Program-made: the position numbers and the translations under genes
The notes under the pieces: model-generated
Told to the model about the DNA's origin: nothing
The model's input: the letters and a program-made list of their open reading frames with translations, nothing else
The model's database searches: none
Origin: Nitrosomonadales bacterium
Lineage (GTDB): Bacteria; Pseudomonadota; Gammaproteobacteria; Burkholderiales; Gallionellaceae
Assembly (NCBI GenBank): GCA_016218415.1
Contig: JACRED010000020.1
Location: 1 to 64,000 of the forward strand
Length of the DNA stretch: 64,000 nucleotides
Reading direction: 5' to 3'
Part shown: positions 1 to 64,000 of the stretch, piece by piece
How the letters are laid out: each line of letters begins with the position of its first letter
Position numbering within the stretch: position 1 is the stretch's first letter

Positions 1-50
1 ACGGTCACTACGCTGTTGTTCGAATGCAAATCAATTCCGCTATACTTCAT
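1..50 (-). CDS. IS110-family transposase, N-terminal 16 codons only (runs off window)
   Basis: The reverse strand from 50 reads MKYSGIDLHSNNSVVT before leaving the window. The GIDLHS segment is the start of the DEDD (RuvC-like) domain of IS110-family transposases, with D7 the probable first catalytic acid. A strong Shine-Dalgarno AGGAGG lies just upstream of the ATG (about 58-64). Only the first residues are visible, so intactness cannot be judged. Family assignment rests on this short but characteristic stretch. Confidence 0.72.
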   Translation of the reverse strand, partial: MKYSGIDLHSNNSVVT

Positions 51-64
51 GATGTCGGCCTCCT

Positions 65-346
65 GTGGTTATCGCAAGTTCGCAAACTCACTTTAACCCC
101 ACCGCCACCGGCGGTGGGAGGTCGGCTAGATGATTTTCAGGGTCGAGATATTTTCTATCGTGAATAGCGTACACCGCTCGTTGCACTCGCGGCTGCGCCC
201 CACTGGCCAGCTTGCATGCCAGGCTCGAAACCGTTTTTTACTCCATTGTCAGTCCTTCCGCTCGCCTGCCATAAACGCAAGCTGTCGGCGGGGGTGACGC
301 TCAACTCCATTCGTTGGGCCCCTTAAAAACACGGCATGCATCTTGA
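65..346 (-). other. non-coding region upstream of IS110 transposase; possible bridge-RNA-bearing element end
   Basis: About 280 bases with no convincing gene. IS110-family elements carry a non-coding segment upstream of the transposase that encodes the bridge RNA. This stretch lies in that position and would be transcribed toward the transposase. A perfect 9-bp stem with a 3-nt loop (98-106 with 110-118, CCCACCGCC/GGCGGTGGG) sits just before the transposase start. The element boundary could not be placed because these elements lack clear terminal inverted repeats. The RNA role is inferred from family knowledge. Confidence 0.35.
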
Positions 347-375
347 TTGACAATTGCATTTATTGTAGCTACAGT
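347..375 (+). promoter_or_regulatory. brnTA promoter with overlapping palindromic operator
   Basis: A -35 box TTGACA (347-352), a 17-bp spacer and a -10 box TACAGT (370-375) lie directly before brnT. A 10-bp palindrome TGTAGCTACA (364-373) overlaps the -10 box and is a plausible binding site for the BrnA antitoxin, which represses its own operon in this family. The predicted transcription start falls at about 382, essentially on the brnT ATG at 381, which suggests a leaderless message. Confidence 0.6.
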
Positions 376-380
376 AAAAC

Positions 381-650
381 ATGAAAATTGAGTTCGATCC
401 AGCCAAAGACGCGACAAACCAGACGAAACATGGCGTCTCTCTTTCATTGGCAGATGAACTCGATTGGGAAGCTGCGCTGGTTTGGGTCGATGACCGCTTC
501 GAGTACGGTGAGTTGCGCATGATCGCACTCGCACCGAAGACGGGCATTCTCTACTACGTGGCATTTGTGGAACGTGGCAAGATGCGAAGGATTATTAGCC
601 TAAGACTAGCCAATCGTCGCGAGGTAACACACTATGTCAAAAACATCTAA
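381..650 (+). CDS. brnT: BrnT-family toxin (type II toxin-antitoxin)
   Basis: This 89-residue protein is the ribonuclease toxin of a BrnT/BrnA (DUF497) pair; such toxins cleave RNA and stop growth until neutralised. Visible family features are the N-terminal FDPAKDATNQTKHGVSL block and the C-terminal RRIISLRLANRREVTHY block, which carries the basic and histidine residues typical of the fold. Length is normal for the family. The antitoxin gene overlaps its last 17 bases, giving the usual toxin-first order and coupling translation. No Shine-Dalgarno is visible before the ATG, in line with the leaderless promoter. The gene sits beside an IS110 edge, a typical accessory setting. Confidence 0.9.
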   Translation: MKIEFDPAKDATNQTKHGVSLSLADELDWEAALVWVDDRFEYGELRMIALAPKTGILYYVAFVERGKMRRIISLRLANRREVTHYVKNI

Positions 651-933
651 ACGCCCATCCGTTGTAATGCCTACTCTGCAAGAAGACAAGGTTATTACTG
701 CTGCGGCCAAAGCCGATCCAGACGCTCAGCCGCTCACGCCGAAGCAGTTGAAATCCATGGTTCCAATACGAGCCGTGCGCGGTCGCCCCAAGTCCGAGAG
801 CACGAAGCAACTCGTATCAGTGCGCTACAGCCCGGAGGTCTTGGAGTTTTTCAAATCCACCGGTGAAGGTTGGCAGTCACGCATGGACGGAGTGCTACGT
901 AACTATGTCACGCGCCATTCACGTAGAGCATGA
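634..933 (+). CDS. brnA: BrnA-family antitoxin
   Basis: This 99-residue partner of BrnT would bind and inhibit the toxin and repress the operon. The C-terminal half (VSVRYSPEVLEFFKSTGEGWQSRMDGVLRNYV) is the ribbon-helix-helix-like DNA-binding region of BrnA proteins. The RGRPKSE stretch before it is the common basic linker. It starts inside brnT with GAGG about 10 bases upstream of the ATG. The N-terminal part (residues 1-50) is variable in the family and probably contacts the toxin. Confidence 0.88.
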   Translation: MSKTSKRPSVVMPTLQEDKVITAAAKADPDAQPLTPKQLKSMVPIRAVRGRPKSESTKQLVSVRYSPEVLEFFKSTGEGWQSRMDGVLRNYVTRHSRRA

Positions 934-1008
934 GGTTAAAGCCGAACCCGCCGTTCAACTCGGACGTTCCGCCAAAAAGCGTGGCGGAGCTCGCGTAAGG
1001 CGCACACG

Positions 1009-1098
1009 GTAGGGCGACAATAAGCGCAGCGCATTGCGCCGTATGAATCTTTCTGCATCCAACCATCCGGTGCAATGCGCTGCGCTTATGCACCCTAC
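1009..1098. repeat. GTAG-type palindromic repeat (REP-like), copy 1
   Basis: Long imperfect inverted repeat. The left arm begins GTAGGGCG and contains AATAAGCGCAGCGCATTGCG; the right arm mirrors it and ends GCACCCTAC. A close relative lies at 26228-26308. The GTAGGG/CCCTAC ends are also shared by the palindromes at 29375-29402 and 53186-53243. It lies between brnA and the 3' end of nasA. Confidence 0.75.
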
Positions 1099-1129
1099 AA
1101 AAATCATAACCCGCTCAACACCTTGATAT

Positions 1130-1154
1130 GTGCTGGCGCGCTGCGCGCCAGCAC
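1130..1154 (-). terminator. GC-rich hairpin downstream of nasA
   Basis: A perfect 11-bp stem (GTGCTGGCGCG with CGCGCCAGCAC) and a 3-nt loop lie about 40 bases after the nasA stop. There is no U-tract, so this is not a standard intrinsic terminator, though it may stabilise or define the 3' end of the operon transcript. A smaller palindrome (CAGAATT-G-AATTCTG, 1168-1182) sits between it and nasA. Confidence 0.35.
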
Positions 1155-1195
1155 AGTCTCGGGGGGGCAGAATTGAATTCTGACCACCATCCCGT

Positions 1196-3883
1196 TCATG
1201 CACGCCGCTCAAGAATACGGCGTATCTCCGGCACGCATGATCCGCAATTTGTCCCCGCCTTCAGGCACGCGCCTACCGCCTCGACGCTATCCAACCCTTG
1301 TGACTGGATCGCGTTGGCGATCGTCTTTGCGCCGACGCTGAAGCAGGCGCACACGATGCGCCCGGTGTCCGACACCGCCCCCAGCGGCGGGCGCGCGGAC
1401 AGCAGGCCGGCCAATTCAGCGGGTTGCAGCGCTGCCTGCGCGAACAGGCTGGCCAGCCATTCGCGGTCCGGCAGACGCTGATCCGGCGCCAAAAAGAACA
1501 CTGCTTCGAGACGACCATCCATCAGACAGGCGGCACGATAACGGCCCATCTTGGCGTCGCGGTATTCGATCCAGTCGCCCGTTTCACCCAACGCAGTTTG
1601 CGCCCAGACAAGACTATCCTCCGGCATCGTTTCACCGGCGATCTCGTGACGCCAATATCCGGCCCCCAGTGTGCACGCGCAATAGCCGGCGTCCGAAAAT
1701 TCCAGCCGTTTGCGGCTGAGCACGAAGCCCTGCCATGCCGGGCTGTACGGCGCAACGCGCACTGGCGCGTGTTTGGATTCCGGCTGGCCGGAGATCGGGT
1801 CGGTGATGGGTGCGACCAGCGCATCCACCCGTGCCGCTTTGGCATAGGCATCGTTCCAGTGCATAGGCACGAACACCGAACCGGGACGCTGATCTTCGCT
1901 GACCTGCACCCGCGCCAGCATGCTGCCGTGGCGGCTGGTCAAATTGGCCAGTGCGCCATCCTGTAACTGATATTTTTGCGCATCGCCGGCGTGCATTTGC
2001 ACGAACGGTTCGAACAAGTGCGCATTCAGGCGCGGCACCTTGCCGGTGCGGGTCATCGTGTGCCACTGGTCGCGGATGCGGCCGGTATTGAGCACCAGCG
2101 GATAGGCCTCATCGACCGCCACCGCAGGCAATCTTGGCGCGACCGCGATCATGCGCGCCTTGCCGCCGGGCGTATAAAATTTCCCGTCGGCGAACAGGCG
2201 CTGCGTGCCTTGCGGTGCGTGGCTGTTGACCGGCCATTGCACAGGTTGCAATGCGTCGTATTCCGCGTCGTCCAGTTCGCCCAATGCGCTGATGTCGAAG
2301 GCACGCGCTCCATTGTTTTCAAAACCGGATAGCCGCGCATGTTCGCGAAATATCTGCGCAGGCTGCGTGTAACGAAATTGCTCGGCATAACCCATGCGTT
2401 GCGCCACCTGAGTGATGATCCACCAGTCCGGTTTGGCTTCCCCCGCTGCCGTGATGAACGCGCGCTGCCGCGAGATGCGCCGCTCCGAATTGGTGACCGT
2501 GCCGTCCTTCTCGCCCCAGCCCTGCGCCGGCAGCAGGATGTCGGCGCAGGCCGTGGTGTCGGTGTGCTGCATGCAATCGGATACAACCACCAGTTCGCAT
2601 GCCATCAACGCGGCGCGCACCTTGTCCGCATCCGGCATGCTGACCGCCGGATTAGTGCCCATGATCCACACTGCCTTGATCTTGCCTGACCCTATCGACT
2701 GGAACATGTCCACGGCTTTCAGGCCGGGTTGCTGCGCAATGCCGGGTGCATTCCAGAATCGCGCGACCCGGTCCACACTCGCCGCATCGGCAAAATCCAT
2801 GTGCGCCGCCAGCTGGTTGGCCAGACCGCCGACCTCGCGTCCGCCCATCGCATTCGGCTGACCGGTCACCGAGAACGGCCCCATGCCGGGCTTGCCAATA
2901 CGCCCGGTGGCCAGATGCACGTTGATGATCGCGTTGGCCTTGTCCACGCCGGATGAAGACTGGTTGATGCCCTGCGAGAAAATCGTCACGGTGCGTTCGG
3001 TGCGCGCGAACATTCTGAAAAACTCGCTGACCTGCGCTTCCGGTACACCGCACACTTGCGCGACTTTTGGAATCGAACTGACTGCCCGCACCGCCTCGAA
3101 GGCTGCCGCAAAGCCTTCCACATGTGCCTCAACGTAGGCGAGGTCTAGTGCATCTTCGCGGCGCAGATGATGGAGCAGGCCGTTGAACAGGAACGCATCC
3201 GCGCCCGGCGCGATGGCCAGGTGCAGGTCGGCGATGTCGCAGGTGGCGGTGCGTCTCGGGTCGATCACGACCACCCGCATCTCCGGTCGCGCTTTCTTCG
3301 CCGCCACGAGGCGCTGGTACAGCACCGGATGCGCCCAGGCATAGTTGGAACCGGCGATCACCACCAGATCGGCTTGCTCGATGTCTTCGTAGCAGACCGG
3401 CACCGCATCCGCCCCGAACGCGCGCTTGTGCGCGGCGACTGCGGTGGACATGCACAACCGCGAATTGGTGTCGATGTTGGCGCTGCCGATAAAACCCTTC
3501 ATCAGCTTGTTGGCGACGTAATAATCCTCGGTCAATATTTGCCCGGAGACATAGAACGCCACCGCGTCCGGCCCGTGCTGCGCGATGATGTTCTTGAAGC
3601 CGTCGGCGACACGATCCAGTGCGTCATCCCAGGATGTGCGCTGGCCATCGACGATGGGGTAAAGCAAGCGGCCTTCGTTATCCAGCGTCTCGGCCAGCGC
3701 CGAACCCTTGGAACACAGCCGCCCGAGGTTGGCCGGATGCTGCTTATCGCCGGACAGAGTCACAGCCGCAACATTCACCGCCACGCCGCAGCCGACTCCG
3801 CAATAGGGACAAGTCGTCAGGACTGGAGATTTAGAACCGGGGGTTGAGGACTGGGGGCCGGGGACTGGGGGCTGAGATTTCAT
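1196..3883 (-). CDS. nasA: assimilatory nitrate reductase, molybdopterin catalytic subunit
   Basis: This 895-residue cytoplasmic enzyme reduces nitrate to nitrite as the first step of nitrate assimilation. The N-terminal [4Fe-4S] motif is visible (C25, C28, C32, C57 from the chosen start), followed by the bis-MGD oxidoreductase body and the molydopterin-dinucleotide domain. A C-terminal BFD-like [2Fe-2S] domain follows (CACFSVG near the end, then CGSC), as in Klebsiella-type NasA. The start at 3883 is preferred because the iron-sulfur motif begins about 25 residues later; an in-frame start at 3949 would overlap nirD. It is the last gene of the nrt-nir-nas operon, 28 bases after nirD. Residues 4-20 are a Pro/Ser/Gly run coded by a GGACTGGGG-like short repeat, probably an expansion. 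Confidence 0.95.
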   Translation of the reverse strand: MKSQPPVPGPQSSTPGSKSPVLTTCPYCGVGCGVAVNVAAVTLSGDKQHPANLGRLCSKGSALAETLDNEGRLLYPIVDGQRTSWDDALDRVADGFKNIIAQHGPDAVAFYVSGQILTEDYYVANKLMKGFIGSANIDTNSRLCMSTAVAAHKRAFGADAVPVCYEDIEQADLVVIAGSNYAWAHPVLYQRLVAAKKARPEMRVVVIDPRRTATCDIADLHLAIAPGADAFLFNGLLHHLRREDALDLAYVEAHVEGFAAAFEAVRAVSSIPKVAQVCGVPEAQVSEFFRMFARTERTVTIFSQGINQSSSGVDKANAIINVHLATGRIGKPGMGPFSVTGQPNAMGGREVGGLANQLAAHMDFADAASVDRVARFWNAPGIAQQPGLKAVDMFQSIGSGKIKAVWIMGTNPAVSMPDADKVRAALMACELVVVSDCMQHTDTTACADILLPAQGWGEKDGTVTNSERRISRQRAFITAAGEAKPDWWIITQVAQRMGYAEQFRYTQPAQIFREHARLSGFENNGARAFDISALGELDDAEYDALQPVQWPVNSHAPQGTQRLFADGKFYTPGGKARMIAVAPRLPAVAVDEAYPLVLNTGRIRDQWHTMTRTGKVPRLNAHLFEPFVQMHAGDAQKYQLQDGALANLTSRHGSMLARVQVSEDQRPGSVFVPMHWNDAYAKAARVDALVAPITDPISGQPESKHAPVRVAPYSPAWQGFVLSRKRLEFSDAGYCACTLGAGYWRHEIAGETMPEDSLVWAQTALGETGDWIEYRDAKMGRYRAACLMDGRLEAVFFLAPDQRLPDREWLASLFAQAALQPAELAGLLSARPPLGAVSDTGRIVCACFSVGAKTIANAIQSQGLDSVEAVGACLKAGTNCGSCVPEIRRILERRA

Positions 3884-3911
3884 GATTTGGGCTTTACTCG
3901 CGCCTAGCGCC

Positions 3912-4229
3912 TCAAACCTCGGCCCTGACTTCAAGGAACACCACGCCATGCGCTACCCGCACTTCATGACGATGCGCGCAGCCGACATCCGGCTCGACCG
4001 CGTTACCGGACTCCAGCTCGATCACCCAGCTGTGCAGCGGACAGGTGACGCGCTTGCCGTGCACGATGCCCTGCGACAATGGCCCGCCCTTGTGCGGACA
4101 GCGATTGTCCAGCGCAAACACCTGGTCGTCCACACTGCGGAACAGCGCGATCTCGCCAGCCGCCGTGTTAACCACACGCGAACCCTGGCGGGGGATGTCT
4201 TCCAGATTGCCGATTTGTGTCCAGTTCAT
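3912..4229 (-). CDS. nirD: nitrite reductase small subunit (Rieske-type)
   Basis: This 105-residue NirD protein works with NirB in NADH-dependent reduction of nitrite to ammonium. It has the Rieske-like fold with CPH (in NRCPHKGGPLSQG) and CPLHSW motifs. The start at 4229 fits the normal family length and has AGAGG about 9 bases upstream. ATGs at 4235 and upstream would add residues derived from the inverted repeat at 4264-4341. It sits between nirB and nasA in the operon; the unusually long 146-base gap to nirB is filled by that repeat. Confidence 0.93.
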   Translation of the reverse strand: MNWTQIGNLEDIPRQGSRVVNTAAGEIALFRSVDDQVFALDNRCPHKGGPLSQGIVHGKRVTCPLHSWVIELESGNAVEPDVGCAHRHEVRVAHGVVFLEVRAEV

Positions 4230-4263
4230 TCTCATTTTCCTCTTTTGCATGGCCGCATATAAA

Positions 4264-4341
4264 CCGTTCGCCCTGAGCTTGCCGAAGGGTGAATTGACTT
4301 GCAGGTAGCCATTCATGGTTCGACAAGCTCACCACGAACGG
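4264..4341. repeat. inverted repeat CCGTTCG...CGAACGG, copy 1 (between nirB and nirD)
   Basis: Two outward-facing arms (CCGTTCGCCCTGAGCTTGCC and the reverse of CCGTTCGTGGTGAGCTTGTC) form an imperfect hairpin. A second copy with the arms exchanged lies at 27518-27592. Half copies are at 55327-55353 and within 53968-54119. It is inserted within the nir operon and could affect nirD expression or mRNA stability. Confidence 0.75.
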
Positions 4342-4375
4342 CTTTTAAAATTGATCCTTGTTTTTGTTGCCATGG

Positions 4376-6832
4376 TTAGATCGTCGCCAATGCCGCATAC
4401 TCGTGCGCATCCTTGCCCTCGGCGCGTTCCTTCCACGGATCGTCCTGTGAATATTTTTGCGATTCGAGGAAGCGCGCATACAGTTCGGCACGGCCTGCCG
4501 CGTCCTCGACCACGCGCTGTTTCACATAGGCCAGGCCAACGCGCTCTATCCACGGCGCGGTGCGATCCAGGTAGTGCGCCTCTTCGCGGTACAGCTGCAT
4601 GAACGCGCCGCAGTACTCCAGCACCTCGGCCTCGCTCGCGACCTTGCATAGGAAATCGGTGACGCGCACCTTGATGCCGCCGTTGCCGCCGACATGGATC
4701 TCGTAGCCGGAATCCACGCACACCACGCCGAAGTCCTTGATGGTCGCCTCGGCGCAATTGCGCGGGCAGCCGGACACGGCGATCTTGAATTTGTGCGGCG
4801 TCCAGGAACCCCAGGTCATCTTCTCGACCTTGATGCCCAGCCCGGTGGAGTCCTGAGTGCCAAAGCGGCACCACTCCGAACCGACGCAGGTCTTGACCGT
4901 GCGCAGCGATTTTCCGTAGGCGTGGCCGGAGACGAATCCCGCCTTGACCAGATCGCCCCACATCTTCGGCAGGTTTTCCTTGCTCACGCCGAGCAGGTCG
5001 ATGCGCTGACCGCCGGTGATCTTCACGGTCGGGACTTTATATTTTTCGGCGATGTCGGCTATAGCGCGCAATTCGGACGGCGAGGTGACCCCGCCCCAGA
5101 TGCGCGGCACCACCGAATAGCTGCCGTCCTTCTGGATGTTGGCGTGCACCCGTTCGTTGATGAAACGCGAGCGGCTGTCGTCCTGATATTCGCCGGGACT
5201 GGCCGACAGCAAATAATAGTTCAGCGCCGGGCGGCAGGAATGACAGCCATCCGGCGTCTTCCAGCCCAATGTCTGCATCAGTTCCGGCAAGCTCTTCAGG
5301 CTATGCTTGGCGATGGCCTCGCGAACCTCTTCATGGGTCAGCTCGGTACACGAGCACATCGGCTTTTTGCTCGGCTTGGCCGAGTAATCGCCACCCACGG
5401 TGTTGGCCAGTATCGCCTCGACCAGCCCGGTGCAGGAGCCGCAGGAACTGGAGGCCTTGGTATGCGCGCGCACCTCTTCCAGCGTGAACAGCTTCTTGTC
5501 CAGAATGGTCTTGACGATGGCGCCTTTGCACACGCCGTTGCAACCGCAGATCTCGGCGCTATCCGGCATGTTCGCGACGCTGGCCGCGCCGCCGCGACCC
5601 GAGTCGCCCAGATGCGCCTGGCCGAACAGGATGTGCTCGCGCATCTCGGTGATGTCGGTGCCATCGCGCATCATCTGGAAATACCACGGCCCGTCCACGG
5701 TGTCGCCGTACATCACCGCGCCGCGCAACTTGTTGTCGCGCAATACCAGCTTCTTGTACACGCCGCGCGCCGCATCCTGCAACAACAGCTCTTCATCATC
5801 CGGACCGGGATTGAAGTCCCCCGCCGAGAACAGGTCGATGCCGGTCACCTTGAGCTTGGTGGACACCGACGAACCTTCGTAACGCATCCGGCCATATTCG
5901 GCCAGATGGTTCGCCGCGACCTTGGCCTGCTCGAACAGCGGCGCGACCAGGCCATAGGTCTGTTTGCGATGCTGCACGCATTCGCCGACCGAATAGATTT
6001 TCGGGTCGTAAGTTTGCATCGTGTCGTTGACGACGATGCCGCGCTCGCAATAGATGCCGGCAGACTTGGCCAGGTCGATGTTGGGGCGTATGCCCGCCGC
6101 CATGATCACCAGATCGGCAGGAATCTCTTCGCCATCTTTGAAGCGCAGCCCGGTCACTTCGGTCTCGCCGAGGATCGCTTCGGTCTGACGCGACAGATAG
6201 AACTTCAGCCCGCGTTTCTCCAGCTCTTTCTTCAACAGCCCGCCGCCGACCTGATCCAGCTGGCGCTCCATCGGCCAGTCGCACAGGTGCACCACCGAAA
6301 CTTCCATGCCTTGCAAAGACAGGCCGTTCGCCGCTTCCAGCCCGAGCAACCCGCCGCCGATGACCACGGCGCGTTTTTTTGTTCCATTGTTATCCCGCGC
6401 AGCGGTGAGCATCTTCTCGACATCGTCTATGCTGCGATAGGCCAGCACGCCGGGCAGATTGATGCCGGGTATAGGCAGCATGATCGGGTTGGAGCCAGTC
6501 GCAATCAGCAGGCGGTCATAGGGCACAGCCAATCCGGTGGCGGTTTCCACCATACAGCGCTGCCGGTCTATCTTGTTCACCACCTTGCCGGCATGCAGCG
6601 TGATGTTGTTTTCCTCGTACCAGCTCCAGTCGTTCAGCACGGTGTCCTGAAACTTCATTTCGCCGGACAGAACCGGAGAAAGCAGGATGCGGTTGTAGTT
6701 GGGCTGCGGCTCGGCGCCGAACACCGTGATGTCGAATTCGTCCGGCGACATCTTGAGCAGTTCTTCGATGGTGCGTATCCCCGCCATCCCGTTACCGATT
6801 ACTACCAGCCGCATTTTATTTTTTGTCATCAT
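4376..6832 (-). CDS. nirB: NADH-dependent nitrite reductase large subunit (siroheme)
   Basis: This 818-residue cytoplasmic flavoprotein carries electrons from NADH through FAD and iron-sulfur centres to siroheme, reducing nitrite to ammonium. Domains in order: FAD/NAD oxidoreductase (GNGMAG near residue 13; second dinucleotide motif GGGLLGLEAA), two BFD-like [2Fe-2S] segments (CGCNGVC...CGSC, then CSC...CHSC), and the sulfite/nitrite reductase half-domains. The siroheme-[4Fe-4S] ligands C649, C655, C689 and C693 are intact. GAGG precedes the ATG at 6832; an ATG at 6829 is equally possible. Siroheme would have to come from a CysG-type enzyme, not present here. Confidence 0.96.
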   Translation of the reverse strand: MMTKNKMRLVVIGNGMAGIRTIEELLKMSPDEFDITVFGAEPQPNYNRILLSPVLSGEMKFQDTVLNDWSWYEENNITLHAGKVVNKIDRQRCMVETATGLAVPYDRLLIATGSNPIMLPIPGINLPGVLAYRSIDDVEKMLTAARDNNGTKKRAVVIGGGLLGLEAANGLSLQGMEVSVVHLCDWPMERQLDQVGGGLLKKELEKRGLKFYLSRQTEAILGETEVTGLRFKDGEEIPADLVIMAAGIRPNIDLAKSAGIYCERGIVVNDTMQTYDPKIYSVGECVQHRKQTYGLVAPLFEQAKVAANHLAEYGRMRYEGSSVSTKLKVTGIDLFSAGDFNPGPDDEELLLQDAARGVYKKLVLRDNKLRGAVMYGDTVDGPWYFQMMRDGTDITEMREHILFGQAHLGDSGRGGAASVANMPDSAEICGCNGVCKGAIVKTILDKKLFTLEEVRAHTKASSSCGSCTGLVEAILANTVGGDYSAKPSKKPMCSCTELTHEEVREAIAKHSLKSLPELMQTLGWKTPDGCHSCRPALNYYLLSASPGEYQDDSRSRFINERVHANIQKDGSYSVVPRIWGGVTSPSELRAIADIAEKYKVPTVKITGGQRIDLLGVSKENLPKMWGDLVKAGFVSGHAYGKSLRTVKTCVGSEWCRFGTQDSTGLGIKVEKMTWGSWTPHKFKIAVSGCPRNCAEATIKDFGVVCVDSGYEIHVGGNGGIKVRVTDFLCKVASEAEVLEYCGAFMQLYREEAHYLDRTAPWIERVGLAYVKQRVVEDAAGRAELYARFLESQKYSQDDPWKERAEGKDAHEYAALATI

Positions 6833-6884
6833 GCATTCCTCAAAATTTATCGGGTGCCGCCAGTGTGCTGCCCGGCTTCACCGC

Positions 6885-7214
6885 TCATATCTCAAACACG
6901 GATCTGTTCGAAAGTATTTCTATCTCGTCACCCGCCGCGATGATGTCGGACAACCACGCAGCCTTGCCATTGACTGTGCAAACCACGCAGCTGTCATCCA
7001 GCTCATATGCCCATCTTTTTCCGCGCATACGCAATTTGTTCAGCATCTGCTCAAGCGTAAACTTCCCGTCCGGAACCGCCATACGTTCCGATGTCATCGC
7101 CAAATAGTCGCTGACCCGACCGAAGTACATGATGGCAATCTCATGTCTGCGCTCGAGTGACGCCGGGAAAAACGGTATTTTCATCTGGCACACCGGTGTT
7201 GTCTGGATATCCAT
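6885..7214 (-). CDS. MoaD/ThiS-like beta-grasp protein
   Basis: A 109-residue protein whose C-terminal part (FTLEQMLNKLRMRGKRWAYELDD, then VNGKAAWLSDIIAAGDEIEI) resembles the ubiquitin-like fold of MoaD/ThiS sulfur carriers. It ends in SVFEI and lacks the terminal Gly-Gly needed for activation by an E1-like enzyme, so a carrier role is doubtful. The start shares a base with the porin stop (TAATG), implying translational coupling. Its place inside the nitrate operon suggests a role in molybdenum-cofactor supply or enzyme maturation, but that is inference. The N-terminal 45 residues resemble nothing I recognise. Confidence 0.65.
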   Translation of the reverse strand: MDIQTTPVCQMKIPFFPASLERRHEIAIMYFGRVSDYLAMTSERMAVPDGKFTLEQMLNKLRMRGKRWAYELDDSCVVCTVNGKAAWLSDIIAAGDEIEILSNRSVFEI

Positions 7215-8518
7215 TAAAACTTCGTTTCCGCCCACAACCACAGCTTGTTGGTATTGGCGCCTATGGCAGCATTTTGCGTTTTGTATATGGCGTATTTGGC
7301 GCCGATGACATAACTCTTGCCGAAGTTCTTGGCGGCCATCAGGTTCCATTCCGTCCCGTAGTCGCCGATGGTCGCCGTGGATTTATCCGCGCTGAAGTCG
7401 TGGTAGGCAGCCGCCATCTTGATGCCAGCCAACGTCGTTCCGGCCGACACATAGATGTCTTTCAGGCCTTGGGTAGGTGTGACCAGGAACATGTCAGCCC
7501 AACCATTGAAGGCATGCAGCGTGGCCAGCGGGGTCGAGAATGACTTGGTGGTCGCTGCGCTGCTTGCCTTGGTGGTGGCGCCGGTGTCGGCGCCCAACAC
7601 CTCATACCCCAGCTTGAATACCGCGCTGGTGATATCCACGCCGCCTTCCACAAAGAGGTAGCTGGCCTTGAACTGGGTCGGATTGTTGTTGGCGTCGGAC
7701 TGGCTCGCATATTCCGCCGTGTACAATAGTTTGTACTCATCGACCTGCGAGTTTCCGTTCATCCTCAAACCGTAGGTGTTTGTGGAACTGGCGGTAAATG
7801 CGGTGGAGGCATCGTAGTTCAGCATGTAGCCATAACCCACCAGCTCGGCGAAACCCCATCCCTTGTAGCTGACGTTCAGCAGGCGCGAACTCATCTTGTG
7901 ATTGCCGGCAAACGCGCCGGAAGTTTTGCTGGCGGCGTTGTCGCTGAAGATGCGGTTTACATTGGCCAGGTAGGCAGCCGTGATCCGGGTGTCCGGCAAC
8001 GATGCGTTCACCAGCGTCAGCGCATCGTAGGTCTGCTCGTTTTGGCGCCATCCCACGTTGCCGATAAAGCGCGCGTTATCGAGTATCAGGCGTTGCCGTC
8101 CCCATTTCACATTCGTGGATGCGGGGATGGAGCTGTAGCTCAGATAGGCCTGATTCATCTCGGTGGCTTCCGGATCAGGAGCGACCGCATAACCGTTCGC
8201 GGTGGCCCCGGTTGCCTTGCTGTCATAGCTCTTGCCGCCCAGCGCGGTCACCGACTCCGCCTCGACCATTGCGCTGAAGCCGCTAAATGTCCCGGTCTCA
8301 TAACCCAGGCGCAAGCGCACGGTGGAAGCATCTGCGCTATTTGGCGCGGCCTTGCCGGGATTTTTGACGTTCTCGTGACGGAGCTGCACGTTGGCCGACG
8401 TTTTTCCGCCCGCCAGCGCTTCCGCGATATCTTCGGCGGCATGGGCTGCCGCGCTGCCTGCCAGCAAAGCGATGGCTATCAAGGATTGCTGCAAGTGTTT
8501 GTCGTTTCTGCGTTTCAT
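7214..8518 (-). CDS. outer-membrane beta-barrel porin (alginate-export/porin-like), probable nitrate entry
   Basis: This 434-residue precursor has a classic signal peptide ending AAAHA-AED (about residue 27). It then shows alternating aromatic/polar strands and a terminal phenylalanine (WAETKF) typical of Bam-assembled barrels. GGGGAG lies 8 bases before the ATG. It sits between the ABC transporter ATPase and the MoaD-like gene in the operon, so it most likely lets nitrate or nitrite cross the outer membrane. Substrate is inferred from context only. Confidence 0.85.
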   Translation of the reverse strand: MKRRNDKHLQQSLIAIALLAGSAAAHAAEDIAEALAGGKTSANVQLRHENVKNPGKAAPNSADASTVRLRLGYETGTFSGFSAMVEAESVTALGGKSYDSKATGATANGYAVAPDPEATEMNQAYLSYSSIPASTNVKWGRQRLILDNARFIGNVGWRQNEQTYDALTLVNASLPDTRITAAYLANVNRIFSDNAASKTSGAFAGNHKMSSRLLNVSYKGWGFAELVGYGYMLNYDASTAFTASSTNTYGLRMNGNSQVDEYKLLYTAEYASQSDANNNPTQFKASYLFVEGGVDITSAVFKLGYEVLGADTGATTKASSAATTKSFSTPLATLHAFNGWADMFLVTPTQGLKDIYVSAGTTLAGIKMAAAYHDFSADKSTATIGDYGTEWNLMAAKNFGKSYVIGAKYAIYKTQNAAIGANTNKLWLWAETKF

Positions 8519-8550
8519 TGCGATAACTCCCCAGGTTAAAGTTGGTTAAA

Positions 8551-9342
8551 TCAGGCGGCTGCTTTTGCCTGCTTCTGGTACAAAAACTCCAGCACGGCAC
8601 CGCGCAGGCTGTGGTAATGAGCATCGTTTGCCAGCGCCAGACGGTTGCGCGGCTTGGGCAGATCGACCGTCAGGATTTCTCCTATGGTTGCCGCCGGGCC
8701 GTTGGTCATCATCACGATGCGGTCGGACAGCAGCACTGCCTCATCCACATCGTGCGTGACCATCACCACCGTGCTGTTGGTTGCCGCGACGATCTTCATC
8801 AGCTCGTCCTGCAAGTGCGCGCGGGTCAATGCATCCAATGCGCCGAACGGCTCGTCCATCAGCAGCACTTTGGGTTGCATCGAAAGCGCGCGCGCAATGC
8901 CGACACGCTGTTTCATGCCGCCGGATATCTCGTGCGGATATTTATGCTCGGCGTGGCTCAGATGCACCAATGCGAGCGCATTGCTGGTGCGCTGCGCGAG
9001 TTGCGCTTTGCTTTCCGTCGCACCGAACACGCGTTCGACTGCAAGATAGACGTTCTCGAAGCAGGTCAGCCAGGGCAGCAGCGAATGGTTCTGGAACACC
9101 ACGCCGCGATCCGGCCCCGGCCCGGCGATCTCGCGATCCGCGCAAAGCATCACGCCGTTGGTTGGCAGCAGCAACCCCGCGATCAGGTTGAGCAGCGTGG
9201 ACTTGCCGCAGCCCGAGTGCCCGATCAGGGTGATGAATTCGCCGGGATTGATCTTGAGGTCTATGTCCTTGAGCGCGACGAACGGCCCCTGCCTGGTCTC
9301 GAACGACATCTGCACGTTTTCTATCTGCACATACTTTTTCAT
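8551..9342 (-). CDS. nrtD: nitrate ABC transporter, ATP-binding protein
   Basis: A 263-residue ATPase of the nitrate/sulfonate/bicarbonate (NrtD/TauB) family that energises nitrate import. Visible motifs: Walker A GHSGCGKST (about residues 42-50), signature ISGGMKQR, Walker B VLLMDEP and the switch histidine in VTHDVDEA. AGGAACACC precedes the ATG. It follows the permease gene by 31 bases. The C-terminus has no fused substrate-binding domain, so this is NrtD-like rather than NrtC-like. Confidence 0.93.
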   Translation of the reverse strand: MKKYVQIENVQMSFETRQGPFVALKDIDLKINPGEFITLIGHSGCGKSTLLNLIAGLLLPTNGVMLCADREIAGPGPDRGVVFQNHSLLPWLTCFENVYLAVERVFGATESKAQLAQRTSNALALVHLSHAEHKYPHEISGGMKQRVGIARALSMQPKVLLMDEPFGALDALTRAHLQDELMKIVAATNSTVVMVTHDVDEAVLLSDRIVMMTNGPAATIGEILTVDLPKPRNRLALANDAHYHSLRGAVLEFLYQKQAKAAA

Positions 9343-9373
9343 GGTGTTCCTGTTTGAAATCTAAATTGCAGGG

Positions 9374-10147
9374 TCAATAGCTGAATCGTTTGGCGATCTG
9401 GATCAGTATCATCTCCAGCAGCAAGCCGACGATACCGACCACGAAGATCGCGATGATGATGTGCTCGACGTTCAGGTTGTTCCACTCGTCCCACACCCAG
9501 AATCCGATGCCCACGCCGCCGGTCAGCATCTCTGCCGCGACGATCACTAGCCAGGCCGTGCCGATGGCCAGACGTATGCCGGTCAGCATGTAGGGCAGCG
9601 TTGCCGGGAACAATATCCTGGTGAATACCTTCCATTCGGACAGGTTGAGCACACGCGCCACGTTCAGATAATCCTGCGGCAACTGGCGCACGCCCATCGC
9701 GGTGTTGATGATCATCGGCCAGATGCTGGAGATGAAGATCACCCAGATGGCGGCGGGATTGGCTGCCTTGAACACCAGCAGACCGATGGGCAGCCAGGCG
9801 AGCGGCGATACCGGCCTCAACATGCTGACGATGGGCGATGTCATCCTGTCTAGAAAGCCGAAGCGGCCGATCATGAATCCGAGCGGGATGCCGATCAGCG
9901 CGGCCAGCCCGAAACCGATGCCGACCCGCCCCAGCGAATTCAGGATGTTCCAGCCTATGCCCTGATCGTTTGGCGTCTTCTGATAGAACGGATCGCTGAA
10001 CAGCGTCACTGCGGAATCCCAGGTCTTGAGCGGTCCCGGCAGTGTCTCGCTGCCCTGCGCCAGCATCGCCCAGAGCAGGATGAATATCCCGATGCCGATG
10101 ACAGGCGGAACCAGATGTTCCGCCAGATACTTTCGTATTTTCATCAT
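9374..10147 (-). CDS. nrtB: nitrate ABC transporter, permease
   Basis: A 257-residue inner-membrane permease of the NrtB/SsuC family with about six hydrophobic segments and the ATPase-contact EAA region (about residues 160-180, VLNLSEWKVFTRILFPATLP). The start at 10147 overlaps the nrtA stop in an ATGA arrangement. A possible upstream start lies inside nrtA and is less likely. Together with nrtA and nrtD it forms the complete importer. Confidence 0.93.
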   Translation of the reverse strand: MMKIRKYLAEHLVPPVIGIGIFILLWAMLAQGSETLPGPLKTWDSAVTLFSDPFYQKTPNDQGIGWNILNSLGRVGIGFGLAALIGIPLGFMIGRFGFLDRMTSPIVSMLRPVSPLAWLPIGLLVFKAANPAAIWVIFISSIWPMIINTAMGVRQLPQDYLNVARVLNLSEWKVFTRILFPATLPYMLTGIRLAIGTAWLVIVAAEMLTGGVGIGFWVWDEWNNLNVEHIIIAIFVVGIVGLLLEMILIQIAKRFSY

Positions 10148-11397
10148 GCCCGCACCTTGAAGCTGGCGGCGTATTTCCTGGGATCCTTGCCGTCCCATAC
10201 CGTGCCGTCTATCAGCTTCGAACTGCGCATCACGTCCTTGGGTATGCTCACCTTGACCTGGGAGGCCGCCTGCTTGTACAACTCGATCTGGTTGATCTGC
10301 TTGGCAATCGCAAGATAATCAGGATCGGTCTTGAGCAGGCCCCAGCGCTTGTGCTGGGTCAGGAACCACATGCCATCCGACAGATAGGGGAAGTTCACGG
10401 CACCGTCGTTGCAGAACTTCATGTAGTTCGGGTCGTCCCACTTCTTGCCCAGACCGTCCTCGTATTTGCCTTCCAGACGCTGGTCGATCACCTCGACCGG
10501 GCAGTTCACATAGGATTTGTCGGCGATGATCTCGGCCACCTTGCGGCGGTTGGACATTTCATCAATGTACTTGGAGGCTTCCAGTACGGCCATCATCAGT
10601 GCGCGCGCGGTGTTGGGATATTTCTGCGTGAACTCGGCTGTGCTGCCCAGCACTTTTTCCGGGTGGTCCTGCCAGATGTCCTGGGTGGTCGCCGCAGTGA
10701 AGCCGATCTTGTCGTAGATCGCGCGGTTGCCCCACGGCTCGCCGACGCAGTATCCGTCCATGTTGCCGACACGCATGTTGGCGACCATTTGCGGCGGCGG
10801 CACGGTGATGGTCTTCACATCGCTCAGCGGATTGATGCCGTGGCTGGCCAGCCAGTAATACAACCACATCGCGTGAGTGCCGGTCGGGAAGGTATGCGCG
10901 AAGGTATAGTCGCGCTTTTCGATATCAACCAGTTTCTTCAGGGCCGCACCGGTGGTCACGCCCTTGTCCTTGAGCTGGTTGGAAAGCGTGATCGCCTGGC
11001 CATTGTTGTTCAGCGTCATCAGCACGGACATGTCTTTCTGCTGTCCGCCGATGCCGAGTTGCACGCCATAGACCAGACCGTACAGCACATGCGCCGCGTG
11101 CAGTTCGCCGTTTACCAGCTTGTCGCGCACCGCCGCCCAGGACGCTTCTTTGGAAGGCACGATCTTGATGCCGTATTTTTCGTCGAACTTCATCACCGAG
11201 GCGATCACCACCGAGGCGCAATCGGTCAACGGGATGAAGCCCACCTTGACCTCTTTCAACTCCGGCGCATCGGAACCGGCTGCCCAAGCGGCACTGCGCA
11301 CGCCCGGCGGAACCATCGCCATCAGCGCCGCACCACCCAACAACCCCGCACCCTTTTTCATGAAATCCCTCCGGCTGTTTTTGAATTCGTCGTCCAT
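10144..11397 (-). CDS. nrtA: nitrate ABC transporter, periplasmic substrate-binding protein (Tat signal)
   Basis: A 417-residue binding protein of the NrtA/CmpA family. A twin-arginine motif SRRDFMK (residues 8-14) followed by a hydrophobic stretch and AWA indicates Tat export. The mature part starts near residue 40 with VKVGFIPLTDCASVV, the usual first strand. GAGGAG stands just before the ATG. It is the first gene of the operon, behind the sigma-54 promoter and ANTAR-type leader. Since it is exported, it is unlikely to double as the cytoplasmic NasS sensor, which belongs to the same fold. Confidence 0.94.
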   Translation of the reverse strand: MDDEFKNSRRDFMKKGAGLLGGAALMAMVPPGVRSAAWAAGSDAPELKEVKVGFIPLTDCASVVIASVMKFDEKYGIKIVPSKEASWAAVRDKLVNGELHAAHVLYGLVYGVQLGIGGQQKDMSVLMTLNNNGQAITLSNQLKDKGVTTGAALKKLVDIEKRDYTFAHTFPTGTHAMWLYYWLASHGINPLSDVKTITVPPPQMVANMRVGNMDGYCVGEPWGNRAIYDKIGFTAATTQDIWQDHPEKVLGSTAEFTQKYPNTARALMMAVLEASKYIDEMSNRRKVAEIIADKSYVNCPVEVIDQRLEGKYEDGLGKKWDDPNYMKFCNDGAVNFPYLSDGMWFLTQHKRWGLLKTDPDYLAIAKQINQIELYKQAASQVKVSIPKDVMRSSKLIDGTVWDGKDPRKYAASFKVRA

Positions 11398-11429
11398 CGC
11401 ATCGCTCCTCAGTAAAAATTACAAAATAA

Positions 11430-11478
11430 AAAGGCGTCACACCCGCAGGAGACACAACTCCCGCGAATGGACGCCTTT
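11430..11478 (-). terminator. conditional (leader) terminator of the nrt-nir-nas operon
   Basis: On the minus strand a 9-bp outer stem AAAGGCGTC/GACGCCTTT (11470-11478 with 11430-11438) encloses an inner GCGGGAG/CTCCTGC stem, followed directly by TTTTTATTTT. It lies in the leader between the sigma-54 promoter and nrtA, so it would stop transcription unless prevented. Its 5' strand is also part of the ANTAR hairpin P2, so the two structures exclude each other. Confidence 0.85.
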
Positions 11479-11515
11479 GTCCGTTCAAACTGGTGCCGGA
11501 TCGCCATTGACCCGG
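11469..11515 (-). promoter_or_regulatory. ANTAR-binding two-hairpin antiterminator (P1 and P2)
   Basis: Reading the minus strand, P1 is CCGGGTC-AATGGC-GATCCGG (11515-11496) and P2 is GGAC-AAAGGC-GTCC (11482-11469), separated by 13 bases. Both hexaloops have A at position 1 and G at position 4, the recognition rule for ANTAR proteins such as NasR and EutV. P2 uses AAAGGCGTC, which otherwise starts the terminator stem. Binding of NasT to P1-P2 should therefore free the polymerase to read into nrtA. Confidence 0.85.
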
Positions 11516-11532
11516 TTACTGCAAACTACTCC

Positions 11533-11547
11533 GCAAGACCTGTGCCA
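11533..11547 (-). promoter_or_regulatory. sigma-54 promoter of the nrt-nir-nas operon
   Basis: Minus-strand TGGCACAGGTCTTGC matches the -24/-12 consensus almost perfectly (TGGCAC-N5-TTGC; GG-N10-GC). The predicted start near 11521 is six bases before the ANTAR hairpin P1, so the whole regulatory leader would be transcribed. Confidence 0.88.
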
Positions 11548-11633
11548 AAAATCATTGATTGGCTGAAACATCCGAAAATAAATGGATGCAGCCGAAGTTG
11601 TATTTGTTAATCAGCGAGCCTAACCGTTCCTGC

Positions 11634-11650
11634 CGCAACTGTTTGGTGCA
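11634..11650 (-). promoter_or_regulatory. possible degenerate NtrC site upstream of nrt promoter
   Basis: Minus-strand TGCACC-AAACA-GTTGCG keeps one perfect half-site and 4 of 6 bases of the other, centred about 121 bp upstream of the predicted start. The distance is typical of an NtrC enhancer. The second half is weak. Confidence 0.45.
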
Positions 11651-11683
11651 TTTCCTTGCGGCTGCGCACCCATATGGCAACAT

Positions 11684-12265
11684 TCAGGCACTCAGCTCTT
11701 TGGCCATAATGATGGCCTCGGCGATCTCCGCCAAACGCTTTCCTTTGCTCATGGCCATATTGCGCATGCGCTTGTATGCCTCGGGTTCGCTGTAGCCGTG
11801 GTCGGCCATCAAAATGCCCTTGGCCCGATCCACCAGCTTGCGTTCGACGAGTTGGCTCTTCGCTTCCTTTAATTCGTCGCGCAGTTTTTTGTGTTCTGCA
11901 AAACGGGCGGCGGCCACATGAATGATGCCGCTCAGGTCCTCACCCTGTATGGTATGCGCTACATAGGCGCTGACCCCGGCGCGCATCGCTTCCCTGATAC
12001 TCTGCTGGTCTTTCTGCGCCCCCAGCACGACCACCGGTTTTTCCAGCGTGGCGGACATCAGGCTGATCTGCTCCAGTGTGTCGCGCCCCGGCGCGTTGGC
12101 ATCCACGATGATGACGTCTGCGGATGCGGCCTGTATCGAGTGCTCGTCCACCTGCTCCCAGGCCAATACCCCGGCGACATTGAATCCTGCCAACTCAAGA
12201 CTGGCCTTCAGCCATGCGGCGCGATCTGTTGCATCATCAATAATCAGGATTCGTTTCAATCGCAT
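11684..12265 (-). CDS. nasT: NasT-type response regulator with ANTAR RNA-binding domain
   Basis: About 193 residues: a CheY-like receiver (RILIIDD, phospho-acceptor Asp in IIVDANAPG) followed by a coiled linker and a C-terminal ANTAR domain (RAKGILMADHGYSEPEAYKRMRNMAM). ANTAR proteins bind paired hexaloop hairpins and prevent termination; the matching target lies 170 bases downstream in the nrt leader. The start is uncertain. AAGGAG abuts the ATG at 12265 with no spacing, is six bases from a TTG at 12259, and a GTG at 12277 lies on the predicted transcription start. TTG 12259 or ATG 12265 are the best choices. No NasS sensor gene is adjacent. Confidence 0.9.
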   Translation of the reverse strand: MRLKRILIIDDATDRAAWLKASLELAGFNVAGVLAWEQVDEHSIQAASADVIIVDANAPGRDTLEQISLMSATLEKPVVVLGAQKDQQSIREAMRAGVSAYVAHTIQGEDLSGIIHVAAARFAEHKKLRDELKEAKSQLVERKLVDRAKGILMADHGYSEPEAYKRMRNMAMSKGKRLAEIAEAIIMAKELSA

Positions 12266-12289
12266 CTCCTTGTACACTCACTGGGATAC

Positions 12290-12305
12290 TGCAATAAGCG
12301 AGCCA
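12290..12305 (-). promoter_or_regulatory. sigma-54 promoter of nasT
   Basis: Minus-strand TGGCTCGCTTATTGCA has exact GG-N10-GC spacing and the full TTGCA -12 element. The predicted start is near 12279, leaving a leader of about 15-20 bases with AAGGAG before the coding start. Confidence 0.72.
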
Positions 12306-12359
12306 TGTCCGGAGATCGCGGCAACATTCACTCTTTCTGTCCGTCCGGATTGAAAATGT

Positions 12360-12376
12360 CGCACACGGACGGTGCA
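12360..12376 (-). promoter_or_regulatory. candidate NtrC site(s) upstream of nasT
   Basis: CGCACA-CGGAC-GGTGCA on the plus strand retains the GCAC-N7-GTGC core of NtrC sites and is centred about 89 bp upstream of the predicted nasT start. Further half-sites TGCACC (12373-12378) and GGTGCA (12391-12396) follow immediately. Confidence 0.5.
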
Positions 12377-12396
12377 CCGCGCTTGATTCTGGTGCA

Positions 12397-12684
12397 ATCC
12401 GCGCGATGCATCCTTGACAAATCAGGCGCTGATATCAGGCCGAACAGGAACGGGATCGCCTCCGCATACGCATGCCAACCTGTCTCTTGCCGGCTTGGGC
12501 GCTGGCCGGGAGACGCATCGATGATATGGATTGCGGAGGTCAACGCAACCGCAAGGAAATGTCGATTTCCCTCCGGCATGCAACTTGCGAAGTCCAGGCC
12601 ATAGGCATTGCACATACCGTGCGGCGCAAACCTTGCGTGATTGGGCGCTTTCGCAAGGCACACATTTTTGATGGGAGTAAAGCG
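12397..12684. other. divergent intergenic region between nasT and the cNMP-fold gene
   Basis: Together with the nasT control sites this forms a 419-base gap. A short minus-strand open frame (12328-12663) lacks a ribosome site and any recognisable sequence, so I do not call it. GGGAG at 12673-12677 is the ribosome site of the next gene. I see no clear sigma-70 promoter for the plus-strand gene. Confidence 0.5.
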
Positions 12685-13260
12685 ATGAATTTACCCGACG
12701 GCCAACACAATTCTGCCACCCAACCCGGCAATGCTGCAGTAGCCATGCACATGATGGGCCACCTGATCACTCCCGATGAGCGCATATTGAGAGCCCTGCA
12801 CAACAGCAGGCTGGCAGAAGGCTTGAGCGATCCGGAAATCAGCGTGCTGACCAGGCTGATTACCGTTCAAACCTTTGAGGTCAGGGAGCTTGCCGAACTG
12901 GACGATGATCCGTTAAAGGATGCGCTGATGGTACTGGTCGATGGCGAGGTCGAGATCAACGCCCTGGTGGGCAATGAGCCGGTGTCGCTGCATCTGGTAT
13001 GGCCGGGCGATCTGGCCAGAATCGTCAGCTTTGTGGGCGGGAATATGATGAGCCTCAACTCCAGGATCATCGTCAGAAGGGATAGCACCGTTCTGTTGTT
13101 GCAGCGCTCCAGGCTCGAATCCCTGCTGCATACCCATCCTGCCATCGTGTATGGCGTGATGCGCAACCTGGTCCTGCATCTGCACGGCATGGCCAGACAA
13201 AGGAACGCCGAAAAAGAGGAACTGAAAAATTATTTTTTCAGCATGCACGGGCGCTATTGA
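12685..13260 (+). CDS. degenerate cyclic-nucleotide-binding-fold protein without HTH
   Basis: A 191-residue protein with a CRP-like beta-roll (about residues 55-150: LVDGEVEINALVG, then LHLVWPGDLARIVSFVGG, then STVLLLQRSRLESLL). A helical tail ends in MHGRY, with no DNA-binding helix-turn-helix. The phosphate-binding cassette (normally GE-ALL---R-A) is not conserved, so cNMP binding is doubtful. The ATG at 12685 has GGGAG seven bases upstream; earlier in-frame starts lack a ribosome site. It is divergent from nasT and upstream of an HU gene. It could be a sensor or scaffold; its function is unknown. Confidence 0.75.
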   Translation: MNLPDGQHNSATQPGNAAVAMHMMGHLITPDERILRALHNSRLAEGLSDPEISVLTRLITVQTFEVRELAELDDDPLKDALMVLVDGEVEINALVGNEPVSLHLVWPGDLARIVSFVGGNMMSLNSRIIVRRDSTVLLLQRSRLESLLHTHPAIVYGVMRNLVLHLHGMARQRNAEKEELKNYFFSMHGRY

Positions 13261-13325
13261 CGGATTCCAGCTCATCCAGGACAGGGCTGCAACACTGCCT
13301 GTGCAGGCTTTACACCGGGGGAACC

Positions 13326-13607
13326 ATGAACAGGAAAGAACTCATCGCCGCTTTGGCCAACAAAACAGGCGGCAGTAAAGCGGATGCCGACCGTAACGTG
13401 CTGGCGCTGCTCGATGTCATCAGCAGCACGCTGAAAAAGGGCGACAAGATCACTTTATCCAGTTTCGGTATCTTCGAGGTTCGCGAGCGTGCCGCACGCA
13501 TCGGTCGCAATCCAAGGTCGGGAGAGCGATTGAAGATCAAGGCCGCCAGGGTTCCTTCCTTCAGGGCCGGCGCCACGCTGAAAGAGGCGCTTAACGGCGT
13601 AAAGTAA
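13326..13607 (+). CDS. HU-family DNA-binding protein
   Basis: A 93-residue histone-like protein that bends DNA and helps organise the nucleoid. Family marks are the N-terminal MNRKELIAALANKTGGSKADADRNVLALLDVI helices, the ITLSSFGIFEVRERAARIGRNPRSGE core and the DNA-intercalating RNP arm. GGGGGA precedes the ATG. HU rather than IHF is favoured by the RNPRSGE arm. It may be a second HU of the genome; context does not show a specific role. Confidence 0.93.
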   Translation: MNRKELIAALANKTGGSKADADRNVLALLDVISSTLKKGDKITLSSFGIFEVRERAARIGRNPRSGERLKIKAARVPSFRAGATLKEALNGVK

Positions 13608-13683
13608 CCGGCATCGAATATTTTGTGTGCCTTGCCGGAATCATTGCGCGAACCGGGACCGCGCATCCGCCCGGTCACGGAAG

Positions 13684-13716
13684 GTGGTATCGACGCCAGT
13701 CTCCGGCTATGATGCG
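13684..13716 (+). promoter_or_regulatory. promoter-like box shared with 16235-16267 (copy 1)
   Basis: GTGGTATC, 12 bases, then CGGCTATGATGCG. The identical two blocks with the identical spacing occur before the diguanylate cyclase gene. TATGAT (13708-13713) is a plausible -10 element and TGGTAT a possible -35 element. It lies 98 bases before the M50-like gene. Confidence 0.6.
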
Positions 13717-13813
13717 ACGGATCGTTGGCCGGCACGCGGCGACATGTTCCTGTGCCGCACACAGAACATTCCGTTCGCGTTATGGCGACCCCCGTCAAAT
13801 TCCGAGGTGATGC

Positions 13814-14413
13814 TTGATCAGATATTGTCGATGCGCGGTACTGCTCGTATCCGCCCTGCTGCCCATCCACGGCCTCTGTGCGGGCTGGTCGTTTGACGAT
13901 GCGCGCCCCGAATGGGGAAGGTTTGCGCTCGGTCTTGCCGGCGGGGTTGTTGCCCACGAGCTCGGCCATTACGCGGTCGCCACCGCCAAGGGATACAGGG
14001 TCGGGCACGACGGTCTTTCCATCGTCTATCCCGGTGCGGCATTCACCGATGCGGATCATTTGCAGGTTGCCTCCGCCGGCTTTCAGACGCAGTGGTTGCT
14101 GGCCGAGCTGGTGCTGCGCGACAGCAACGGCAGGGAATCGAAAGAGCCGCCCGGCAACTTCGGCGCCGGCGTAGTCTGCGCCCATCTGGGCATCACCCTG
14201 GCTTATCTGGTCTACCTTAAAGACCATCGGCAGGGCGATGTTGTCGGCATGTCGGATGCGACCGGGCTATCCAACAACCAGCTCGCACTGGCACTGGCCG
14301 TGCCGGGAGCGCTGGATGCCTGGCGTTTGTTCGGGAACGAAGTGCCGGAATGGGTTCCGCAGCTTTCCCTGCTCGGCAAGGGGCTGGGCATGGCGTGGAC
14401 CTGGGCTTATTGA
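13814..14413 (+). CDS. exported or membrane M50-like HELGH metallopeptidase-type protein
   Basis: A 199-residue protein with an N-terminal hydrophobic segment (residues 6-22) and the zinc motif HELGH (residues 48-52) inside a second hydrophobic stretch. Near the C-terminus AVPGALDAWRLF (about 162-173) resembles the site-2-protease LDG motif, with D168 as possible third zinc ligand. This pattern suggests an intramembrane protease-like fold of the M50 type, shorter than usual. The start is TTG, with GAGG six bases upstream; the nearby ATG at 13810 is in another frame. Substrate is unknown. It follows the shared 33-bp promoter box. Confidence 0.68.
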   Translation: MIRYCRCAVLLVSALLPIHGLCAGWSFDDARPEWGRFALGLAGGVVAHELGHYAVATAKGYRVGHDGLSIVYPGAAFTDADHLQVASAGFQTQWLLAELVLRDSNGRESKEPPGNFGAGVVCAHLGITLAYLVYLKDHRQGDVVGMSDATGLSNNQLALALAVPGALDAWRLFGNEVPEWVPQLSLLGKGLGMAWTWAY

Positions 14414-14565
14414 CCCGGTGCGGATTAATTACTTTTACGGACCATTGCATTATGAGACCCGTTTTTCATCTTCTTTATGCGCGTTTTGCCAGTAGCGGCC
14501 CGTCCTTCATTCGTGCTATAAATGTGCGCCCCTATCGCGGACACCCGACCTTATCAGACCCACTT

Positions 14566-15342
14566 ATGATTCGCGCGCTCACCCTCTCTTTGCTCCTGTG
14601 CGTTCCGATGTTCGCCCATGGGGCCGAATGCGATCCGTCCGAGAACGAAAATTTTCTGACCTTCTTCTTCCGCTTTTCGAACGACAAGACTTTCGCAACC
14701 AGCCGAACCGCCTATCCGCTGAAAATGCTGGACCAGAAATATGGCATAGATGAAATGGGCGAAGACCTGTCCTCAACCACCCGCTCTCTCCGCACCAGGC
14801 AACAGGATGCAAAAAGACCCGGCCTTTCCGCATTGCTGCAGGAAAACAGCCTGATCGCAAAGGTGCACGAAAAATCGGCCAACGCCACCGTGGTGCAGGT
14901 GTTCGGCGAAAATTCGGAATGGGGACAGACCTACCACTTTGCGCGCAACAAAAATAAATGCTGGTTTTTGCGCGAACTGAGGGAGCACTCGATATCGAAT
15001 CAGCACTGGGTGGAGAAGCAGGAATTCGCGCCGATGTCTCATCTGGTGCCGCACTTTTTCATCAAGCCCGACCTTCAATCCACGCGCATGATGTTAAGGG
15101 TGCTGGACCATCTTTCGTTCATCCAGGAAAACATGGCGCAGGGCGACCTGGAAGATGTCAAAACCGAATTGGGCAGGCTATTCGAGAGCTTGGAAGCCAA
15201 TCCGGACTATGCGATCGAAGACCGGGACCAGCTTGCCAGGGAGTTGCGCGACATCCTGGCTCTGTACAACAAAGGACAGGACGTGGAAGGCACCTCCAGA
15301 CTGGGAAAAATCAGCCGCGCGCTCTGGACAAAGGTCGAATAG
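14566..15342 (+). CDS. periplasmic protein of unknown function
   Basis: 258 residues with a clear signal peptide (MIRALTLSLLLCVPMFAHGAEC; cleavage near residue 20). The mature part has paired cysteines (C22 and the C in NKCWFLRELREHS) and a C-terminal helical segment rich in Glu, Leu and Asp. The middle (WGQTYHFARNKNKCWFL) looks like a small beta-sheet domain similar to SH3-like or DUF4348-like proteins, but I cannot name a family with confidence. A TATAAAT stretch at about 14517 may be its -10 element. It sits between the M50-like and the phytochelatin-synthase-like genes on the same strand. Confidence 0.7.
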   Translation: MIRALTLSLLLCVPMFAHGAECDPSENENFLTFFFRFSNDKTFATSRTAYPLKMLDQKYGIDEMGEDLSSTTRSLRTRQQDAKRPGLSALLQENSLIAKVHEKSANATVVQVFGENSEWGQTYHFARNKNKCWFLRELREHSISNQHWVEKQEFAPMSHLVPHFFIKPDLQSTRMMLRVLDHLSFIQENMAQGDLEDVKTELGRLFESLEANPDYAIEDRDQLARELRDILALYNKGQDVEGTSRLGKISRALWTKVE

Positions 15343-15490
15343 ACCGGCCTGCAGTCGTTGCATGCAACCGCCCCCCATACCGCTGCTCCCGTCTCCGCAG
15401 CCAATCGGGTTCTTGCGCAAGAATGCCGTTGGCGCTCGCAGGCAAAAGCGGCCCGGTGAAAATCATGAATATCATGGAGGCCATGCACAG

Positions 15491-16192
15491 ATGAGACGCC
15501 TGGCATACGCAGCCATCCTCGGCTTAATCGTTTCCGCAACCCCGGCGCTGGCCGGTGCAGGGCCCGCCGTCATCTACTGGGATACGGCGGAAGGCAAGGC
15601 GTTGCGCGCCCGCATCCCGCCCGATGCGGATTACTGGCAACTGGCCCCGACGTTCGCCGTGCAGATCACCCAATCGTATTGTTCCGTGGCCAGCGCCGTC
15701 ACGGTGCTCAATGCCATGCCGATACAGAAGCCCGTCGATCCCGATTACGCGCCCTACGCCTACTTCACCCAGCGCAACTTTTTCACCCCGGATGTCGCAA
15801 AAATCATCAGTCCGCAAACCGTGCTCGCCATCGGCATGACGCGCGAGGAGATGGCGGCCACCCTGTCGCGGCACCACGTCGCCGCCACCTCCATCGCCGG
15901 GGACACGTTCGACGACCACAATCTGCGCGCCCTGCTGCAAAAAGCGCTGGCGGACGACGGGCAATTTGTATTGGCCAATTACCTGCGGGCCAATCTCGGG
16001 CAAGTCGGAGGCGGGCACTGGTCGATACTGGCCGCCTATGACGCCCCGTCGGACAGCGTGCTGATACTCGATGTGGCCAAGTACAAATATCCCCCGGTAT
16101 GGGTAGCTATCGGAACCCTGCGGCAGGCGATCGCCACGATCGATACGACCAGCAATAAAGCGCGCGGTCTGGTTATCGTCACCAACCGGTAA
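15491..16192 (+). CDS. phytochelatin-synthase-like cysteine peptidase, exported
   Basis: 233 residues, with a signal peptide (cleavage near residue 22, ALAGAG) and a papain-like phytochelatin synthase domain. The catalytic triad is readable: C64 in QSYCSVASAV, H176 in GGGHWS and D194 in LILDVAKYKYPPVW. The C-H and H-D spacings (112 and 18) closely follow the cyanobacterial half-length enzyme. Bacterial short forms mainly cleave glutathione to gamma-Glu-Cys rather than making long phytochelatins. Export to the periplasm suggests glutathione or peptide processing there, perhaps tied to metal handling. GGAGG is 10 bases before the ATG. Confidence 0.88.
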   Translation: MRRLAYAAILGLIVSATPALAGAGPAVIYWDTAEGKALRARIPPDADYWQLAPTFAVQITQSYCSVASAVTVLNAMPIQKPVDPDYAPYAYFTQRNFFTPDVAKIISPQTVLAIGMTREEMAATLSRHHVAATSIAGDTFDDHNLRALLQKALADDGQFVLANYLRANLGQVGGGHWSILAAYDAPSDSVLILDVAKYKYPPVWVAIGTLRQAIATIDTTSNKARGLVIVTNR

Positions 16193-16234
16193 AGACACAA
16201 CCGGCGGCCGTATCGTTCCGCTCACGAACAGGCT

Positions 16235-16267
16235 GTGGTATCAACTTACCGGCTCGGCTATGATGCG
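16235..16267 (+). promoter_or_regulatory. promoter-like box shared with 13684-13716 (copy 2)
   Basis: GTGGTATC-N12-CGGCTATGATGCG, identical in both blocks and in spacing to copy 1. TATGAT at 16259-16264 would place the transcription start near 16271, 74 bases before the GGDEF gene. Confidence 0.6.
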
Positions 16268-16344
16268 CAAGCCCCAGTGCAACGGCACGGGGCAGGATAA
16301 TCCCAATATCGCCGAATCTCTCAGGACAGGAAGGACAGGCAAGC

Positions 16345-17289
16345 ATGAATGCAGCAGACCGCGCCTTAACCGAACAAAACCAGCTGTTTCAGGGTATGGA
16401 CTTCACCAGCGTCGAATACATGCTGGAGCACTGCTCCGTTCGCAACCTGGGCACAGGCGAAAATCTGCTGAGGCCGGATGTCCCCAATCACCATCTCTAC
16501 CTGATATTCGAGGGCAAGCTGAGCGTGCATCTGGCCGCACAGGAATCCCTCGAACATACAACGCTGGGCGCCGGCGAATGCGTCGGCGAGATCTCGCTGG
16601 TGGACGGAAAGCACCCGTCGGCGCTGGTCGTCGCCACCGAGCCCACCCGCGTATTGTCGATACCCCACGACACGGTATGGTCGCTGGTCGACCACTCCCA
16701 CGGCATCTCCCGCAATCTGCTCGGCATCGTGGCCGGCCGGATGCGCAACGACAATCGCGCGCTGATCACCTCGCAGGACAAAAAGAAGCTGTTTGAGCGC
16801 CAGGCCTATGTCGATGCTTTGACCGGCGTGCATAACCGCCACTGGATGATAGACGCCTTCCCGCGCGCCCTGCACCGCTGCGCGCTCAACCACAGCCCCT
16901 ATGCCATCATGATGGCGGACATCGACCACTTCAAGCGCGTCAACGATACCCACGGGCACCTCGTCGGCGACATTACCCTGAAAACCGTGGCACGCTACAT
17001 GACAGAACACCTGAGACCGCACGACCTGCTGGCGCGCTATGGCGGCGAGGAATTTGCGGTACTGTTGCCCGACACCGAGTTGCAGGAAGCGAAAAGCATC
17101 GCCGAGCGGCTGCGCGCCACGATCGCGGATGCATGGATACAACGCGACGATCTCTCCTTTCAGGTCACCATCTCGATAGGCATCTCGCCGACACAGCATG
17201 AAGACAAGCTTGAGAGCCTGATCGGCGCGGCGGATCAGGCGCTGTACCGCGCAAAGGGGCTGGGGCGAAATCGCGTGGAAATATCCTGA
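16345..17289 (+). CDS. diguanylate cyclase with N-terminal cNMP-binding-fold domain
   Basis: 314 residues. Residues 18-140 form a CRP-like sensory domain (LYLIFEGKLSVHL, GAGECVGEISLVDGKHPSALVVATEPTRVLSI) with a better preserved binding cassette than the protein at 12685. Residues 155-312 form a GGDEF domain with YGGEEFAVLLP. An RxxD inhibitory site (RPHD) lies five residues before GGEEF. It should make cyclic-di-GMP from GTP in response to a small ligand or partner. The ATG has an AGGAAGGACAGG stretch upstream. No EAL domain is present. Confidence 0.93.
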   Translation: MNAADRALTEQNQLFQGMDFTSVEYMLEHCSVRNLGTGENLLRPDVPNHHLYLIFEGKLSVHLAAQESLEHTTLGAGECVGEISLVDGKHPSALVVATEPTRVLSIPHDTVWSLVDHSHGISRNLLGIVAGRMRNDNRALITSQDKKKLFERQAYVDALTGVHNRHWMIDAFPRALHRCALNHSPYAIMMADIDHFKRVNDTHGHLVGDITLKTVARYMTEHLRPHDLLARYGGEEFAVLLPDTELQEAKSIAERLRATIADAWIQRDDLSFQVTISIGISPTQHEDKLESLIGAADQALYRAKGLGRNRVEIS

Positions 17290-17320
17290 CCTTTCCGGGT
17301 ATCAGTCTTGAACTGAGAAT

Positions 17321-17346
17321 AAAAAAGGGCACCTTGCGGTGCCCTT
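17321..17346 (-). terminator. intrinsic terminator of the torF-glnK-amtB operon
   Basis: On the minus strand a 9-bp stem AAGGGCACC/GGTGCCCTT with a 4-nt loop is followed by TTTTTT, about 35 bases after the amtB stop. Confidence 0.88.
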
Positions 17347-17381
17347 GAATGGGGAGCCGGGGAGGCTCCAGGAGGAGAGAG

Positions 17382-18875
17382 TTACAGGTTGTAAGCGCGC
17401 TCACCGTGGGCTGTGGTATCCAGACCTTCGCGTTCGTCTTCTTCCTTCACACGCAGGCCGATGGTCAGGTCCACGAGCTTGTAGCAGATGAAGGCAACCA
17501 CACCGGACCAGATGATCGTGGTCAGCACGGCTTGTGCCTGTATCCACACCTGGCTGCTGATGGTGGTATCGACGATGGTGTTGTTGACGTAATCGACGAT
17601 GCCGGTGCCGCCCATGCTCCAGGTGTTGAACACGCCGGTGAGCAGCGCGCCCAGGATACCGCCGATGCCGTGGATGCCGAACACGTCCAGCGCGTCATCC
17701 GCACCGAGCAGTTTCTTCAGACCGGTCACGCCCCAGAAGCAGGTGACGCCAGCCAGTGCACCGATAGCCAGACCGCCGCCGATACCGACCCAGCCGCAAG
17801 CCGGAGTGATCGCAACCAAACCGGCGACCGCACCGGAAGCCGCGCCCAACAGGCTGGGTTTGCCTTTCACGACCCATTCTGCGGCCAACCAGGTCAGCAC
17901 CGCAGCAGCAGTCGCGATCAGGGTGTTGGCGAAAGCCAGGGTAGCCGTACCGCCCGCTTCCAGCGCGGAACCCGCGTTGAAACCGAACCAGCCCACCCAC
18001 AGCAGCGAAGCGCCTATCATGGTCATCACCAAGCTGTGCGGCGCCATCGCTTCCTTGCCGTAGCCGATACGCTTGCCCACCAGGAACGCGCCGACCAGAC
18101 CGGCGATCGCTGCGTTGATGTGCACAACTGTACCGCCCGCGAAGTCCAGCGCGCCTTTGGCAAACAACCAGCCGGCCGTCGCGGTTGCAGCATCAGCCGC
18201 AGCCTGGTCGGTGTAAGCATCGGGACCCGCCCAGAACCAGACCATGTGCGCGATCGGCAAGTAGGCGAAGGTGAACCACAGTGCCGAGAACAACAGCACG
18301 GCGGAGAACTTCATACGCTCGGCGAACGCACCCACGACCAGCGCCACAGTGATGGCGGCGAAGGTGGCCTGGAACGCGACGAACACGAACTCGGGGATGT
18401 ACACGCCTTTGCTGAACGTGGCCGCATTGGCGACGCTACCCGTCACCGGATCGAAGATGCCTTTCAGCAACAGCCGGTCGAAACCGCCGATGAATGCGTT
18501 GCCGGTGGTGAACGCCAGCGAGTAGCCGTAGATCGCCCACAGCACGGTGATCAGCGCGAAGATGCTGAACACCTGCATCAGCATCGACAGCATGTTCTTG
18601 CTGCGCACCAGACCGCCGTAGAACAGGGCCAGTCCGGGGATCGACATCATGATCACCAGCAGGGTCGCGACCAGCATCCAGGACGTGTCGCCCTTGTTGG
18701 GAACGGGCGCGGCAACAGGAGCCGCTTCGGCCGGCTTGGCCGCATCAGCCGCCGGAGCCGCAGGTGCGGCAACTGCGCTAGCAGCGGCGGCAGGTGCGGC
18801 GACATCCTCGGCAAATGCCGGTGCCAGACCGCACAGCACCGCAAGCAGGGTGAATAGAGCTATCAGTTTGTTCAT
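17382..18875 (-). CDS. amtB: ammonium transporter
   Basis: A 497-residue inner-membrane Amt protein that conducts ammonium/ammonia. It has a cleavable signal peptide, then an unusual Ala/Pro-rich stretch (about residues 24-60), then the 11-helix Amt core beginning with WMLVATLLVIMMSIPGLALFYGG. The twin histidines of the pore are in ...FAGGTVVHINAAIAGLVGA and FGIHGIGGILGALLTG. GGAG precedes the ATG. It lies 12 bases after glnK, the PII protein that blocks it under nitrogen excess. Confidence 0.96.
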   Translation of the reverse strand: MNKLIALFTLLAVLCGLAPAFAEDVAAPAAAASAVAAPAAPAADAAKPAEAAPVAAPVPNKGDTSWMLVATLLVIMMSIPGLALFYGGLVRSKNMLSMLMQVFSIFALITVLWAIYGYSLAFTTGNAFIGGFDRLLLKGIFDPVTGSVANAATFSKGVYIPEFVFVAFQATFAAITVALVVGAFAERMKFSAVLLFSALWFTFAYLPIAHMVWFWAGPDAYTDQAAADAATATAGWLFAKGALDFAGGTVVHINAAIAGLVGAFLVGKRIGYGKEAMAPHSLVMTMIGASLLWVGWFGFNAGSALEAGGTATLAFANTLIATAAAVLTWLAAEWVVKGKPSLLGAASGAVAGLVAITPACGWVGIGGGLAIGALAGVTCFWGVTGLKKLLGADDALDVFGIHGIGGILGALLTGVFNTWSMGGTGIVDYVNNTIVDTTISSQVWIQAQAVLTTIIWSGVVAFICYKLVDLTIGLRVKEEDEREGLDTTAHGERAYNL

Positions 18876-18887
18876 CTCATCGCTCCT

Positions 18888-19235
<348 letters not shown>

Positions 19236-19329
19236 CTAAATGTAGGGGTGCGATTAACCAATGACTTGGTTGGCGTTGTTTGCCAACTTGGTCAGATGGC
19301 TATGCAAAGCTATCGCGCCCCTGGTTAAA

Positions 19330-20088
19330 TTACATCGCGCGGCTGAGCGACAATACGGCGGTGCCCTTGCCCAGGTCCTTGCCCAGAACGTGATAGAACT
19401 GGCCTGCACCCTTTTCCGCATTGGTGCTGCTGTAAGCCAGACCCAGCACATAACCGCTGAAATCCTTGCTGACGCTCAGCTTGTAGTCGGCGTAGGTCGG
19501 ATCAGATCCGCCCGCCTTGAGTGCATCTGCGGTAGTGCCCTTGTAAGCCTGCCTTCCGTAGTGCGCGCCCAGTGAAACGCCGCTGTCGGCAACCGGATAG
19601 CTGACGTTGATTTCCGCATAGGTAGTGCCCTTCGCCTTGGAAACACCGAAGGTATCGCCCAGCGCATAGGACAACTTGGCGCTGACGATGGAGTAGCTGA
19701 CCGCAGCGTAAACTTCATCGGTATCTGCCTTGACTGCGCCGACGGCATATTCGCCGGGATAGTTGTAACGCAGGTAACCCACGTCATAACCGACATCCCC
19801 CGCTGCACCTTTGTAACCGAGATAAGTGTCCAGCTCGGTGCCTGCATTGGGAACACCCGAGTCGCCCAGCCAGCTGATGCTGGAACCCCATACGCCCGCA
19901 TACGCGCCGCTGGAATGCGCGACATCGAAACCGCCCTGGATCGCCGGACCGGCTCCTGTTTGCGAGATGCCGCGGTAAAGATAATTGCTCACCAGGCTCA
20001 CGTTGGAGCTGGGCGTAAAACCTTCAGCCAGTACAGGCAATGAGAAAGAAGCGGCGAGTGCGGCAACAAGCAGTTTGTTCTTCAGCAT
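19330..20088 (-). CDS. TorF-family putative porin
   Basis: 252 residues with a signal peptide (cleavage after VLA, residue 21) and the conserved SNVSLVSNYLYRGISQTGAGPAIQGGFDVAHSSG opening of the TorF/Gcw_chp family, followed by beta strands. Members are often found next to glnK-amtB in Betaproteobacteria, as here, and are thought to help nitrogen compounds cross the outer membrane. Function is not proven. AAAGGAAA precedes the ATG. A sigma-54 promoter and an NtrC palindrome lie upstream, so it heads the torF-glnK-amtB operon. Confidence 0.88.
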   Translation of the reverse strand: MLKNKLLVAALAASFSLPVLAEGFTPSSNVSLVSNYLYRGISQTGAGPAIQGGFDVAHSSGAYAGVWGSSISWLGDSGVPNAGTELDTYLGYKGAAGDVGYDVGYLRYNYPGEYAVGAVKADTDEVYAAVSYSIVSAKLSYALGDTFGVSKAKGTTYAEINVSYPVADSGVSLGAHYGRQAYKGTTADALKAGGSDPTYADYKLSVSKDFSGYVLGLAYSSTNAEKGAGQFYHVLGKDLGKGTAVLSLSRAM

Positions 20089-20147
20089 GGTATTTCCTTT
20101 CGGTTAAGTAATGGAAGCGGGATAAATTCATCCACGCCACTCTTATC

Positions 20148-20162
20148 GCAGATTCCATGCCA
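20148..20162 (-). promoter_or_regulatory. sigma-54 promoter of torF-glnK-amtB
   Basis: Minus-strand TGGCATGGAATCTGC has exact GG-N10-GC spacing. The predicted start is near 20136, about 48 bases before the torF-like ATG. Confidence 0.78.
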
Positions 20163-20255
20163 AACGACACAAGCCAATAAATATGTGCCATGCCGGGCAG
20201 GGCGATGAATGCGGTCCGGGCATTTGCACCAACTCCAAGCGCGAAATATCCGCGA

Positions 20256-20272
20256 TGCACCCAAGCGGTGCA
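20256..20272. promoter_or_regulatory. NtrC-binding palindrome upstream of torF-glnK-amtB
   Basis: TGCACCCAAGCGGTGCA has perfect 6-bp arms (TGCACC-N5-GGTGCA) and matches the NtrC consensus. It is centred about 128 bp upstream of the predicted sigma-54 start. A weaker half-site TGCACC (20225-20230) lies nearer the promoter. It also overlaps the region upstream of the divergent ubiK gene. Confidence 0.85.
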
Positions 20273-20327
20273 CGGGAATATATTTGCTACACTAGGCCTG
20301 TGCCGATCACATGAAAGGATGAACGCC

Positions 20328-20591
20328 GTGCTGAATCCGAAATTTTTTGACCAAAAGATTTTTGACGATCTGTCCGCCAAACTGAACGAGGTCGCCTCCA
20401 GCGGCCCGGCCAAGGATTTTGAAAGGAACGCCCGCGCCCTGCTGGCCCAGGGCTTCGCCAAACTCGATCTGGTGACGCGCGAAGAATTCGACGTGCAGAC
20501 CCAGGTGCTGGCGCGGGCACGCGAACAGCTGAACGCGCTGGAAGCGCGCATCGCGGAACTGGAAACACAACGCAACAAAACCGCCTCATAA
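20328..20591 (+). CDS. ubiK: UbiK-family ubiquinone biosynthesis accessory factor
   Basis: About 87 residues, predicted as two helices ending in a coiled coil (REEFDVQTQVLARAREQLNALEARIAELE), the BMFP/YqiC pattern. UbiK binds UbiJ and supports aerobic ubiquinone synthesis in Proteobacteria. GTG at 20328 is chosen because it gives the usual VLNPKFF start and AAAGGA lies eight bases upstream; an ATG at 20319 is possible but its ribosome site is too close. It is followed immediately by comM. Confidence 0.88.
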   Translation: MLNPKFFDQKIFDDLSAKLNEVASSGPAKDFERNARALLAQGFAKLDLVTREEFDVQTQVLARAREQLNALEARIAELETQRNKTAS

Positions 20592-20593
20592 AC

Positions 20594-22084
20594 ATGAGCC
20601 TCGCGGTACTTTACAGCCGTGCGCTTTCAGGAATGGAAGCGGCGCTCGTCACCGTCGAGGTGCACATCGCCAACGGCCTGCCCAACTTCACGATCGTCGG
20701 CCTGCCGGAAACCGAGGTAAAGGAAAGCAAGGACCGCGTGCGCGCCGCGCTGCAAAACTGCCAGTTCGAATTCCCCGCCCGCCGCATCACCGTCAACCTC
20801 GCGCCCGCCGACCTGCCCAAGGAAAGCGGGCGTTTTGATTTGCCCATCGCGCTGGGCATACTCGCCGCCACCGGACAGATACCCGCCGACCGCCTGAACG
20901 ATTATGAGTTTGCCGGAGAGCTCGCGCTGACCGGCGAGCTGCGCCCGATACGCGGCGCGCTGGCGATGACCTACCGTGCGGTGAACAGCGGGCGCGCTTT
21001 CATGCTGCCGCAGGCGAATGCCGCCGAAGCCGCGCTGGTGGAAGATGCCACGGTGTATGCGGCGCAATCGCTGTTGCAGGTGGCGGCGCATCTCACCGGA
21101 CGGGAACTGATCGCACCATTCGTCAGCCAGCCGCAAACCATCCAGCCGCATTACCCCGACATGCGCGAGGTGAAAGGACAGGCGCAGGCCAAGCGCGCGC
21201 TGGAGATCGCCGCAGCGGGCGGGCACAGCGTGCTGATGATGGGGCCGCCGGGCACCGGCAAGTCCATGCTCGCGGCGCGCTTCCCCGGCATCCTGCCGCA
21301 GATGACCGAGGCCGAAGCGTTGCAGAGCGCGGCGCTGCAATCGCTGGACGGCAACTTCGATGTGAAGAAGTGGAAGACCCGCCCCTATCGCGCACCGCAC
21401 CACACCGCTTCGGGCGTGGCGTTGGTTGGCGGCGGCAGCAATCCGCGTCCCGGCGAGATTTCGATGGCCTTGCACGGCGTGCTGTTCCTCGATGAGTTGC
21501 CGGAATTCGACCGCAGCGTGCTGGAAGTGCTGCGCGAACCGATGGAGTCGGGACGCATCACGATCTCGCGCGCCGCACGGCGCGCGGATTTCCCCGCGCA
21601 GTTCCAGCTGATCGCGGCGATGAACCCCTGTCCCTGCGGCTATCACGGCCACTACAACGGCAAATGCCGCTGCACGCCCGACCAGATCTCGCGCTATCGC
21701 AGCAAGATCTCCGGCCCGCTGCTGGACCGTATCGACATCCAGATCGAAGTGCCCGCCGTGCCTCAGGATGACCTGCTCAACAAGGCGGATGGCGAGGCCA
21801 GCGGCGACCTGCAAGCGCGCGTCGAGATCGCGCGGCAGCGCCAGTTGGCCCGCCAGGACAAAGCCAATGCGCAACTCTCGGTGACCGAGATCGATGCGTT
21901 ATGCGCCCCGGATGCGCAGGGTGCCGCCCTGCTGCAACAGGCCATTGCCCGCCTCAACCTCTCCGCGCGCGCCTATCACCGCGTGCTCAAGGTGGCGCGC
22001 ACGATCGCCGATCTGGGTGGAGACAATGTCGTTTCAACCAGGCACATTGCCGAGGCGGTGCAGTACCGCAGGCTGAATCTCTGA
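20594..22084 (+). CDS. comM: YifB/ComM-family AAA+ Mg-chelatase-like ATPase
   Basis: 496 residues. An N-terminal Lon-protease-like domain (SRALSGMEAALVTVEVHIANGL) precedes an AAA+ core with Walker A MGPPGTGKS (about residue 216) and Walker B GVLFLDELPEF. A zinc-like CPCG...CRC cluster follows, and then the C-terminal Mg-chelatase helical region. ComM is a hexameric helicase that promotes branch migration during natural transformation. It begins two bases after ubiK, with no separate promoter seen. Confidence 0.95.
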   Translation: MSLAVLYSRALSGMEAALVTVEVHIANGLPNFTIVGLPETEVKESKDRVRAALQNCQFEFPARRITVNLAPADLPKESGRFDLPIALGILAATGQIPADRLNDYEFAGELALTGELRPIRGALAMTYRAVNSGRAFMLPQANAAEAALVEDATVYAAQSLLQVAAHLTGRELIAPFVSQPQTIQPHYPDMREVKGQAQAKRALEIAAAGGHSVLMMGPPGTGKSMLAARFPGILPQMTEAEALQSAALQSLDGNFDVKKWKTRPYRAPHHTASGVALVGGGSNPRPGEISMALHGVLFLDELPEFDRSVLEVLREPMESGRITISRAARRADFPAQFQLIAAMNPCPCGYHGHYNGKCRCTPDQISRYRSKISGPLLDRIDIQIEVPAVPQDDLLNKADGEASGDLQARVEIARQRQLARQDKANAQLSVTEIDALCAPDAQGAALLQQAIARLNLSARAYHRVLKVARTIADLGGDNVVSTRHIAEAVQYRRLNL

Positions 22085-22116
22085 TCTGCAAACATACCCG
22101 ACGACGAATGCACGCA

Positions 22117-22125
22117 TGGTAAAAT
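22117..22125 (+). promoter_or_regulatory. extended -10 promoter candidate for metH
   Basis: TGGTAAAAT combines a TGn extension with a TAAAAT -10 box about 25 bases before the metH start. No good -35 box is seen, as is usual for extended -10 promoters. No room exists for a cobalamin or SAM riboswitch in the 63-base gap. Confidence 0.45.
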
Positions 22126-22147
22126 CCGCGCTCATTTATTGAGTCGC

Positions 22148-25100
22148 ATGACCATGAGCCATAAGCCACACCTCATCGAAAAACTTTTACAGCAGCGCAT
22201 CCTGATCCTGGACGGTGCGATGGGCACGATGATCCAGCGCTACAAACTGACCGAGGCGCATTATCGCGGCACGGAGTTGTACGGTGATTACCCCAGGTAT
22301 TACGCTGATAAAAACATCCCGCGCAAGACCTTTGAGGATCACCCGATCGATGTGAAAGGCAACAACGACCTGCTGTTGCTGACCCAGCCGCACGTTATCG
22401 GCAGCATCCATCGCGAGTATCTGGAAGCGGGCGCGGACATACTGGAGACCTGTACCTTCAACTCCAATTCTGTGTCGATGGCGGATTACGAGATGCAGCA
22501 TCTGGTGTACGAGCTGAACGTGGCCGGAGCAAAACTGGCGCGCGGGCTGTGCGATGAATTTTCCACTCCGGCCAAGCCGCGCTTTGTCGCCGGCGTGCTC
22601 GGACCGACCGGACGCACCGCATCGATCTCGCCGGACGTGAACGATCCCGGTGCGCGCAACGTCACCTTCGACGAACTGGTGGAAAGCTACACCGAGTCGG
22701 TGAGCGGCTTGCTGGACGGCGGCGCGGATATTTTGATGGTCGAAACCATTTTCGACACGCTCAACGCCAAGGCCGCACTGTTCGCCATCGAGCAGTATTT
22801 CGAGCAGCACAAAGTGCGCGTGCCCATCATGATCTCCGGCACCATCACCGATGCTTCCGGACGCACGCTGTCGGGACAGACCACCGAGGCGTTCTGGAAT
22901 TCGCTGAGCCATGCGCGCCCGCTCTCGATCGGCCTGAACTGCGCGCTGGGTGCGGAACTGATGCGTCCGTATGTGGAAGAGCTGTCGCGCGTGGCAAGCT
23001 GCTACGTGAGCGCGCATCCCAATGCCGGCCTGCCCAATCCATTGTCGGAAACCGGCTACGATGAATTGCCGGAAAAAACCGCGCGTCTGGTGAAAGAGTT
23101 CGCCACCAGCGGCTTCCTCAATATTGCAGGCGGCTGCTGCGGCACTTCGCCCGCGCACATCAAGGCCATCGCCGAGGCGCTGAAAGATGTGCCGCCGCGC
23201 AAATTGCCGAATCTGGAAAAACGTTGCCGCCTCTCGGGACTCGAGCCGTTCAACATCGGCGACGACTCGCTGTTCGTCAACGTCGGCGAGCGCGCCAACG
23301 TCACCGGCTCGGCCAGGTTCAAGCGCCTGATCCTCGAAGGCAAATATGAAGAAGCGCTGGAAGTCGCCAAGCAGCAGGTGGAAACCGGTGCGCAGGTCAT
23401 CGACGTGAACATGGACGAGGCGATGCTGGACGGCGAAGCCGCGATGGTGAAGTTCCTCAACCTGATCGCCTCGGAACCGGACATTTCCAGAGTGCCGCTG
23501 ATGATTGACTCCTCAAAGTGGAACATCATCGAGGCCGGGCTGAAATGCGTGCAGGGCAAGCCCATCGTCAACTCGATCTCGTTGAAGGAAGGCGAAGAAT
23601 TGTTCATCAAGTACGCCACGCTGGTGCGCCGCTACGGTGCGGCGGCGGTGGTGATGGCGTTCGACGAGCAGGGCCAGGCCGACACCTACAAACGCAAGAC
23701 CGAGATCTGCAAGCGCAGCTACGACATCCTGGTGAACAGGGTCGGCTTCCCGCCCGAGGACATCATCTTCGACCCGAATATCTTCGCGATCGCCACCGGC
23801 ATCGAGGAACACAACAACTACGCGGTGGACTTCATCGAGGCGACCGCGTGGATACGCAAGAACCTGCCTTACGCAAAAATATCCGGCGGCGTATCCAATG
23901 TATCGTTCTCGTTCCGTGGCAACGATCCGGTGCGCGAAGCGATCCACACGGTGTTCCTGTATCACGCGATCAAGGCCGGCATGGGCATGGGCATCGTCAA
24001 CGCCGGACAGCTCGGCGTGTACGAGGAAATCCCGCGTGACCTGCGCGACGCGGTCGAAGACGTGGTGCTGAATCGCAATCCAGACGCCGGCGAAAAGCTG
24101 GTCAAGATGGCCGAGAGCGTCAAGGGCGGCGGCAAAGAGCAGGTCGAAGATCTGGAATGGCGCAAAGGCACGGTGCAGGAGCGTCTGACCCATGCGCTGG
24201 TGCGCGGCATTACCACCTTCATCATCGAAGATACCGAAGAAGCGCGCTTGCAGGCCAAATTCCCGGTCGAAGTGATCGAAGGCCCACTGATGACCGGCAT
24301 GAACGTGGTCGGCGACCTGTTCGGCGCGGGCAAGATGTTTTTGCCGCAGGTGGTTAAATCCGCGCGCGTAATGAAGCAGGCGGTTGCGCATCTGATCCCG
24401 TACATCGAGGCGGAAAAACTGCGCTCCGGCGACACCAGTACCAAGGGCAAGATCGTGATGGCCACGGTCAAGGGCGACGTGCATGACATCGGCAAGAACA
24501 TCGTCACCGTGGTGCTGCAGTGCAACAACTTCGAGGTGGTGAACATGGGCGTGATGGTGCCCTGCCAGCAAATCCTCGACACCGCGCGCGAACACAACGC
24601 CGACATCATCGGCCTGTCGGGCCTGATCACGCCCTCGCTGGAAGAGATGGCGCATGTCGCCAAAGAGATGGAACGCCAGGGCTTCAAGATTCCGCTGCTG
24701 ATCGGCGGCGCGACCACCTCGCGCGTGCACACCGCCGTGAAAATCGAACCGAACTACCCGAGCGGCGCTACCGTGTACGTCAACGATGCCTCGCGCGCGG
24801 TGGGCGTGTGCAGCAATCTGCTTTCCAGCACGCTGCGCGATAACTATGTCGCGGAGATCAAGGCCGACTACGCCGCAGCGCGTGAACAGCACGAAGGCAA
24901 GAAGGGCAAGGCAGTCTACGTCACGCTGGAAGAGGCGAGGGCGCATGGCGTAAAGACCGACTGGACCAAGTACACGCCGCCCAGGCCCTGGCTGCTCGGC
25001 GTACACAAGTTCGAATCCTATCCGCTGGACAAGATCGCCGAATACATAGACTGGTCGCCGTTCTTCAATGCATGGGAGCTGGCCGGACGCTACCCGAAAA

Positions 25101-25894
25101 TATTGCAGGACGAAGTGGTGGGCGGCGAGGCGCGCAAGCTGTTCGCCGATGCGCAATCGATGCTGAAGAAGATCATCAAGGAAAAATGGCTGACCGCCAA
25201 TGCGGTGTTCGGCCTGTTCCCGGCCAATACGGTCAACAACGACGACATCGAGATCTACACCGACGAGACCCGCAGCAAAGTAGCGATGACCTGGCACAAC
25301 CTGCGCCAGCAAACCAAGAAGCCTGCCGACATTCCGAACTACTGCCTGGCTGACTACGTCGCGCCCAAGGAATCCGGCGTAGCGGATTTCATCGGCGGCT
25401 TCGCGGTTACCACCGGCATCGGCATCGACGCACGCGTTGCGGAATTCGAGAAGCACCACGACGACTACAACGCGATCCTGCTCAAGTCATTGGCCGACCG
25501 CCTTGCAGAAGCCTTCGCCGAACACCTGCACGCCCGCGTGCGCCGCGAGTTCTGGGGCTATGCAACGGATGAGGCGCTGGACAACGACGACCTGATCGCC
25601 GAAAAATACCGCGGCATCCGCCCCGCGCCCGGCTATCCGGCCTGCCCCGAGCACAGCGAGAAGGGGCCGCTGTTCGAACTGTTACAGGCTCCGCTGAATG
25701 CCGGCATCACGATCACCGACAGCTTTGCGATGCTGCCCACCGCCGCAGTCAGCGGCTTCTACTTCTCACATCCCGAGGCGAAGTACTTCGCGACCGGCAA
25801 GATCGACCAGGAACAGGTCACAGACTATGCCAAGCGCAAGGGTTGGACTATCGAACAGGCCGAACGCTGGCTGGCGCCGGTGTTGAGTTACTAG
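22148..25894 (+). CDS. metH: cobalamin-dependent methionine synthase
   Basis: 1248 residues from the chosen start, the full four-module enzyme that methylates homocysteine from methyltetrahydrofolate. Homocysteine domain: zinc cysteines in GGCCGTSP. Pterin domain: [18 protein letters not shown]. Cobalamin domain: [10 protein letters not shown] with the lower-ligand histidine (DxHxxG). Reactivation domain: SAM-binding [15 protein letters not shown]. Start choice is uncertain between ATG 22148 and ATG 22154; neither has a strong ribosome site. The enzyme requires B12, so the cell must make or import it. Confidence 0.96.
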
Positions 25895-25906
25895 CAATAC
25901 ATTTCT

Positions 25907-26194
25907 ATGGATAGTCTATTGAATTATCTCGGTTCTGATATCACCCATGTCTGGATAGTTGGGGTTGGAATTGCCATTGCCATTCTTCCCTACAACAAGA
26001 GGCTATTTGGTCAAGATGCGAATATGTATCTTGTTGCTATCGGAGTCGCATTGATATGGCCAATCTTCGCGTTATTTGCTGCGAAAGAAATAGTTGGCGA
26101 GTATCTGTGGGCATGGATCGAATTTCTTTCAAAGGGCCGTTACCGATCCGAAAAAAGCTGGAGAAATATTAATCGTGTAGATAGAGATAACTAA
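25907..26194 (+). CDS. small two-helix membrane protein, unknown
   Basis: 95 residues with two hydrophobic segments (about 14-31 and 40-60) and a basic, Asn-rich C-terminal tail. It begins 12 bases after metH. Base composition is visibly more AT-rich than its neighbours and no clear ribosome site is seen. I do not recognise a family. It could be a genuine small membrane protein or a recently acquired one; it is immediately followed by a palindromic repeat. Confidence 0.5.
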   Translation: MDSLLNYLGSDITHVWIVGVGIAIAILPYNKRLFGQDANMYLVAIGVALIWPIFALFAAKEIVGEYLWAWIEFLSKGRYRSEKSWRNINRVDRDN

Positions 26195-26227
26195 TAAGAG
26201 TGTGGCTCGCGAAGCAAGCGTAGCCCG

Positions 26228-26308
26228 GTAGGGCGCAATAACCAACGGGCATTGCGCCGTAGGAATCAAGAACATTCGGTGCAATGCGCTGCGCTTATTG
26301 CACCCTAC
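26228..26308. repeat. GTAG-type palindromic repeat (REP-like), copy 2
   Basis: Begins GTAGGGCGCAATAA and ends TTATTGCACCCTAC; the inner part ATTGCGCC...GGTGCAAT also pairs. The right arm is almost identical to the right arm of copy 1 at 1009-1098 (GGTGCAATGCGCTGCGCTTA). Confidence 0.78.
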
Positions 26309-26337
26309 GATAATTAACCACAAAGGAAATACGCAAC

Positions 26338-27024
26338 ATGACCACCCTCATCAAAACCGACACCAAACTAGGCGAAGGCGCAGAAGCGCAGGCCGGACAG
26401 ACCGTGATCGTGCATTACACCGGCTGGCTCTACGACGAAAGCGCACCGGACAACAAGGGCGCGAAGTTTGACAGCTCGCTGGACCGCAACGAGCCGTTCG
26501 ATTTCCCCCTCGGTGCGGGGCATGTGATCCGGGGTTGGGACGAGGGTGTGCAGGGTATGAAGGAAGGCGGTCACCGGACGCTCGTTATCCCGTCCGAGAT
26601 GGGTTATGGCGCAAGCGGTGCAGGCGACGACATTCCGCCGCATGCGAAGTTGGTATTCGATGTGAAGCTGCTCAAGGTGATCAAGACCGACATGGTCGAT
26701 ACCAAGGTCGGCGAAGGCGCAGCGGCACAGGCCGGGCAGCACGTGACCGTGCATTACACCGGATGGCTGTTCGACAAGAATGCGCCGGATAACAAGGGCC
26801 GCAAGTTCGACAGCTCGCGCGACCGCAACCAGCCGTTCGAATTTCCGCTCGGGATGGGCCATGTGATCCAGGGCTGGGACGCCGGTGTGCAGGGCATGAA
26901 GGTCGGCGGACAACGCACGCTGACGATCCCGCCGGAGATGGGCTACGGCAAGCGCGGCGCGGGCGGGGTGATTCCGCCAAATGCCACGCTGGTGTTCGAT
27001 GTCGAATTGCTTGGAATCATCTGA
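26338..27024 (+). CDS. tandem double-FKBP peptidyl-prolyl isomerase
   Basis: 228 residues made of two complete FKBP domains (about 1-115 and 116-228). Each has HYTGWL, KFDSS-DRN-PF, FPLG-GHVI-GWD-GVQGMK and the terminal P-AKL/ATLVFDV-LL strand. No signal peptide is present, so it is cytoplasmic, and would catalyse cis-trans isomerisation of prolyl bonds and may chaperone. AAAGGA precedes the ATG. The second domain resembles the neighbouring single-domain gene more than the first domain, which points to local duplication. Confidence 0.93.
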
Positions 27025-27061
27025 CACCCAATTACGAAATTTATCGACCGGAGAGGATCAA

Positions 27062-27517
27062 ATGAAACGCACCCCCTTACTGCCGCTGGCGCTGATATTA
27101 TCTGCCAGTCTGTTTTCAACCACCGCCTGCTCTGAGCAGGCTGCACCACCCAAGACGGAGACGAGCAACATGAGCAAACTGATCACGACCGACGTAAAGC
27201 TTGGAGAGGGCGATCTGGCAACAGCCGGCAAAAGCGTTTCGGTACATTACACCGGCTGGCTGTTCGATGCGGCCGCAAAGGAATACAAGGGCAAGAAGTT
27301 CGACAGCTCGCGCGACCGCAATGAGCCGTTCGTGTTCCCGCTCGGCGGCGGGCGCGTAATCAAGGGCTGGGACGCGGGTGTCGAGGGCATGAAGGTGGGC
27401 GGACAGCGCACGCTGATCATTCCGGCAAGCATGGGCTATGGCACACGCGGCGCAGGCGGGGTGATTCCGCCGAATGCGACGCTGGTGTTTGATGTGGAGC
27501 TGCTGGGCGTTCACTAG
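27062..27517 (+). CDS. exported FKBP-type peptidyl-prolyl isomerase (probable lipoprotein)
   Basis: 151 residues: a signal peptide ending [13 protein letters not shown] (C23 could be lipid-modified, though the lipobox is imperfect), then one FKBP domain (VHYTGWLFD to FDVELLGVH). It would fold periplasmic proteins. It lies 37 bases after the tandem FKBP gene and ends directly at a CCGTTCG inverted repeat. GAGAGGATC lies before the ATG. Confidence 0.92.
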
Positions 27518-27592
27518 CCGTTCGTGGTGAGCTTGTCGAACCATGAGCGGCTCAATTAACCGCACACCCTTCGACAGGCTCAGGGCGAACGG
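27518..27592. repeat. inverted repeat CCGTTCG...CGAACGG, copy 2
   Basis: Starts immediately after the FKBP stop codon. It has the same two arm types as 4264-4341, but in exchanged order. It may serve as a transcript-end structure, though no U-tract follows. Confidence 0.75.
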
Positions 27593-27613
27593 TTATTTAT
27601 TATCAACCGAACG

Positions 27614-27967
27614 ATGAACCTGATCTCGCACCCGCTGCTGGTCACCGCGCTGATGCTGGCGGTGTCCAATCTGTTCATGACTTTCGCGTGGTACGGGCAC
27701 CTGAAGAATCTGGCGACATCGCCCTGGTACATCGCGGCGCTGGTCAGCTGGGGCATCGCGCTGTTCGAATATCTGATCCAGGTTCCGGCGAACCGCATCG
27801 GCTACACCGCGATGGATCTTGGGCAGTTGAAAATATTGCAGGAGGTCATCACGCTGTCGGTGTTCGTGCCCTTCGCGGTGTTGTACATGGGCCAGCCGCT
27901 AAAGTGGGACTATCTGTATGCGGGACTGTGCCTGATGGGCGCGGTGTATTTTATTTTCAGGACATAA
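27614..27967 (+). CDS. DMT/DUF486-family small membrane protein
   Basis: 117 residues with four hydrophobic helices and the family signature WYGHLKNL...SWGIALFEYLIQVPANRIGY. Members resemble half-size drug/metabolite transporters; the substrate is unknown. The gene stands alone between two repeats. Confidence 0.88.
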   Translation: MNLISHPLLVTALMLAVSNLFMTFAWYGHLKNLATSPWYIAALVSWGIALFEYLIQVPANRIGYTAMDLGQLKILQEVITLSVFVPFAVLYMGQPLKWDYLYAGLCLMGAVYFIFRT

Positions 27968-27973
27968 ACCTTT

Positions 27974-28034
27974 CCCTCACCCGCCCTGCCGGGCACCCTC
28001 TCCCGCAGGCGGGAGAGGGGAAGGGGAGAGGGTG
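27974..28034. repeat. CCCTC-ACCCGC / GCGGGAGAGGG repeat, intergenic copy
   Basis: A GC-rich imperfect palindrome (CCCTCTCCCGC-AGGC-GGGAGAGGGG core) just before mpl. A related copy lies inside the amgK coding sequence at 60094-60135. Confidence 0.65.
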
Positions 28035-28052
28035 TTGTAAATAGGACAAGAA

Positions 28053-29378
28053 ATGCACATCCACATCCTCGGCATCTGCGGCACTTTCATGGGCGGCATC
28101 GCGGCCATCGCGAAGCAATCGGGTTATCGCGTCACCGGCTGCGACGCTAACGTCTACCCGCCGATGAGCACGCAACTGATGGCGCAGGGTATCGAGCTGA
28201 TCGAGGGCTGGGGTATCGAACAACTTGATCTCAAGCCGGATGTGTTCGTCATCGGCAACGTGGTGTCGCGCGGCAATCCGCTGATGGAGGAAATACTCAA
28301 CCGCAACCTGCCCTATGCCTCCGGCCCGCAGTGGCTGGCGGAAACGCTGTTGCGCGACAAGTGGGTATTGGCAGTGGCGGGCACGCACGGCAAGACGACG
28401 ACCAGTTCTATGCTGGCGTGGATACTGGAATACGCCGGGCTGAATCCGGGCTTTCTGATCGGCGGCGTGCCGCAGAACTTTGGCATCTCGGCGCGGATCA
28501 CCGAGTCGCCGTTCTTCGTGATCGAAGCCGACGAATACGACACCGCGTTCTTCGACAAGCGTTCCAAATTCGTGCACTACCGCCCGCGCACTGCGATCCT
28601 CAACAATCTGGAATTCGATCACGCCGACATCTTCGCCGACCTCGCTGCGATCGAGTTGCAGTTCCACCATCTGGTGCGCACCGTGCCCAGCAACGGCCTG
28701 ATCGTGTGCAACGGGCGCGAGGATTCGTTGCGGCGCGTCATCCAGCGCGGCGGCTGGACGCCGGTGGAGAAGTTCGGCAGCGACGACGGCTGGAACATAG
28801 CCGCCGATAACCGCGTGACCTTCAACGGTGTCACGCAGGGCATGCTGCAATGGGAATTGATGGGCGAACACAACCGTATGAATGCGCTCGCGGCACTGGC
28901 CGCTGCACGCCATGCCGGTGTGCCCGTCGCACAGGGACTGGCGGCGCTGGCCGAATTCAGCAACGTGAAGCGCCGCATGGAAGTGCGCGGGGTCGTGAAC
29001 GGCATCACCGTGTACGACGACTTCGCGCATCACCCCACCGCGATCGATACGACCGTCGCCGGGCTGCGCCACAGGGTCGGCAAGGCAAGGATATTAGCCG
29101 TGCTGGAGCCGCGCTCCAACACGATGAAGCTGGGCGTGATGAAAGACGCGCTGCCCGGCAGCCTGAAAGATGCCGACCTGGTGTTCTGCTACGCCGGCAA
29201 TCTCGGCTGGGATGCGCGCGGTGCGCTCGCGCCGCTGGGCGATAAAGCTGTAGTGAAGGACGATCTCGACGAACTCATCGCAGCCATCGCTGCCGCCGCG
29301 AAATCAGGCGACCACATTCTGGTAATGAGCAACGGCGGGTTCGGCGGGATACACGAGAAGCTGCTGAAGCGCTTGTAG
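28053..29378 (+). CDS. mpl: UDP-N-acetylmuramate:L-Ala-gamma-D-Glu-meso-DAP ligase
   Basis: A 441-residue Mur-ligase-family enzyme that reattaches recycled murein tripeptide to UDP-MurNAc. Visible are the GICGTFMGG nucleotide loop, GTHGKTTTSSML ATP-binding loop, and the substrate-domain NGITVYDDFAHHPTAI motif. It fits with amgK and murU elsewhere in the window, which also recycle cell-wall pieces. The stop codon lies within a perfect palindrome (29375-29402) shared with convergent ntrC. Confidence 0.95.
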   Translation: MHIHILGICGTFMGGIAAIAKQSGYRVTGCDANVYPPMSTQLMAQGIELIEGWGIEQLDLKPDVFVIGNVVSRGNPLMEEILNRNLPYASGPQWLAETLLRDKWVLAVAGTHGKTTTSSMLAWILEYAGLNPGFLIGGVPQNFGISARITESPFFVIEADEYDTAFFDKRSKFVHYRPRTAILNNLEFDHADIFADLAAIELQFHHLVRTVPSNGLIVCNGREDSLRRVIQRGGWTPVEKFGSDDGWNIAADNRVTFNGVTQGMLQWELMGEHNRMNALAALAAARHAGVPVAQGLAALAEFSNVKRRMEVRGVVNGITVYDDFAHHPTAIDTTVAGLRHRVGKARILAVLEPRSNTMKLGVMKDALPGSLKDADLVFCYAGNLGWDARGALAPLGDKAVVKDDLDELIAAIAAAAKSGDHILVMSNGGFGGIHEKLLKRL

Positions 29379-29402
29379 GGGCACGGCGCGCCGTGCCCCT
29401 AC
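29375..29402. repeat. perfect 28-bp palindrome spanning both mpl and ntrC stop codons
   Basis: GTAGGGGCACGGCG followed directly by its exact complement CGCCGTGCCCCTAC. The TAG of mpl (29376-29378) and the TAG of ntrC (29399-29401, minus) are both inside the GTAG/CTAC ends. It could act as a bidirectional transcript-end hairpin, without a U-tract. Confidence 0.9.
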
Positions 29403-30799
29403 GGCTCCTGATTATCCAGCCCCAGATCCTGGATCTTGCGCGTCAGGGTGTTGCGCCCGATGCCGAGCAGCGTGGCGGCTTCGATGCGGCGGCCGCCGGT
29501 ATGATGCAGGGCTTGCAGGATCAGGGTGCGCTCGAACTGCGCGGTGAGCGTGTCCATGATGCGTTCGTCGCCGCGCTGCAATGCCAGGGCCGCATGCTGT
29601 CCCAGCGCCGCGCTCCAATCGCCGTTGCCGGCAGCACCCGCACCGCTCTCATCGCGCCATTCAGGCGGCAGGTCGGCGATCTCCACCATCTGCGACGGCG
29701 TCATCACAGTCAGCCAGTGACAGAGATTTTCCAGCTGGCGCACATTGCCCGGAAAATCCTGCGTACTGAGATGCTGCAGTGTCGCGTCGCTGAAGCGCTT
29801 CTGCTCGACATTCAGTTCGCGCGCGCTCTTCTGCAGGAAATATTTCGCCAGCAGCGGGATGTCCTCGCGCCGTTCGCGCAACGGCGGCAGGCGCAACCGG
29901 ATCACGTTCAGCCGGTGGAACAGGTCTTCGCGGAAAAGTCCCTGTTTGACGCGCTCGTCCAGATTCTGGTGCGTCGCGGTGATGATGCGCACGTTGGCCT
30001 TGATCGGCTGATGGCCTCCGACACGGTAGAAGTTGCCGTCCGACAGCACGCGCAGCAGGCGGGTTTGCAGATCGGCGGGCATGTCGCCGATCTCGTCGAG
30101 GAACAGTGTGCCGCCCTCGGCCTGCTCGAAACGTCCGTGCCGTGTCGCCGCCGCGCCGGTGAACGCGCCGCGCTCGTGGCCGAACAGTTCCGATTCGAGC
30201 AGATCCTTGGGTATCGCGGCGGTGTTGATCGCGATGAACGGCTTGTCTGCGCGCGGGCTGTGGCGGTGCAGCGCGCGCGCCACCAGTTCCTTGCCGGTGC
30301 CCGATTCGCCGTTGATCAGCACGGTGGCATGGGACTGCGATAGGCGACCAATGGCGCGAAACACTTCCTGCATCGACGGTGCCTGGCCCAGTATGTCGGT
30401 CGCCACTTCCACATCTTCGGCACCACCCGATTTGCGTTTGCTTTGTTCGATCGCGCGCCGGATCAGTTCGATCGCGTGGTTGATATCGAACGGTTTGGGC
30501 AGGTATTCGAATGCGCCGCCCTGAAATGCCGAGACGGCGCTTTCCAGATCGGAATAGGCGGTCATGATGATGACCGGGATGTGCGGATAGCGCTGGTGCA
30601 GCGCATGCAGAAAATCCAGTCCTGAGCTGCCGGGCATACGGATGTCGCTGACCACGACTTGCGGTGTCTCGTGGCCCAGCGCGCGCAATGCGTCATCGGC
30701 GCTGGCAAAACTCTTGAACTCGATGTCCTCGCGGGTCAGGGCTTTTTCCAGCACCCAGCGTATGGAACGGTCGTCGTCGATAATCCAGACAGATTTCAT
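29399..30799 (-). CDS. glnG: nitrogen regulation response regulator NtrC
   Basis: 466 residues: receiver (phospho-Asp in [10 protein letters not shown]), sigma-54-interacting AAA+ domain (Walker [15 protein letters not shown] loop, Walker B LDEIGDMP) and a C-terminal Fis-type helix-turn-helix ([22 protein letters not shown]). It activates sigma-54 promoters under nitrogen limitation; likely targets in this window are glnA, torF-glnK-amtB, nasT and the nrt operon. ATG 30799 is preferred over GTG 30808 because AGGTG is correctly spaced. Confidence 0.96.
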
Positions 30800-30808
30800 G
30801 ATATTCAC

Positions 30809-31849
30809 CTAAGGAAGCGGAAGCAGCACAGTGAAGCAGGTGCGCCCCGGCTCGCTGTCAAATTCAATCGTGCCGTGGTGCTGGTTGACGAAATCCTGCG
30901 CCAGCGTCAGCCCCAAACCATGCCCGTCGGCGCGGCCCGACACCAGCGGATAAAAGACCTTGTCGCGCAATTCCGGCGGGATGCCGGGACCATTGTCGAT
31001 GATCTGCACCATCACCGCCAGCCGGTGGCGGCGTTTGATCAGCGTCACCTGCCTGGCGATACGGGTGCGCAGAACGATCACGCCGCTGCCCTGCATCGCC
31101 TGCGCCGCGTTGCGCACGATGTTGAGCATGGCCTGGATCAACTGCTCCTTGTCGCCGACCAACGCGGGCAGGCTGATGTCGTAATCGCGCTGTATTCTCA
31201 GGCCTTCCGGCATCTCTGCCAGCACCACGCTGCGTACCCGTTCCAGCACTTCGTGGATATTGAGCGCGCTGTAGTGTGTGGCATTTTGCGGGGAGAGCAA
31301 TTTTTCCATCAGCGAGCGCAGCCGGTCCGCCTCCTGCACGATGACCTGGGTGTATTCGCGCAGAGCCGGTTTTTCCAGCTCCTGCTCGAGCAACTGCGCC
31401 GCGCCGCGTATCCCGCCGAGCGGATTCTTGATCTCGTGCGCGAGATTGCGCAACAACAGGCGGCTGGCCTGGGTCTGGTCGAGCATCTGCTCCTCGCGCG
31501 CCAGCTTCAGCGGCCGGTCCATCGCATGGAATTCCAGCAGCAAATAACGTTTGCCCAAAGGCAGCGGGGTTGCGGCGCAGCGCAGTTGCAGCTTGCCATG
31601 CGCGTGGGTGCCCAGGATCAGGTCATGCTCGATATAGCAGGCATTGTTGTGCACCGCCTGCTGCATCGCGCTGGCCAGCTGCTCGGTATTTGTAAACACC
31701 TGCTGCAAGGGATGGGCGAGCAGATTCTTGCCGCTCACGTCGAACAGTTGTTCCGCCGCCGGATTCAGATAGACGATGCGCGACTCGTCATCCAGCAGGA
31801 TGACGGCCGTTGAAAGATGCTCGAGGGTCAGGTAGGAAAAGTCTGGCAT
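30809..31849 (-). CDS. glnL: nitrogen regulation sensor kinase NtrB
   Basis: 346 residues: a PAS domain (about 1-110), histidine box NLAHEIKNPLGGIRG and kinase boxes NIVRNAAQAM, DNGPGIP and GHGLGLTLAQ. It phosphorylates or dephosphorylates NtrC under PII control. The ntrC coding region begins 9 bases later. A sigma-54 motif ends 13 bases upstream of the ATG, so a transcript from it would be nearly leaderless. No Shine-Dalgarno is seen. Confidence 0.95.
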   Translation of the reverse strand: MPDFSYLTLEHLSTAVILLDDESRIVYLNPAAEQLFDVSGKNLLAHPLQQVFTNTEQLASAMQQAVHNNACYIEHDLILGTHAHGKLQLRCAATPLPLGKRYLLLEFHAMDRPLKLAREEQMLDQTQASRLLLRNLAHEIKNPLGGIRGAAQLLEQELEKPALREYTQVIVQEADRLRSLMEKLLSPQNATHYSALNIHEVLERVRSVVLAEMPEGLRIQRDYDISLPALVGDKEQLIQAMLNIVRNAAQAMQGSGVIVLRTRIARQVTLIKRRHRLAVMVQIIDNGPGIPPELRDKVFYPLVSGRADGHGLGLTLAQDFVNQHHGTIEFDSEPGRTCFTVLLPLP

Positions 31850-31861
31850 ATTATCTACACA

Positions 31862-31876
31862 GCAGAAAACATGCCA
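31862..31876 (-). promoter_or_regulatory. sigma-54 promoter candidate for ntrBC
   Basis: Minus-strand TGGCATGTTTTCTGC has exact GG-N10-GC spacing and resembles the glnA site. The predicted start is at about 31850, one base before the ntrB ATG. Confidence 0.6.
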
Positions 31877-31886
31877 AATGCAGAAT

Positions 31887-32354
31887 TCATTGTTGCTTGA
31901 GTTTGGACAGCTCGGTTTTAAGCGCGACTATGTTTTGTTCGTGCAACTCAACCTCTTCGTCCAATAATTTGATCTTGGCTTCGTATCTTTCGACATTCCG
32001 GTAAGTCTTGCCGTCCTGCCCGGTGAACACTTCAGGACTTGCCTCCTTCAGGTTCTGCCGTGCTTCCGCGAGCAACTTCTCTTCGGCATCCAGTTCGTCC
32101 TGGAGGATCTTCCGGCGCATGTCATCCCGATTTTTCTGTGTTTCCCTGTTCACCCTCGGGAATTCTTCGGGCGACTTCGCTTTGGCGGGAGGAACCATCG
32201 TGGGCAACGGCTCCAGATTGAGCTTTTTGCCGCCCTTGATCGGCGCGCTGGAATAGGTGACATGTCCATCCGCATCGATGGCCTTGTAAATTTCAGCCTG
32301 CGCCAATACCGGACAGGCCAGCAGCATGTACATCAGCACATATTCGAGTTTCAT
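31887..32354 (-). CDS. DUF4124-domain exported coiled-coil protein
   Basis: 155 residues: a signal peptide (cleavage near AQA-EIYK), a short DUF4124 motif (IYKAIDADGHVTYSSAPIKGGKKLNLEPLP), and a charged helical tail (about 75-155). Such proteins are common next to ntrBC/glnA in this group; their function is unknown. ATG 32354 is chosen over an upstream frame because of its signal peptide. It has its own sigma-70-like promoter. Confidence 0.85.
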   Translation of the reverse strand: MKLEYVLMYMLLACPVLAQAEIYKAIDADGHVTYSSAPIKGGKKLNLEPLPTMVPPAKAKSPEEFPRVNRETQKNRDDMRRKILQDELDAEEKLLAEARQNLKEASPEVFTGQDGKTYRNVERYEAKIKLLDEEVELHEQNIVALKTELSKLKQQ

Positions 32355-32381
32355 GATCGTGTTCCCGGAATCAACGCGGCA

Positions 32382-32410
32382 AGTATAGGGCAAGCTTACT
32401 ACCCAGACAA
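32382..32410 (-). promoter_or_regulatory. sigma-70 promoter of the DUF4124-ntrBC group
   Basis: On the minus strand TTGTCT, a 17-bp spacer and TATACT; the predicted start lies about 25 bases before the ATG at 32354. Confidence 0.7.
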
Positions 32411-32421
32411 ACAATTACCAC

Positions 32422-32457
32422 GCAAAGAAAACGGGGCTTGCGCCCCGTTTTCTTTGC
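32422..32457 (-). terminator. intrinsic terminator of glnA
   Basis: A perfect 16-bp stem GCAAAGAAAACGGGGC with its complement and a 4-nt loop. The T-rich 3' arm (TTTTCTTT) lies downstream of the glnA stop on the minus strand. Confidence 0.88.
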
Positions 32458-32473
32458 TGTCAGAACTACCGGC

Positions 32474-33889
32474 TTAGATGCTGTAGTACATATCGAACTC
32501 GACCGGGTGAGTGGTCATGCGAATGCGGTTCACCTCCTCCATCTTCAATGCGATGTAAGCATCGATGAAGTCGCTGGAGAACACGCCGCCGCGGGTCAGG
32601 AACTCGCGATCCTTGTCCAGATGAGCCAGGGCTTCATCCAGCGAGGCACACACGGTCGGGATCTTTGCGTCTTCTTCCGGCGGCAGGTCGTACAGATTCT
32701 TGTCGGCAGGATCGCCGGGGTGAATCTTGTTCTGGATGCCGTCCAGACCCGCCATCATCAATGCCGCAAAACACATGTACGGGTTCGCGGTCGGATCAGG
32801 GAAGCGTGTCTCGATGCGGCGCGCCTTGTCGCTGGCCACATGCGGGATGCGGATCGACGCGGAACGGTTCTTCGCCGAATAAGCCAGCTTCACCGGAGCC
32901 TCATAGTGAGGAACCAGACGCTTGTAGGAGTTGGTGCCCGGGTTGCAGATCGCGTTCAATGCCTTGGCGTGCTTGATGATACCGCCGATGTAGAACAGCG
33001 CGGTCTCGGACAGGCCGGCATAGCCGTTACCCGCGAACAGGTTCTTGCCGCCCTTCCAGATCGACTGGTGCACGTGCATGCCGGAGCCGTTGTCGCCGAC
33101 GATGGGTTTGGGCATGAATGTCGCGGTCTTGCCGTACTGGTGAGCGACGTTGTGCACAACATATTTCAATGCCTGTGTCTGGTCGGCGCGACGCACCAGC
33201 GTGTTGAACTTGGTGCCGATCTCGCATTGGCCCGCGGTCGCCACTTCATGGTGATGCACTTCGACTTCGATGCCGATGTCTTCGAGCGCCAAACACATCG
33301 CGGCGCGAATGTCGTTCAGGCTGTCGACCGGCGGAACAGGGAAGTAACCACCCTTGACCATCGGGCGATGGCCGGTATTGCCGCCCTCGAATTTCTCGCC
33401 CGTTGCCCAGGCAGCTTCTTCGGAGTTGATCTTCAGCGAGCAGCCGGACATATCAACCGACCAGTTAACCGAATCAAATATGAAGAATTCCGGCTCCGGG
33501 CCGAAGTAGGCGGTATCACCGATGCCGCTGGATTTGAGGTAAGCCTCGGCACGCTTGGCGATGGATCGCGGATCGCGGTCATAGCCCTTGCCGTCGGTCG
33601 GCTCGATCACGTCGCAGGTGATCACCAGCGTGTTCTCGTCCATGAACGGATCAAGGTAAGCGGTCTCGGGATCCGGCATCAGCAGCATGTCAGAAGCCTG
33701 GATACCCTTCCAGCCGGCGATCGAGGAGCCGTCAAAAGCATGGCCTTCCTCGAACTTTTCCATCCCGACATATTTGGCGGGCACACCTACGTGCTGCTCT
33801 TTACCGCGCGTGTCGGTAAAACGGAAATCCACGAATTTGACATCGCGGTCTTTGATCATCTTCAACACATCATTTGCCGACATCGACAT
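32474..33889 (-). CDS. glnA: glutamine synthetase type I
   Basis: 471 residues; makes glutamine from glutamate and ammonia, the entry point for the ammonium produced by NirBD or imported by AmtB. It has the beta-grasp start ([17 protein letters not shown]), the ATP-site signature [16 protein letters not shown] and the adenylylation tyrosine in [14 protein letters not shown] 33889 has GGGAG six bases upstream; ATG 33883 is the alternative. A sigma-54 promoter and an NtrC palindrome lie upstream. Confidence 0.97.
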
Positions 33890-33948
33890 AACTTTCTCCC
33901 AAAACAATTAATAATTGAACAGCAAACCAACAAACCCGAAATTCCAAA

Positions 33949-33964
33949 TGCAGAAAATGTGCCA
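33949..33964 (-). promoter_or_regulatory. sigma-54 promoter of glnA
   Basis: Minus-strand TGGCACATTTTCTGCA: full TGGCAC, GG-N10-GC spacing and a TGCA -12 element. The predicted start is near 33938, about 49 bases before the ATG. Confidence 0.88.
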
Positions 33965-34058
33965 AACCTGTCCGCATAACAGGGCAGCATTGTGCCACAA
34001 GCACATCATATGGCGCACAAAAACTTCGCACCAAAAACGAGCGTCACCCGGAAGATTT

Positions 34059-34075
34059 TGCACTAATTTTGTGCA
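34059..34075. promoter_or_regulatory. NtrC-binding palindrome upstream of glnA
   Basis: TGCACTAATTTTGTGCA has TGCAC/GTGCA arms and N7, like known NtrC sites. It is centred about 129 bp upstream of the predicted glnA start and overlaps the 3' end of the CDF transporter gene. Confidence 0.8.
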
Positions 34076-35253
34076 TGATTGCGATGCACATGCACTGCTC
34101 GAAATATATCATCGTTATGCACCCATTCATCACAGCTTGCCTGTAGCGCATCGGCTTGTGCGGCAACTTGCCGATTTGCGGGCAAATATATCTCCGCATC
34201 AACCTTGCCATCCAGATAATGAAACACCACCCGGTGGTCCGACAGTTTGAAATCCCCGATGCGTTCAGACAAGCGGGCCAGCAGAACGGGACGACTGGGC
34301 AGGTGCGCGTTCGGTTTGGCCTGCATGTCGTCTTCCGGATCGATATGCACCATCACATCCAGCACGTGGTGGTTCTTGAGTACCGCGTGGCGCGCCAATT
34401 CGGCGATGTAATGTCCTTCCGAAACGCTGATTTTGGGATCGACCATGATGTGCGCATCGACCAGCGCATTGTCGGCCATCTTGCGGGTGCGCAATTCATG
34501 CAGGCCGCGCACCCCGTGCGTATTGAGCAGGGTTTGCCGGATCGCCTCGACTTCCTCTTCATCCAGCCCCGTATCGATGAGTTCCGCCATTGCTTCCAGC
34601 GCCAATTTGCCGCCCATGTGCGCGATCATCACGCCCACTACCGCGGCGGCAAGCAGATCGAAGAATGTATAGCCGAGCAGGTTGCCGATCACACCGACGA
34701 TGACCACCAGCGAGGAGGCGGCGTCTGAACGCGCATGCCACGCGTTCGCCACCAGCATCTGCGAACGCACCCGTTTCGCCACCGCCAGCATGTAGCGGAA
34801 CATGCCTTCCTTGGCTATCAACGCGAGCACCGCAATGGCGAGCGCCAGAGGATTGACCGCCTGCAGCGCCTCCGGATGCTGCAATCTCATCGCTGCCGCC
34901 ACCAGCAATATCACGCCGAGCACCGCCAGGAATGTCCCCAGAATCAGCGTCGCGGCGGTTTCCACCCGTGCGTGACCGTAGGGATGATTGGCATCGGCGT
35001 GTTTGTTCCCGTGCCGGTTGGCATACAGCACCAGCACATCGGACAACAGATCAGACAGCGAGTGCAAGCCGTCAGCCATCAGCGCTTGCGAGTGCGCAAA
35101 AAATCCGCCAATAACCTGGAAGAACGTCAGCATTACATTGATCGCGATGCTCACCCAGGTGCTCTTCTGCGCGGCGGCATAGCGCTCCGGATGGGTCGGT
35201 TCGAATGCCCCGATGGCGGCTTGGGTTTGTCCTGGATGGGTGTGCTTTTTCAT
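34063..35253 (-). CDS. cation diffusion facilitator family transporter
   Basis: 396 residues: six predicted membrane helices (about 35-230), metal-site motifs ADGLHSLSD (helix 2) and HARSDAASS (helix 5), and a long cytoplasmic C-terminal domain of ferredoxin-like type. Members export Zn, Fe, Co or Mn in exchange for protons. Metal specificity cannot be fixed by eye. ATG 35253 is chosen because the upstream 40 residues look unlike the family and no ribosome site supports them. Confidence 0.9.
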   Translation of the reverse strand: MKKHTHPGQTQAAIGAFEPTHPERYAAAQKSTWVSIAINVMLTFFQVIGGFFAHSQALMADGLHSLSDLLSDVLVLYANRHGNKHADANHPYGHARVETAATLILGTFLAVLGVILLVAAAMRLQHPEALQAVNPLALAIAVLALIAKEGMFRYMLAVAKRVRSQMLVANAWHARSDAASSLVVIVGVIGNLLGYTFFDLLAAAVVGVMIAHMGGKLALEAMAELIDTGLDEEEVEAIRQTLLNTHGVRGLHELRTRKMADNALVDAHIMVDPKISVSEGHYIAELARHAVLKNHHVLDVMVHIDPEDDMQAKPNAHLPSRPVLLARLSERIGDFKLSDHRVVFHYLDGKVDAEIYLPANRQVAAQADALQASCDEWVHNDDIFRAVHVHRNHAQN

Positions 35254-35408
35254 GGCGATTGCGCTAGTATACGTCCGTGTTGCGGCACTGATTCTACACT
35301 CACTGTGCGCTGCCTGCGGCCGGGAATCGGATGCGGCGTTGATTGCTTTCGCGCAGCATAGCATCCGCTGCAACTCCTTAACATCTCGCTATTGAAGAAA
35401 GAGCCACC

Positions 35409-35861
35409 ATGGGAAAAATTACCGCCATCCTACAAGCCGCGCAGGAACGCGGAAAGGAAATGAACCTGTCTTATGAGGGCGCGCTATACCCCCAGGAGGC
35501 TTGGGAAATACTGCAATCCGCGCCCGGCGCCAAGTTGGTCGATGTGCGCAGCCGTGCCGAACTGGACTGGGTAGGCGGCGTGCCGGGCGCCATATCGATA
35601 GAATGGGCAAACTACCCGGGGATGAAACCTAACCCGCACTTCCTTGCGCAACTGGAACAGCTGGTAGACAAGGAATCACTGGTCATCTTCCTGTGCCGCA
35701 GCGGAGTGCGCTCGCACCACGCAGCAGTGGCTGCCACAAAAGCCGGCTACAGCGATTGCTACAATATTCTGGAAGGTTTTGAAGGCGACAGGGATGCCGA
35801 GAATCATCGTAACGTCCTTGGCGGTTGGCGTGCAGCAGGGCTGCCCTGGGAACAGGGTTAA
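35409..35861 (+). CDS. rhodanese-like domain protein
   Basis: 150 residues with a single rhodanese fold (about 25-140). The active-site loop is CRSGVRS with the sulfur-carrying cysteine. Single-domain rhodaneses move sulfane sulfur or act as redox-linked carriers; the partner is not evident here. AAAGAG precedes the ATG. The gene is divergent from the CDF transporter. Confidence 0.9.
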   Translation: MGKITAILQAAQERGKEMNLSYEGALYPQEAWEILQSAPGAKLVDVRSRAELDWVGGVPGAISIEWANYPGMKPNPHFLAQLEQLVDKESLVIFLCRSGVRSHHAAVAATKAGYSDCYNILEGFEGDRDAENHRNVLGGWRAAGLPWEQG

Positions 35862-35885
35862 TGCCGTACCGGCAGGAGCACGGCC

Positions 35886-36650
35886 CTACGAATAATCGAT
35901 TATAAGCGGCGCGTGATCCGAAAAACGCTGCTCCTTGTAGATACTGGCCGCCTGCGCGCGCGCCGCGATCCCCGGCGTGGCAATCTGATAATCAATCCGC
36001 CAGCCGACATCCTTGGCCCACGCCTGACCGCGATTCGACCACCATGTGTAGGCTTCCAGCTCGGGATGAACCTGACGGAACACATCGACAAAGCCGACTT
36101 CGTCGAATAAATGAGTCAACCAGGCGCGCTCTTCGGGCAGGAAACCGGAATTCTTTTTGTTGCCGCGCCAATTCTTCAGGTCGATCTCCTTGTGCGCGAT
36201 ATTCCAGTCGCCGCAGATCACCACCTCGCGTCCGCTGGCCCGCAGTTCCCGCAAATGCGGCAAAAATGCTTCCATAAATTTGAACTTCACCGCCTGGCGC
36301 TCATCGCCGCTGGATCCGGATGGCAGATACAGCGATACCACGCTGAATCCGGCAAAATCGGCGCACAAATAACGCCCTTCGGCATCGAACTCCGCGATGC
36401 CTAATCCTGCGATGACGGCATCCGGTTTGTGTCTGGTATAAATGCCCACACCGCTATAGCCCTTTTTTTCCGCGTAGTGGAAATAACCCAGATACTCAAG
36501 CGGCGCGAGCATCTGACCGGTCATGTCCGCGCCCTGCGCCTTGAGTTCCTGCATACAAACGATATCGGCATCCTGGAGCGCGAGCCATTCATAGAAGCCC
36601 TTGCCGGCAGCAGAGCGAATGCCGTTCAAATTAAGCGTGATAATGCGCAT
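35886..36650 (-). CDS. xth: exodeoxyribonuclease III
   Basis: A 254-residue AP endonuclease/3'-5' exonuclease used in base-excision repair. The family opening MRIITLNLNGIRSA, metal-binding CMQELKAQ, GDWNIAH and terminal FSDHAPLIIDYS (catalytic His) are all intact. Confidence 0.96.
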   Translation of the reverse strand: MRIITLNLNGIRSAAGKGFYEWLALQDADIVCMQELKAQGADMTGQMLAPLEYLGYFHYAEKKGYSGVGIYTRHKPDAVIAGLGIAEFDAEGRYLCADFAGFSVVSLYLPSGSSGDERQAVKFKFMEAFLPHLRELRASGREVVICGDWNIAHKEIDLKNWRGNKKNSGFLPEERAWLTHLFDEVGFVDVFRQVHPELEAYTWWSNRGQAWAKDVGWRIDYQIATPGIAARAQAASIYKEQRFSDHAPLIIDYS

Positions 36651-36724
36651 GAAAATTTCAATGCCTGTGAATAAGGTCGCGCCATTATAATGGCACCATA
36701 TTGACCCGGCTCATTTCCTTCTCC

Positions 36725-37372
36725 ATGACCAACTTCAGACTAGATTTCATCCGCTTTGCAGTAGAACAAAAAGTGTTGTGCTTCGGTGAATTTCAAACCA
36801 AGGCCGGTCGTTTATCGCCGTATTTTTTCAATGCCGGGTTGTTCAACGACGGCATTTCTTTGCGCAGCCTGTCGCAGTTTTATGCCCAGGCAATTCTCGC
36901 CTCGGGAATACCGTTCGACATGTTGTTCGGCCCGGCTTACAAAGGCATCCCCTTGGCGGCGGGCACCGCCATCGCGCTGGCCGAGCAGGGACGCAACACG
37001 CCGTATTGCTACAACCGCAAGGAAACCAAGGATCATGGCGAAGGCGGCGCGACGGTGGGCGCCAGGTTGCAGGGCAGGGTGCTGATCATCGATGACGTCA
37101 TTTCGGCCGGAACTTCGGTGCGCGAATCCGTTGAGCTGATACGCGCTGCCGGAGCCGAGCCCTGCGGCGTGGTCATCGCGCTGGATCGCATGGAGCGCGG
37201 ACAGGGCGAACTTTCTGCCGCGCAGGAGGTACAGCGGAACTTTTCCATTCCGGTGGTCCCCATCGCCACGCTGGATGACTTGCTCGGCTATTTGCAGGAC
37301 AGGGGCGAGATGAGGCAGAATCTGGCTGCCGTTCAATCGTACCGTGATCGTTATGGAGTAAAAAATGACTGA
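36725..37372 (+). CDS. pyrE: orotate phosphoribosyltransferase
   Basis: 215 residues; converts orotate and PRPP to OMP in pyrimidine synthesis. The PRPP-binding loop [13 protein letters not shown] and the [11 protein letters not shown] substrate loop are visible. ATG 36725 gives the normal length. A TATAAT (36686-36691) upstream is a likely -10 box. It overlaps the next gene by 8 bases. No strong ribosome site. Confidence 0.95.
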
Positions 37373-38048
37373 TAAATTCACCCACCATCCCACCAAATTG
37401 CCGAAAGGCGAACGTCAGGCGGCTGGTTACAAGTCCGGATTGCTGGTCGCGCTGGCGATCGTCGGCGTTACTTTCAGCTTGCCCGCTGCGGCGAAAATGT
37501 ACAAATGGGTGGATGACCAAGGCGTGACGCACTACGGAGAAACCGTTCCGCCCGAGTACGCCAACAAGAACCGTACCGAGCTGAACCAGTCCGGCCGGGT
37601 AGTCAAAACCCAGGATGTGCTGACCCCCGAGGAGCGCCGCGCAGAACGTGATGCCAAGGAACAGGCCGAAGCAAAAAAACGCGAGGAAGAAAAAGCCGAT
37701 CTTGAAAGGGAGCGGCGCGACAAGATGCTGGTCAACACCTACAGCAACGTCGCCGAAATAGATCTGGCACGCAAACGCAATCTGCAGCAGATAGAGTTGC
37801 GCATCAGCGGCATTAACGCCCAGATCAAATTAACCGGCGACAACCTGCTGGGCTTGCAAAAGGAAGCCGACGGCTACACCGCGACAAACCGGAAGATCCC
37901 ACCGTCCTTGCAGGAGGACTTGCAACAAACCCAGGCGCGTTTGGACAAGCTGCAAAAGGACCTGGAAAAACCTGCGGCTGAAAAAGCTGCTCTGGAAGCC
38001 CGCTACGACGCCGACAAGGCGCGCTACCGTGAGCTGACCGGGAAATAG
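37365..38048 (+). CDS. DUF4124-domain exported coiled-coil protein
   Basis: 227 residues with an N-terminal hydrophobic segment (about 24-43, ending [13 protein letters not shown]), the DUF4124 motif ([21 protein letters not shown]), then a long Glu/Arg/Lys coiled coil to the end. It overlaps pyrE by 8 bases (translation coupled). A second member of the family lies at 31887. Function unknown; probably periplasmic or membrane-anchored. Confidence 0.85.
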
Positions 38049-38678
38049 TTACAGTGTCTCGAACTGGCGGTTGATCGGGTTATAGCCCAGCAGCTCACCC
38101 TGCTCGATATCAAAATACCAGCCATGCAGCGCCAGTGTTCCCTGCTCGACGCGGTCGCGTATCCAGGAAAAAGTCATCAGGTTGTCCAGAGAGACCAGTA
38201 TCGCCCGTTGTTCACAGATGCGATGACGCGCTTTGCTGTCGGCGCCCGCATGCTCCAGTTCCACATGTTTCCGCGCGATATCCGCTATCCCCATCCATTC
38301 GGCAATGAATGATTCGTCTTTGGGCACTCCGCCCTCCAGCAGGGCGTGGATACCGCCGCACTGCGCGTGCCCAAGCACGATGATGTGCTGCACCCCCAGA
38401 TTCCGCACGCCAAACTCCAGCGCAGCGCTGGTGCCGTGGTAATGCCCCTGATTTTCGGCCGGAGGAACCAGATTGGCGACGTTCCGAATGACGAACAGAT
38501 CGCCCGGAGCACAGTCGAGTATCAGCGCCGGATCGACGCGTGAATCACAGCAGGCCACCACGAGCGTAGAGGGAGTCTGGCCGAGCTGCACCAGCGTATG
38601 GAACTGCGCATCATCCCCCGCGAGGGACTGTTCGCGAAAACGTTTGAACCCTTCGATGAGTTGTCGCGGCGAACTCAT
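38049..38678 (-). CDS. beta-carbonic anhydrase
   Basis: 209 residues; interconverts CO2 and bicarbonate. Zinc ligands are visible as CCDSR and HAQCGG, with the conserved Asp-Arg pair. It overlaps purC (ATGA) and ends the fbp-purE-purC operon. Supplying CO2/bicarbonate to the purine carboxylation step or to central metabolism is a reasonable inference. Confidence 0.94.
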
Positions 38679-39562
38679 GAACCGATCAGCTTGAACTGCG
38701 CCTCGCGGTACTTGTCGGCGGTTTTTTGCAGCACGTCCCGCGGAATATGCGGAGCGGGGGCACGCTTGTTCCAGCCCGACGATTCGAGCCAGTCGCGCAC
38801 GAACTGTTTGTCGAAACTCGGCGGATTGCTGCCGACGCGATATTGGTCGGCGGGCCAGAAGCGCGATGAATCGGGTGTCAGCGCCTCGTCGATCAAATAT
38901 AACTTGCCCGCCTGATCCACGCCGAACTCGAACTTGGTGTCGGCGATGATGATGCCACGGGTCAGCGCGTAATCTGCGGCTTGGCTGTAAAGCGCCAGCG
39001 TGGCGTTCCTTACTTCTTCGGCGCGTGCATCGCCCAGCAGTTTTCTGGCTTCGTCGAACGAGATGTTCTCATCGTGTTCGCCTACCGCCGCCTTGGTGGA
39101 AGGCGTGAACAACGGTTGCGGCAATTTCTGCGCCTCCTGCAAACCTGCGGGCAACCGGATGCCGCACACCGCCCCGGTTTTCTGGTAATCCTTCCACCCG
39201 GAACCGACCAGATAACCGCGCACAATGGCTTCTATCGGCAATGGCTGGAGTTTTTTTACCACGAACGAACGCCCGCGTACTTGCGCACGATCGGCATCGG
39301 TCTTGACCACGGACTCCGGCGCGATGCCGGTGAGGTGGTTAGCAATAACGTGGCCGAGTTTGTTGAACCAGAAATTCGATACCGTAGTGAGCACTTCGCC
39401 CTTGCCCGGAATCGGGTCGGGCAAAATCACGTCGAATGCGGACAGCCGGTCGGTCTGCACCACCAGCAGTTTGTCATCGTCTACCGCGTAGATGTCGCGA
39501 ACCTTGCCGCGATGCAGGAAGCTCAGGCTCTGGATATCCGATTGCAGCAGCGCAACGCTCAT
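38675..39562 (-). CDS. purC: phosphoribosylaminoimidazole-succinocarboxamide synthase
   Basis: 295 residues; joins aspartate to CAIR in purine synthesis. Signatures: RGKVRDIY near the start, [13 protein letters not shown] and the ATP-site DTKFEFGVD. It overlaps the genes on both sides by 4 bases. Confidence 0.96.
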
Positions 39563-39999
39563 GGGTTCACCCCGAAGGAAACGGCAATCTCCTGCTGCAC
39601 GCTGCCGGCAGTTTGCGGCGCCTTCAGCACTTTGACGAATTTACCGTTCGCGTCCAGCAACACCAGGGTTGCCCGCGCAGCGCTGTTGGCCTCGATAAAT
39701 GCCCGCCCTTGCGGAGTATCGAAATCGGTCAGGAGAAACTCGACCCTGCCTGCATACTGTGCCCGCACGCTATCCAGCACGTCGATCAGCTCAAAGCTTT
39801 GCACCGCGTTCTTGTCGCGTATCAGCACGACCGCCGCTTTGCCCTTGCCTATGCGCGATAGATCGTCACTGTATCCTCGCGGCAAATTCATCGCCGCAGC
39901 CGCTGCGAACAGCAGGAAAAGCCCCCCCACGATCCATTTGATTTTCCCGGAGCGTTTCGATGGGGCTGAGACTTCAGTTTGTTTATCGGATTGACTCAT
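39559..39999 (-). CDS. membrane-anchored protein, possible thioredoxin-like fold without CxxC
   Basis: 146 residues: an N-terminal cytoplasmic stretch, one membrane helix (about 22-38) and a periplasmic domain ([25 protein letters not shown], then [16 protein letters not shown]) with strand-helix order reminiscent of thioredoxin-like proteins but no active-site cysteines. GAGGAG precedes the ATG. It sits between purE and purC with a 4-base overlap into purC. Role unknown. Confidence 0.72.
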
Positions 40000-40021
40000 A
40001 TCTTTCTCCTCGATCCCGCTG

Positions 40022-40513
40022 TTACAGGGCCGGCAAAGTTGTCGCTGCAATCTGCGCGGCCTGTTGCTTGCGGTAGTCGGCCAGTTTTTGCGCCAGTTGC
40101 CTGTCGTTCAGCGCCAGCATGGCGACCGCAAACAATCCCGCATTCGCAGCTCCCGCTTCACCGATCGCAAAGGTGGCGACCGGAATGCCCTTGGGCATCT
40201 GCACGATGGACAGCAGCGAATCCATGCCCTTCAGATACTTTGAAGGGATGGGCACGCCCAGCACCGGCAGCGTGGTTTTCCCGGCGATCACGCCTGCCAG
40301 GTGCGCCGCGCCGCCGGCGCCTGCGATGAAGCACTGCACGCTCTGTGCGGTCACATCCTTGATGTATTCAAACAGCAGATCGGGCGAACGGTGCGCGGAG
40401 ATCACTCGCGCATCGAAAGCCACACCGAAGTCCTGCAACTGCTGCGCGGCCTGCTGCATGATCTCCCAGTCGTTCGAACTGCCCATCACGATGGACACGA
40501 GCGGCTTGGACAT
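40022..40513 (-). CDS. purE: 5-(carboxyamino)imidazole ribonucleotide mutase
   Basis: 163 residues; rearranges N5-CAIR to CAIR. Family marks are VSIVMGSSNDWEIM, SAHRSPD and AGAGGAAHLAGV. No purK neighbour is visible in this window, so its bicarbonate-dependent partner must be elsewhere. It starts 3 bases after fbp. Confidence 0.96.
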   Translation of the reverse strand: MSKPLVSIVMGSSNDWEIMQQAAQQLQDFGVAFDARVISAHRSPDLLFEYIKDVTAQSVQCFIAGAGGAAHLAGVIAGKTTLPVLGVPIPSKYLKGMDSLLSIVQMPKGIPVATFAIGEAGAANAGLFAVAMLALNDRQLAQKLADYRKQQAAQIAATTLPAL

Positions 40514-40516
40514 GGC

Positions 40517-41515
40517 TTAAGCCCCCTTGTGGTAACCCACCACGCGCTCGACTTCGTTCTTCGAGCCGAGGATGACCGGCACGCGCTGATGCAAGCCGGT
40601 GGGCTTCAGTTCCATGATGCGCTCGCGGCCGGTGGAACTCGCGCCGCCCGCCTGTTCGACGATGAACGACATCGGGTTGGCCTCATACATCAGGCGCAGC
40701 TTGCCCGGCTTGGTCGGATCCTTGGTGTCGAACGGGTACATGAAGATGCCGCCGCGCGTCAGGATGCGGTGCACTTCGGCTACCATCGAGGCCACCCAGC
40801 GCATGTTGAAATTCTTCTCGCGACCGCCGTCCTTGCCTTTGACGCATTCTTCGACATAACGCTGCACAGGCTTTTCCCAGAAACGCTGGTTGGACATGTT
40901 GATCGCAAATTCGGCAGTGTCGACAGGAATCGTCATTTTCGGATGGGTCAGGAAGAATTCACCCACATCGCGGTCCAGCGTGAAGCCGTTCACGCCGTGG
41001 CCGGTGGTCAGCACCATCATGGTGTTCGGGCCGTACAGCGCATAGCCCGCGCAGACCTGCTTGGTGCCGGGCTGCATGAAATCGGCTGCGGTGGGGTTGG
41101 TCACGCCTTCCGGGCAACGCAGGATCGAGAAGATGGTGCCGACGGAGATATTCACGTCGATGTTGGAAGAGCCGTCCAGCGGATCGAAAGTGATCAGGTA
41201 TTTGCCTTTGGGATAGCGGGCCGGGATCGGGTAGATGTCGTCCATCTCTTCCGAAGCCATCGCCGCAAGATGGCCGCTCCACTCGTTGGCCTTGATGAAC
41301 ACCTCGTTGGTGATGACGTCCAGTTTTTTCTGGGTTTCGCCCTGCACGTTTTCGCTGCCCGCGCTGCCGAGCACGCCGATCAGCGCGCCCTTGTTCACGT
41401 CATGCGCGATCTGTTTGCAGGCGGAAATGACATCGCTGAGCAAACCGGTGAAATCGCCGCTCGCGCCGATTGCGCGCTGTTCTTCGATGATGAACTGGAT
41501 CAGACTTTTACTCAT
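40517..41515 (-). CDS. fbp: fructose-1,6-bisphosphatase class I
   Basis: 332 residues; gluconeogenesis or Calvin-cycle step from fructose-1,6-bisphosphate to fructose-6-phosphate. The metal-binding [13 protein letters not shown] motif and the phosphate-site [20 protein letters not shown] are intact. First gene of the fbp-purE-(membrane protein)-purC-carbonic anhydrase operon. Confidence 0.96.
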
Positions 41516-41607
41516 GACGCTTTCCTTTAATAAAAAGTGATTGACCGGTAATTTTACCGCTTTTCTGTCCGGCTCTCTACGGCTATTTGATAACAGTCCT
41601 GAAACAA

Positions 41608-41640
41608 CAAAAAAGCCACGGCTGCAAAACCGTGGCTTTT
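41608..41640 (-). terminator. intrinsic terminator of tolC
   Basis: An 11-bp stem AAAAGCCACGG/CCGTGGCTTTT with an 8-nt loop. T-tracts exist on both strands, and the minus-strand tail follows the tolC stop by about 30 bases. Confidence 0.85.
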
Positions 41641-41671
41641 TGACTTTTCAGTTGCGAACCGTGGATGAACT

Positions 41672-43009
41672 TTAGCGCAGCGCCTGATTGACTTTGCCCA
41701 GGTCTTCCTCGCTCAACGAACCCACCGCCGCTTTCAGACGCAGCTGGCTGACCAGATAGTTATATTGCGCCTGGTACAGGTCGCGGCGGGTTGAATACAA
41801 CTGTTGTTGCGCATTCAGCACATCAAGGTTGGTGCGCACGCCGACCTCCTGCCCCAGCTTGCTGGCTTCCAGAACGCTTTCGCTGGAAGTTAGCGCTTGC
41901 TGGAGCGCCTGCACCTGGGCGATGCCGCTGACCACGCCCAGATAGGCCTGCCGGGTCTGCGTTGCAACGCTGCGGCGCGCATTTTCCAGCTCCTGCTGGG
42001 CGCGTTCGCGATTGGCTCCCGCTTCACGCCACCTGGAATTCACCGCGCCGCCCTGAAACAACGGCATGTTCAATTGCACACCGACGCTCTTGCTGGTGCT
42101 GTCGCTGCCCAGGCCGAAGCTGCCGCCGTTCGCCGAGTTTTTCGAATAGTTTGCCACCAGGTCCACTGTCGGGTAATGGCCGCCGCGATTGCGCGCCACC
42201 TCTTTTTCCGCCAGCTCCGCGCCCGCCTGGGCTATTGCCAGTTGCAGACTGTTCATCTGCGCGGCATCCACCCATTTCTCCATATCTGCTGGCTGCGGTC
42301 CCTCGAGCTTGAATTCCCTGCCGAGCGGCTTGAGCTCCTGCGGCATCGCATTGATCAGTTGCTGCAGGGCGCGGCGCCTGATTTCCAGATTGTTCTGTGC
42401 GGCGATCTCCTGCGCGCCGGTCAGGTCATATCGCGCCTGCGCTTCCAGCGTGTCGGTTATCGTGGCGCTGCCCACCTCAAAGTTGCGTTTGGCCTGCCCC
42501 AGCTGCTCGGAGATGGCGTTCTTTTGTGCCGAGACAAGCTGCAGGCTGTCCTGCGCGATCAGCACATCGAAATAGGCCTGCGCGACGCGCAGGATCAGAT
42601 CCTGCTCGGCGATCTTGAACTGTGCCTCAGCCTGCGCGACCAGCAAATCGGATTCTGTATAGACTTGCCAGTTTTGCTGGCGGAACAACGGCTGCACCAG
42701 CGTCACGCCAAAACCGCTGCTGTTATAGCGGGCGGTGCCGCCGGTAAACAACGGGGGCGTTGCCGGACGATAATCTATGGTCTGATCATTGAAGGTGCTG
42801 CTCGCGCTGAGATTGACGGTGGGCATCAGCACGGAACGTCCCTGCGACAGTTTTTCCTGACCGGCCTGCAGTGACGCACGGGCGGCCGCGAACACCGGAT
42901 CGTTGCTCTGCGCAGCGTGAAAGGTTTCCAGCAGATCGGCGGCCTGGGCGGCGGCGCTTGCGCCCAGCGTAGCTGCCAGCAAAAGGCGGAGCGGGATTAA
43001 TCTCATCAT
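41672..43009 (-). CDS. tolC: TolC-family outer-membrane channel
   Basis: 445 residues with a signal peptide (cleavage near AQA) and two repeats of the outer-membrane efflux domain (helical segments with FDVLIAQDSLQLVSAQKNAISEQL and a second ELENARRSVATQTRQAYLGVVSGI). It forms the exit duct for tripartite pumps. ATG 43009 has GAGG eight bases upstream; GTG 43018 is less likely. Its neighbours include an RND pump transcribed on the same strand. Confidence 0.93.
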   Translation of the reverse strand: MMRLIPLRLLLAATLGASAAAQAADLLETFHAAQSNDPVFAAARASLQAGQEKLSQGRSVLMPTVNLSASSTFNDQTIDYRPATPPLFTGGTARYNSSGFGVTLVQPLFRQQNWQVYTESDLLVAQAEAQFKIAEQDLILRVAQAYFDVLIAQDSLQLVSAQKNAISEQLGQAKRNFEVGSATITDTLEAQARYDLTGAQEIAAQNNLEIRRRALQQLINAMPQELKPLGREFKLEGPQPADMEKWVDAAQMNSLQLAIAQAGAELAEKEVARNRGGHYPTVDLVANYSKNSANGGSFGLGSDSTSKSVGVQLNMPLFQGGAVNSRWREAGANRERAQQELENARRSVATQTRQAYLGVVSGIAQVQALQQALTSSESVLEASKLGQEVGVRTNLDVLNAQQQLYSTRRDLYQAQYNYLVSQLRLKAAVGSLSEEDLGKVNQALR

Positions 43010-43024
43010 GTTGCGCACCTCGTA

Positions 43025-43042
43025 TATTAGATTTTTCTAATA
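43025..43042. promoter_or_regulatory. palindrome upstream of tolC
   Basis: TATTAGA-TTTT-TCTAATA: a 7-bp inverted repeat with a 4-base centre, 15 bases before the tolC start. It could be a repressor operator or a 5'-leader hairpin. No similar site is seen elsewhere in the window. Confidence 0.4.
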
Positions 43043-43085
43043 CTACAGATTTTCACCGCGTTGCGCAACACCCGCCATCAAAGAC

Positions 43086-43733
43086 TCAAAACACGAAGCG
43101 CTTGGGCTGTTGCGCGTTCTGCAGCGGGGCGACACTGGTTTCCATGATATTGACCGTCTCGAATATATCCGGCGCGACCCGGGTGATCAGCCTGGCTTCC
43201 ATCGCAGGAGCATCGCCGACGATGGCAAATAGCCGGCCGCCGATATTCAGGCTGTTCTGAAACGCTGTGGGCAACACGGGAGTTGAGCCGGTCAACACGA
43301 TAACATCATACTTTGCGCCCTGCCCCCATCCCTGTGCAGCATCGCCGATTTCCAGCGTGATTTTGTCGAGGCGACAGATCTCGAGGTTCTTTCTGGCCTG
43401 CGCGCTCAATTCCGGCACGATTTCGACCGAAGTGACATGCCCGGCGAGCACGGACATCAAGGCTGTCAGGTAGCCGCTGCCGGTGCCCACTTCCAGCACC
43501 TTGTCGTTATATTTGAGATGCAGCTCCTGCAAGGCGCGCGCTTCCAGTTTGGGCGGCCACATCAATACGCCCTGGCCAAGCGGAATCTCCATATCCACAA
43601 AGGCCAGTTCCTTTTTGTCATTCGGCACGAAATGCTCGCGGCGGACCTGTTTGAGCAGATCCAGAATGCGTATCTCCAGCACATCGCAAGGACGGATCTG
43701 CTGCTCGATCATATTGAAGCGCGCTTGTTCCAT
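43086..43733 (-). CDS. pcm: protein-L-isoaspartate O-methyltransferase-like protein
   Basis: 215 residues with a SAM-dependent methyltransferase fold: VLEVGTGSGYLTALMSVL (SAM loop), VTSVEIVPEL and YDVIVLTGSTPVLP. The acceptor-site GG/QQ region of true PCMTs is partly altered, so the substrate may differ. ATG 43733 is preferred from GGGAG nine bases upstream. It is commonly found just before tolC in Betaproteobacteria. Confidence 0.85.
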   Translation of the reverse strand: MEQARFNMIEQQIRPCDVLEIRILDLLKQVRREHFVPNDKKELAFVDMEIPLGQGVLMWPPKLEARALQELHLKYNDKVLEVGTGSGYLTALMSVLAGHVTSVEIVPELSAQARKNLEICRLDKITLEIGDAAQGWGQGAKYDVIVLTGSTPVLPTAFQNSLNIGGRLFAIVGDAPAMEARLITRVAPDIFETVNIMETSVAPLQNAQQPKRFVF

Positions 43734-43826
43734 GTTCTGCATCTCCCTCTCCATATCAATTTATTCAGGCGTTTAACAGTATAACATCGCCTCCATCCTG
43801 CTCAACAACCCCGCCTCTGCACGCCG

Positions 43827-46800
43827 TTAACCGGGCGCTGTACTGTGCTTCCGCCTGAAGCGGCTCGTTATCCACTGCACGATGTCATCCACATAGGTGA
43901 ACACCACCGGAATCACCAGCAGGCTGAGGAAGGTGGAGGTGATCAACCCGCCGATCACGACGATGGCCATGGGCGAACGGAAACTGCCGTCGCCCATCCC
44001 CATATCCAGCGCCACCGGCAGCATGCCCGCGCCCATCGCCATCGTCGTCATCACGATGGGTCGCACGCGCTTGCTGCACGCGTCGAGCAGCGCTTCGGCG
44101 CGGTTCATGCCGCGCTCGCGGCGCGATGCGATGGCGTATTCCACCAGCAGGATGGAGTTCTTGGTCGCGATGCCCATCAGCATGATGATGCCTATCATCG
44201 ACGGCATCGAGATCGCGGTGCGGGTCAGAAACAGCGCCAGGAATGCGCCGGGGATCGACAATATCAGCGCCCACAGGATAGTCGCGGGCTGCATGAAGTC
44301 CTTGAACAGCAGCACCAGCACGATATAGATGCACAGCACGCCGGTGAACATCGCCAGACCGAAGCTTGCAAACAACTCCTTCATCATCTCGGCGTCGCCT
44401 ATGGGCGCGATTTCGATGCCTTCCGGCAAGCTTTTAAGGGACGGCAATGCCAGCGCGGCTGCTTGCACCTTGCCCAACGGCTGTCCCGCCAACTCGACCT
44501 CAAACGTGATGTTGCGTTGCCGGTCATAACGGTCGATCTGGTCCGGGCCGCTTTCCAGACTCATCGTTGCGACGTTGCCCAGCATCACCGGCCCGTGCGA
44601 ACCGGGCACTACCAGACGCGACAACAGTTCGATATCCTGCCGCGCGTCGTCGCGCAGCTTCACGATGATGGGTAGCTGGCGGTCCGGCAGGTTGAGCTTG
44701 GCCAGTGACTGGTCGTAATCCCCGTTCGTCGCCACGCGCAGCGTCTCGGCGATCGCGTTGGAAGTCACCCCCAGATCGGCGGCGCGCGCGAAATCCGGAC
44801 GCACCACCACTTCCGGGCGCAGCACGCTGGAGTTGGACACCACATTGCCTATACCCGGTATCGTGCGCAGTTCCTGCCCCACTTTCAGCGCCTGCTCGCT
44901 CAACAGCTCGCCGTTCTCGCTGGTCAGCACCAGCTGGTATTTGTCGGCGGACGAACCCAGCCCGACCTTGACGCGCACGCCGGGCAACACCGTCATCGCT
45001 TCGCGCAGCTCGTCCTCGATCTGCTGCTTGCGCAATTTCCGCGCCTCGCGAGGCTTCAGCTGGATAGACAGCGTCGCCTTGCGCGCTTCCGGCACACCGC
45101 TGGGCTCGAACGCGTTGCCCCCGGTCGCCCCGCCGCCGATCGCCGTATAGACCAGCGTCACGTTCGGGTTCTGTATCACCAGGTTGCGTGCCTGTTCGGC
45201 GATCGCATAGGTCTGTTCGAACTTGGTGCCCGGCGGAAGCGTCAATGTCACCTGTGTCTGCGACAGATTGTCCTTGGGCTGGAAAGCAGTCTGCAATGTC
45301 CCGGCAAGAAAGAATGAACCGAAGAAAAAGACTGCCGTCAGCGCCAGCGTGCTTTTGCGGTTTGCCAGGCACCACTGCGCCCACTTCAGGTAGATCTCGA
45401 TCCACCTGGGCGTCGCGTGCGCGGCGCGCGGACGCAGGATATAGGCGGACATCATCGGCGTCAGCAGCCGCGCGACGACCAGCGAGAACAGCACCGCCAC
45501 GGCCGCCGTCCAGCCGAATTGCACGAAGAATTTCCCCGGTATGCCGCTCATGAACGCGGTCGGCAGGAACACAGCCACCAGCGTGAACGTCGTCGCGATC
45601 ACCGCCATGCCGATCTCATCGGCGGCCTCCATCGCCGCCTGGTAGGGCGTCTTGCCCATCTCAAGGTGGCGCATGATGTTCTCGATCTCCACAATCGCAT
45701 CGTCCACCAGCACACCGACCACCAGCGACAACGCCAGCAAAGTCACCAGATTGATCGTAAAACCGAACAGGTAGATCACCGCAAAGGTGGGGATCACCGC
45801 CAGCGGCAATGCGGTAGCCGCGACCAGTGTGGCGCGCGCATTGCGCAGGAAGAAAATCACCACGATCACCGCCAGCAACGAGCCCTCGAAGATCATCTCC
45901 ATCGAGCCCTTGTAAGTCTCGTACACCTGATCGACGGTGTTGAACACTTTTTCGACGGTGATGTCCGGATGCGTTTGCTTCAGATTCTCCAGCGCAATAG
46001 TTACGCCGTCACCCACGGCGACATCGCCCGCCCCCAGCGAGCGCACGACCTCGAAGCCGACCACCGGTTTGCCGTTGTGCAATGCCGCGCTGCGCCGCTC
46101 CGCGATGGTGTCGCTCACGTGCGCCACCTGGTTCAGCCGCACGCGCCGCCCATCGCGCATGCTGATCTCCATCTGCGCAAGTTGCTCCGCGGTCTGCACC
46201 GTCGCCACGGTGCGCACGGATTGCTCCATGCCGCCCAGATCGGTGCGTCCGCCCGGCGCTTCCTGCTGGATCTGCCGCAACTGGCTGGAAACTTCGGCGG
46301 CGGTCAGGTTCAGCGCCAGCATCCGGGTCGGATCCAGCTCCACATGCACTTGACGCGTCACGCCGCCAACGCGGTTGACCGCGCCGACGCCTTTCACGCC
46401 CAGCAACAGCTTGGTCATATTGTTGTCCACAAACCATGACAGCTCTTCCTCGCTCATGTTCGGCGACGATATGGTGTAGGTCAGGATGGGTTTGCCGCTC
46501 AGCTCTACCTTGTTGATCACCGGGTCGAGCATCTCGCGCGGCAGATCGCTGCGGATACGCGTCACCGCCGAGCGCACATCTTCCAACGCCAGTCGCGAAT
46601 CGCGCTCCAGCCGGAATTCGGCCGACACGGTGACGCTGCCTTCCTTGATCTGGGCATACAGGTGCTTCAGTCCCTGCGCGCTGGCAAGCGCATTCTCGAT
46701 CTTGCGCGCCACCTCGGTTTCCATCTGGTCGGGCGAGGCACCCGGCATCGTGGCAGTCACAGTGATCATCGGCAGATCGATGTCGGGGAACAACTGGATC

Positions 46801-46898
46801 TTCATCGCCTTGAAGGCCATGAAACCCAGGAAGGTGAGCATGGCGAAACCGAGTACCGCCGGAATCGGGTTGCGTATGGACCAGGCCGAGACGTTCAT
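43827..46898 (-). CDS. RND (HAE1-type) efflux pump inner-membrane transporter
   Basis: 1023 residues, 12-helix RND topology with two large periplasmic loops. The first helix (IPAVLGFAMLTFLGFMAFKAM) is followed by LFPDIDLPMITVTATMPGASP. Helix 4 carries the proton-relay pair in SLVVGVLVDDAIVEIENI. It expels drugs or other small molecules using proton motive force. The ATG at 46898 follows AAGGG; 5 bases separate it from the adaptor stop. Confidence 0.95.
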   Translation of the reverse strand: MNVSAWSIRNPIPAVLGFAMLTFLGFMAFKAMKIQLFPDIDLPMITVTATMPGASPDQMETEVARKIENALASAQGLKHLYAQIKEGSVTVSAEFRLERDSRLALEDVRSAVTRIRSDLPREMLDPVINKVELSGKPILTYTISSPNMSEEELSWFVDNNMTKLLLGVKGVGAVNRVGGVTRQVHVELDPTRMLALNLTAAEVSSQLRQIQQEAPGGRTDLGGMEQSVRTVATVQTAEQLAQMEISMRDGRRVRLNQVAHVSDTIAERRSAALHNGKPVVGFEVVRSLGAGDVAVGDGVTIALENLKQTHPDITVEKVFNTVDQVYETYKGSMEMIFEGSLLAVIVVIFFLRNARATLVAATALPLAVIPTFAVIYLFGFTINLVTLLALSLVVGVLVDDAIVEIENIMRHLEMGKTPYQAAMEAADEIGMAVIATTFTLVAVFLPTAFMSGIPGKFFVQFGWTAAVAVLFSLVVARLLTPMMSAYILRPRAAHATPRWIEIYLKWAQWCLANRKSTLALTAVFFFGSFFLAGTLQTAFQPKDNLSQTQVTLTLPPGTKFEQTYAIAEQARNLVIQNPNVTLVYTAIGGGATGGNAFEPSGVPEARKATLSIQLKPREARKLRKQQIEDELREAMTVLPGVRVKVGLGSSADKYQLVLTSENGELLSEQALKVGQELRTIPGIGNVVSNSSVLRPEVVVRPDFARAADLGVTSNAIAETLRVATNGDYDQSLAKLNLPDRQLPIIVKLRDDARQDIELLSRLVVPGSHGPVMLGNVATMSLESGPDQIDRYDRQRNITFEVELAGQPLGKVQAAALALPSLKSLPEGIEIAPIGDAEMMKELFASFGLAMFTGVLCIYIVLVLLFKDFMQPATILWALILSIPGAFLALFLTRTAISMPSMIGIIMLMGIATKNSILLVEYAIASRRERGMNRAEALLDACSKRVRPIVMTTMAMGAGMLPVALDMGMGDGSFRSPMAIVVIGGLITSTFLSLLVIPVVFTYVDDIVQWITSRFRRKHSTAPG

Positions 46899-46903
46899 GT
46901 CAT

Positions 46904-47842
46904 TCAACCCTTAACGATCCGGACGACATCGCCTTCGGTCAGGAACGAACCGCCGCTTTCCACGACCTGCTCGTTCGGCTTGAGGCCCTGCCTGATCTCG
47001 ATGTGGTCGCCAAAGCGTTGCCCCGTCTTCACCGGGCGTTCGCGCACACGGCTATCCGCGCCCACGACCAGCACGTAGGCCATCACCCCGCGCCGCATCA
47101 CCGCGGATTGCGGCAGCGACTGCAACGTCCTCCTGCCGCCGCTGATATCGAAGGTGCCGCGCGCGAAAGCGCCCGCGATGACTCCGGCGCTGTCCGGCAA
47201 CGTGACCAGCGCATAGCCATAGCGTGTCTGCATGTTCACCGACGGCGAGATCGCGCGCACCGCGCCCCTGATCACGCGGCTCTCACCTACAGTCACTTCC
47301 GCCGGCATGCCCTTGCGCAGCAACATCAGCTCTTCCGCCGTCAGTTCGGCGCGCCATTCGAGTCGCCCTTTGCGGATCAGCCGGAACAGCTCCGTCCCGG
47401 ATTGCAGCATGGAGCCCGAGTTGGCATTGGCCGCCGAGATCACGCCGTCGTCCGGCGCCACGATGCGGCCCTGTGCCGAGCGGGTCGAGCCGTCTTCGCT
47501 GCTGCTCGCAAAATTATCCAGCGTCACCAGCACATCGCCCTGCTGCACATGGTCGCCGATGCTGACCTTCACATCCGCGATGCGCAGTCCCTGCACTTGC
47601 GCGCTGATAATGGCTTCCTGCCACGGCACGATGCTGCCGTTCACCGTCAGGGTGCGCGCCCACTTTTCCTCGTGCAGCATCGTGGTGCGCACCGTCAGCG
47701 CGGGGCGGCTGACAGCGGGCGCGGCCTGCTCCGCCTTGCTGTTGCCTATCAACCAGACTGAACCGCCCGCCAGCATCAATCCGGATAAAGCGATCTTGAA
47801 GATCAGCCTGTTATTCAAGCTCGGGGTCGTCTTAGTACGCAT
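46904..47842 (-). CDS. RND pump periplasmic adaptor lacking the alpha-hairpin
   Basis: 312 residues with a membrane-anchor signal (about 13-33) and the biotinyl/lipoyl domain halves IADVKVSIGDHVQQGDVLVTLD (about 89-109) and GRIVAPDDGVISAANANSG (about 125-143), then beta-barrel and membrane-proximal domains. Only about 15 residues link the lipoyl halves, where AcrA/MexA-type adaptors carry a long coiled-coil hairpin that docks on TolC. The start 47842 follows AAAGGA. It is co-transcribed with the pump. Confidence 0.9.
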   Translation of the reverse strand: MRTKTTPSLNNRLIFKIALSGLMLAGGSVWLIGNSKAEQAAPAVSRPALTVRTTMLHEEKWARTLTVNGSIVPWQEAIISAQVQGLRIADVKVSIGDHVQQGDVLVTLDNFASSSEDGSTRSAQGRIVAPDDGVISAANANSGSMLQSGTELFRLIRKGRLEWRAELTAEELMLLRKGMPAEVTVGESRVIRGAVRAISPSVNMQTRYGYALVTLPDSAGVIAGAFARGTFDISGGRRTLQSLPQSAVMRRGVMAYVLVVGADSRVRERPVKTGQRFGDHIEIRQGLKPNEQVVESGGSFLTEGDVVRIVKG

Positions 47843-47887
47843 GGTGCCGATTCCTTTCAAAGCGTTGTTCTGTTTCACTTGGGTGAT

Positions 47888-48607
47888 TTATTTCTTCGCG
47901 CGCCCGGCTGCCGCACGGCGCGCGCGTTCCGATTCGATCATCGCAAGGGCGTAGCCCACCAGCTTTTCCACCATCGCCTGCTTGGCGTGCTTGCCGTTGA
48001 CCAGATGCGGCGCAAGCTCCTCGACGATAGACCGCCCGCCGTGAAAATACACGCTGGCCAGACCGGCCAGGCTAAAGGACAGGCGATCCACTTCCGCATC
48101 GGGCTTTTTCAGGTTGAACTCGCGGCATAACAGCGCCTGCAACTTCTCGTGATTCGGCCTGAAAGCCTGCGCCAGCGCATCGCCCAGCACACCGCTGGGC
48201 TCAGCCTCCTCGCGCGCATGCAGACGCATGAAGAGCTGCATCATCGGGTCTTCTTCCGCAGAGGGCGGGAACAGCCAGTTGTAAAATGATTGCAGCGCTT
48301 CCGGCAGCGTAGCCTGAGCGATGTCAAGCTTCGCAAACGTGTTGCAATCGTTGAGGAACGGCAGTCGGAACACCTCGCGGTACAGCTCCGCCTTGTCGCC
48401 AAAATGATAATGGATGGATGCGAGGTTGACCTCGGCGCGCTTACTTATCTCGCGCGTGGTCGCTGCATGGTAGCCGACAGCAGCGAACACTTCCGTCGCC
48501 GCCTGAAGCAGGCGCCAGCGCGTCTCTTCCTGCGTGCCCGGCTGGTGGCCGAGCAGACGCTGCGCCATTTGCATCAGCGGGCAGCCCGCTTCTTTCTTTG
48601 CGATCAC
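47888..48607 (-). CDS. TetR/AcrR-family repressor (CerR-like C-terminal domain)
   Basis: 239 residues: an N-terminal helix-turn-helix (RLLQAATEVFAAVGYHAATTREISKRAEVNLASIHYHFGDKAELY, about 30-75) and a CerR/DUF1956-like ligand domain (MMQLFMRLHAREEAEPSG, SFSLAGLASVYFHGG). It likely represses itself and the pump genes. A GTG at 48607 is the likely start given the promoter 25 bases upstream; ATG 48574 is the alternative. Confidence 0.9.
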   Translation of the reverse strand: MIAKKEAGCPLMQMAQRLLGHQPGTQEETRWRLLQAATEVFAAVGYHAATTREISKRAEVNLASIHYHFGDKAELYREVFRLPFLNDCNTFAKLDIAQATLPEALQSFYNWLFPPSAEEDPMMQLFMRLHAREEAEPSGVLGDALAQAFRPNHEKLQALLCREFNLKKPDAEVDRLSFSLAGLASVYFHGGRSIVEELAPHLVNGKHAKQAMVEKLVGYALAMIESERARRAAAGRAKK

Positions 48608-48638
48608 ATTCGCCCCGGAACCGGTAAATCGGACGCAA

Positions 48639-48677
48639 AGAATAATTCAGTCATTTGATTAAGTCAACCGACTGAAT
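48639..48677 (-). promoter_or_regulatory. promoter and overlapping operator of the TetR-RND operon
   Basis: On the minus strand TTGACT (48662-48667), a 17-bp spacer and TATTCT (48639-48644). The inverted repeat ATTCAGTC (48645-48652) / GACTGAAT (48670-48677) surrounds the -35 box and fills the spacer, the expected place for a TetR-family operator. Confidence 0.7.
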
Positions 48678-48752
48678 GATCGCGCCTGGCGTCTTGAAAA
48701 ATCAATCCGGTCTGCGAACGCCCCTATCTCGGCCGGTAGCGAATAAATGCAA

Positions 48753-49457
48753 TCACGGGCTGATATCGAGTTTTCTCAATATCTGCGTGATCTTGCCGCC
48801 GCCTGCATCGGTGACGATCATCTTGCACGGCAGATTGTGGTACTGCGTGGCCAGCCATAACTCGGTACGCTCTTTCGCCCCCTGCGCCCTGTTATCCAGA
48901 TACATCGTGGCGAATTCCCCGGCGGGCGTTTTGAGCAACGGACCCGGCGAGATCGCAAAATCAAAGTTCAGCAGGTAGCCGCCGTTGATCATCTGAAAAG
49001 ATAGCATCGGCGATTGCAGCGGCAGAAACATGAACTGGTACATCGCGCTTAAACGATCCTGGGTGCCCTCCGGCAATGCGACCACCGTGCGCTGCGCCTG
49101 ATGGATCAGCGTGAGCTTTTTTGCGTTCCAGTCGAGTTCCGCGCTACGGTTGTCCTGCGCTTCGCCTTCATGCTCGGCAGAAGAGATTTGCGGCTTCAGA
49201 CCATGGTCGTCTATCAGGCCGCTGCTGCGGACAATAATCTTACCCGGCCTGAATAACGAGAACAGGCCGGTGGCGCCCGTGGTACTGATCAGCGTATAGC
49301 GGTCCTTTTCGCGCCGGTAAACCTCTTCGATCTGGCCGATCCGGATACCGGCTTTGTAAATATCATAGGTAGCCCGGATGCCGCCTGGTGCATCGGCGCA
49401 CGCAGCTCCGGCAGCACACAACATGAGCCACAGGACAAATCCCAACAGATGCTTCAT
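48753..49457 (-). CDS. DUF3108-family exported protein
   Basis: 234 residues with a signal peptide (cleavage near CAAGAACA-DAPG) and the DUF3108 beta-rich fold (ATYDIYKAGIRIGQIEEVYRREKDRYTLISTT...ELDWNAKKLTL). Proteins of this family are found next to purN in many Betaproteobacteria. They may be periplasmic lipocalin-like proteins; no function is established. It begins 2 bases after purN. Confidence 0.88.
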   Translation of the reverse strand: MKHLLGFVLWLMLCAAGAACADAPGGIRATYDIYKAGIRIGQIEEVYRREKDRYTLISTTGATGLFSLFRPGKIIVRSSGLIDDHGLKPQISSAEHEGEAQDNRSAELDWNAKKLTLIHQAQRTVVALPEGTQDRLSAMYQFMFLPLQSPMLSFQMINGGYLLNFDFAISPGPLLKTPAGEFATMYLDNRAQGAKERTELWLATQYHNLPCKMIVTDAGGGKITQILRKLDISP

Positions 49458-49459
49458 GT

Positions 49460-50098
49460 TTATTCCAGACCTGGGAAAATCAGCGCGTGACCGGACTGCT
49501 TGCGTGACCGGAACAGCACTTTGCCATGCTTGTCGAGCCGGATCTCGTTGCTGCACAGCCAGCGAACCGCCTGGGGATAGATGCGGTGCTCTTCGTGCAG
49601 CACGCGTGCCGCAAGTGATTTTTCGGTGTCGTCGCACAGCACCGGCACCGCAGCCTGGATAATGACAGGGCCGTGGTCGAGGTCTGGCGTGACGAAATGC
49701 ACCGTGCAGCCGTGTATCCTCACGCCGTCGTGCAGCGCGCGCGCATGGGTATCCAGTCCGCCGTAAGCCGGCAGCAGCGACGGGTGGATATTGACCAGCC
49801 TGCCGTGGTAGTGCTTTACGAAATCTTCGGTGAGGATGCGCATGAATCCCGCCAGCACCACAAAATCCGGCTTGAACCCATCTATGGTCTGCGCCAGCGC
49901 GGCGTCAAAGGCGGCGCGGTCCGGATAGTCACGATGCGCCACGACTGCGGTGGGGACGCCGTGTTCCTGGGCGATCGCCAACCCCCCGGCATCCGCGCGA
50001 TTGCTGATCACCGCCGCGATGCGGCAGGGCAATTGCGCTTCCAGCAACGCCTGCATGTTGCTGCCGCGACCGGAAATGAGGATGACGATTTTTTTCAT
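49460..50098 (-). CDS. purN: phosphoribosylglycinamide formyltransferase 1
   Basis: 212 residues; adds a formyl group to GAR in purine synthesis. Signatures: VILISGRGSNMQALL, and the catalytic NIHPSLLPAYGG and HFVTPDLDHGPVI loops. Confidence 0.96.
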   Translation of the reverse strand: MKKIVILISGRGSNMQALLEAQLPCRIAAVISNRADAGGLAIAQEHGVPTAVVAHRDYPDRAAFDAALAQTIDGFKPDFVVLAGFMRILTEDFVKHYHGRLVNIHPSLLPAYGGLDTHARALHDGVRIHGCTVHFVTPDLDHGPVIIQAAVPVLCDDTEKSLAARVLHEEHRIYPQAVRWLCSNEIRLDKHGKVLFRSRKQSGHALIFPGLE

Positions 50099-50166
50099 TG
50101 GAATAAACCGGAAAGTGGTGAGTGGGAAGTGGTTAGTAGGAAAAACCGTCCCCCACTTCCTACTTC

Positions 50167-51216
50167 CTACTCACCACTCACTTTCGTTTGATGTTCAGCG
50201 CCGATGCGCGCGCGGATTGCGCCGATGCGCGACACGGTTTCGCCGGAAGCTTGGAGATGCCTGATCGCCGCATCCGCATCCGCCGCGCTGACGATTACCA
50301 CCATGCCGATGCCGCAATTGAAAGTGCGGAACATCTCCTGTGCCTCGACGTTGCCACCTGCTCTTAGCCACTCGAAAAGTTTGGGCATCTGCCAGGTCTT
50401 GCTGTCGATGTCGGCAACGACGTTGGCGGGCAACACACGCGGCACGTTCTCGGTGATGCCGCCGCCGGTGATGTGCGCCATGCCCTTGACAGTGATCTTC
50501 TCCATCAGCGACAGCATCGGCTTCACGTACAAACGCGTCGGCGCCATGATGCAGTCGGCCAGCGAACGGTCGCCGTCAAACTTGGCGTTCAGGTCGGGCT
50601 TGCTGCGTTCGATGATCTTGCGCACCAGCGAATAGCCGTTGGAATGCGCACCGTTGGACGCGAGTCCCAGCACCACGTCGCCTGCCTTGATGTGTTCGCC
50701 GGTGATGATCTTGCTCTTTTCCACGACGCCGACCGCAAAGCCCGCGAGGTCGTATTCGCCCACCGGGTACATGCCCGGCATCTCGGCAGTCTCGCCGCCG
50801 ATCAGCGCGCAGCCAGATTGCTCGCAGCCGTAAGCGATGCCCTTAATGACTTCGGTGGCGGCGGGCACATCCAGCTTGCCGCAGGCGAAATAGTCGAGGA
50901 AGAACAGCGGCTCGGCACCCTGCACCAGGATGTCGTTGACGCTCATGGCGACCAGGTCGATGCCGACGGTATCGTGGCGATTCAATTCAAACGCCAGTTT
51001 GAGCTTGGTGCCCACGCCGTCGGTGCCGGACACCAGCACCGGCTCCTTGAACTTCTTCGATATTTCGACCAGACCGCCGAAACCGCCGATGCCGCTCAAT
51101 ACTTCGGGGCGCATCGTGCGCTTGGCGAACGGCTTGATGTTCTCGACCAGTTGGTCGCCCGCGTCGATATCGACACCGGCATCGCGGTAGGAAAGGCTGT
51201 TGGATGGGGTACTCAT
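50167..51216 (-). CDS. purM: phosphoribosylformylglycinamidine cyclo-ligase
   Basis: 349 residues; makes AIR from FGAM. The opening [29 protein letters not shown] and [11 protein letters not shown] motifs are present. ATG 51216 gives the standard length. The 68-base gap to purN holds an imperfect GTGGTGAGTGGGAAG inverted repeat. Confidence 0.96.
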
Positions 51217-51241
51217 GTTGAGTTCTCGCTTTCTAAAAGGT

Positions 51242-51415
51242 AAATTCCAATCCCATTTCTTCGGTGAAACTGCGTTGCCTAGCCATTTGACTAGGCTGTC
51301 AAAAGACAACAGCCAAGTCACTGGTTATCGCTCACTCCTAGTCGTGCTTATATGCACTGCCTGCGTCGTTCGCTCGTTGTCGCCTTGTTTGACCTTCGAA
51401 ATGGAAATGGAATAC
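51242..51415. repeat. possible MITE-like element with 29-bp imperfect terminal inverted repeats
   Basis: Left arm 51242-51270 and right arm 51387-51415 agree at about 21 of 29 positions (core ATTCCA..CCATTTC...GGT.AAAC). The 174-base element lies between divergent purM and the AI-2E family gene. No clear target-site duplication or second copy was found in the window. Confidence 0.4.
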
Positions 51416-51450
51416 AGTGCGGCACGTTTTGACTGCGAATTTTACCCGAA

Positions 51451-52509
51451 ATGCCCTTATCCCGCTTTGCCGCCTTGCAGTGGCTGTCGTTCGCCGCAGT
51501 CGCCGGATTGCTGTTGTACCTGCTCGGCCCTATCCTGACGCCCTTCGTTGCGGCGGCCATCCTCGCCTACATCTGCAACCCGCTGGTGAACCGCCTGTGC
51601 GCCTGGAAGATACGCCGCACGCTGGCGGTGGTGCTGGTGATGAGCGGATTACTGCTACTGTTTGTCATCCTGCTGCTGATCATGCTGCCGCTGCTGGAAA
51701 AAGAGATCGCCCTGTTCGTGGCACGCCTGCCGAACTGGATAGAGTCGGCGCGCGTCCGCTTCCTGCCGCTGTTGCAGCAATGGTTCGGGGCAGAGCTGCA
51801 ATGGGACAGCGCAGCGCTCAAGCAAATGCTGCAAAACCATTGGCAAAGCGCGGGCGGTATCGCCGCGAAATTGCTGCCCTGGCTGGGCAATAGCGGCGGC
51901 GCGCTGCTCGCGCTGCTGGTCAACCTGCTGTTGATCCCTGTGGCGATGTTCTACCTGCTGCGCGACTGGAACGAACTGGTGGCGCATATCGATCAGATCA
52001 TTCCGCGCCACTGGCACGCCAAGGTGCGCGAGATCACCGCCGAAGTGGACGCCATCCTCGCCGAATTCCTGCGCGGGCAGATATCGGTGATGCTGCTGAT
52101 GAGCGTGTTCTACGTGGTGGTGGTGTGGCTGGTCGGGCTGGAATTCGCATTGCCGATCGGCATTGTCGCCGGCATGCTGGTGTTCGTGCCATATCTGGGC
52201 ATGGTGCTCGGCCTGCTGCTGGCGACACTGGCGGCGGCGATGCAGTTCACCTCGTTCGGCAGCGTGGTGATGGTGTGGGCGGTGTTCGGTGCAGGGCAAT
52301 TGATCGAAGGCATGGTGGTCACGCCCTGGCTGGTCGGCGACCGCATCGGCCTGCACCCGCTCGCGGTAGTGTTCGCGCTGATGGCCTTCGGCCAGCTGTT
52401 CGGCTTCTTCGGCGTGCTGCTGGCCCTGCCGCTGGCCGCGATGTTGCTGGTAGGGTTGCGCCACGCAAAACAGGTATATCTGGCCAGCGAGATGTATACC
52501 AAGCCATGA
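51451..52509 (+). CDS. AI-2E/PerM-family membrane permease
   Basis: 352 residues with about eight membrane helices (clusters near 10-65, 150-175, 210-270 and 300-345) and the family motif VPYLGMVLGLLLATLAAAMQF. The substrate is unknown; members include autoinducer-2 exporters and Na+/H+-type antiporters. Its stop overlaps the hda start (ATGA), a common arrangement in Betaproteobacteria. Confidence 0.92.
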   Translation: MPLSRFAALQWLSFAAVAGLLLYLLGPILTPFVAAAILAYICNPLVNRLCAWKIRRTLAVVLVMSGLLLLFVILLLIMLPLLEKEIALFVARLPNWIESARVRFLPLLQQWFGAELQWDSAALKQMLQNHWQSAGGIAAKLLPWLGNSGGALLALLVNLLLIPVAMFYLLRDWNELVAHIDQIIPRHWHAKVREITAEVDAILAEFLRGQISVMLLMSVFYVVVVWLVGLEFALPIGIVAGMLVFVPYLGMVLGLLLATLAAAMQFTSFGSVVMVWAVFGAGQLIEGMVVTPWLVGDRIGLHPLAVVFALMAFGQLFGFFGVLLALPLAAMLLVGLRHAKQVYLASEMYTKP

Positions 52510-53177
52510 GTCAGCTTCTTTTAGACATCTCCCATAAAAGCGTTTGTACGCTGGACAACTTCGTCGCGGGGCACAATCCCGAATTGTTGTCGGCGCTGAG
52601 CCACGCGCTGTCGGGCAGCAGCAACGAGCGCAATTTCTACCTGTGGGGTGAACACGGCAGCGGCAAGAGCCATTTGCTGCAAGCCTGCGTGCATGCGGCA
52701 AAACAGGCGAAACGCAATACCGTCTATGCCTGCGGCAGCGTTCCCCGAATGGAGGACGGGCTGGCCGATGTGGTTGCCGTGGACGATGTCGAACAGCTCG
52801 ACGATGCGGCGCAGGTCGCGCTGTTCGATCTGTACAACCGGATGCGCGACAGCGGCGGCATGCTGCTGGTGAGCGGTATGGAATCCCCGCTGAACCTCAA
52901 GCTGCGCGACGACCTGCGCACCCGACTAGGCTGGGGACTGGTGTACCAGGTGCACAGCCTCAGCGACGAGGAAAAAGCGCAGGCACTGGCGCAGCACGCG
53001 ATGCAAAAAGGCTTCATCCTGCCGCCTGAAATAACCCAGTATTTATTGCGCCACGGGCGGCGCGACCTGCCCAGCCTGATGGTGGCACTGGATGCGCTGG
53101 ACCGGCATTCGCTGCGTCTGCACCGCGCGCCATCGGTTCCGCTGCTTAAGGAAGTGCTGCAACATGAATTGAAATAA
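52506..53177 (+). CDS. hda: DnaA regulatory inactivator Hda
   Basis: 223 residues; AAA+ protein that stimulates ATP hydrolysis by DnaA together with the beta clamp. The N-terminal clamp-binding motif QLLLDI, Walker A GEHGSGKSHLLQA, and the arginine-finger helix region are present. Overlaps the permease gene by 4 bases. Confidence 0.95.
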   Translation: MSQLLLDISHKSVCTLDNFVAGHNPELLSALSHALSGSSNERNFYLWGEHGSGKSHLLQACVHAAKQAKRNTVYACGSVPRMEDGLADVVAVDDVEQLDDAAQVALFDLYNRMRDSGGMLLVSGMESPLNLKLRDDLRTRLGWGLVYQVHSLSDEEKAQALAQHAMQKGFILPPEITQYLLRHGRRDLPSLMVALDALDRHSLRLHRAPSVPLLKEVLQHELK

Positions 53178-53185
53178 ACATACAT

Positions 53186-53243
53186 GTAGGGGCGGGCCAT
53201 GCCCGCGAACAACAAGACAATCGCGGGCATGGCCCGCCCCTAC
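53186..53243. repeat. GTAG-type palindrome with 23-bp perfect arms
   Basis: GTAGGGGCGGGCCATGCCCG... and its exact complement are separated by 12 bases (53209-53220). It occurs 8 bases after the hda stop and could terminate or protect that transcript. It has the same GTAGGG/CCCTAC ends as the repeats at 1009, 26228 and 29375. Confidence 0.9.
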
Positions 53244-53293
53244 AAAATCAAATCCGCGTCTGTGCGGTAATTGACTTGAAATGGAATATTTAG

Positions 53294-53956
53294 ATGAATT
53301 TAGCCCTATTCGATTTGGACAACACCCTGCTCAACGGCGACAGCGACTTCGAGTGGTCGCAATTCCTGATCCGCATCGGCGTGCTGGACCGCGAGCTGTT
53401 CGAGGCGAAGAACCTCGAGTTCTACGAACACTACAAGGCCGGGACGCTGGACATCAATGCTTTCCTGGATTTCCAGCTCAAGCCGCTGTCGCGCCACTCG
53501 CGCAAGACGCTGGACGAATGGCACAGGCAGTTCATGCGCGAACAGGTGGCGGGCATGATCACGCAGCCTGCGCGCGAACTGGTGGATAAGCATCGTGCGG
53601 CTGGCGATACCTGCGTCATCATCACCGCGACCAACAGCTTCGTCACCGCGCCGATTGCGCGCGAGTTCCGCGTCGAACACCTGATCGCGACCGAGCCGGA
53701 ACACAGGGACGGCGAATTCACCGGCAACGTCGCCGGCGTGCCCTCCTTCCGCGAAGGCAAGATCACCCGCTTGGACAGCTGGCTGACCGAACGCGGCTGG
53801 ATGCTGGACAGCTTTGAGGACACCACCTTCTACAGCGATTCGCTGAACGACTTGCCGCTGCTATGCAAGGTAAAACATCCGGTCGCGGCGAATCCGGATG
53901 CGACGTTGCGGGCGCATGCGGAGCAGCATGGGTGGCGGATTATTAGTTTGCGTTAG
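53294..53956 (+). CDS. HAD-IB family phosphatase (SerB-like)
   Basis: 220 residues; haloacid-dehalogenase phosphatase with the nucleophile motif FDLDNTLL, second motif ITATNS, and FYSDSLNDLPLL metal site. The HAD-IB group includes phosphoserine and histidinol-phosphate phosphatases; the exact substrate is not visible. Confidence 0.9.
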   Translation: MNLALFDLDNTLLNGDSDFEWSQFLIRIGVLDRELFEAKNLEFYEHYKAGTLDINAFLDFQLKPLSRHSRKTLDEWHRQFMREQVAGMITQPARELVDKHRAAGDTCVIITATNSFVTAPIAREFRVEHLIATEPEHRDGEFTGNVAGVPSFREGKITRLDSWLTERGWMLDSFEDTTFYSDSLNDLPLLCKVKHPVAANPDATLRAHAEQHGWRIISLR

Positions 53957-53967
53957 TTATCAGGCAG

Positions 53968-54119
53968 TTCGTCCTGCAGCTTGTCGAAGGGTAGGCGTCA
54001 TTCCCGCGAAAGCGGGAATCCAGTCAAAACCAAAAACCGCCGGGCAACCCCCGCCGGCGTTGATTTTTGTCATTCATTCTTCGATACACTGCGCTGTGCG
54101 CAGCACTCGGGACGAACGG
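53968..54119. repeat. composite repeat region between the HAD gene and ubiH
   Basis: Contains GTTCGTCC...CTTGTCGAAGGG and a distant GGGACGAACGG half (relatives of the CCGTTCG repeat), and between them the hairpin ATTCCCGC-GAAA-GCGGGAAT (about 54000-54019), a common CATTCCCGCGAAAGCGGGAA repeat. The rest is unremarkable. Confidence 0.6.
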
Positions 54120-54133
54120 CCCCAATAATTCAA

Positions 54134-55294
54134 CTAACCATTCGCCCCAAACATCATCCGCTTCGCCACAAACTTCTTCGCAAACGGCAAACAATCCAGA
54201 GCGGTCAGTGCGCCAGCACGCCCCGCGCTTAACCCCGGCAGGTCATTGGAAAACAGCCGCACCAGCCCATCGGTGAATCGTATTCCCGCTTCCCTGTCGG
54301 TACGACGCCGGCTGCGGTAGTCGGCCAGCATCGCTTCTATGCCCGGCGCTTCCGGCGCGGCATCGAGTATCTCCTGCGCCAGTTCCCACGCGTCGCGCAG
54401 CCCCATGTTGAAGCCCTGCCCGGCGACCGGGTGCATGGTTTGCGCGGCGTTGCCGAGCAGCACGGTGTGCGGCATCGGGAAAAGATTCGTGGCGCGTTTC
54501 AGGCCCAGGGGGAAGGTGGTGCGTTTGCCGACGTGGGTGAATTCCCCGACGCGGTCGCCGAAATGTTGCTGCAATTCGCGCAGAAAGGTTGCGTCGTCCC
54601 ACATCAGCATTTCCTGCGCGCGCCGGTGCGGCGCGGTCCACACCAGTTCGTAACCTTCCTTGAACGGCAGCAGCGCGAGCGGGCCTTGCGGGGTGAAGCG
54701 TTCGAATGCGGTGTCAGGTTTTGGCGCGGTGCAGGTGATATGAGTGATCAGCGCGGTCTGTCCATAGTCATGCACTTCTGGCGGGTGTTGTTGCGCCAGC
54801 AATTTTCCGCCGTCGGCGACGACCGCGAGACGGGTGTTCAGCGAACGTTCGGCGCCATCCTGTTGATAGACGATTGCGGCATGATGCGCGCCATTTTGTA
54901 ATTGCGTCACGCTTGCGCCGTAGATGGACGCAACATCGCTATGTTGCAGCGCATCGGTCAATGCGTCTTGCAGCGCGGGGTAGGGCAGCACGTAGCCGAG
55001 TTCCGGCACGTTCATCTCGGCGGCATGCAGCAGCGTGCGGCCAAAACTGTGCTTCTGCGAGATGTGGATGGTGCGGATAGCCGAGACATCGCGCAGCGCA
55101 TCCCACACGCCGAGTCTACCCAGCAGCAAGCGGCTGCCGTAGGACAAGGCCAGCGCACGCGCGTCGTTGCTGGCGGCATGGGCCGGGCGCGCTTCCAGCA
55201 CGCAGACGCTCAGCTGACTTTTGCTTAAAGCCAATGCAAGCGCGGCGCCGACCGGGCCGCCGCCGATGATGGCGATGTCACAGGTTGCAGTCAT
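54134..55294 (-). CDS. ubiH: UbiH/UbiF-family FAD-dependent ubiquinone hydroxylase
   Basis: 386 residues; aromatic-ring hydroxylase of ubiquinone synthesis. FAD motifs are GGGPVGAALA (about 11-20), the middle DG motif (VADGGKLL) and the GD-type motif LLGNAAQTMHPVAGQGFNMGLRDA. The pairing with pepP supports UbiH, though UbiF/UbiI roles cannot be excluded. Confidence 0.88.
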   Translation of the reverse strand: MTATCDIAIIGGGPVGAALALALSKSQLSVCVLEARPAHAASNDARALALSYGSRLLLGRLGVWDALRDVSAIRTIHISQKHSFGRTLLHAAEMNVPELGYVLPYPALQDALTDALQHSDVASIYGASVTQLQNGAHHAAIVYQQDGAERSLNTRLAVVADGGKLLAQQHPPEVHDYGQTALITHITCTAPKPDTAFERFTPQGPLALLPFKEGYELVWTAPHRRAQEMLMWDDATFLRELQQHFGDRVGEFTHVGKRTTFPLGLKRATNLFPMPHTVLLGNAAQTMHPVAGQGFNMGLRDAWELAQEILDAAPEAPGIEAMLADYRSRRRTDREAGIRFTDGLVRLFSNDLPGLSAGRAGALTALDCLPFAKKFVAKRMMFGANG

Positions 55295-55326
55295 GGTTTT
55301 TCATCCCGGATCATCAGTGCTCTATC

Positions 55327-55353
55327 AAGTGGTTCGATACCTCACCACGAACG
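55327..55353. repeat. half copy of the CCGTTCG-type repeat
   Basis: GGTTCGATACCTCACCACGAACGGC, resembling one arm of the repeats at 4264 and 27518, in the 65-base gap between pepP and ubiH. Confidence 0.55.
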
Positions 55354-55359
55354 GCATGT

Positions 55360-56673
55360 TTAGCGTTGGTCTTTCCTCATCAGCTCTTCGATATCCGCCA
55401 CCGTTTTCGGCGCGGCGTCGGTCAGCATTTCGTTCCCGTGTTCGGTGATGACCACATCATCCTCGATGCGGATGCCGATGTTCCACAGATACAGCGGCAC
55501 GTCGGCGGCGGGGCGGATGTAGCAGCCCGGCTCGACGGTCAGCACCATGCCGGGTTGCAGCGGGCGCCAGTTGCCGGCTATCTTGTAATCGCCGACATCG
55601 TGCACGTCCATGCCCAGCCAGTGGCCGGTGCGGTGCATGTAGAACTTCTTGTAGCTTTCTTTTTCCAGCACTTCATCGACGCTGCCGTGGCACAGCTTGA
55701 GGTCGATGAAACCCTGCGTCAGCACGCGCAGCGCGGCATTGTGCGGCTCGTCCCATTTGCGGTTCGGCTGTGCGGCGGCGATCGCGGCGGTCTGCGCGGC
55801 GAGCACGATCTCGTACACGTCTTTTTGCGCGGCGCTGAATTTGCCGTTGACCGGGAAGGTGCGCGTGATGTCGGAGGCGTAGCCGCCCAGTTCGCAGCCC
55901 GCGTCTATCAGCAACAGATCGGCATCGCGGAGTTGCGCGTTGTTGTCCACATAGTGCAGCACGCAGGCATTCGCGCCGCCGGCGACGATGGAGGTGTAGG
56001 CGGGGTGGCGCGCGCCGTGGCGGCAGAATTCATGCAGCAACTCCGCTTCGACCTGGTATTCGAACTGGTCGGGGCGGGTGAACTGCATCGCGCGCCGGTG
56101 CGCAGCGGTGGAGATCGCGGCGGCGCGGCGCATGATGTCCAGTTCATGCGCATCCTTGAACAAGCGCATTTCGTTGAGCAGCGCGCGCACGTCGTGTATC
56201 TCGTCCGGCGCGCATATGCCGCTGCGCACCTTGGCTTGCACTTCGCCGCGCAATTTGAGGATGCGGCCATCCCATGTGGCATCGCCGCCCAGCGGATAGA
56301 ACAGCGCCGGCTGGTTGCCGATCAGCTCGGCCAGTTTTTCGTCCAGTTGCGCGATGGGATAAGCTGCGTCGAAGCCGAATCGTTCCGGTGCGGCGTCCGG
56401 GCCGACGCGGTAGCCGTCCCAGATTTCGCGTTCCATATCCTTGTCGCGGCAGAACAGGATGGACTGCGGCGCGTCTCCGGCAATTAAAACGACTACGGCT
56501 TCCGGCTCGGTGAATCCGCTCAGGTAATAAAAATTGCTGTCGTGGCGATAGCCGTAATGCGTGTCGGCATTGCGCGCCACCTCCGGCGCGGTGGGGATGA
56601 TGGCGATGCCGCGCTGCATCTTTTCCAGCAGGCGGGCGCGGCGACGGGCGTAAATGGAGGGATCAAAGTTCAT
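55360..56673 (-). CDS. pepP: Xaa-Pro aminopeptidase
   Basis: 437 residues; removes N-terminal residues preceding proline. N-terminal aminopeptidase-P domain (about 1-170), then the pita-bread metallopeptidase with ligands in LIDAGCELGGYASDITRTF, HRTGHWLGMDVHDVG, and EPGCYI...GIRIEDDVV. ATG 56673 gives the usual length. Part of the amgK-murU-pepP-ubiH block. Confidence 0.95.
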   Translation of the reverse strand: MNFDPSIYARRRARLLEKMQRGIAIIPTAPEVARNADTHYGYRHDSNFYYLSGFTEPEAVVVLIAGDAPQSILFCRDKDMEREIWDGYRVGPDAAPERFGFDAAYPIAQLDEKLAELIGNQPALFYPLGGDATWDGRILKLRGEVQAKVRSGICAPDEIHDVRALLNEMRLFKDAHELDIMRRAAAISTAAHRRAMQFTRPDQFEYQVEAELLHEFCRHGARHPAYTSIVAGGANACVLHYVDNNAQLRDADLLLIDAGCELGGYASDITRTFPVNGKFSAAQKDVYEIVLAAQTAAIAAAQPNRKWDEPHNAALRVLTQGFIDLKLCHGSVDEVLEKESYKKFYMHRTGHWLGMDVHDVGDYKIAGNWRPLQPGMVLTVEPGCYIRPAADVPLYLWNIGIRIEDDVVITEHGNEMLTDAAPKTVADIEELMRKDQR

Positions 56674-56684
56674 GGCGCATTGTG

Positions 56685-57401
<717 letters not shown>

Positions 57402-57434
57402 TTAATTTTCGAAATTCTGCGGGCTGACTCCATC

Positions 57435-59627
57435 TCACTGGGGCTTTAATTCAAATCGTGCTAGAAATGGACCCGCCTTTCTGTCAAATCGGAGAAATGA
57501 GCCACCAACATATAAAAAATTTTCTGATGCAACCATGGTGCCTATGCTTCCATTGCTTGTTGCGCCAAGGGTTACGGTTTCACCAGTCGTTTTGTTTCTT
57601 GAGGAAATGATATTTCTGCCCTCGTTATAGTTCTCTCTTGTAATGTTGAAATAATTACCGCGCCACTCTGTATATGAACCAAAACTTGGATGCGGATTTA
57701 TTTTTAACCATGTGGCGCCATCCCATTTCCAGTAATTTTCTCCAGTTGAAGCATATAGCTCATCGGATTTCCCGAGTCTAAATTTGCATCTATATCCCGC
57801 AACTTTGAAGGCATTCTCTGGCAGGCGCGTCCATACTTTCCCATCCCACATGTCAACGCCATGCAACGTAGTGTCGCCATAGTGATCGCTTTCATCACCT
57901 GTGTATCCGCAGGTATAAATCTTCCCCTGACTATCGACAACAAAACTGTTGATTAGATAATTGATTCCAGAGATTTTTTTCCAGTTCGTGCCATCCCATT
58001 TTGAAATACTACTGATCCCACCATCATTGTATTGGTCGGTATGGTGCCCAGTGGCCACATACAAACTGCCTTTCTGATCTGTTTCCATATTGAATATGGG
58101 GTCGTCTGTCGCCTTTAGTGCGCTCCATTTATTTTCATCCCATTTGGCGATCTGATTTTTTTTGATGACAACATCGTCAACCCGGGTGAAAGCGCCGCGT
58201 ACATAAAGGGCTCCTGCGTTATCAACTGCCATACCGTAAACAATATCGTTTACTCCAACATTTCTCCCAAAACTTTCCCACTTATTTCCATTCCATTTGG
58301 CAATATTCCTTGCTCCAGAGGTCGCTTCGGTAAAGGCACCACCAACAACTAGATTGCCTGCCTCATCTTGTGCTAACAAATTGACCGATCCGCCGTTAGC
58401 ACAGCCTGGATTGATGCCACTATTTCTTCCTTCAAATGGGAAGATGCCCCATTTTGAGCCATTCCAATACTGGATTGGGTGCTCAGTACCTACGCTAGGC
58501 CCACCTTCAACATTGCACGTGCTGAATAGACCGACATAAATCGCGTCGTTTTTATCGATCAGTAGGCTACTTACTTGTGCGCTTGTTTTGATATCTATTC
58601 TTTCCCATTTCTTCCCATTCCATTTCTCAACCCCCCTTGAACTGGTTAAATATGGAACACCTCTCGAATCAAAAGCGATCGACGAGGCATAAGCATCCTG
58701 TGTAATTCCTCCTTCTTCATATGAAAAGCCACCAGCATCTGTCCCTACAGCATTCCATTTCTTGCCATCCCAATAAGCTATATTGTGGGCTTTTATATCA
58801 CCCACACCTTCGTCCAAATCACTCATACGGATACTTTCGAAAGATCCCACTACATAAACATATCCGCGGCTATCAATGGATATGGCAGCACCATGTTCAG
58901 AGCCACCTTTTAGAAAACCTCCACCCAATTTACTCCAGGTTTTTCCATCCCACTTCATGACGAAACCACTGTAGATATATCCCTCGCCTGGCTTCATACC
59001 TTGAAGGCTTCCGCCAGTGGCATAAACATTCCCCTCTTTATCAATTGCCAACGAATAGACATCTCCAGTAATTCCATCACCCAAGAGCTGCCAACTCTTT
59101 CCATTCCATTTGCGAGTTTTGCTTGGGCTACTACTTCCGACACCGTTTATGCAGCCACTCGCATATAAGTTTCCTTTCTCATCAATTGCAAGACTTCGCA
59201 CCTCATGACAATCTTCTTCGACTTCTAGCAATACATTCCAAGATAACCCATCCCATACTGCAACTGAGGCTGATCCTGCACCATTGGAGATATTGGATGT
59301 AATTAGCCCGGCCACATATATTTTGTTTCCACTGGTGACTATGCTGTTCACTTGTTGGACACCGGGGACACCTCCCATACCGATCCAAGTAACATTGTTT
59401 GTCTTTAGAGGTGTTGCTTCCGGCCCTGTATCTTCGATAGTGAGAGAGTTAGCGTCCTGTGGGCTCGAGGCAATAACAGGTTCTGATTGCTGTACTACCG
59501 ATAGATTGGCCGGAGGTACGGCATCTCGATTGACTGGAGCAGTAACAGAAGAATCGTTTGGTGAACATGCCGACAACAGTGCAACAATGCAGAGCGTGAT
59601 TCCGATGTAACTGTTAGCAGTCTTCAC
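57435..59627 (-). CDS. large lipoprotein with 11 WxGxxW propeller-like repeats
   Basis: 730 residues from a GTG start (GGGAGG five bases upstream). A lipoprotein signal (ALLSACS; lipid cysteine about residue 21) is followed by a Pro/Ser/Thr linker. Then come 11 repeats built on W-(D/N)-G-K-x-W plus an LAIDxxGNVYAxG segment, the pattern of beta-propeller-type surface proteins. Codon use and composition are clearly AT-richer than the flanking genes. It sits between amgK and murU, normally neighbours. No enzyme motif is seen; it could be an adhesin-like or polymer-binding protein. Confidence 0.85.
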   Translation of the reverse strand: MKTANSYIGITLCIVALLSACSPNDSSVTAPVNRDAVPPANLSVVQQSEPVIASSPQDANSLTIEDTGPEATPLKTNNVTWIGMGGVPGVQQVNSIVTSGNKIYVAGLITSNISNGAGSASVAVWDGLSWNVLLEVEEDCHEVRSLAIDEKGNLYASGCINGVGSSSPSKTRKWNGKSWQLLGDGITGDVYSLAIDKEGNVYATGGSLQGMKPGEGYIYSGFVMKWDGKTWSKLGGGFLKGGSEHGAAISIDSRGYVYVVGSFESIRMSDLDEGVGDIKAHNIAYWDGKKWNAVGTDAGGFSYEEGGITQDAYASSIAFDSRGVPYLTSSRGVEKWNGKKWERIDIKTSAQVSSLLIDKNDAIYVGLFSTCNVEGGPSVGTEHPIQYWNGSKWGIFPFEGRNSGINPGCANGGSVNLLAQDEAGNLVVGGAFTEATSGARNIAKWNGNKWESFGRNVGVNDIVYGMAVDNAGALYVRGAFTRVDDVVIKKNQIAKWDENKWSALKATDDPIFNMETDQKGSLYVATGHHTDQYNDGGISSISKWDGTNWKKISGINYLINSFVVDSQGKIYTCGYTGDESDHYGDTTLHGVDMWDGKVWTRLPENAFKVAGYRCKFRLGKSDELYASTGENYWKWDGATWLKINPHPSFGSYTEWRGNYFNITRENYNEGRNIISSRNKTTGETVTLGATSNGSIGTMVASENFLYVGGSFLRFDRKAGPFLARFELKPQ

Positions 59628-59665
59628 GTCTTCCTCCCTTGGTGGTTTAGGCAGAATGTCCAATC

Positions 59666-60733
59666 TTAAAACGTATAACCTTCCTGCACTGCATTCGGAT
59701 GCAATTCGTCCAGCAGATTGAGCAGCGGCTTGAGGTCGATGTAGCGCGCGCAGGCGCGGCGCAGGTAGTCCATCACCAGCGGCATGTCCTTCAGGTAACC
59801 TTCCTTGCCATCGCGGTGGTACAGGCGCGCGAAGATACCCAGCACCTTGATGTGGCGCTGCACGCCCATCATCTCGTAGTCGCGGTAGAACTCGCCGAAA
59901 TCGTCGCGTACGGGCAGCCCGGCCTTGCGCGCATTTTCCCAGTAGCGGATCAGCCAGTCCATGATCTGTTCTTCCTCCCAGCGGATGTAGGCATCCTTGA
60001 ACAGCGAGGCAAGGTCATAGGTGATCGGGCCGTATACGGCGTCCTGGAAATCCAGTATCCCCGGCGAGAATTGAAAAGTGCTTTTTTCGTTTGCTCCCTC
60101 ACCCGCTTGCGGGAGAGGGTTGGGGAGAGGGGGAGCGATGTGCATCAGGTTGCGGGAGTGGTAGTCGCGGTGCACATACACGCACGGCTGCGCGAGGTTG
60201 TTGGCGAGGATGCGCTGGAAGGCGCGTTCCAGATCGGCGCTCTGCTTTTCGGTGAGCGTCACGCCCAGATGCTTCGCGATGTACCACTCCGGGAACAGGT
60301 TCAGTTCGCGGCGCAGCAGTGCTTCGTTGTATGGCGGCAGTTCGTTCTGTTTTGAGGCGAGCTGGATGCGGATCAGCGCGTCGGTGGCCGTGCCATAGAG
60401 TTGCTTCGCGATAGCGCCGCCGCCTTTGGTCAGGGCCTGCAGATAAGTGGTATTGCCCAGATCGGACAGCAGCAGGAAACCCTGTGCCAGGTCCTGCGCA
60501 TAGACATGCGGCACGTGGGTGCCGGCGTCCTCGAATAATTTTCCGATGTGCAGGAACGGACGGCAGTCCTCGTGTTGCGGCGGCGCGTCCATGACGACCT
60601 TCGTGCTGCCGTCGGCAAAGGTGGCGCGGAAGTAGCGGCGGAAGCTGGCATCGGCGGAGGCCGGCGCGAGCGTAAATTTTTCGTTGGGAAACAGGCTGTG
60701 CAGCCATTCGGTAAGCTGTTGCTGGCGTTGCAT
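59666..60733 (-). CDS. amgK: anomeric N-acetylmuramate/N-acetylglucosamine kinase
   Basis: 355 residues of the aminoglycoside-phosphotransferase fold: SADASFRRYFR near the N-terminus, catalytic loop VHRDYHSRNLM (about 187-197) and metal site ILDFQDAVYGP (about 226-236). It phosphorylates recycled MurNAc at C1. Residues about 201-218 (PPLPNPLPQAGEGANEK) are the translation of a dispersed CCCTC/GAGGG repeat inserted in frame between these motifs. Confidence 0.92.
   Translation of the reverse strand: MQRQQQLTEWLHSLFPNEKFTLAPASADASFRRYFRATFADGSTKVVMDAPPQHEDCRPFLHIGKLFEDAGTHVPHVYAQDLAQGFLLLSDLGNTTYLQALTKGGGAIAKQLYGTATDALIRIQLASKQNELPPYNEALLRRELNLFPEWYIAKHLGVTLTEKQSADLERAFQRILANNLAQPCVYVHRDYHSRNLMHIAPPLPNPLPQAGEGANEKSTFQFSPGILDFQDAVYGPITYDLASLFKDAYIRWEEEQIMDWLIRYWENARKAGLPVRDDFGEFYRDYEMMGVQRHIKVLGIFARLYHRDGKEGYLKDMPLVMDYLRRACARYIDLKPLLNLLDELHPNAVQEGYTF
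60094..60135. repeat. CCCTC-ACCCGC / GCGGGAGAGGG repeat, copy inside amgK
   Basis: CTCCCTCACCCGC-TT-GCGGGAGAGGG followed by TTGGGGAGAGGGGGAG; a relative of the intergenic repeat at 27974-28034. It is translated on the minus strand as the extra loop of AmgK. Confidence 0.75.
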
Positions 60734-60757
60734 ATCGGGTTCTCGAGGGTACTTGAT

Positions 60758-60779
60758 GTTAAACTGGCGGAAGTTTAAC
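60758..60779. promoter_or_regulatory. palindrome in the divergent amgK-lptD intergenic region
   Basis: GTTAAACT-N6-AGTTTAAC, a perfect 8-bp inverted repeat in the 68-base region between the divergent starts. It could bind a regulator or hold back-to-back promoter elements. Confidence 0.45.
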
Positions 60780-60801
60780 ACCTTACTATTTGCTGCGCGT
60801 T

Positions 60802-63012
60802 ATGCGGTTTCGATTCAACCCCATCCTGTTCCTGTTGTGTTCCTTTGCGCATTGCACGTACGCGGCCGACGGTCTGTCTGTCACGCCGGCGGACACGGTT
60901 CCGCCGGCAGTGGCGGGGGCCGGCGCGGAAGGAGCAGCCGTGATCGAGGCGGATAGCCTGGAGGGGAAGAAGGGCAATCAAATCGAGGCGACCGGCGATG
61001 CGACGCTGAGCCAGGACGGGAAGTCGATCCAGGCGGACCGTTTGCTCTATCAGCAGGACACCCACGAACTCGAGGCGGACGGGGGGGTGGTGCTGAAGCA
61101 GGACGGCAACATCATGAGCGGGCCGCACCTGCAGATCAATCTGGACAGCAGCGCCGGGACGATGGAACAACCCCGGTATTATTTCAGGGATAACGACGCG
61201 CGCGGCTCGGCGGATGTGCTGCATATCCAGGATCGCCTGCATTTCAGTCTGGATAATGCCACCTACACCACCTGCCCGGCGGGGAATCAGGACTGGCTGA
61301 TGCGCATGGGTGAGCTGGAGATGGATCGCGAAGAACAGATCGGTGTGGCGCGCAATGCTTCTGTCGAGTTCAAGCGCGTGCCTATCCTGTATTCGCCGTG
61401 GATGGATTTCCCGATAGGCAACCAGCGCAAATCGGGCCTGCTGGCGCCGAGCTTCGGCAGCACCAGCAAGGGCGGCAGCGAGATGACGCTGCCGTTCTAC
61501 TGGAATATTGCGCCGAACTATGACGCGACGATCTCGCCGCGCAAGATCAGCAAGCGCGGCTTGATGCTCAACAACGATTTTCGCTACCTCGCGCCCACTT
61601 ATGGCGGCGAGATGAATCTCGATGTGCTGCCCGGCGACGCGCTGGCCAGGCGCAACCGCACGCGCTTTTCGTTGCAACATGACCAGGCGCTGACGAGCCG
61701 TTTGCGGGGCCACGTGGATTACACGCGCGTCGCCGACAACGACCATTTCCGCGATCTGGCCGATGCGGTTAATACCACCTCGCGGGTCAATCTGGTGCAG
61801 GAAGGCGTGCTGAATTATTACGCGGACTGGTGGACTGCCAGCGCGCGGGCGCAACGCTACCAGACCTTGCAGGATATCGCGGCGCCGATTGCGGTGCCTT
61901 ATGCACGCCTGCCGCAAATGACGCTGGGCGTGCGCAGGAGTCTGGCCGGGGCGAACCTTTCCGTTGACGGGGAGTATGTGGCTTTCAGCCATCCCACCGC
62001 AGTGAACGCCAGGCGGACGGTATTCAGTTCCGGCCTCGGTTATCCGCTGGTGAGCCAGCCCGCCTATTACGTCACGCCCAAGGTCACGCTGCACGGCACC
62101 TATTACGCGATCGGGGCAAACAACGTCGCGGCATTGCCGGATGCTTCGCGCATACTGCCCATATTCAGTATCGACAGCGGCTTCGCGCTGGAGCGCGGTT
62201 CCAGCCTGTTTGGCGGGGACTACCTGCAAACGCTGGAGCCACGGGCGTTTTATGTCTACGTGCCGTACCGGAACCAGGATTTATTGCCGAATTTCGATAC
62301 CGCGCTGGCCGATTTCAGTTTCACCCAGATGTTTGCCGAGAATCGCTTTCTGGGCAGCGACCGCATCGGCGACGCCAACCAGGTCACGCTGGCAATGACT
62401 TCGCGCCTGCTGGACAAAAACAGCGGGGCCGAAAGGCTGAAGGTCATGCTGGGGGAACGTTTCAGTTTTCAGTCGCAGCGGGTCAATCTGGGCACGGCCG
62501 CAGCCAGCACAGGCAAGTCGGATATTCTGCTGGCGGCATCGGGACAGGTGGCGAATTTTCTGCTGGACAGCGAGTTTCAATACGATCCCAACCAGTCGCA
62601 TACGCAGCGCTACAACGTTGCTGCGCATTACCGCCCCGAGCCTGGCAAGGTGCTCAATTGGGGTTATCGCTTCCAGCGCGATACGTTGCGCCAGGTCGAT
62701 GTTTCGACGCAATGGCCGTTGTTGCGCCGCTGGCACGGCGTGGGGCGCTGGAATTACTCGTTCCCGGACAGCCGGATTTTGGATTCGAGTGCCGGGCTTG
62801 AGTACAATCAGGATTGCTGGACGCTGCGCATGGTGGTGCAGCATTTCGCCACTGCGACGAAACAGACCAATACCAGTTTCTTCGTGCAACTCGAACTGAA
62901 TGACTTTGTTAAAGTGGGGTCGGACCCGCTCGGGTTGCTGAAGCAAAGTGTGCCCGGGTATACGAAATTGAACGACAAGTCGGCCTATCCATCCGGTCAG
63001 GTCTTGCAGTGA
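60802..63012 (+). CDS. lptD: LPS assembly outer-membrane protein LptD
   Basis: 736 residues; signal peptide (cleavage near TYA-ADG), an N-terminal OstA jellyroll (VIEADSLEGKKGNQIEATGDATLSQDG) and a 26-strand barrel. It inserts lipopolysaccharide into the outer leaflet with LptE. Disulfide-forming cysteines are in TTCPAGNQDW and YNQDCWTLRM. ATG 60802 is preferred over TTG 60790. The order lptD-surA is conserved. Confidence 0.95.
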   Translation: MRFRFNPILFLLCSFAHCTYAADGLSVTPADTVPPAVAGAGAEGAAVIEADSLEGKKGNQIEATGDATLSQDGKSIQADRLLYQQDTHELEADGGVVLKQDGNIMSGPHLQINLDSSAGTMEQPRYYFRDNDARGSADVLHIQDRLHFSLDNATYTTCPAGNQDWLMRMGELEMDREEQIGVARNASVEFKRVPILYSPWMDFPIGNQRKSGLLAPSFGSTSKGGSEMTLPFYWNIAPNYDATISPRKISKRGLMLNNDFRYLAPTYGGEMNLDVLPGDALARRNRTRFSLQHDQALTSRLRGHVDYTRVADNDHFRDLADAVNTTSRVNLVQEGVLNYYADWWTASARAQRYQTLQDIAAPIAVPYARLPQMTLGVRRSLAGANLSVDGEYVAFSHPTAVNARRTVFSSGLGYPLVSQPAYYVTPKVTLHGTYYAIGANNVAALPDASRILPIFSIDSGFALERGSSLFGGDYLQTLEPRAFYVYVPYRNQDLLPNFDTALADFSFTQMFAENRFLGSDRIGDANQVTLAMTSRLLDKNSGAERLKVMLGERFSFQSQRVNLGTAAASTGKSDILLAASGQVANFLLDSEFQYDPNQSHTQRYNVAAHYRPEPGKVLNWGYRFQRDTLRQVDVSTQWPLLRRWHGVGRWNYSFPDSRILDSSAGLEYNQDCWTLRMVVQHFATATKQTNTSFFVQLELNDFVKVGSDPLGLLKQSVPGYTKLNDKSAYPSGQVLQ

Positions 63013-63025
63013 TGAAAGAGAGACG

Positions 63026-64000
63026 ATGAAAAAATTAATTTCCATGGCGGGTTGCGCGCTGCTTGCGCTGCACGCCGCGTACGCCGCGCCGCAGATCAAG
63101 GCCGAAAAATCCGCATTGCCGTCCGCCGATCAGCGGCAATCCGATCCGCAACAGCAGCTTGCCCTGATCGATGCGGTGATCGCCGTGGTCAACGACGACG
63201 TGATCACGCGTTACGAGCTGGCGGAACGCGTCAGCATGGTGGCCAGCCAGTTGCGCAAGCAGAATACCCCGCTGCCCCCGGCTGACGTGCTGGAAAAACA
63301 AATACTCGAACGCATGATCACGGACCTGCTGCAGGTGCAGTTTGCCGGGGAAAGCGGCATCAGGGTGGACGATACGCAGTTGAATCTGGCGATCACGCGC
63401 ATTGCCCAGCAGAACGGCTACGCTTCATCGCTCGAATTCCGCGCCAAGCTGGAAGCGGACGGGATCGATTACAAACAGTTCCGCGAGGAGATCCGCAACG
63501 AGATCATTTTCACCCGGTTGCGCGAGCGCGAAGTGGAAAGCAAGCTCGTGATCAGCGATAGCGAGGTGGATAATTACCTTGCCAACAAAGCCAGGCTGGG
63601 CAGCGCCGGGGAGGAATTCCATCTGGCGCATATTCTGGTGGTGGTGCCGGAGCAGGCCAGCGCGGACAAGATACAGGCCGCGCGCGAACGCGCCGAGCAG
63701 GCATTGGGCCAATTGAACGGCGGCGCGGATTTCGCGCAGGTGGCGGCGAGCTTTTCAGATGCCGGGGATGCGCTCAAGGGCGGCGATCTCGGCTGGCGCG
63801 CCAGCGACCGCATTCCGCCGCTGTTCATGAACGAGCTGCAAACCCTGAAAGCCGGACGGACTACCGAGGTGTTGCGCAGTCCGAGCGGCTTTCACATCCT
63901 CAAGCTGGTCGAGAAGCGCAGCGGCAATGCGCCGGTGGTCATCACACAGACCCATGCGCGGCATATCCTGATCAAAACCAGCGAGATCGTTTCCGAAAGC
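63026..64000 (+). CDS. surA: periplasmic chaperone SurA (C-terminus beyond window)
   Basis: 325 codons are present and the frame stays open at the window end. Signal peptide (cleavage near AAYA-APQ), an N-terminal SurA domain (IDAVIAVVNDDVITRYELAERV) and the first parvulin domain (EFHLAHILVVVPEQ to GFHILKLVEKR) are visible; the second parvulin begins at THARHILIKT. It escorts outer-membrane proteins, including LptD. Confidence 0.95.
   Translation, partial: MKKLISMAGCALLALHAAYAAPQIKAEKSALPSADQRQSDPQQQLALIDAVIAVVNDDVITRYELAERVSMVASQLRKQNTPLPPADVLEKQILERMITDLLQVQFAGESGIRVDDTQLNLAITRIAQQNGYASSLEFRAKLEADGIDYKQFREEIRNEIIFTRLREREVESKLVISDSEVDNYLANKARLGSAGEEFHLAHILVVVPEQASADKIQAARERAEQALGQLNGGADFAQVAASFSDAGDALKGGDLGWRASDRIPPLFMNELQTLKAGRTTEVLRSPSGFHILKLVEKRSGNAPVVITQTHARHILIKTSEIVSES

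Follow-up and report, generated by a model that had tools for sequence, protein, structure and literature searches.

A segment of the minus strand spanning positions 11547-11430, placed between nasT and the nrtABD...nirBD-nasA operon of a Gallionellaceae genome, can be read with high confidence from its sequence features as an ANTAR-type transcription-attenuation leader behind a sigma-54 promoter. On these features it is one more case of the known ANTAR mechanism, ordinary for the family and well supported. The anatomy of the element, its conservation, the covariation of its P1, P2 and terminator stems and its co-occurrence with NasT are demonstrated below. We term the system a departure from the described NasS-NasT pair, because it has no detectable NasS, a point missed by an earlier note made on this DNA from its letters alone. 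The window, i.e. the whole 64,000-nucleotide stretch of DNA analyzed, is located on C7, one of the 47 contigs of a 2.5 Mb assembly that is 86% complete.

Genomic context of the leader

The gene immediately upstream, nasT (11684..12259, minus strand), codes for a protein with a receiver-like and an ANTAR domain and no NIT domain, which confirms that it encodes an ANTAR protein, as the earlier note had held. No other ANTAR gene turned up in the assembly, and the best named match of the nasT product, at 92% identity, comes from a Gallionellaceae bacterium. The nasT gene is adjoined by a divergent gene (12472-13260, plus strand) that shows weak similarity to FtrB/Crp-type regulators and has no Pfam match; relatives of this gene adjoin nasT in several other loci.

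The genes of the putative nitrate operon downstream are indeed present, likewise on the minus strand. The first gene behind the leader, nrtA (10144..11397), encodes a nitrate-binding protein with the twin-arginine signal SRRDFMKK, and is followed by the nitrate ABC transporter genes nrtB (9374-10198) and nrtD (8551-9342), for which NCBIfam TIGR01183/TIGR01184 are cited. Further putative members of the operon are the genes for an Alginate_exp-type channel (7214-8518), a ThiS-like ORF (6885-7349), nirB (4376-6832), nirD (3912-4316) and a molybdopterin reductase of the nasA type (1196-3949). The genes from nrtA to the nasA-type reductase gene (1196-11397) are probably co-transcribed. Upstream of the promoter, at about 11670-11645, we noted the inverted repeat GGTGCG-N14-TGCACC; we do not claim it as an NtrC site, as its order is the reverse of what we take to be the NtrC consensus.

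Anatomy and predicted folding

The earlier note had placed a sigma-54 promoter, hairpins with the loops AATGGC and AAAGGC, and a terminator, in this order, at 11430..11547, and both coordinates and letters agree with that description. The promoter, TGGCACAGGTCTTGCG (11532..11547, minus strand), begins about 140 bases downstream of nasT on the same strand, and carries its GG at 11546-11545 and its GC at 11534-11533. With the form TGGCAC-N5-TTGCG and the GG-N10-GC spacing of sigma-54 promoters, it agrees at 10 of the 11 scored positions, and transcription would be expected to start near 11521. Hairpin P1 (11496..11515, minus strand; CCGGGTC-AATGGC-GATCCGG) has seven pairs and a hexaloop at 11508-11503, and hairpin P2, the putative antiterminator (11469..11482, minus strand; GGAC-AAAGGC-GTCC), has four pairs and a hexaloop at 11478-11473, with A1 and G4 in both loops. 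The intrinsic terminator (11428..11478, minus strand), AAAGGCGTC...GACGCCTTT with a T run, has the arms AAAGGCGTC...GACGCCTTTTT. Its 5' strand reuses the loop and 3' arm of P2, and P2 and the terminator are therefore mutually exclusive, as had been claimed; the folds of truncated and full RNA differ correspondingly. The full leader is predicted to fold as P1 plus terminator at -47.7 kcal/mol, which is about 6 sd below the mean of 200 dinucleotide shuffles (-29.1 kcal/mol, sd 3.1; none of the 200 as low), and RNA ending at the 3' end of P2 folds exactly as P1 plus P2, at -15.8 kcal/mol. In these models P1 and P2 would fold first and P1 and the terminator at full length, which is the order expected of a co-transcriptional switch, though the energies alone are no proof of one.

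These features correspond to those by which Ramesh et al. 2012 describe ANTAR targets, namely two hairpins with A1/G4 hexaloops of which P2 overlaps a terminator (PMC3369931). The element has two such hairpins, each with a stem of at least three pairs, its P2 shares bases with an intrinsic terminator so that only one of the two can form, and the genome encodes an ANTAR protein. The leaders of eutP in Enterococcus, nasF in Klebsiella and amiE in Pseudomonas, as presented in the same paper, share the dual A1/G4 hairpins, the overlap of P2 with the terminator, the adjacent ANTAR gene and the nitrogen genes downstream. The window differs from these systems in its linker of 13 nt between P1 and P2, and in that its ANTAR protein has a receiver in place of a NIT domain and no NasS partner was found for it in the assembly. 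According to the account of the eut leaders of Enterococcus in that work, natural linkers span 5-12 nt and linkers of 3 and 14 nt impaired control (PMC3369931); the linker in the window is one above this range, and those of its relatives before nrt-type operons measure 12-18 nt. NasR, in which NIT is fused to ANTAR, acts with the nasF leader, which is of the same kind as that of the window, whereas the window NasT has a receiver domain and lacks NIT.

By default, a transcript would stop at the terminator. Active NasT on the hexaloops of P1 and P2 would hold P2, so that the base of the terminator stem could not form and polymerase would continue into nrtABD...nirBD-nasA. Binding by NasT, this direction of control and nitrogen control through sigma-54 are expected by analogy, from knowledge of the ANTAR family.

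Conservation, covariation and distribution

When both strands of the window (64 kb) were scanned for a pair of A1/G4 hexaloop hairpins with a terminator, this was the single case returned. A similar, strict scan of the gaps between nasT and nrtA or nasS in other genomes (68 gaps of at least 100 bases, mostly with signal-bearing nrtA) detected a full leader in 42 of them, as against none of 1360 single-base shuffles. Scanning the genome collection with NasT gave 80 kept matches, which represent 79 distinct loci; 35 of these (L034-L068) carry close relatives of NasT, 77-92% identical, and at least one two-hairpin element with terminator is present in 26 of the 35. The scan found none in L044, L050, L051, L054, L055, L057, L062, L067 and L068, some of which are short stretches. 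The sigma-54 core does not vary across 25 aligned leaders, nor do A1 and G4 in either loop. For P1 and P2 together, three pairs have changed on both sides (0.9 in shuffles) and the covariation score is 0.235 (0.164 in shuffles; none of 500 as high), with unpaired cells confined to the outermost P1 pair. The covariation is stronger for P1 with the terminator, where eight pairs have changed on both sides (2.7 in shuffles), 99.6% of cells are paired and again none of 500 shuffles matched the score. In three loci from other families of the order (L022:1449(-), L026:2284 and L027:1318(-)), we noted that three A1/G4 hexaloop hairpins, not two, precede the terminator.

We searched genomes with a model, R1, that was built from 24 elements. 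Among 37 genomes of the same genus, including that of the window, all 17 with nasT had an R1 match and all 20 without it had none (NasT relatives at 48% identity or more; R1 matches at E <= 0.01). Some of the 24 elements came from the searched genomes, so the positives are partly circular, which does not apply to the misses in genomes that lack NasT. Together with the features listed by Ramesh et al., this exceptionless co-occurrence supports, at the level of sequence, the proposal of the earlier note that the element is an ANTAR leader. In a set of 61 genomes, R1 matched 21, each of which has an ANTAR gene, and none of the 32 that lack one. The remaining eight of the 29 ANTAR-bearing genomes had no match under the stricter filters of this search, by which weak matches may be lost; one of the eight, G016, carries a different ANTAR gene.

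Several genomes carry further elements. In G018, besides the nrtA leader, elements precede an MFS transporter gene, presumably narK, and nirB, each with its own sigma-54 box, and in G043 an element with a sigma-54 box precedes an MFS transporter gene followed by a NirB-like gene. Six of the 35 close loci (L034:10092, L037:10073, L038:9776, L039:10112, L040:9793 and L049:10135) have a second element within the operon, directly ahead of nirB; these elements lack a good sigma-54 box, the best scores being 6-7 of 11. Several leaders per cluster are known from the eut genes of Enterococcus, as described in PMC3369931 and PMC3369936. Two other R1 matches, one before a gcvT-like gene named by eye (G050:C59, E 0.004) and one at G043:C1:1346011, look like chance.

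The structure could in principle be the terminator of nasT itself or an ordinary attenuator unrelated to ANTAR proteins, and the terminator does lie downstream of nasT. We consider this highly improbable, given that the sigma-54 box sits between nasT and the hairpins, that P1 and the two loops show conservation and covariation, and that similar elements precede transporter or nirB genes away from nasT.

Relationship to the Rfam narK RNA and P11

A covariance-model search, which the earlier note had put forward as a check, gave a divided result: no Rfam family matched the window at its gathering threshold, and RF03032, the narK RNA, aligned with it end to end. This match (37.3 bits, E 5e-6) was obtained in permissive searches of 221- and 171-base stretches; only in these did RF03032 and RF00625 (P11) appear, both aligned over their full length to 11546-11468 of the minus strand and both below their cut-offs. 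At 37.3 bits against a cut-off of 43.2, the leader is not a formal member of RF03032. However, in the 2.5 Mb assembly the sole match to this model of external origin at E <= 0.001 is exactly this leader, and one of 20 related loci, L066, passes the gathering threshold (RF03032, 44.2 bits).

The consensus of RF03032 begins with a sigma-54 box, followed by one annotated hairpin, whose loop is AACGGC. At its end stands CGACAAAGACGUCGC, from which another hexaloop hairpin carrying A1 and G4 can fold; this unannotated CGAC-AAAGAC-GUCG matches P2 of the window. The Rfam structure differs from the leader in having only the one hairpin and no terminator. Searching the 250 genomes of our order sample with stricter filters, at which weak matches may be lost, we found RF03032 at E <= 0.001 in 29, three of them above the cut-off. 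NasT is present in 26 of these 29, compared with 100 of the 250 overall (hypergeometric 6e-9, ignoring relatedness). The other three (G183, G187 and G260) have NIT-ANTAR proteins and no NasT match, and the NIT-ANTAR gene lies a short way upstream of the element in G183 and G260 and at a large distance from it in G187. An NrtA-type gene follows within 600 bases for 19 of the 29 matches. The sequence evidence suggests that the narK RNA is most likely an ANTAR leader whose second hairpin is unannotated. We found no open-licence PMC paper naming narK RNA, narK motif or RF03032.

P11, a Pseudomonas sRNA, resembles the leader in that its consensus has a GGCACA box, a CAACGAUG loop, GGACAAAGGCGUCC and a terminator, and it aligns over its full length at 28.9 bits. 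A sigma-54 box and hexaloops resembling those of P1 and P2 are recognizable in this consensus as in that of RF03032. It differs in that its cut-off is 70 bits and in being filed as an sRNA gene and not a leader. It has been studied in learned avoidance of C. elegans (PMC10977744) and is reported to regulate the nirB-nirD-nasC operon (PMC12080996).

NasT without a detectable NasS

NasS has been presented as a homolog of NrtA that lacks a signal peptide and restrains NasT until nitrate is bound (PMC3795266). As in the NasS-NasT system of Paracoccus denitrificans, outlined in PMC3795266 and PMC5424462, the window combines a NasT-type regulator of receiver and ANTAR domains with a hairpin leader before nitrate-assimilation genes. 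It differs from that system in that the first gene behind the leader is nrtA with a twin-arginine signal and in that we did not find a leaderless, nitrate-binding NasS in its assembly (86% complete), whose two NMT1_2 members are the signal-bearing NrtA and a distant protein on contig C32. Given that no NasS was found, the nitrate control of the described pairs cannot simply be carried over.

The same pattern is widespread. Of the 17 NasT-bearing genomes of the genus, nine have only the signal-bearing NrtA of the window type (G000, G001, G005, G008, G018, G021, G028, G033, G034), and four have a leaderless homolog (G010, G014, G030, G032). In G003 and G011 the sole type is a cyanobacterial-type NrtA, and G025 and G029 have neither. 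In the order sample of 250 genomes, for which completeness of at least 95% was requested except for the window's own, NasT was detected at E <= 1e-18 in 100. Only signal-bearing NrtA-type homologs were found in 75 of these, a leaderless one in 20 and neither in five. The signals of the 75 show RR before the hydrophobic stretch in 70 cases and KR in four, and the stretch without either in G213. The leaderless class includes G039, and for G220 and G150, whose open frames extend further upstream, it depends on the chosen start codon. Run on the 75 + 5 genomes, a profile built from 15 leaderless NasS proteins had matches in 76, all those above 500 bits being signal-bearing NrtA proteins already known; thus the 80 genomes yielded no further high-scoring homolog, and four of them had none at E <= 1e-40. 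We found no open-licence PMC paper stating the occurrence of NasT without NasS. Leaderless genes near nasT are separated from it by 31-90 bases in 12 of 15 cases and by 359-410 in the other three; for signal-bearing genes within 600 bases downstream of nasT (52 cases) the distance is 187-541. Three loci from kin of the window's organism (L064, L065, L066) are laid out differently, with an MFS transporter gene, then a PP2C-like gene (named by eye), then leaderless nasS and finally nasT.

A NasS might have been missed, either in an assembly gap or as a sensor of another family. The incompleteness of the window's assembly, the four NasT genomes without any homolog at E <= 1e-40, and some profile matches of 240-270 bits that were counted without a reading of their N-terminus would all be compatible with this. 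However, the pattern recurs in genomes at least 95% complete, several of them in a single contig (G043, G191, G245), and no other gene was found to adjoin nasT in all loci, so that we regard this explanation as somewhat unlikely.

Possible routes of nitrate to NasT

The receiver domains of NasT bear on its control. The lysine involved in phosphorylation is replaced in at least 64 of 68 NasT proteins without NasS and in all 18 associated with it; the receiver aspartate is kept in 47 of the 68, compared with 18 of 18. This pattern makes control by a kinase unlikely in either group. It is also consistent with a NasT that is uninhibited and active whenever it is made, in which case the operon would follow nitrogen supply via sigma-54 and the leader would only add a dependence on NasT. 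The failure to find a leaderless NasS in the assembly, or by profile in the 80 genomes, points the same way, as does a Paracoccus nasS mutant described as expressing the nas genes without nitrate (PMC3795266, PMC5424462). The joint retention of leader and NasT in many lineages is hard to explain without a signal, however, and the same leaders accompany nitrate-sensing NIT-ANTAR proteins in three genomes; we therefore hold an uninhibited NasT to be a plausible reading at somewhat less than even chances. Taken jointly, the possibilities that NasT works without a dedicated inhibitor or with another partner rank first, and one of them is probably correct.

Ranked second, and in our view unlikely, is that NrtA acts as NasS before its export. 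Here, in most of the sampled NasT-bearing genomes of the order, the signal-bearing NrtA would double as the nitrate sensor of NasT: the empty precursor would hold NasT, nitrate would free it, and the exported NrtA would then serve the transporter, a dedicated NasS being an NrtA that has shed its signal, several times independently. Tat substrates fold in the cytoplasm prior to export, and an empty precursor could thus hold NasT. The position of nrtA as first gene behind the leader, the predominance of genomes with only signal-bearing homologs (75 of 100 with NasT) and the outcome of the NasS profile in the 80 genomes would fit such a role. So would a quick tree built from 110 sequences, of which 79 are signal-bearing, 24 leaderless and 7 outgroup (G070 included, G138 left out as too short), and in which leaderless NasS arises inside signal-bearing NrtA: the leaderless label needs five changes, four of them forced by branches with at least 95% SH-aLRT. 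This suggests that repeated loss of the signal from NrtA gave rise to NasS, tentatively so in view of a split outgroup, several long branches and a bad outgroup row (L126).

Against a sensory role of NrtA stands the lack of a NasT-specific signature. In a comparison of site conservation, from which six low-identity signal-bearing rows were left out and for which no frame was found for G173 and G260, no residues of NrtA were found to be kept only where NasT is present. The positions shared by NasS and NrtA are equally conserved in 13 NrtA proteins whose genomes lack a NasT match, with a mean of 0.98 over 107 columns and only three sites below 0.8. A further 13 positions show conservation in signal-bearing NrtA irrespective of NasT, and not in NasS; these are candidate sites of contact with the transporter, a pattern consistent with NasS having abandoned a role in transport.

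Implications

The leader described here offers an explanation for the narK RNA motif of Rfam, and the P11 consensus has the same parts. Most of the sampled NasT-bearing genomes retain NasT and its leader without a detectable NasS, which makes the route by which nitrate reaches NasT a testable question.
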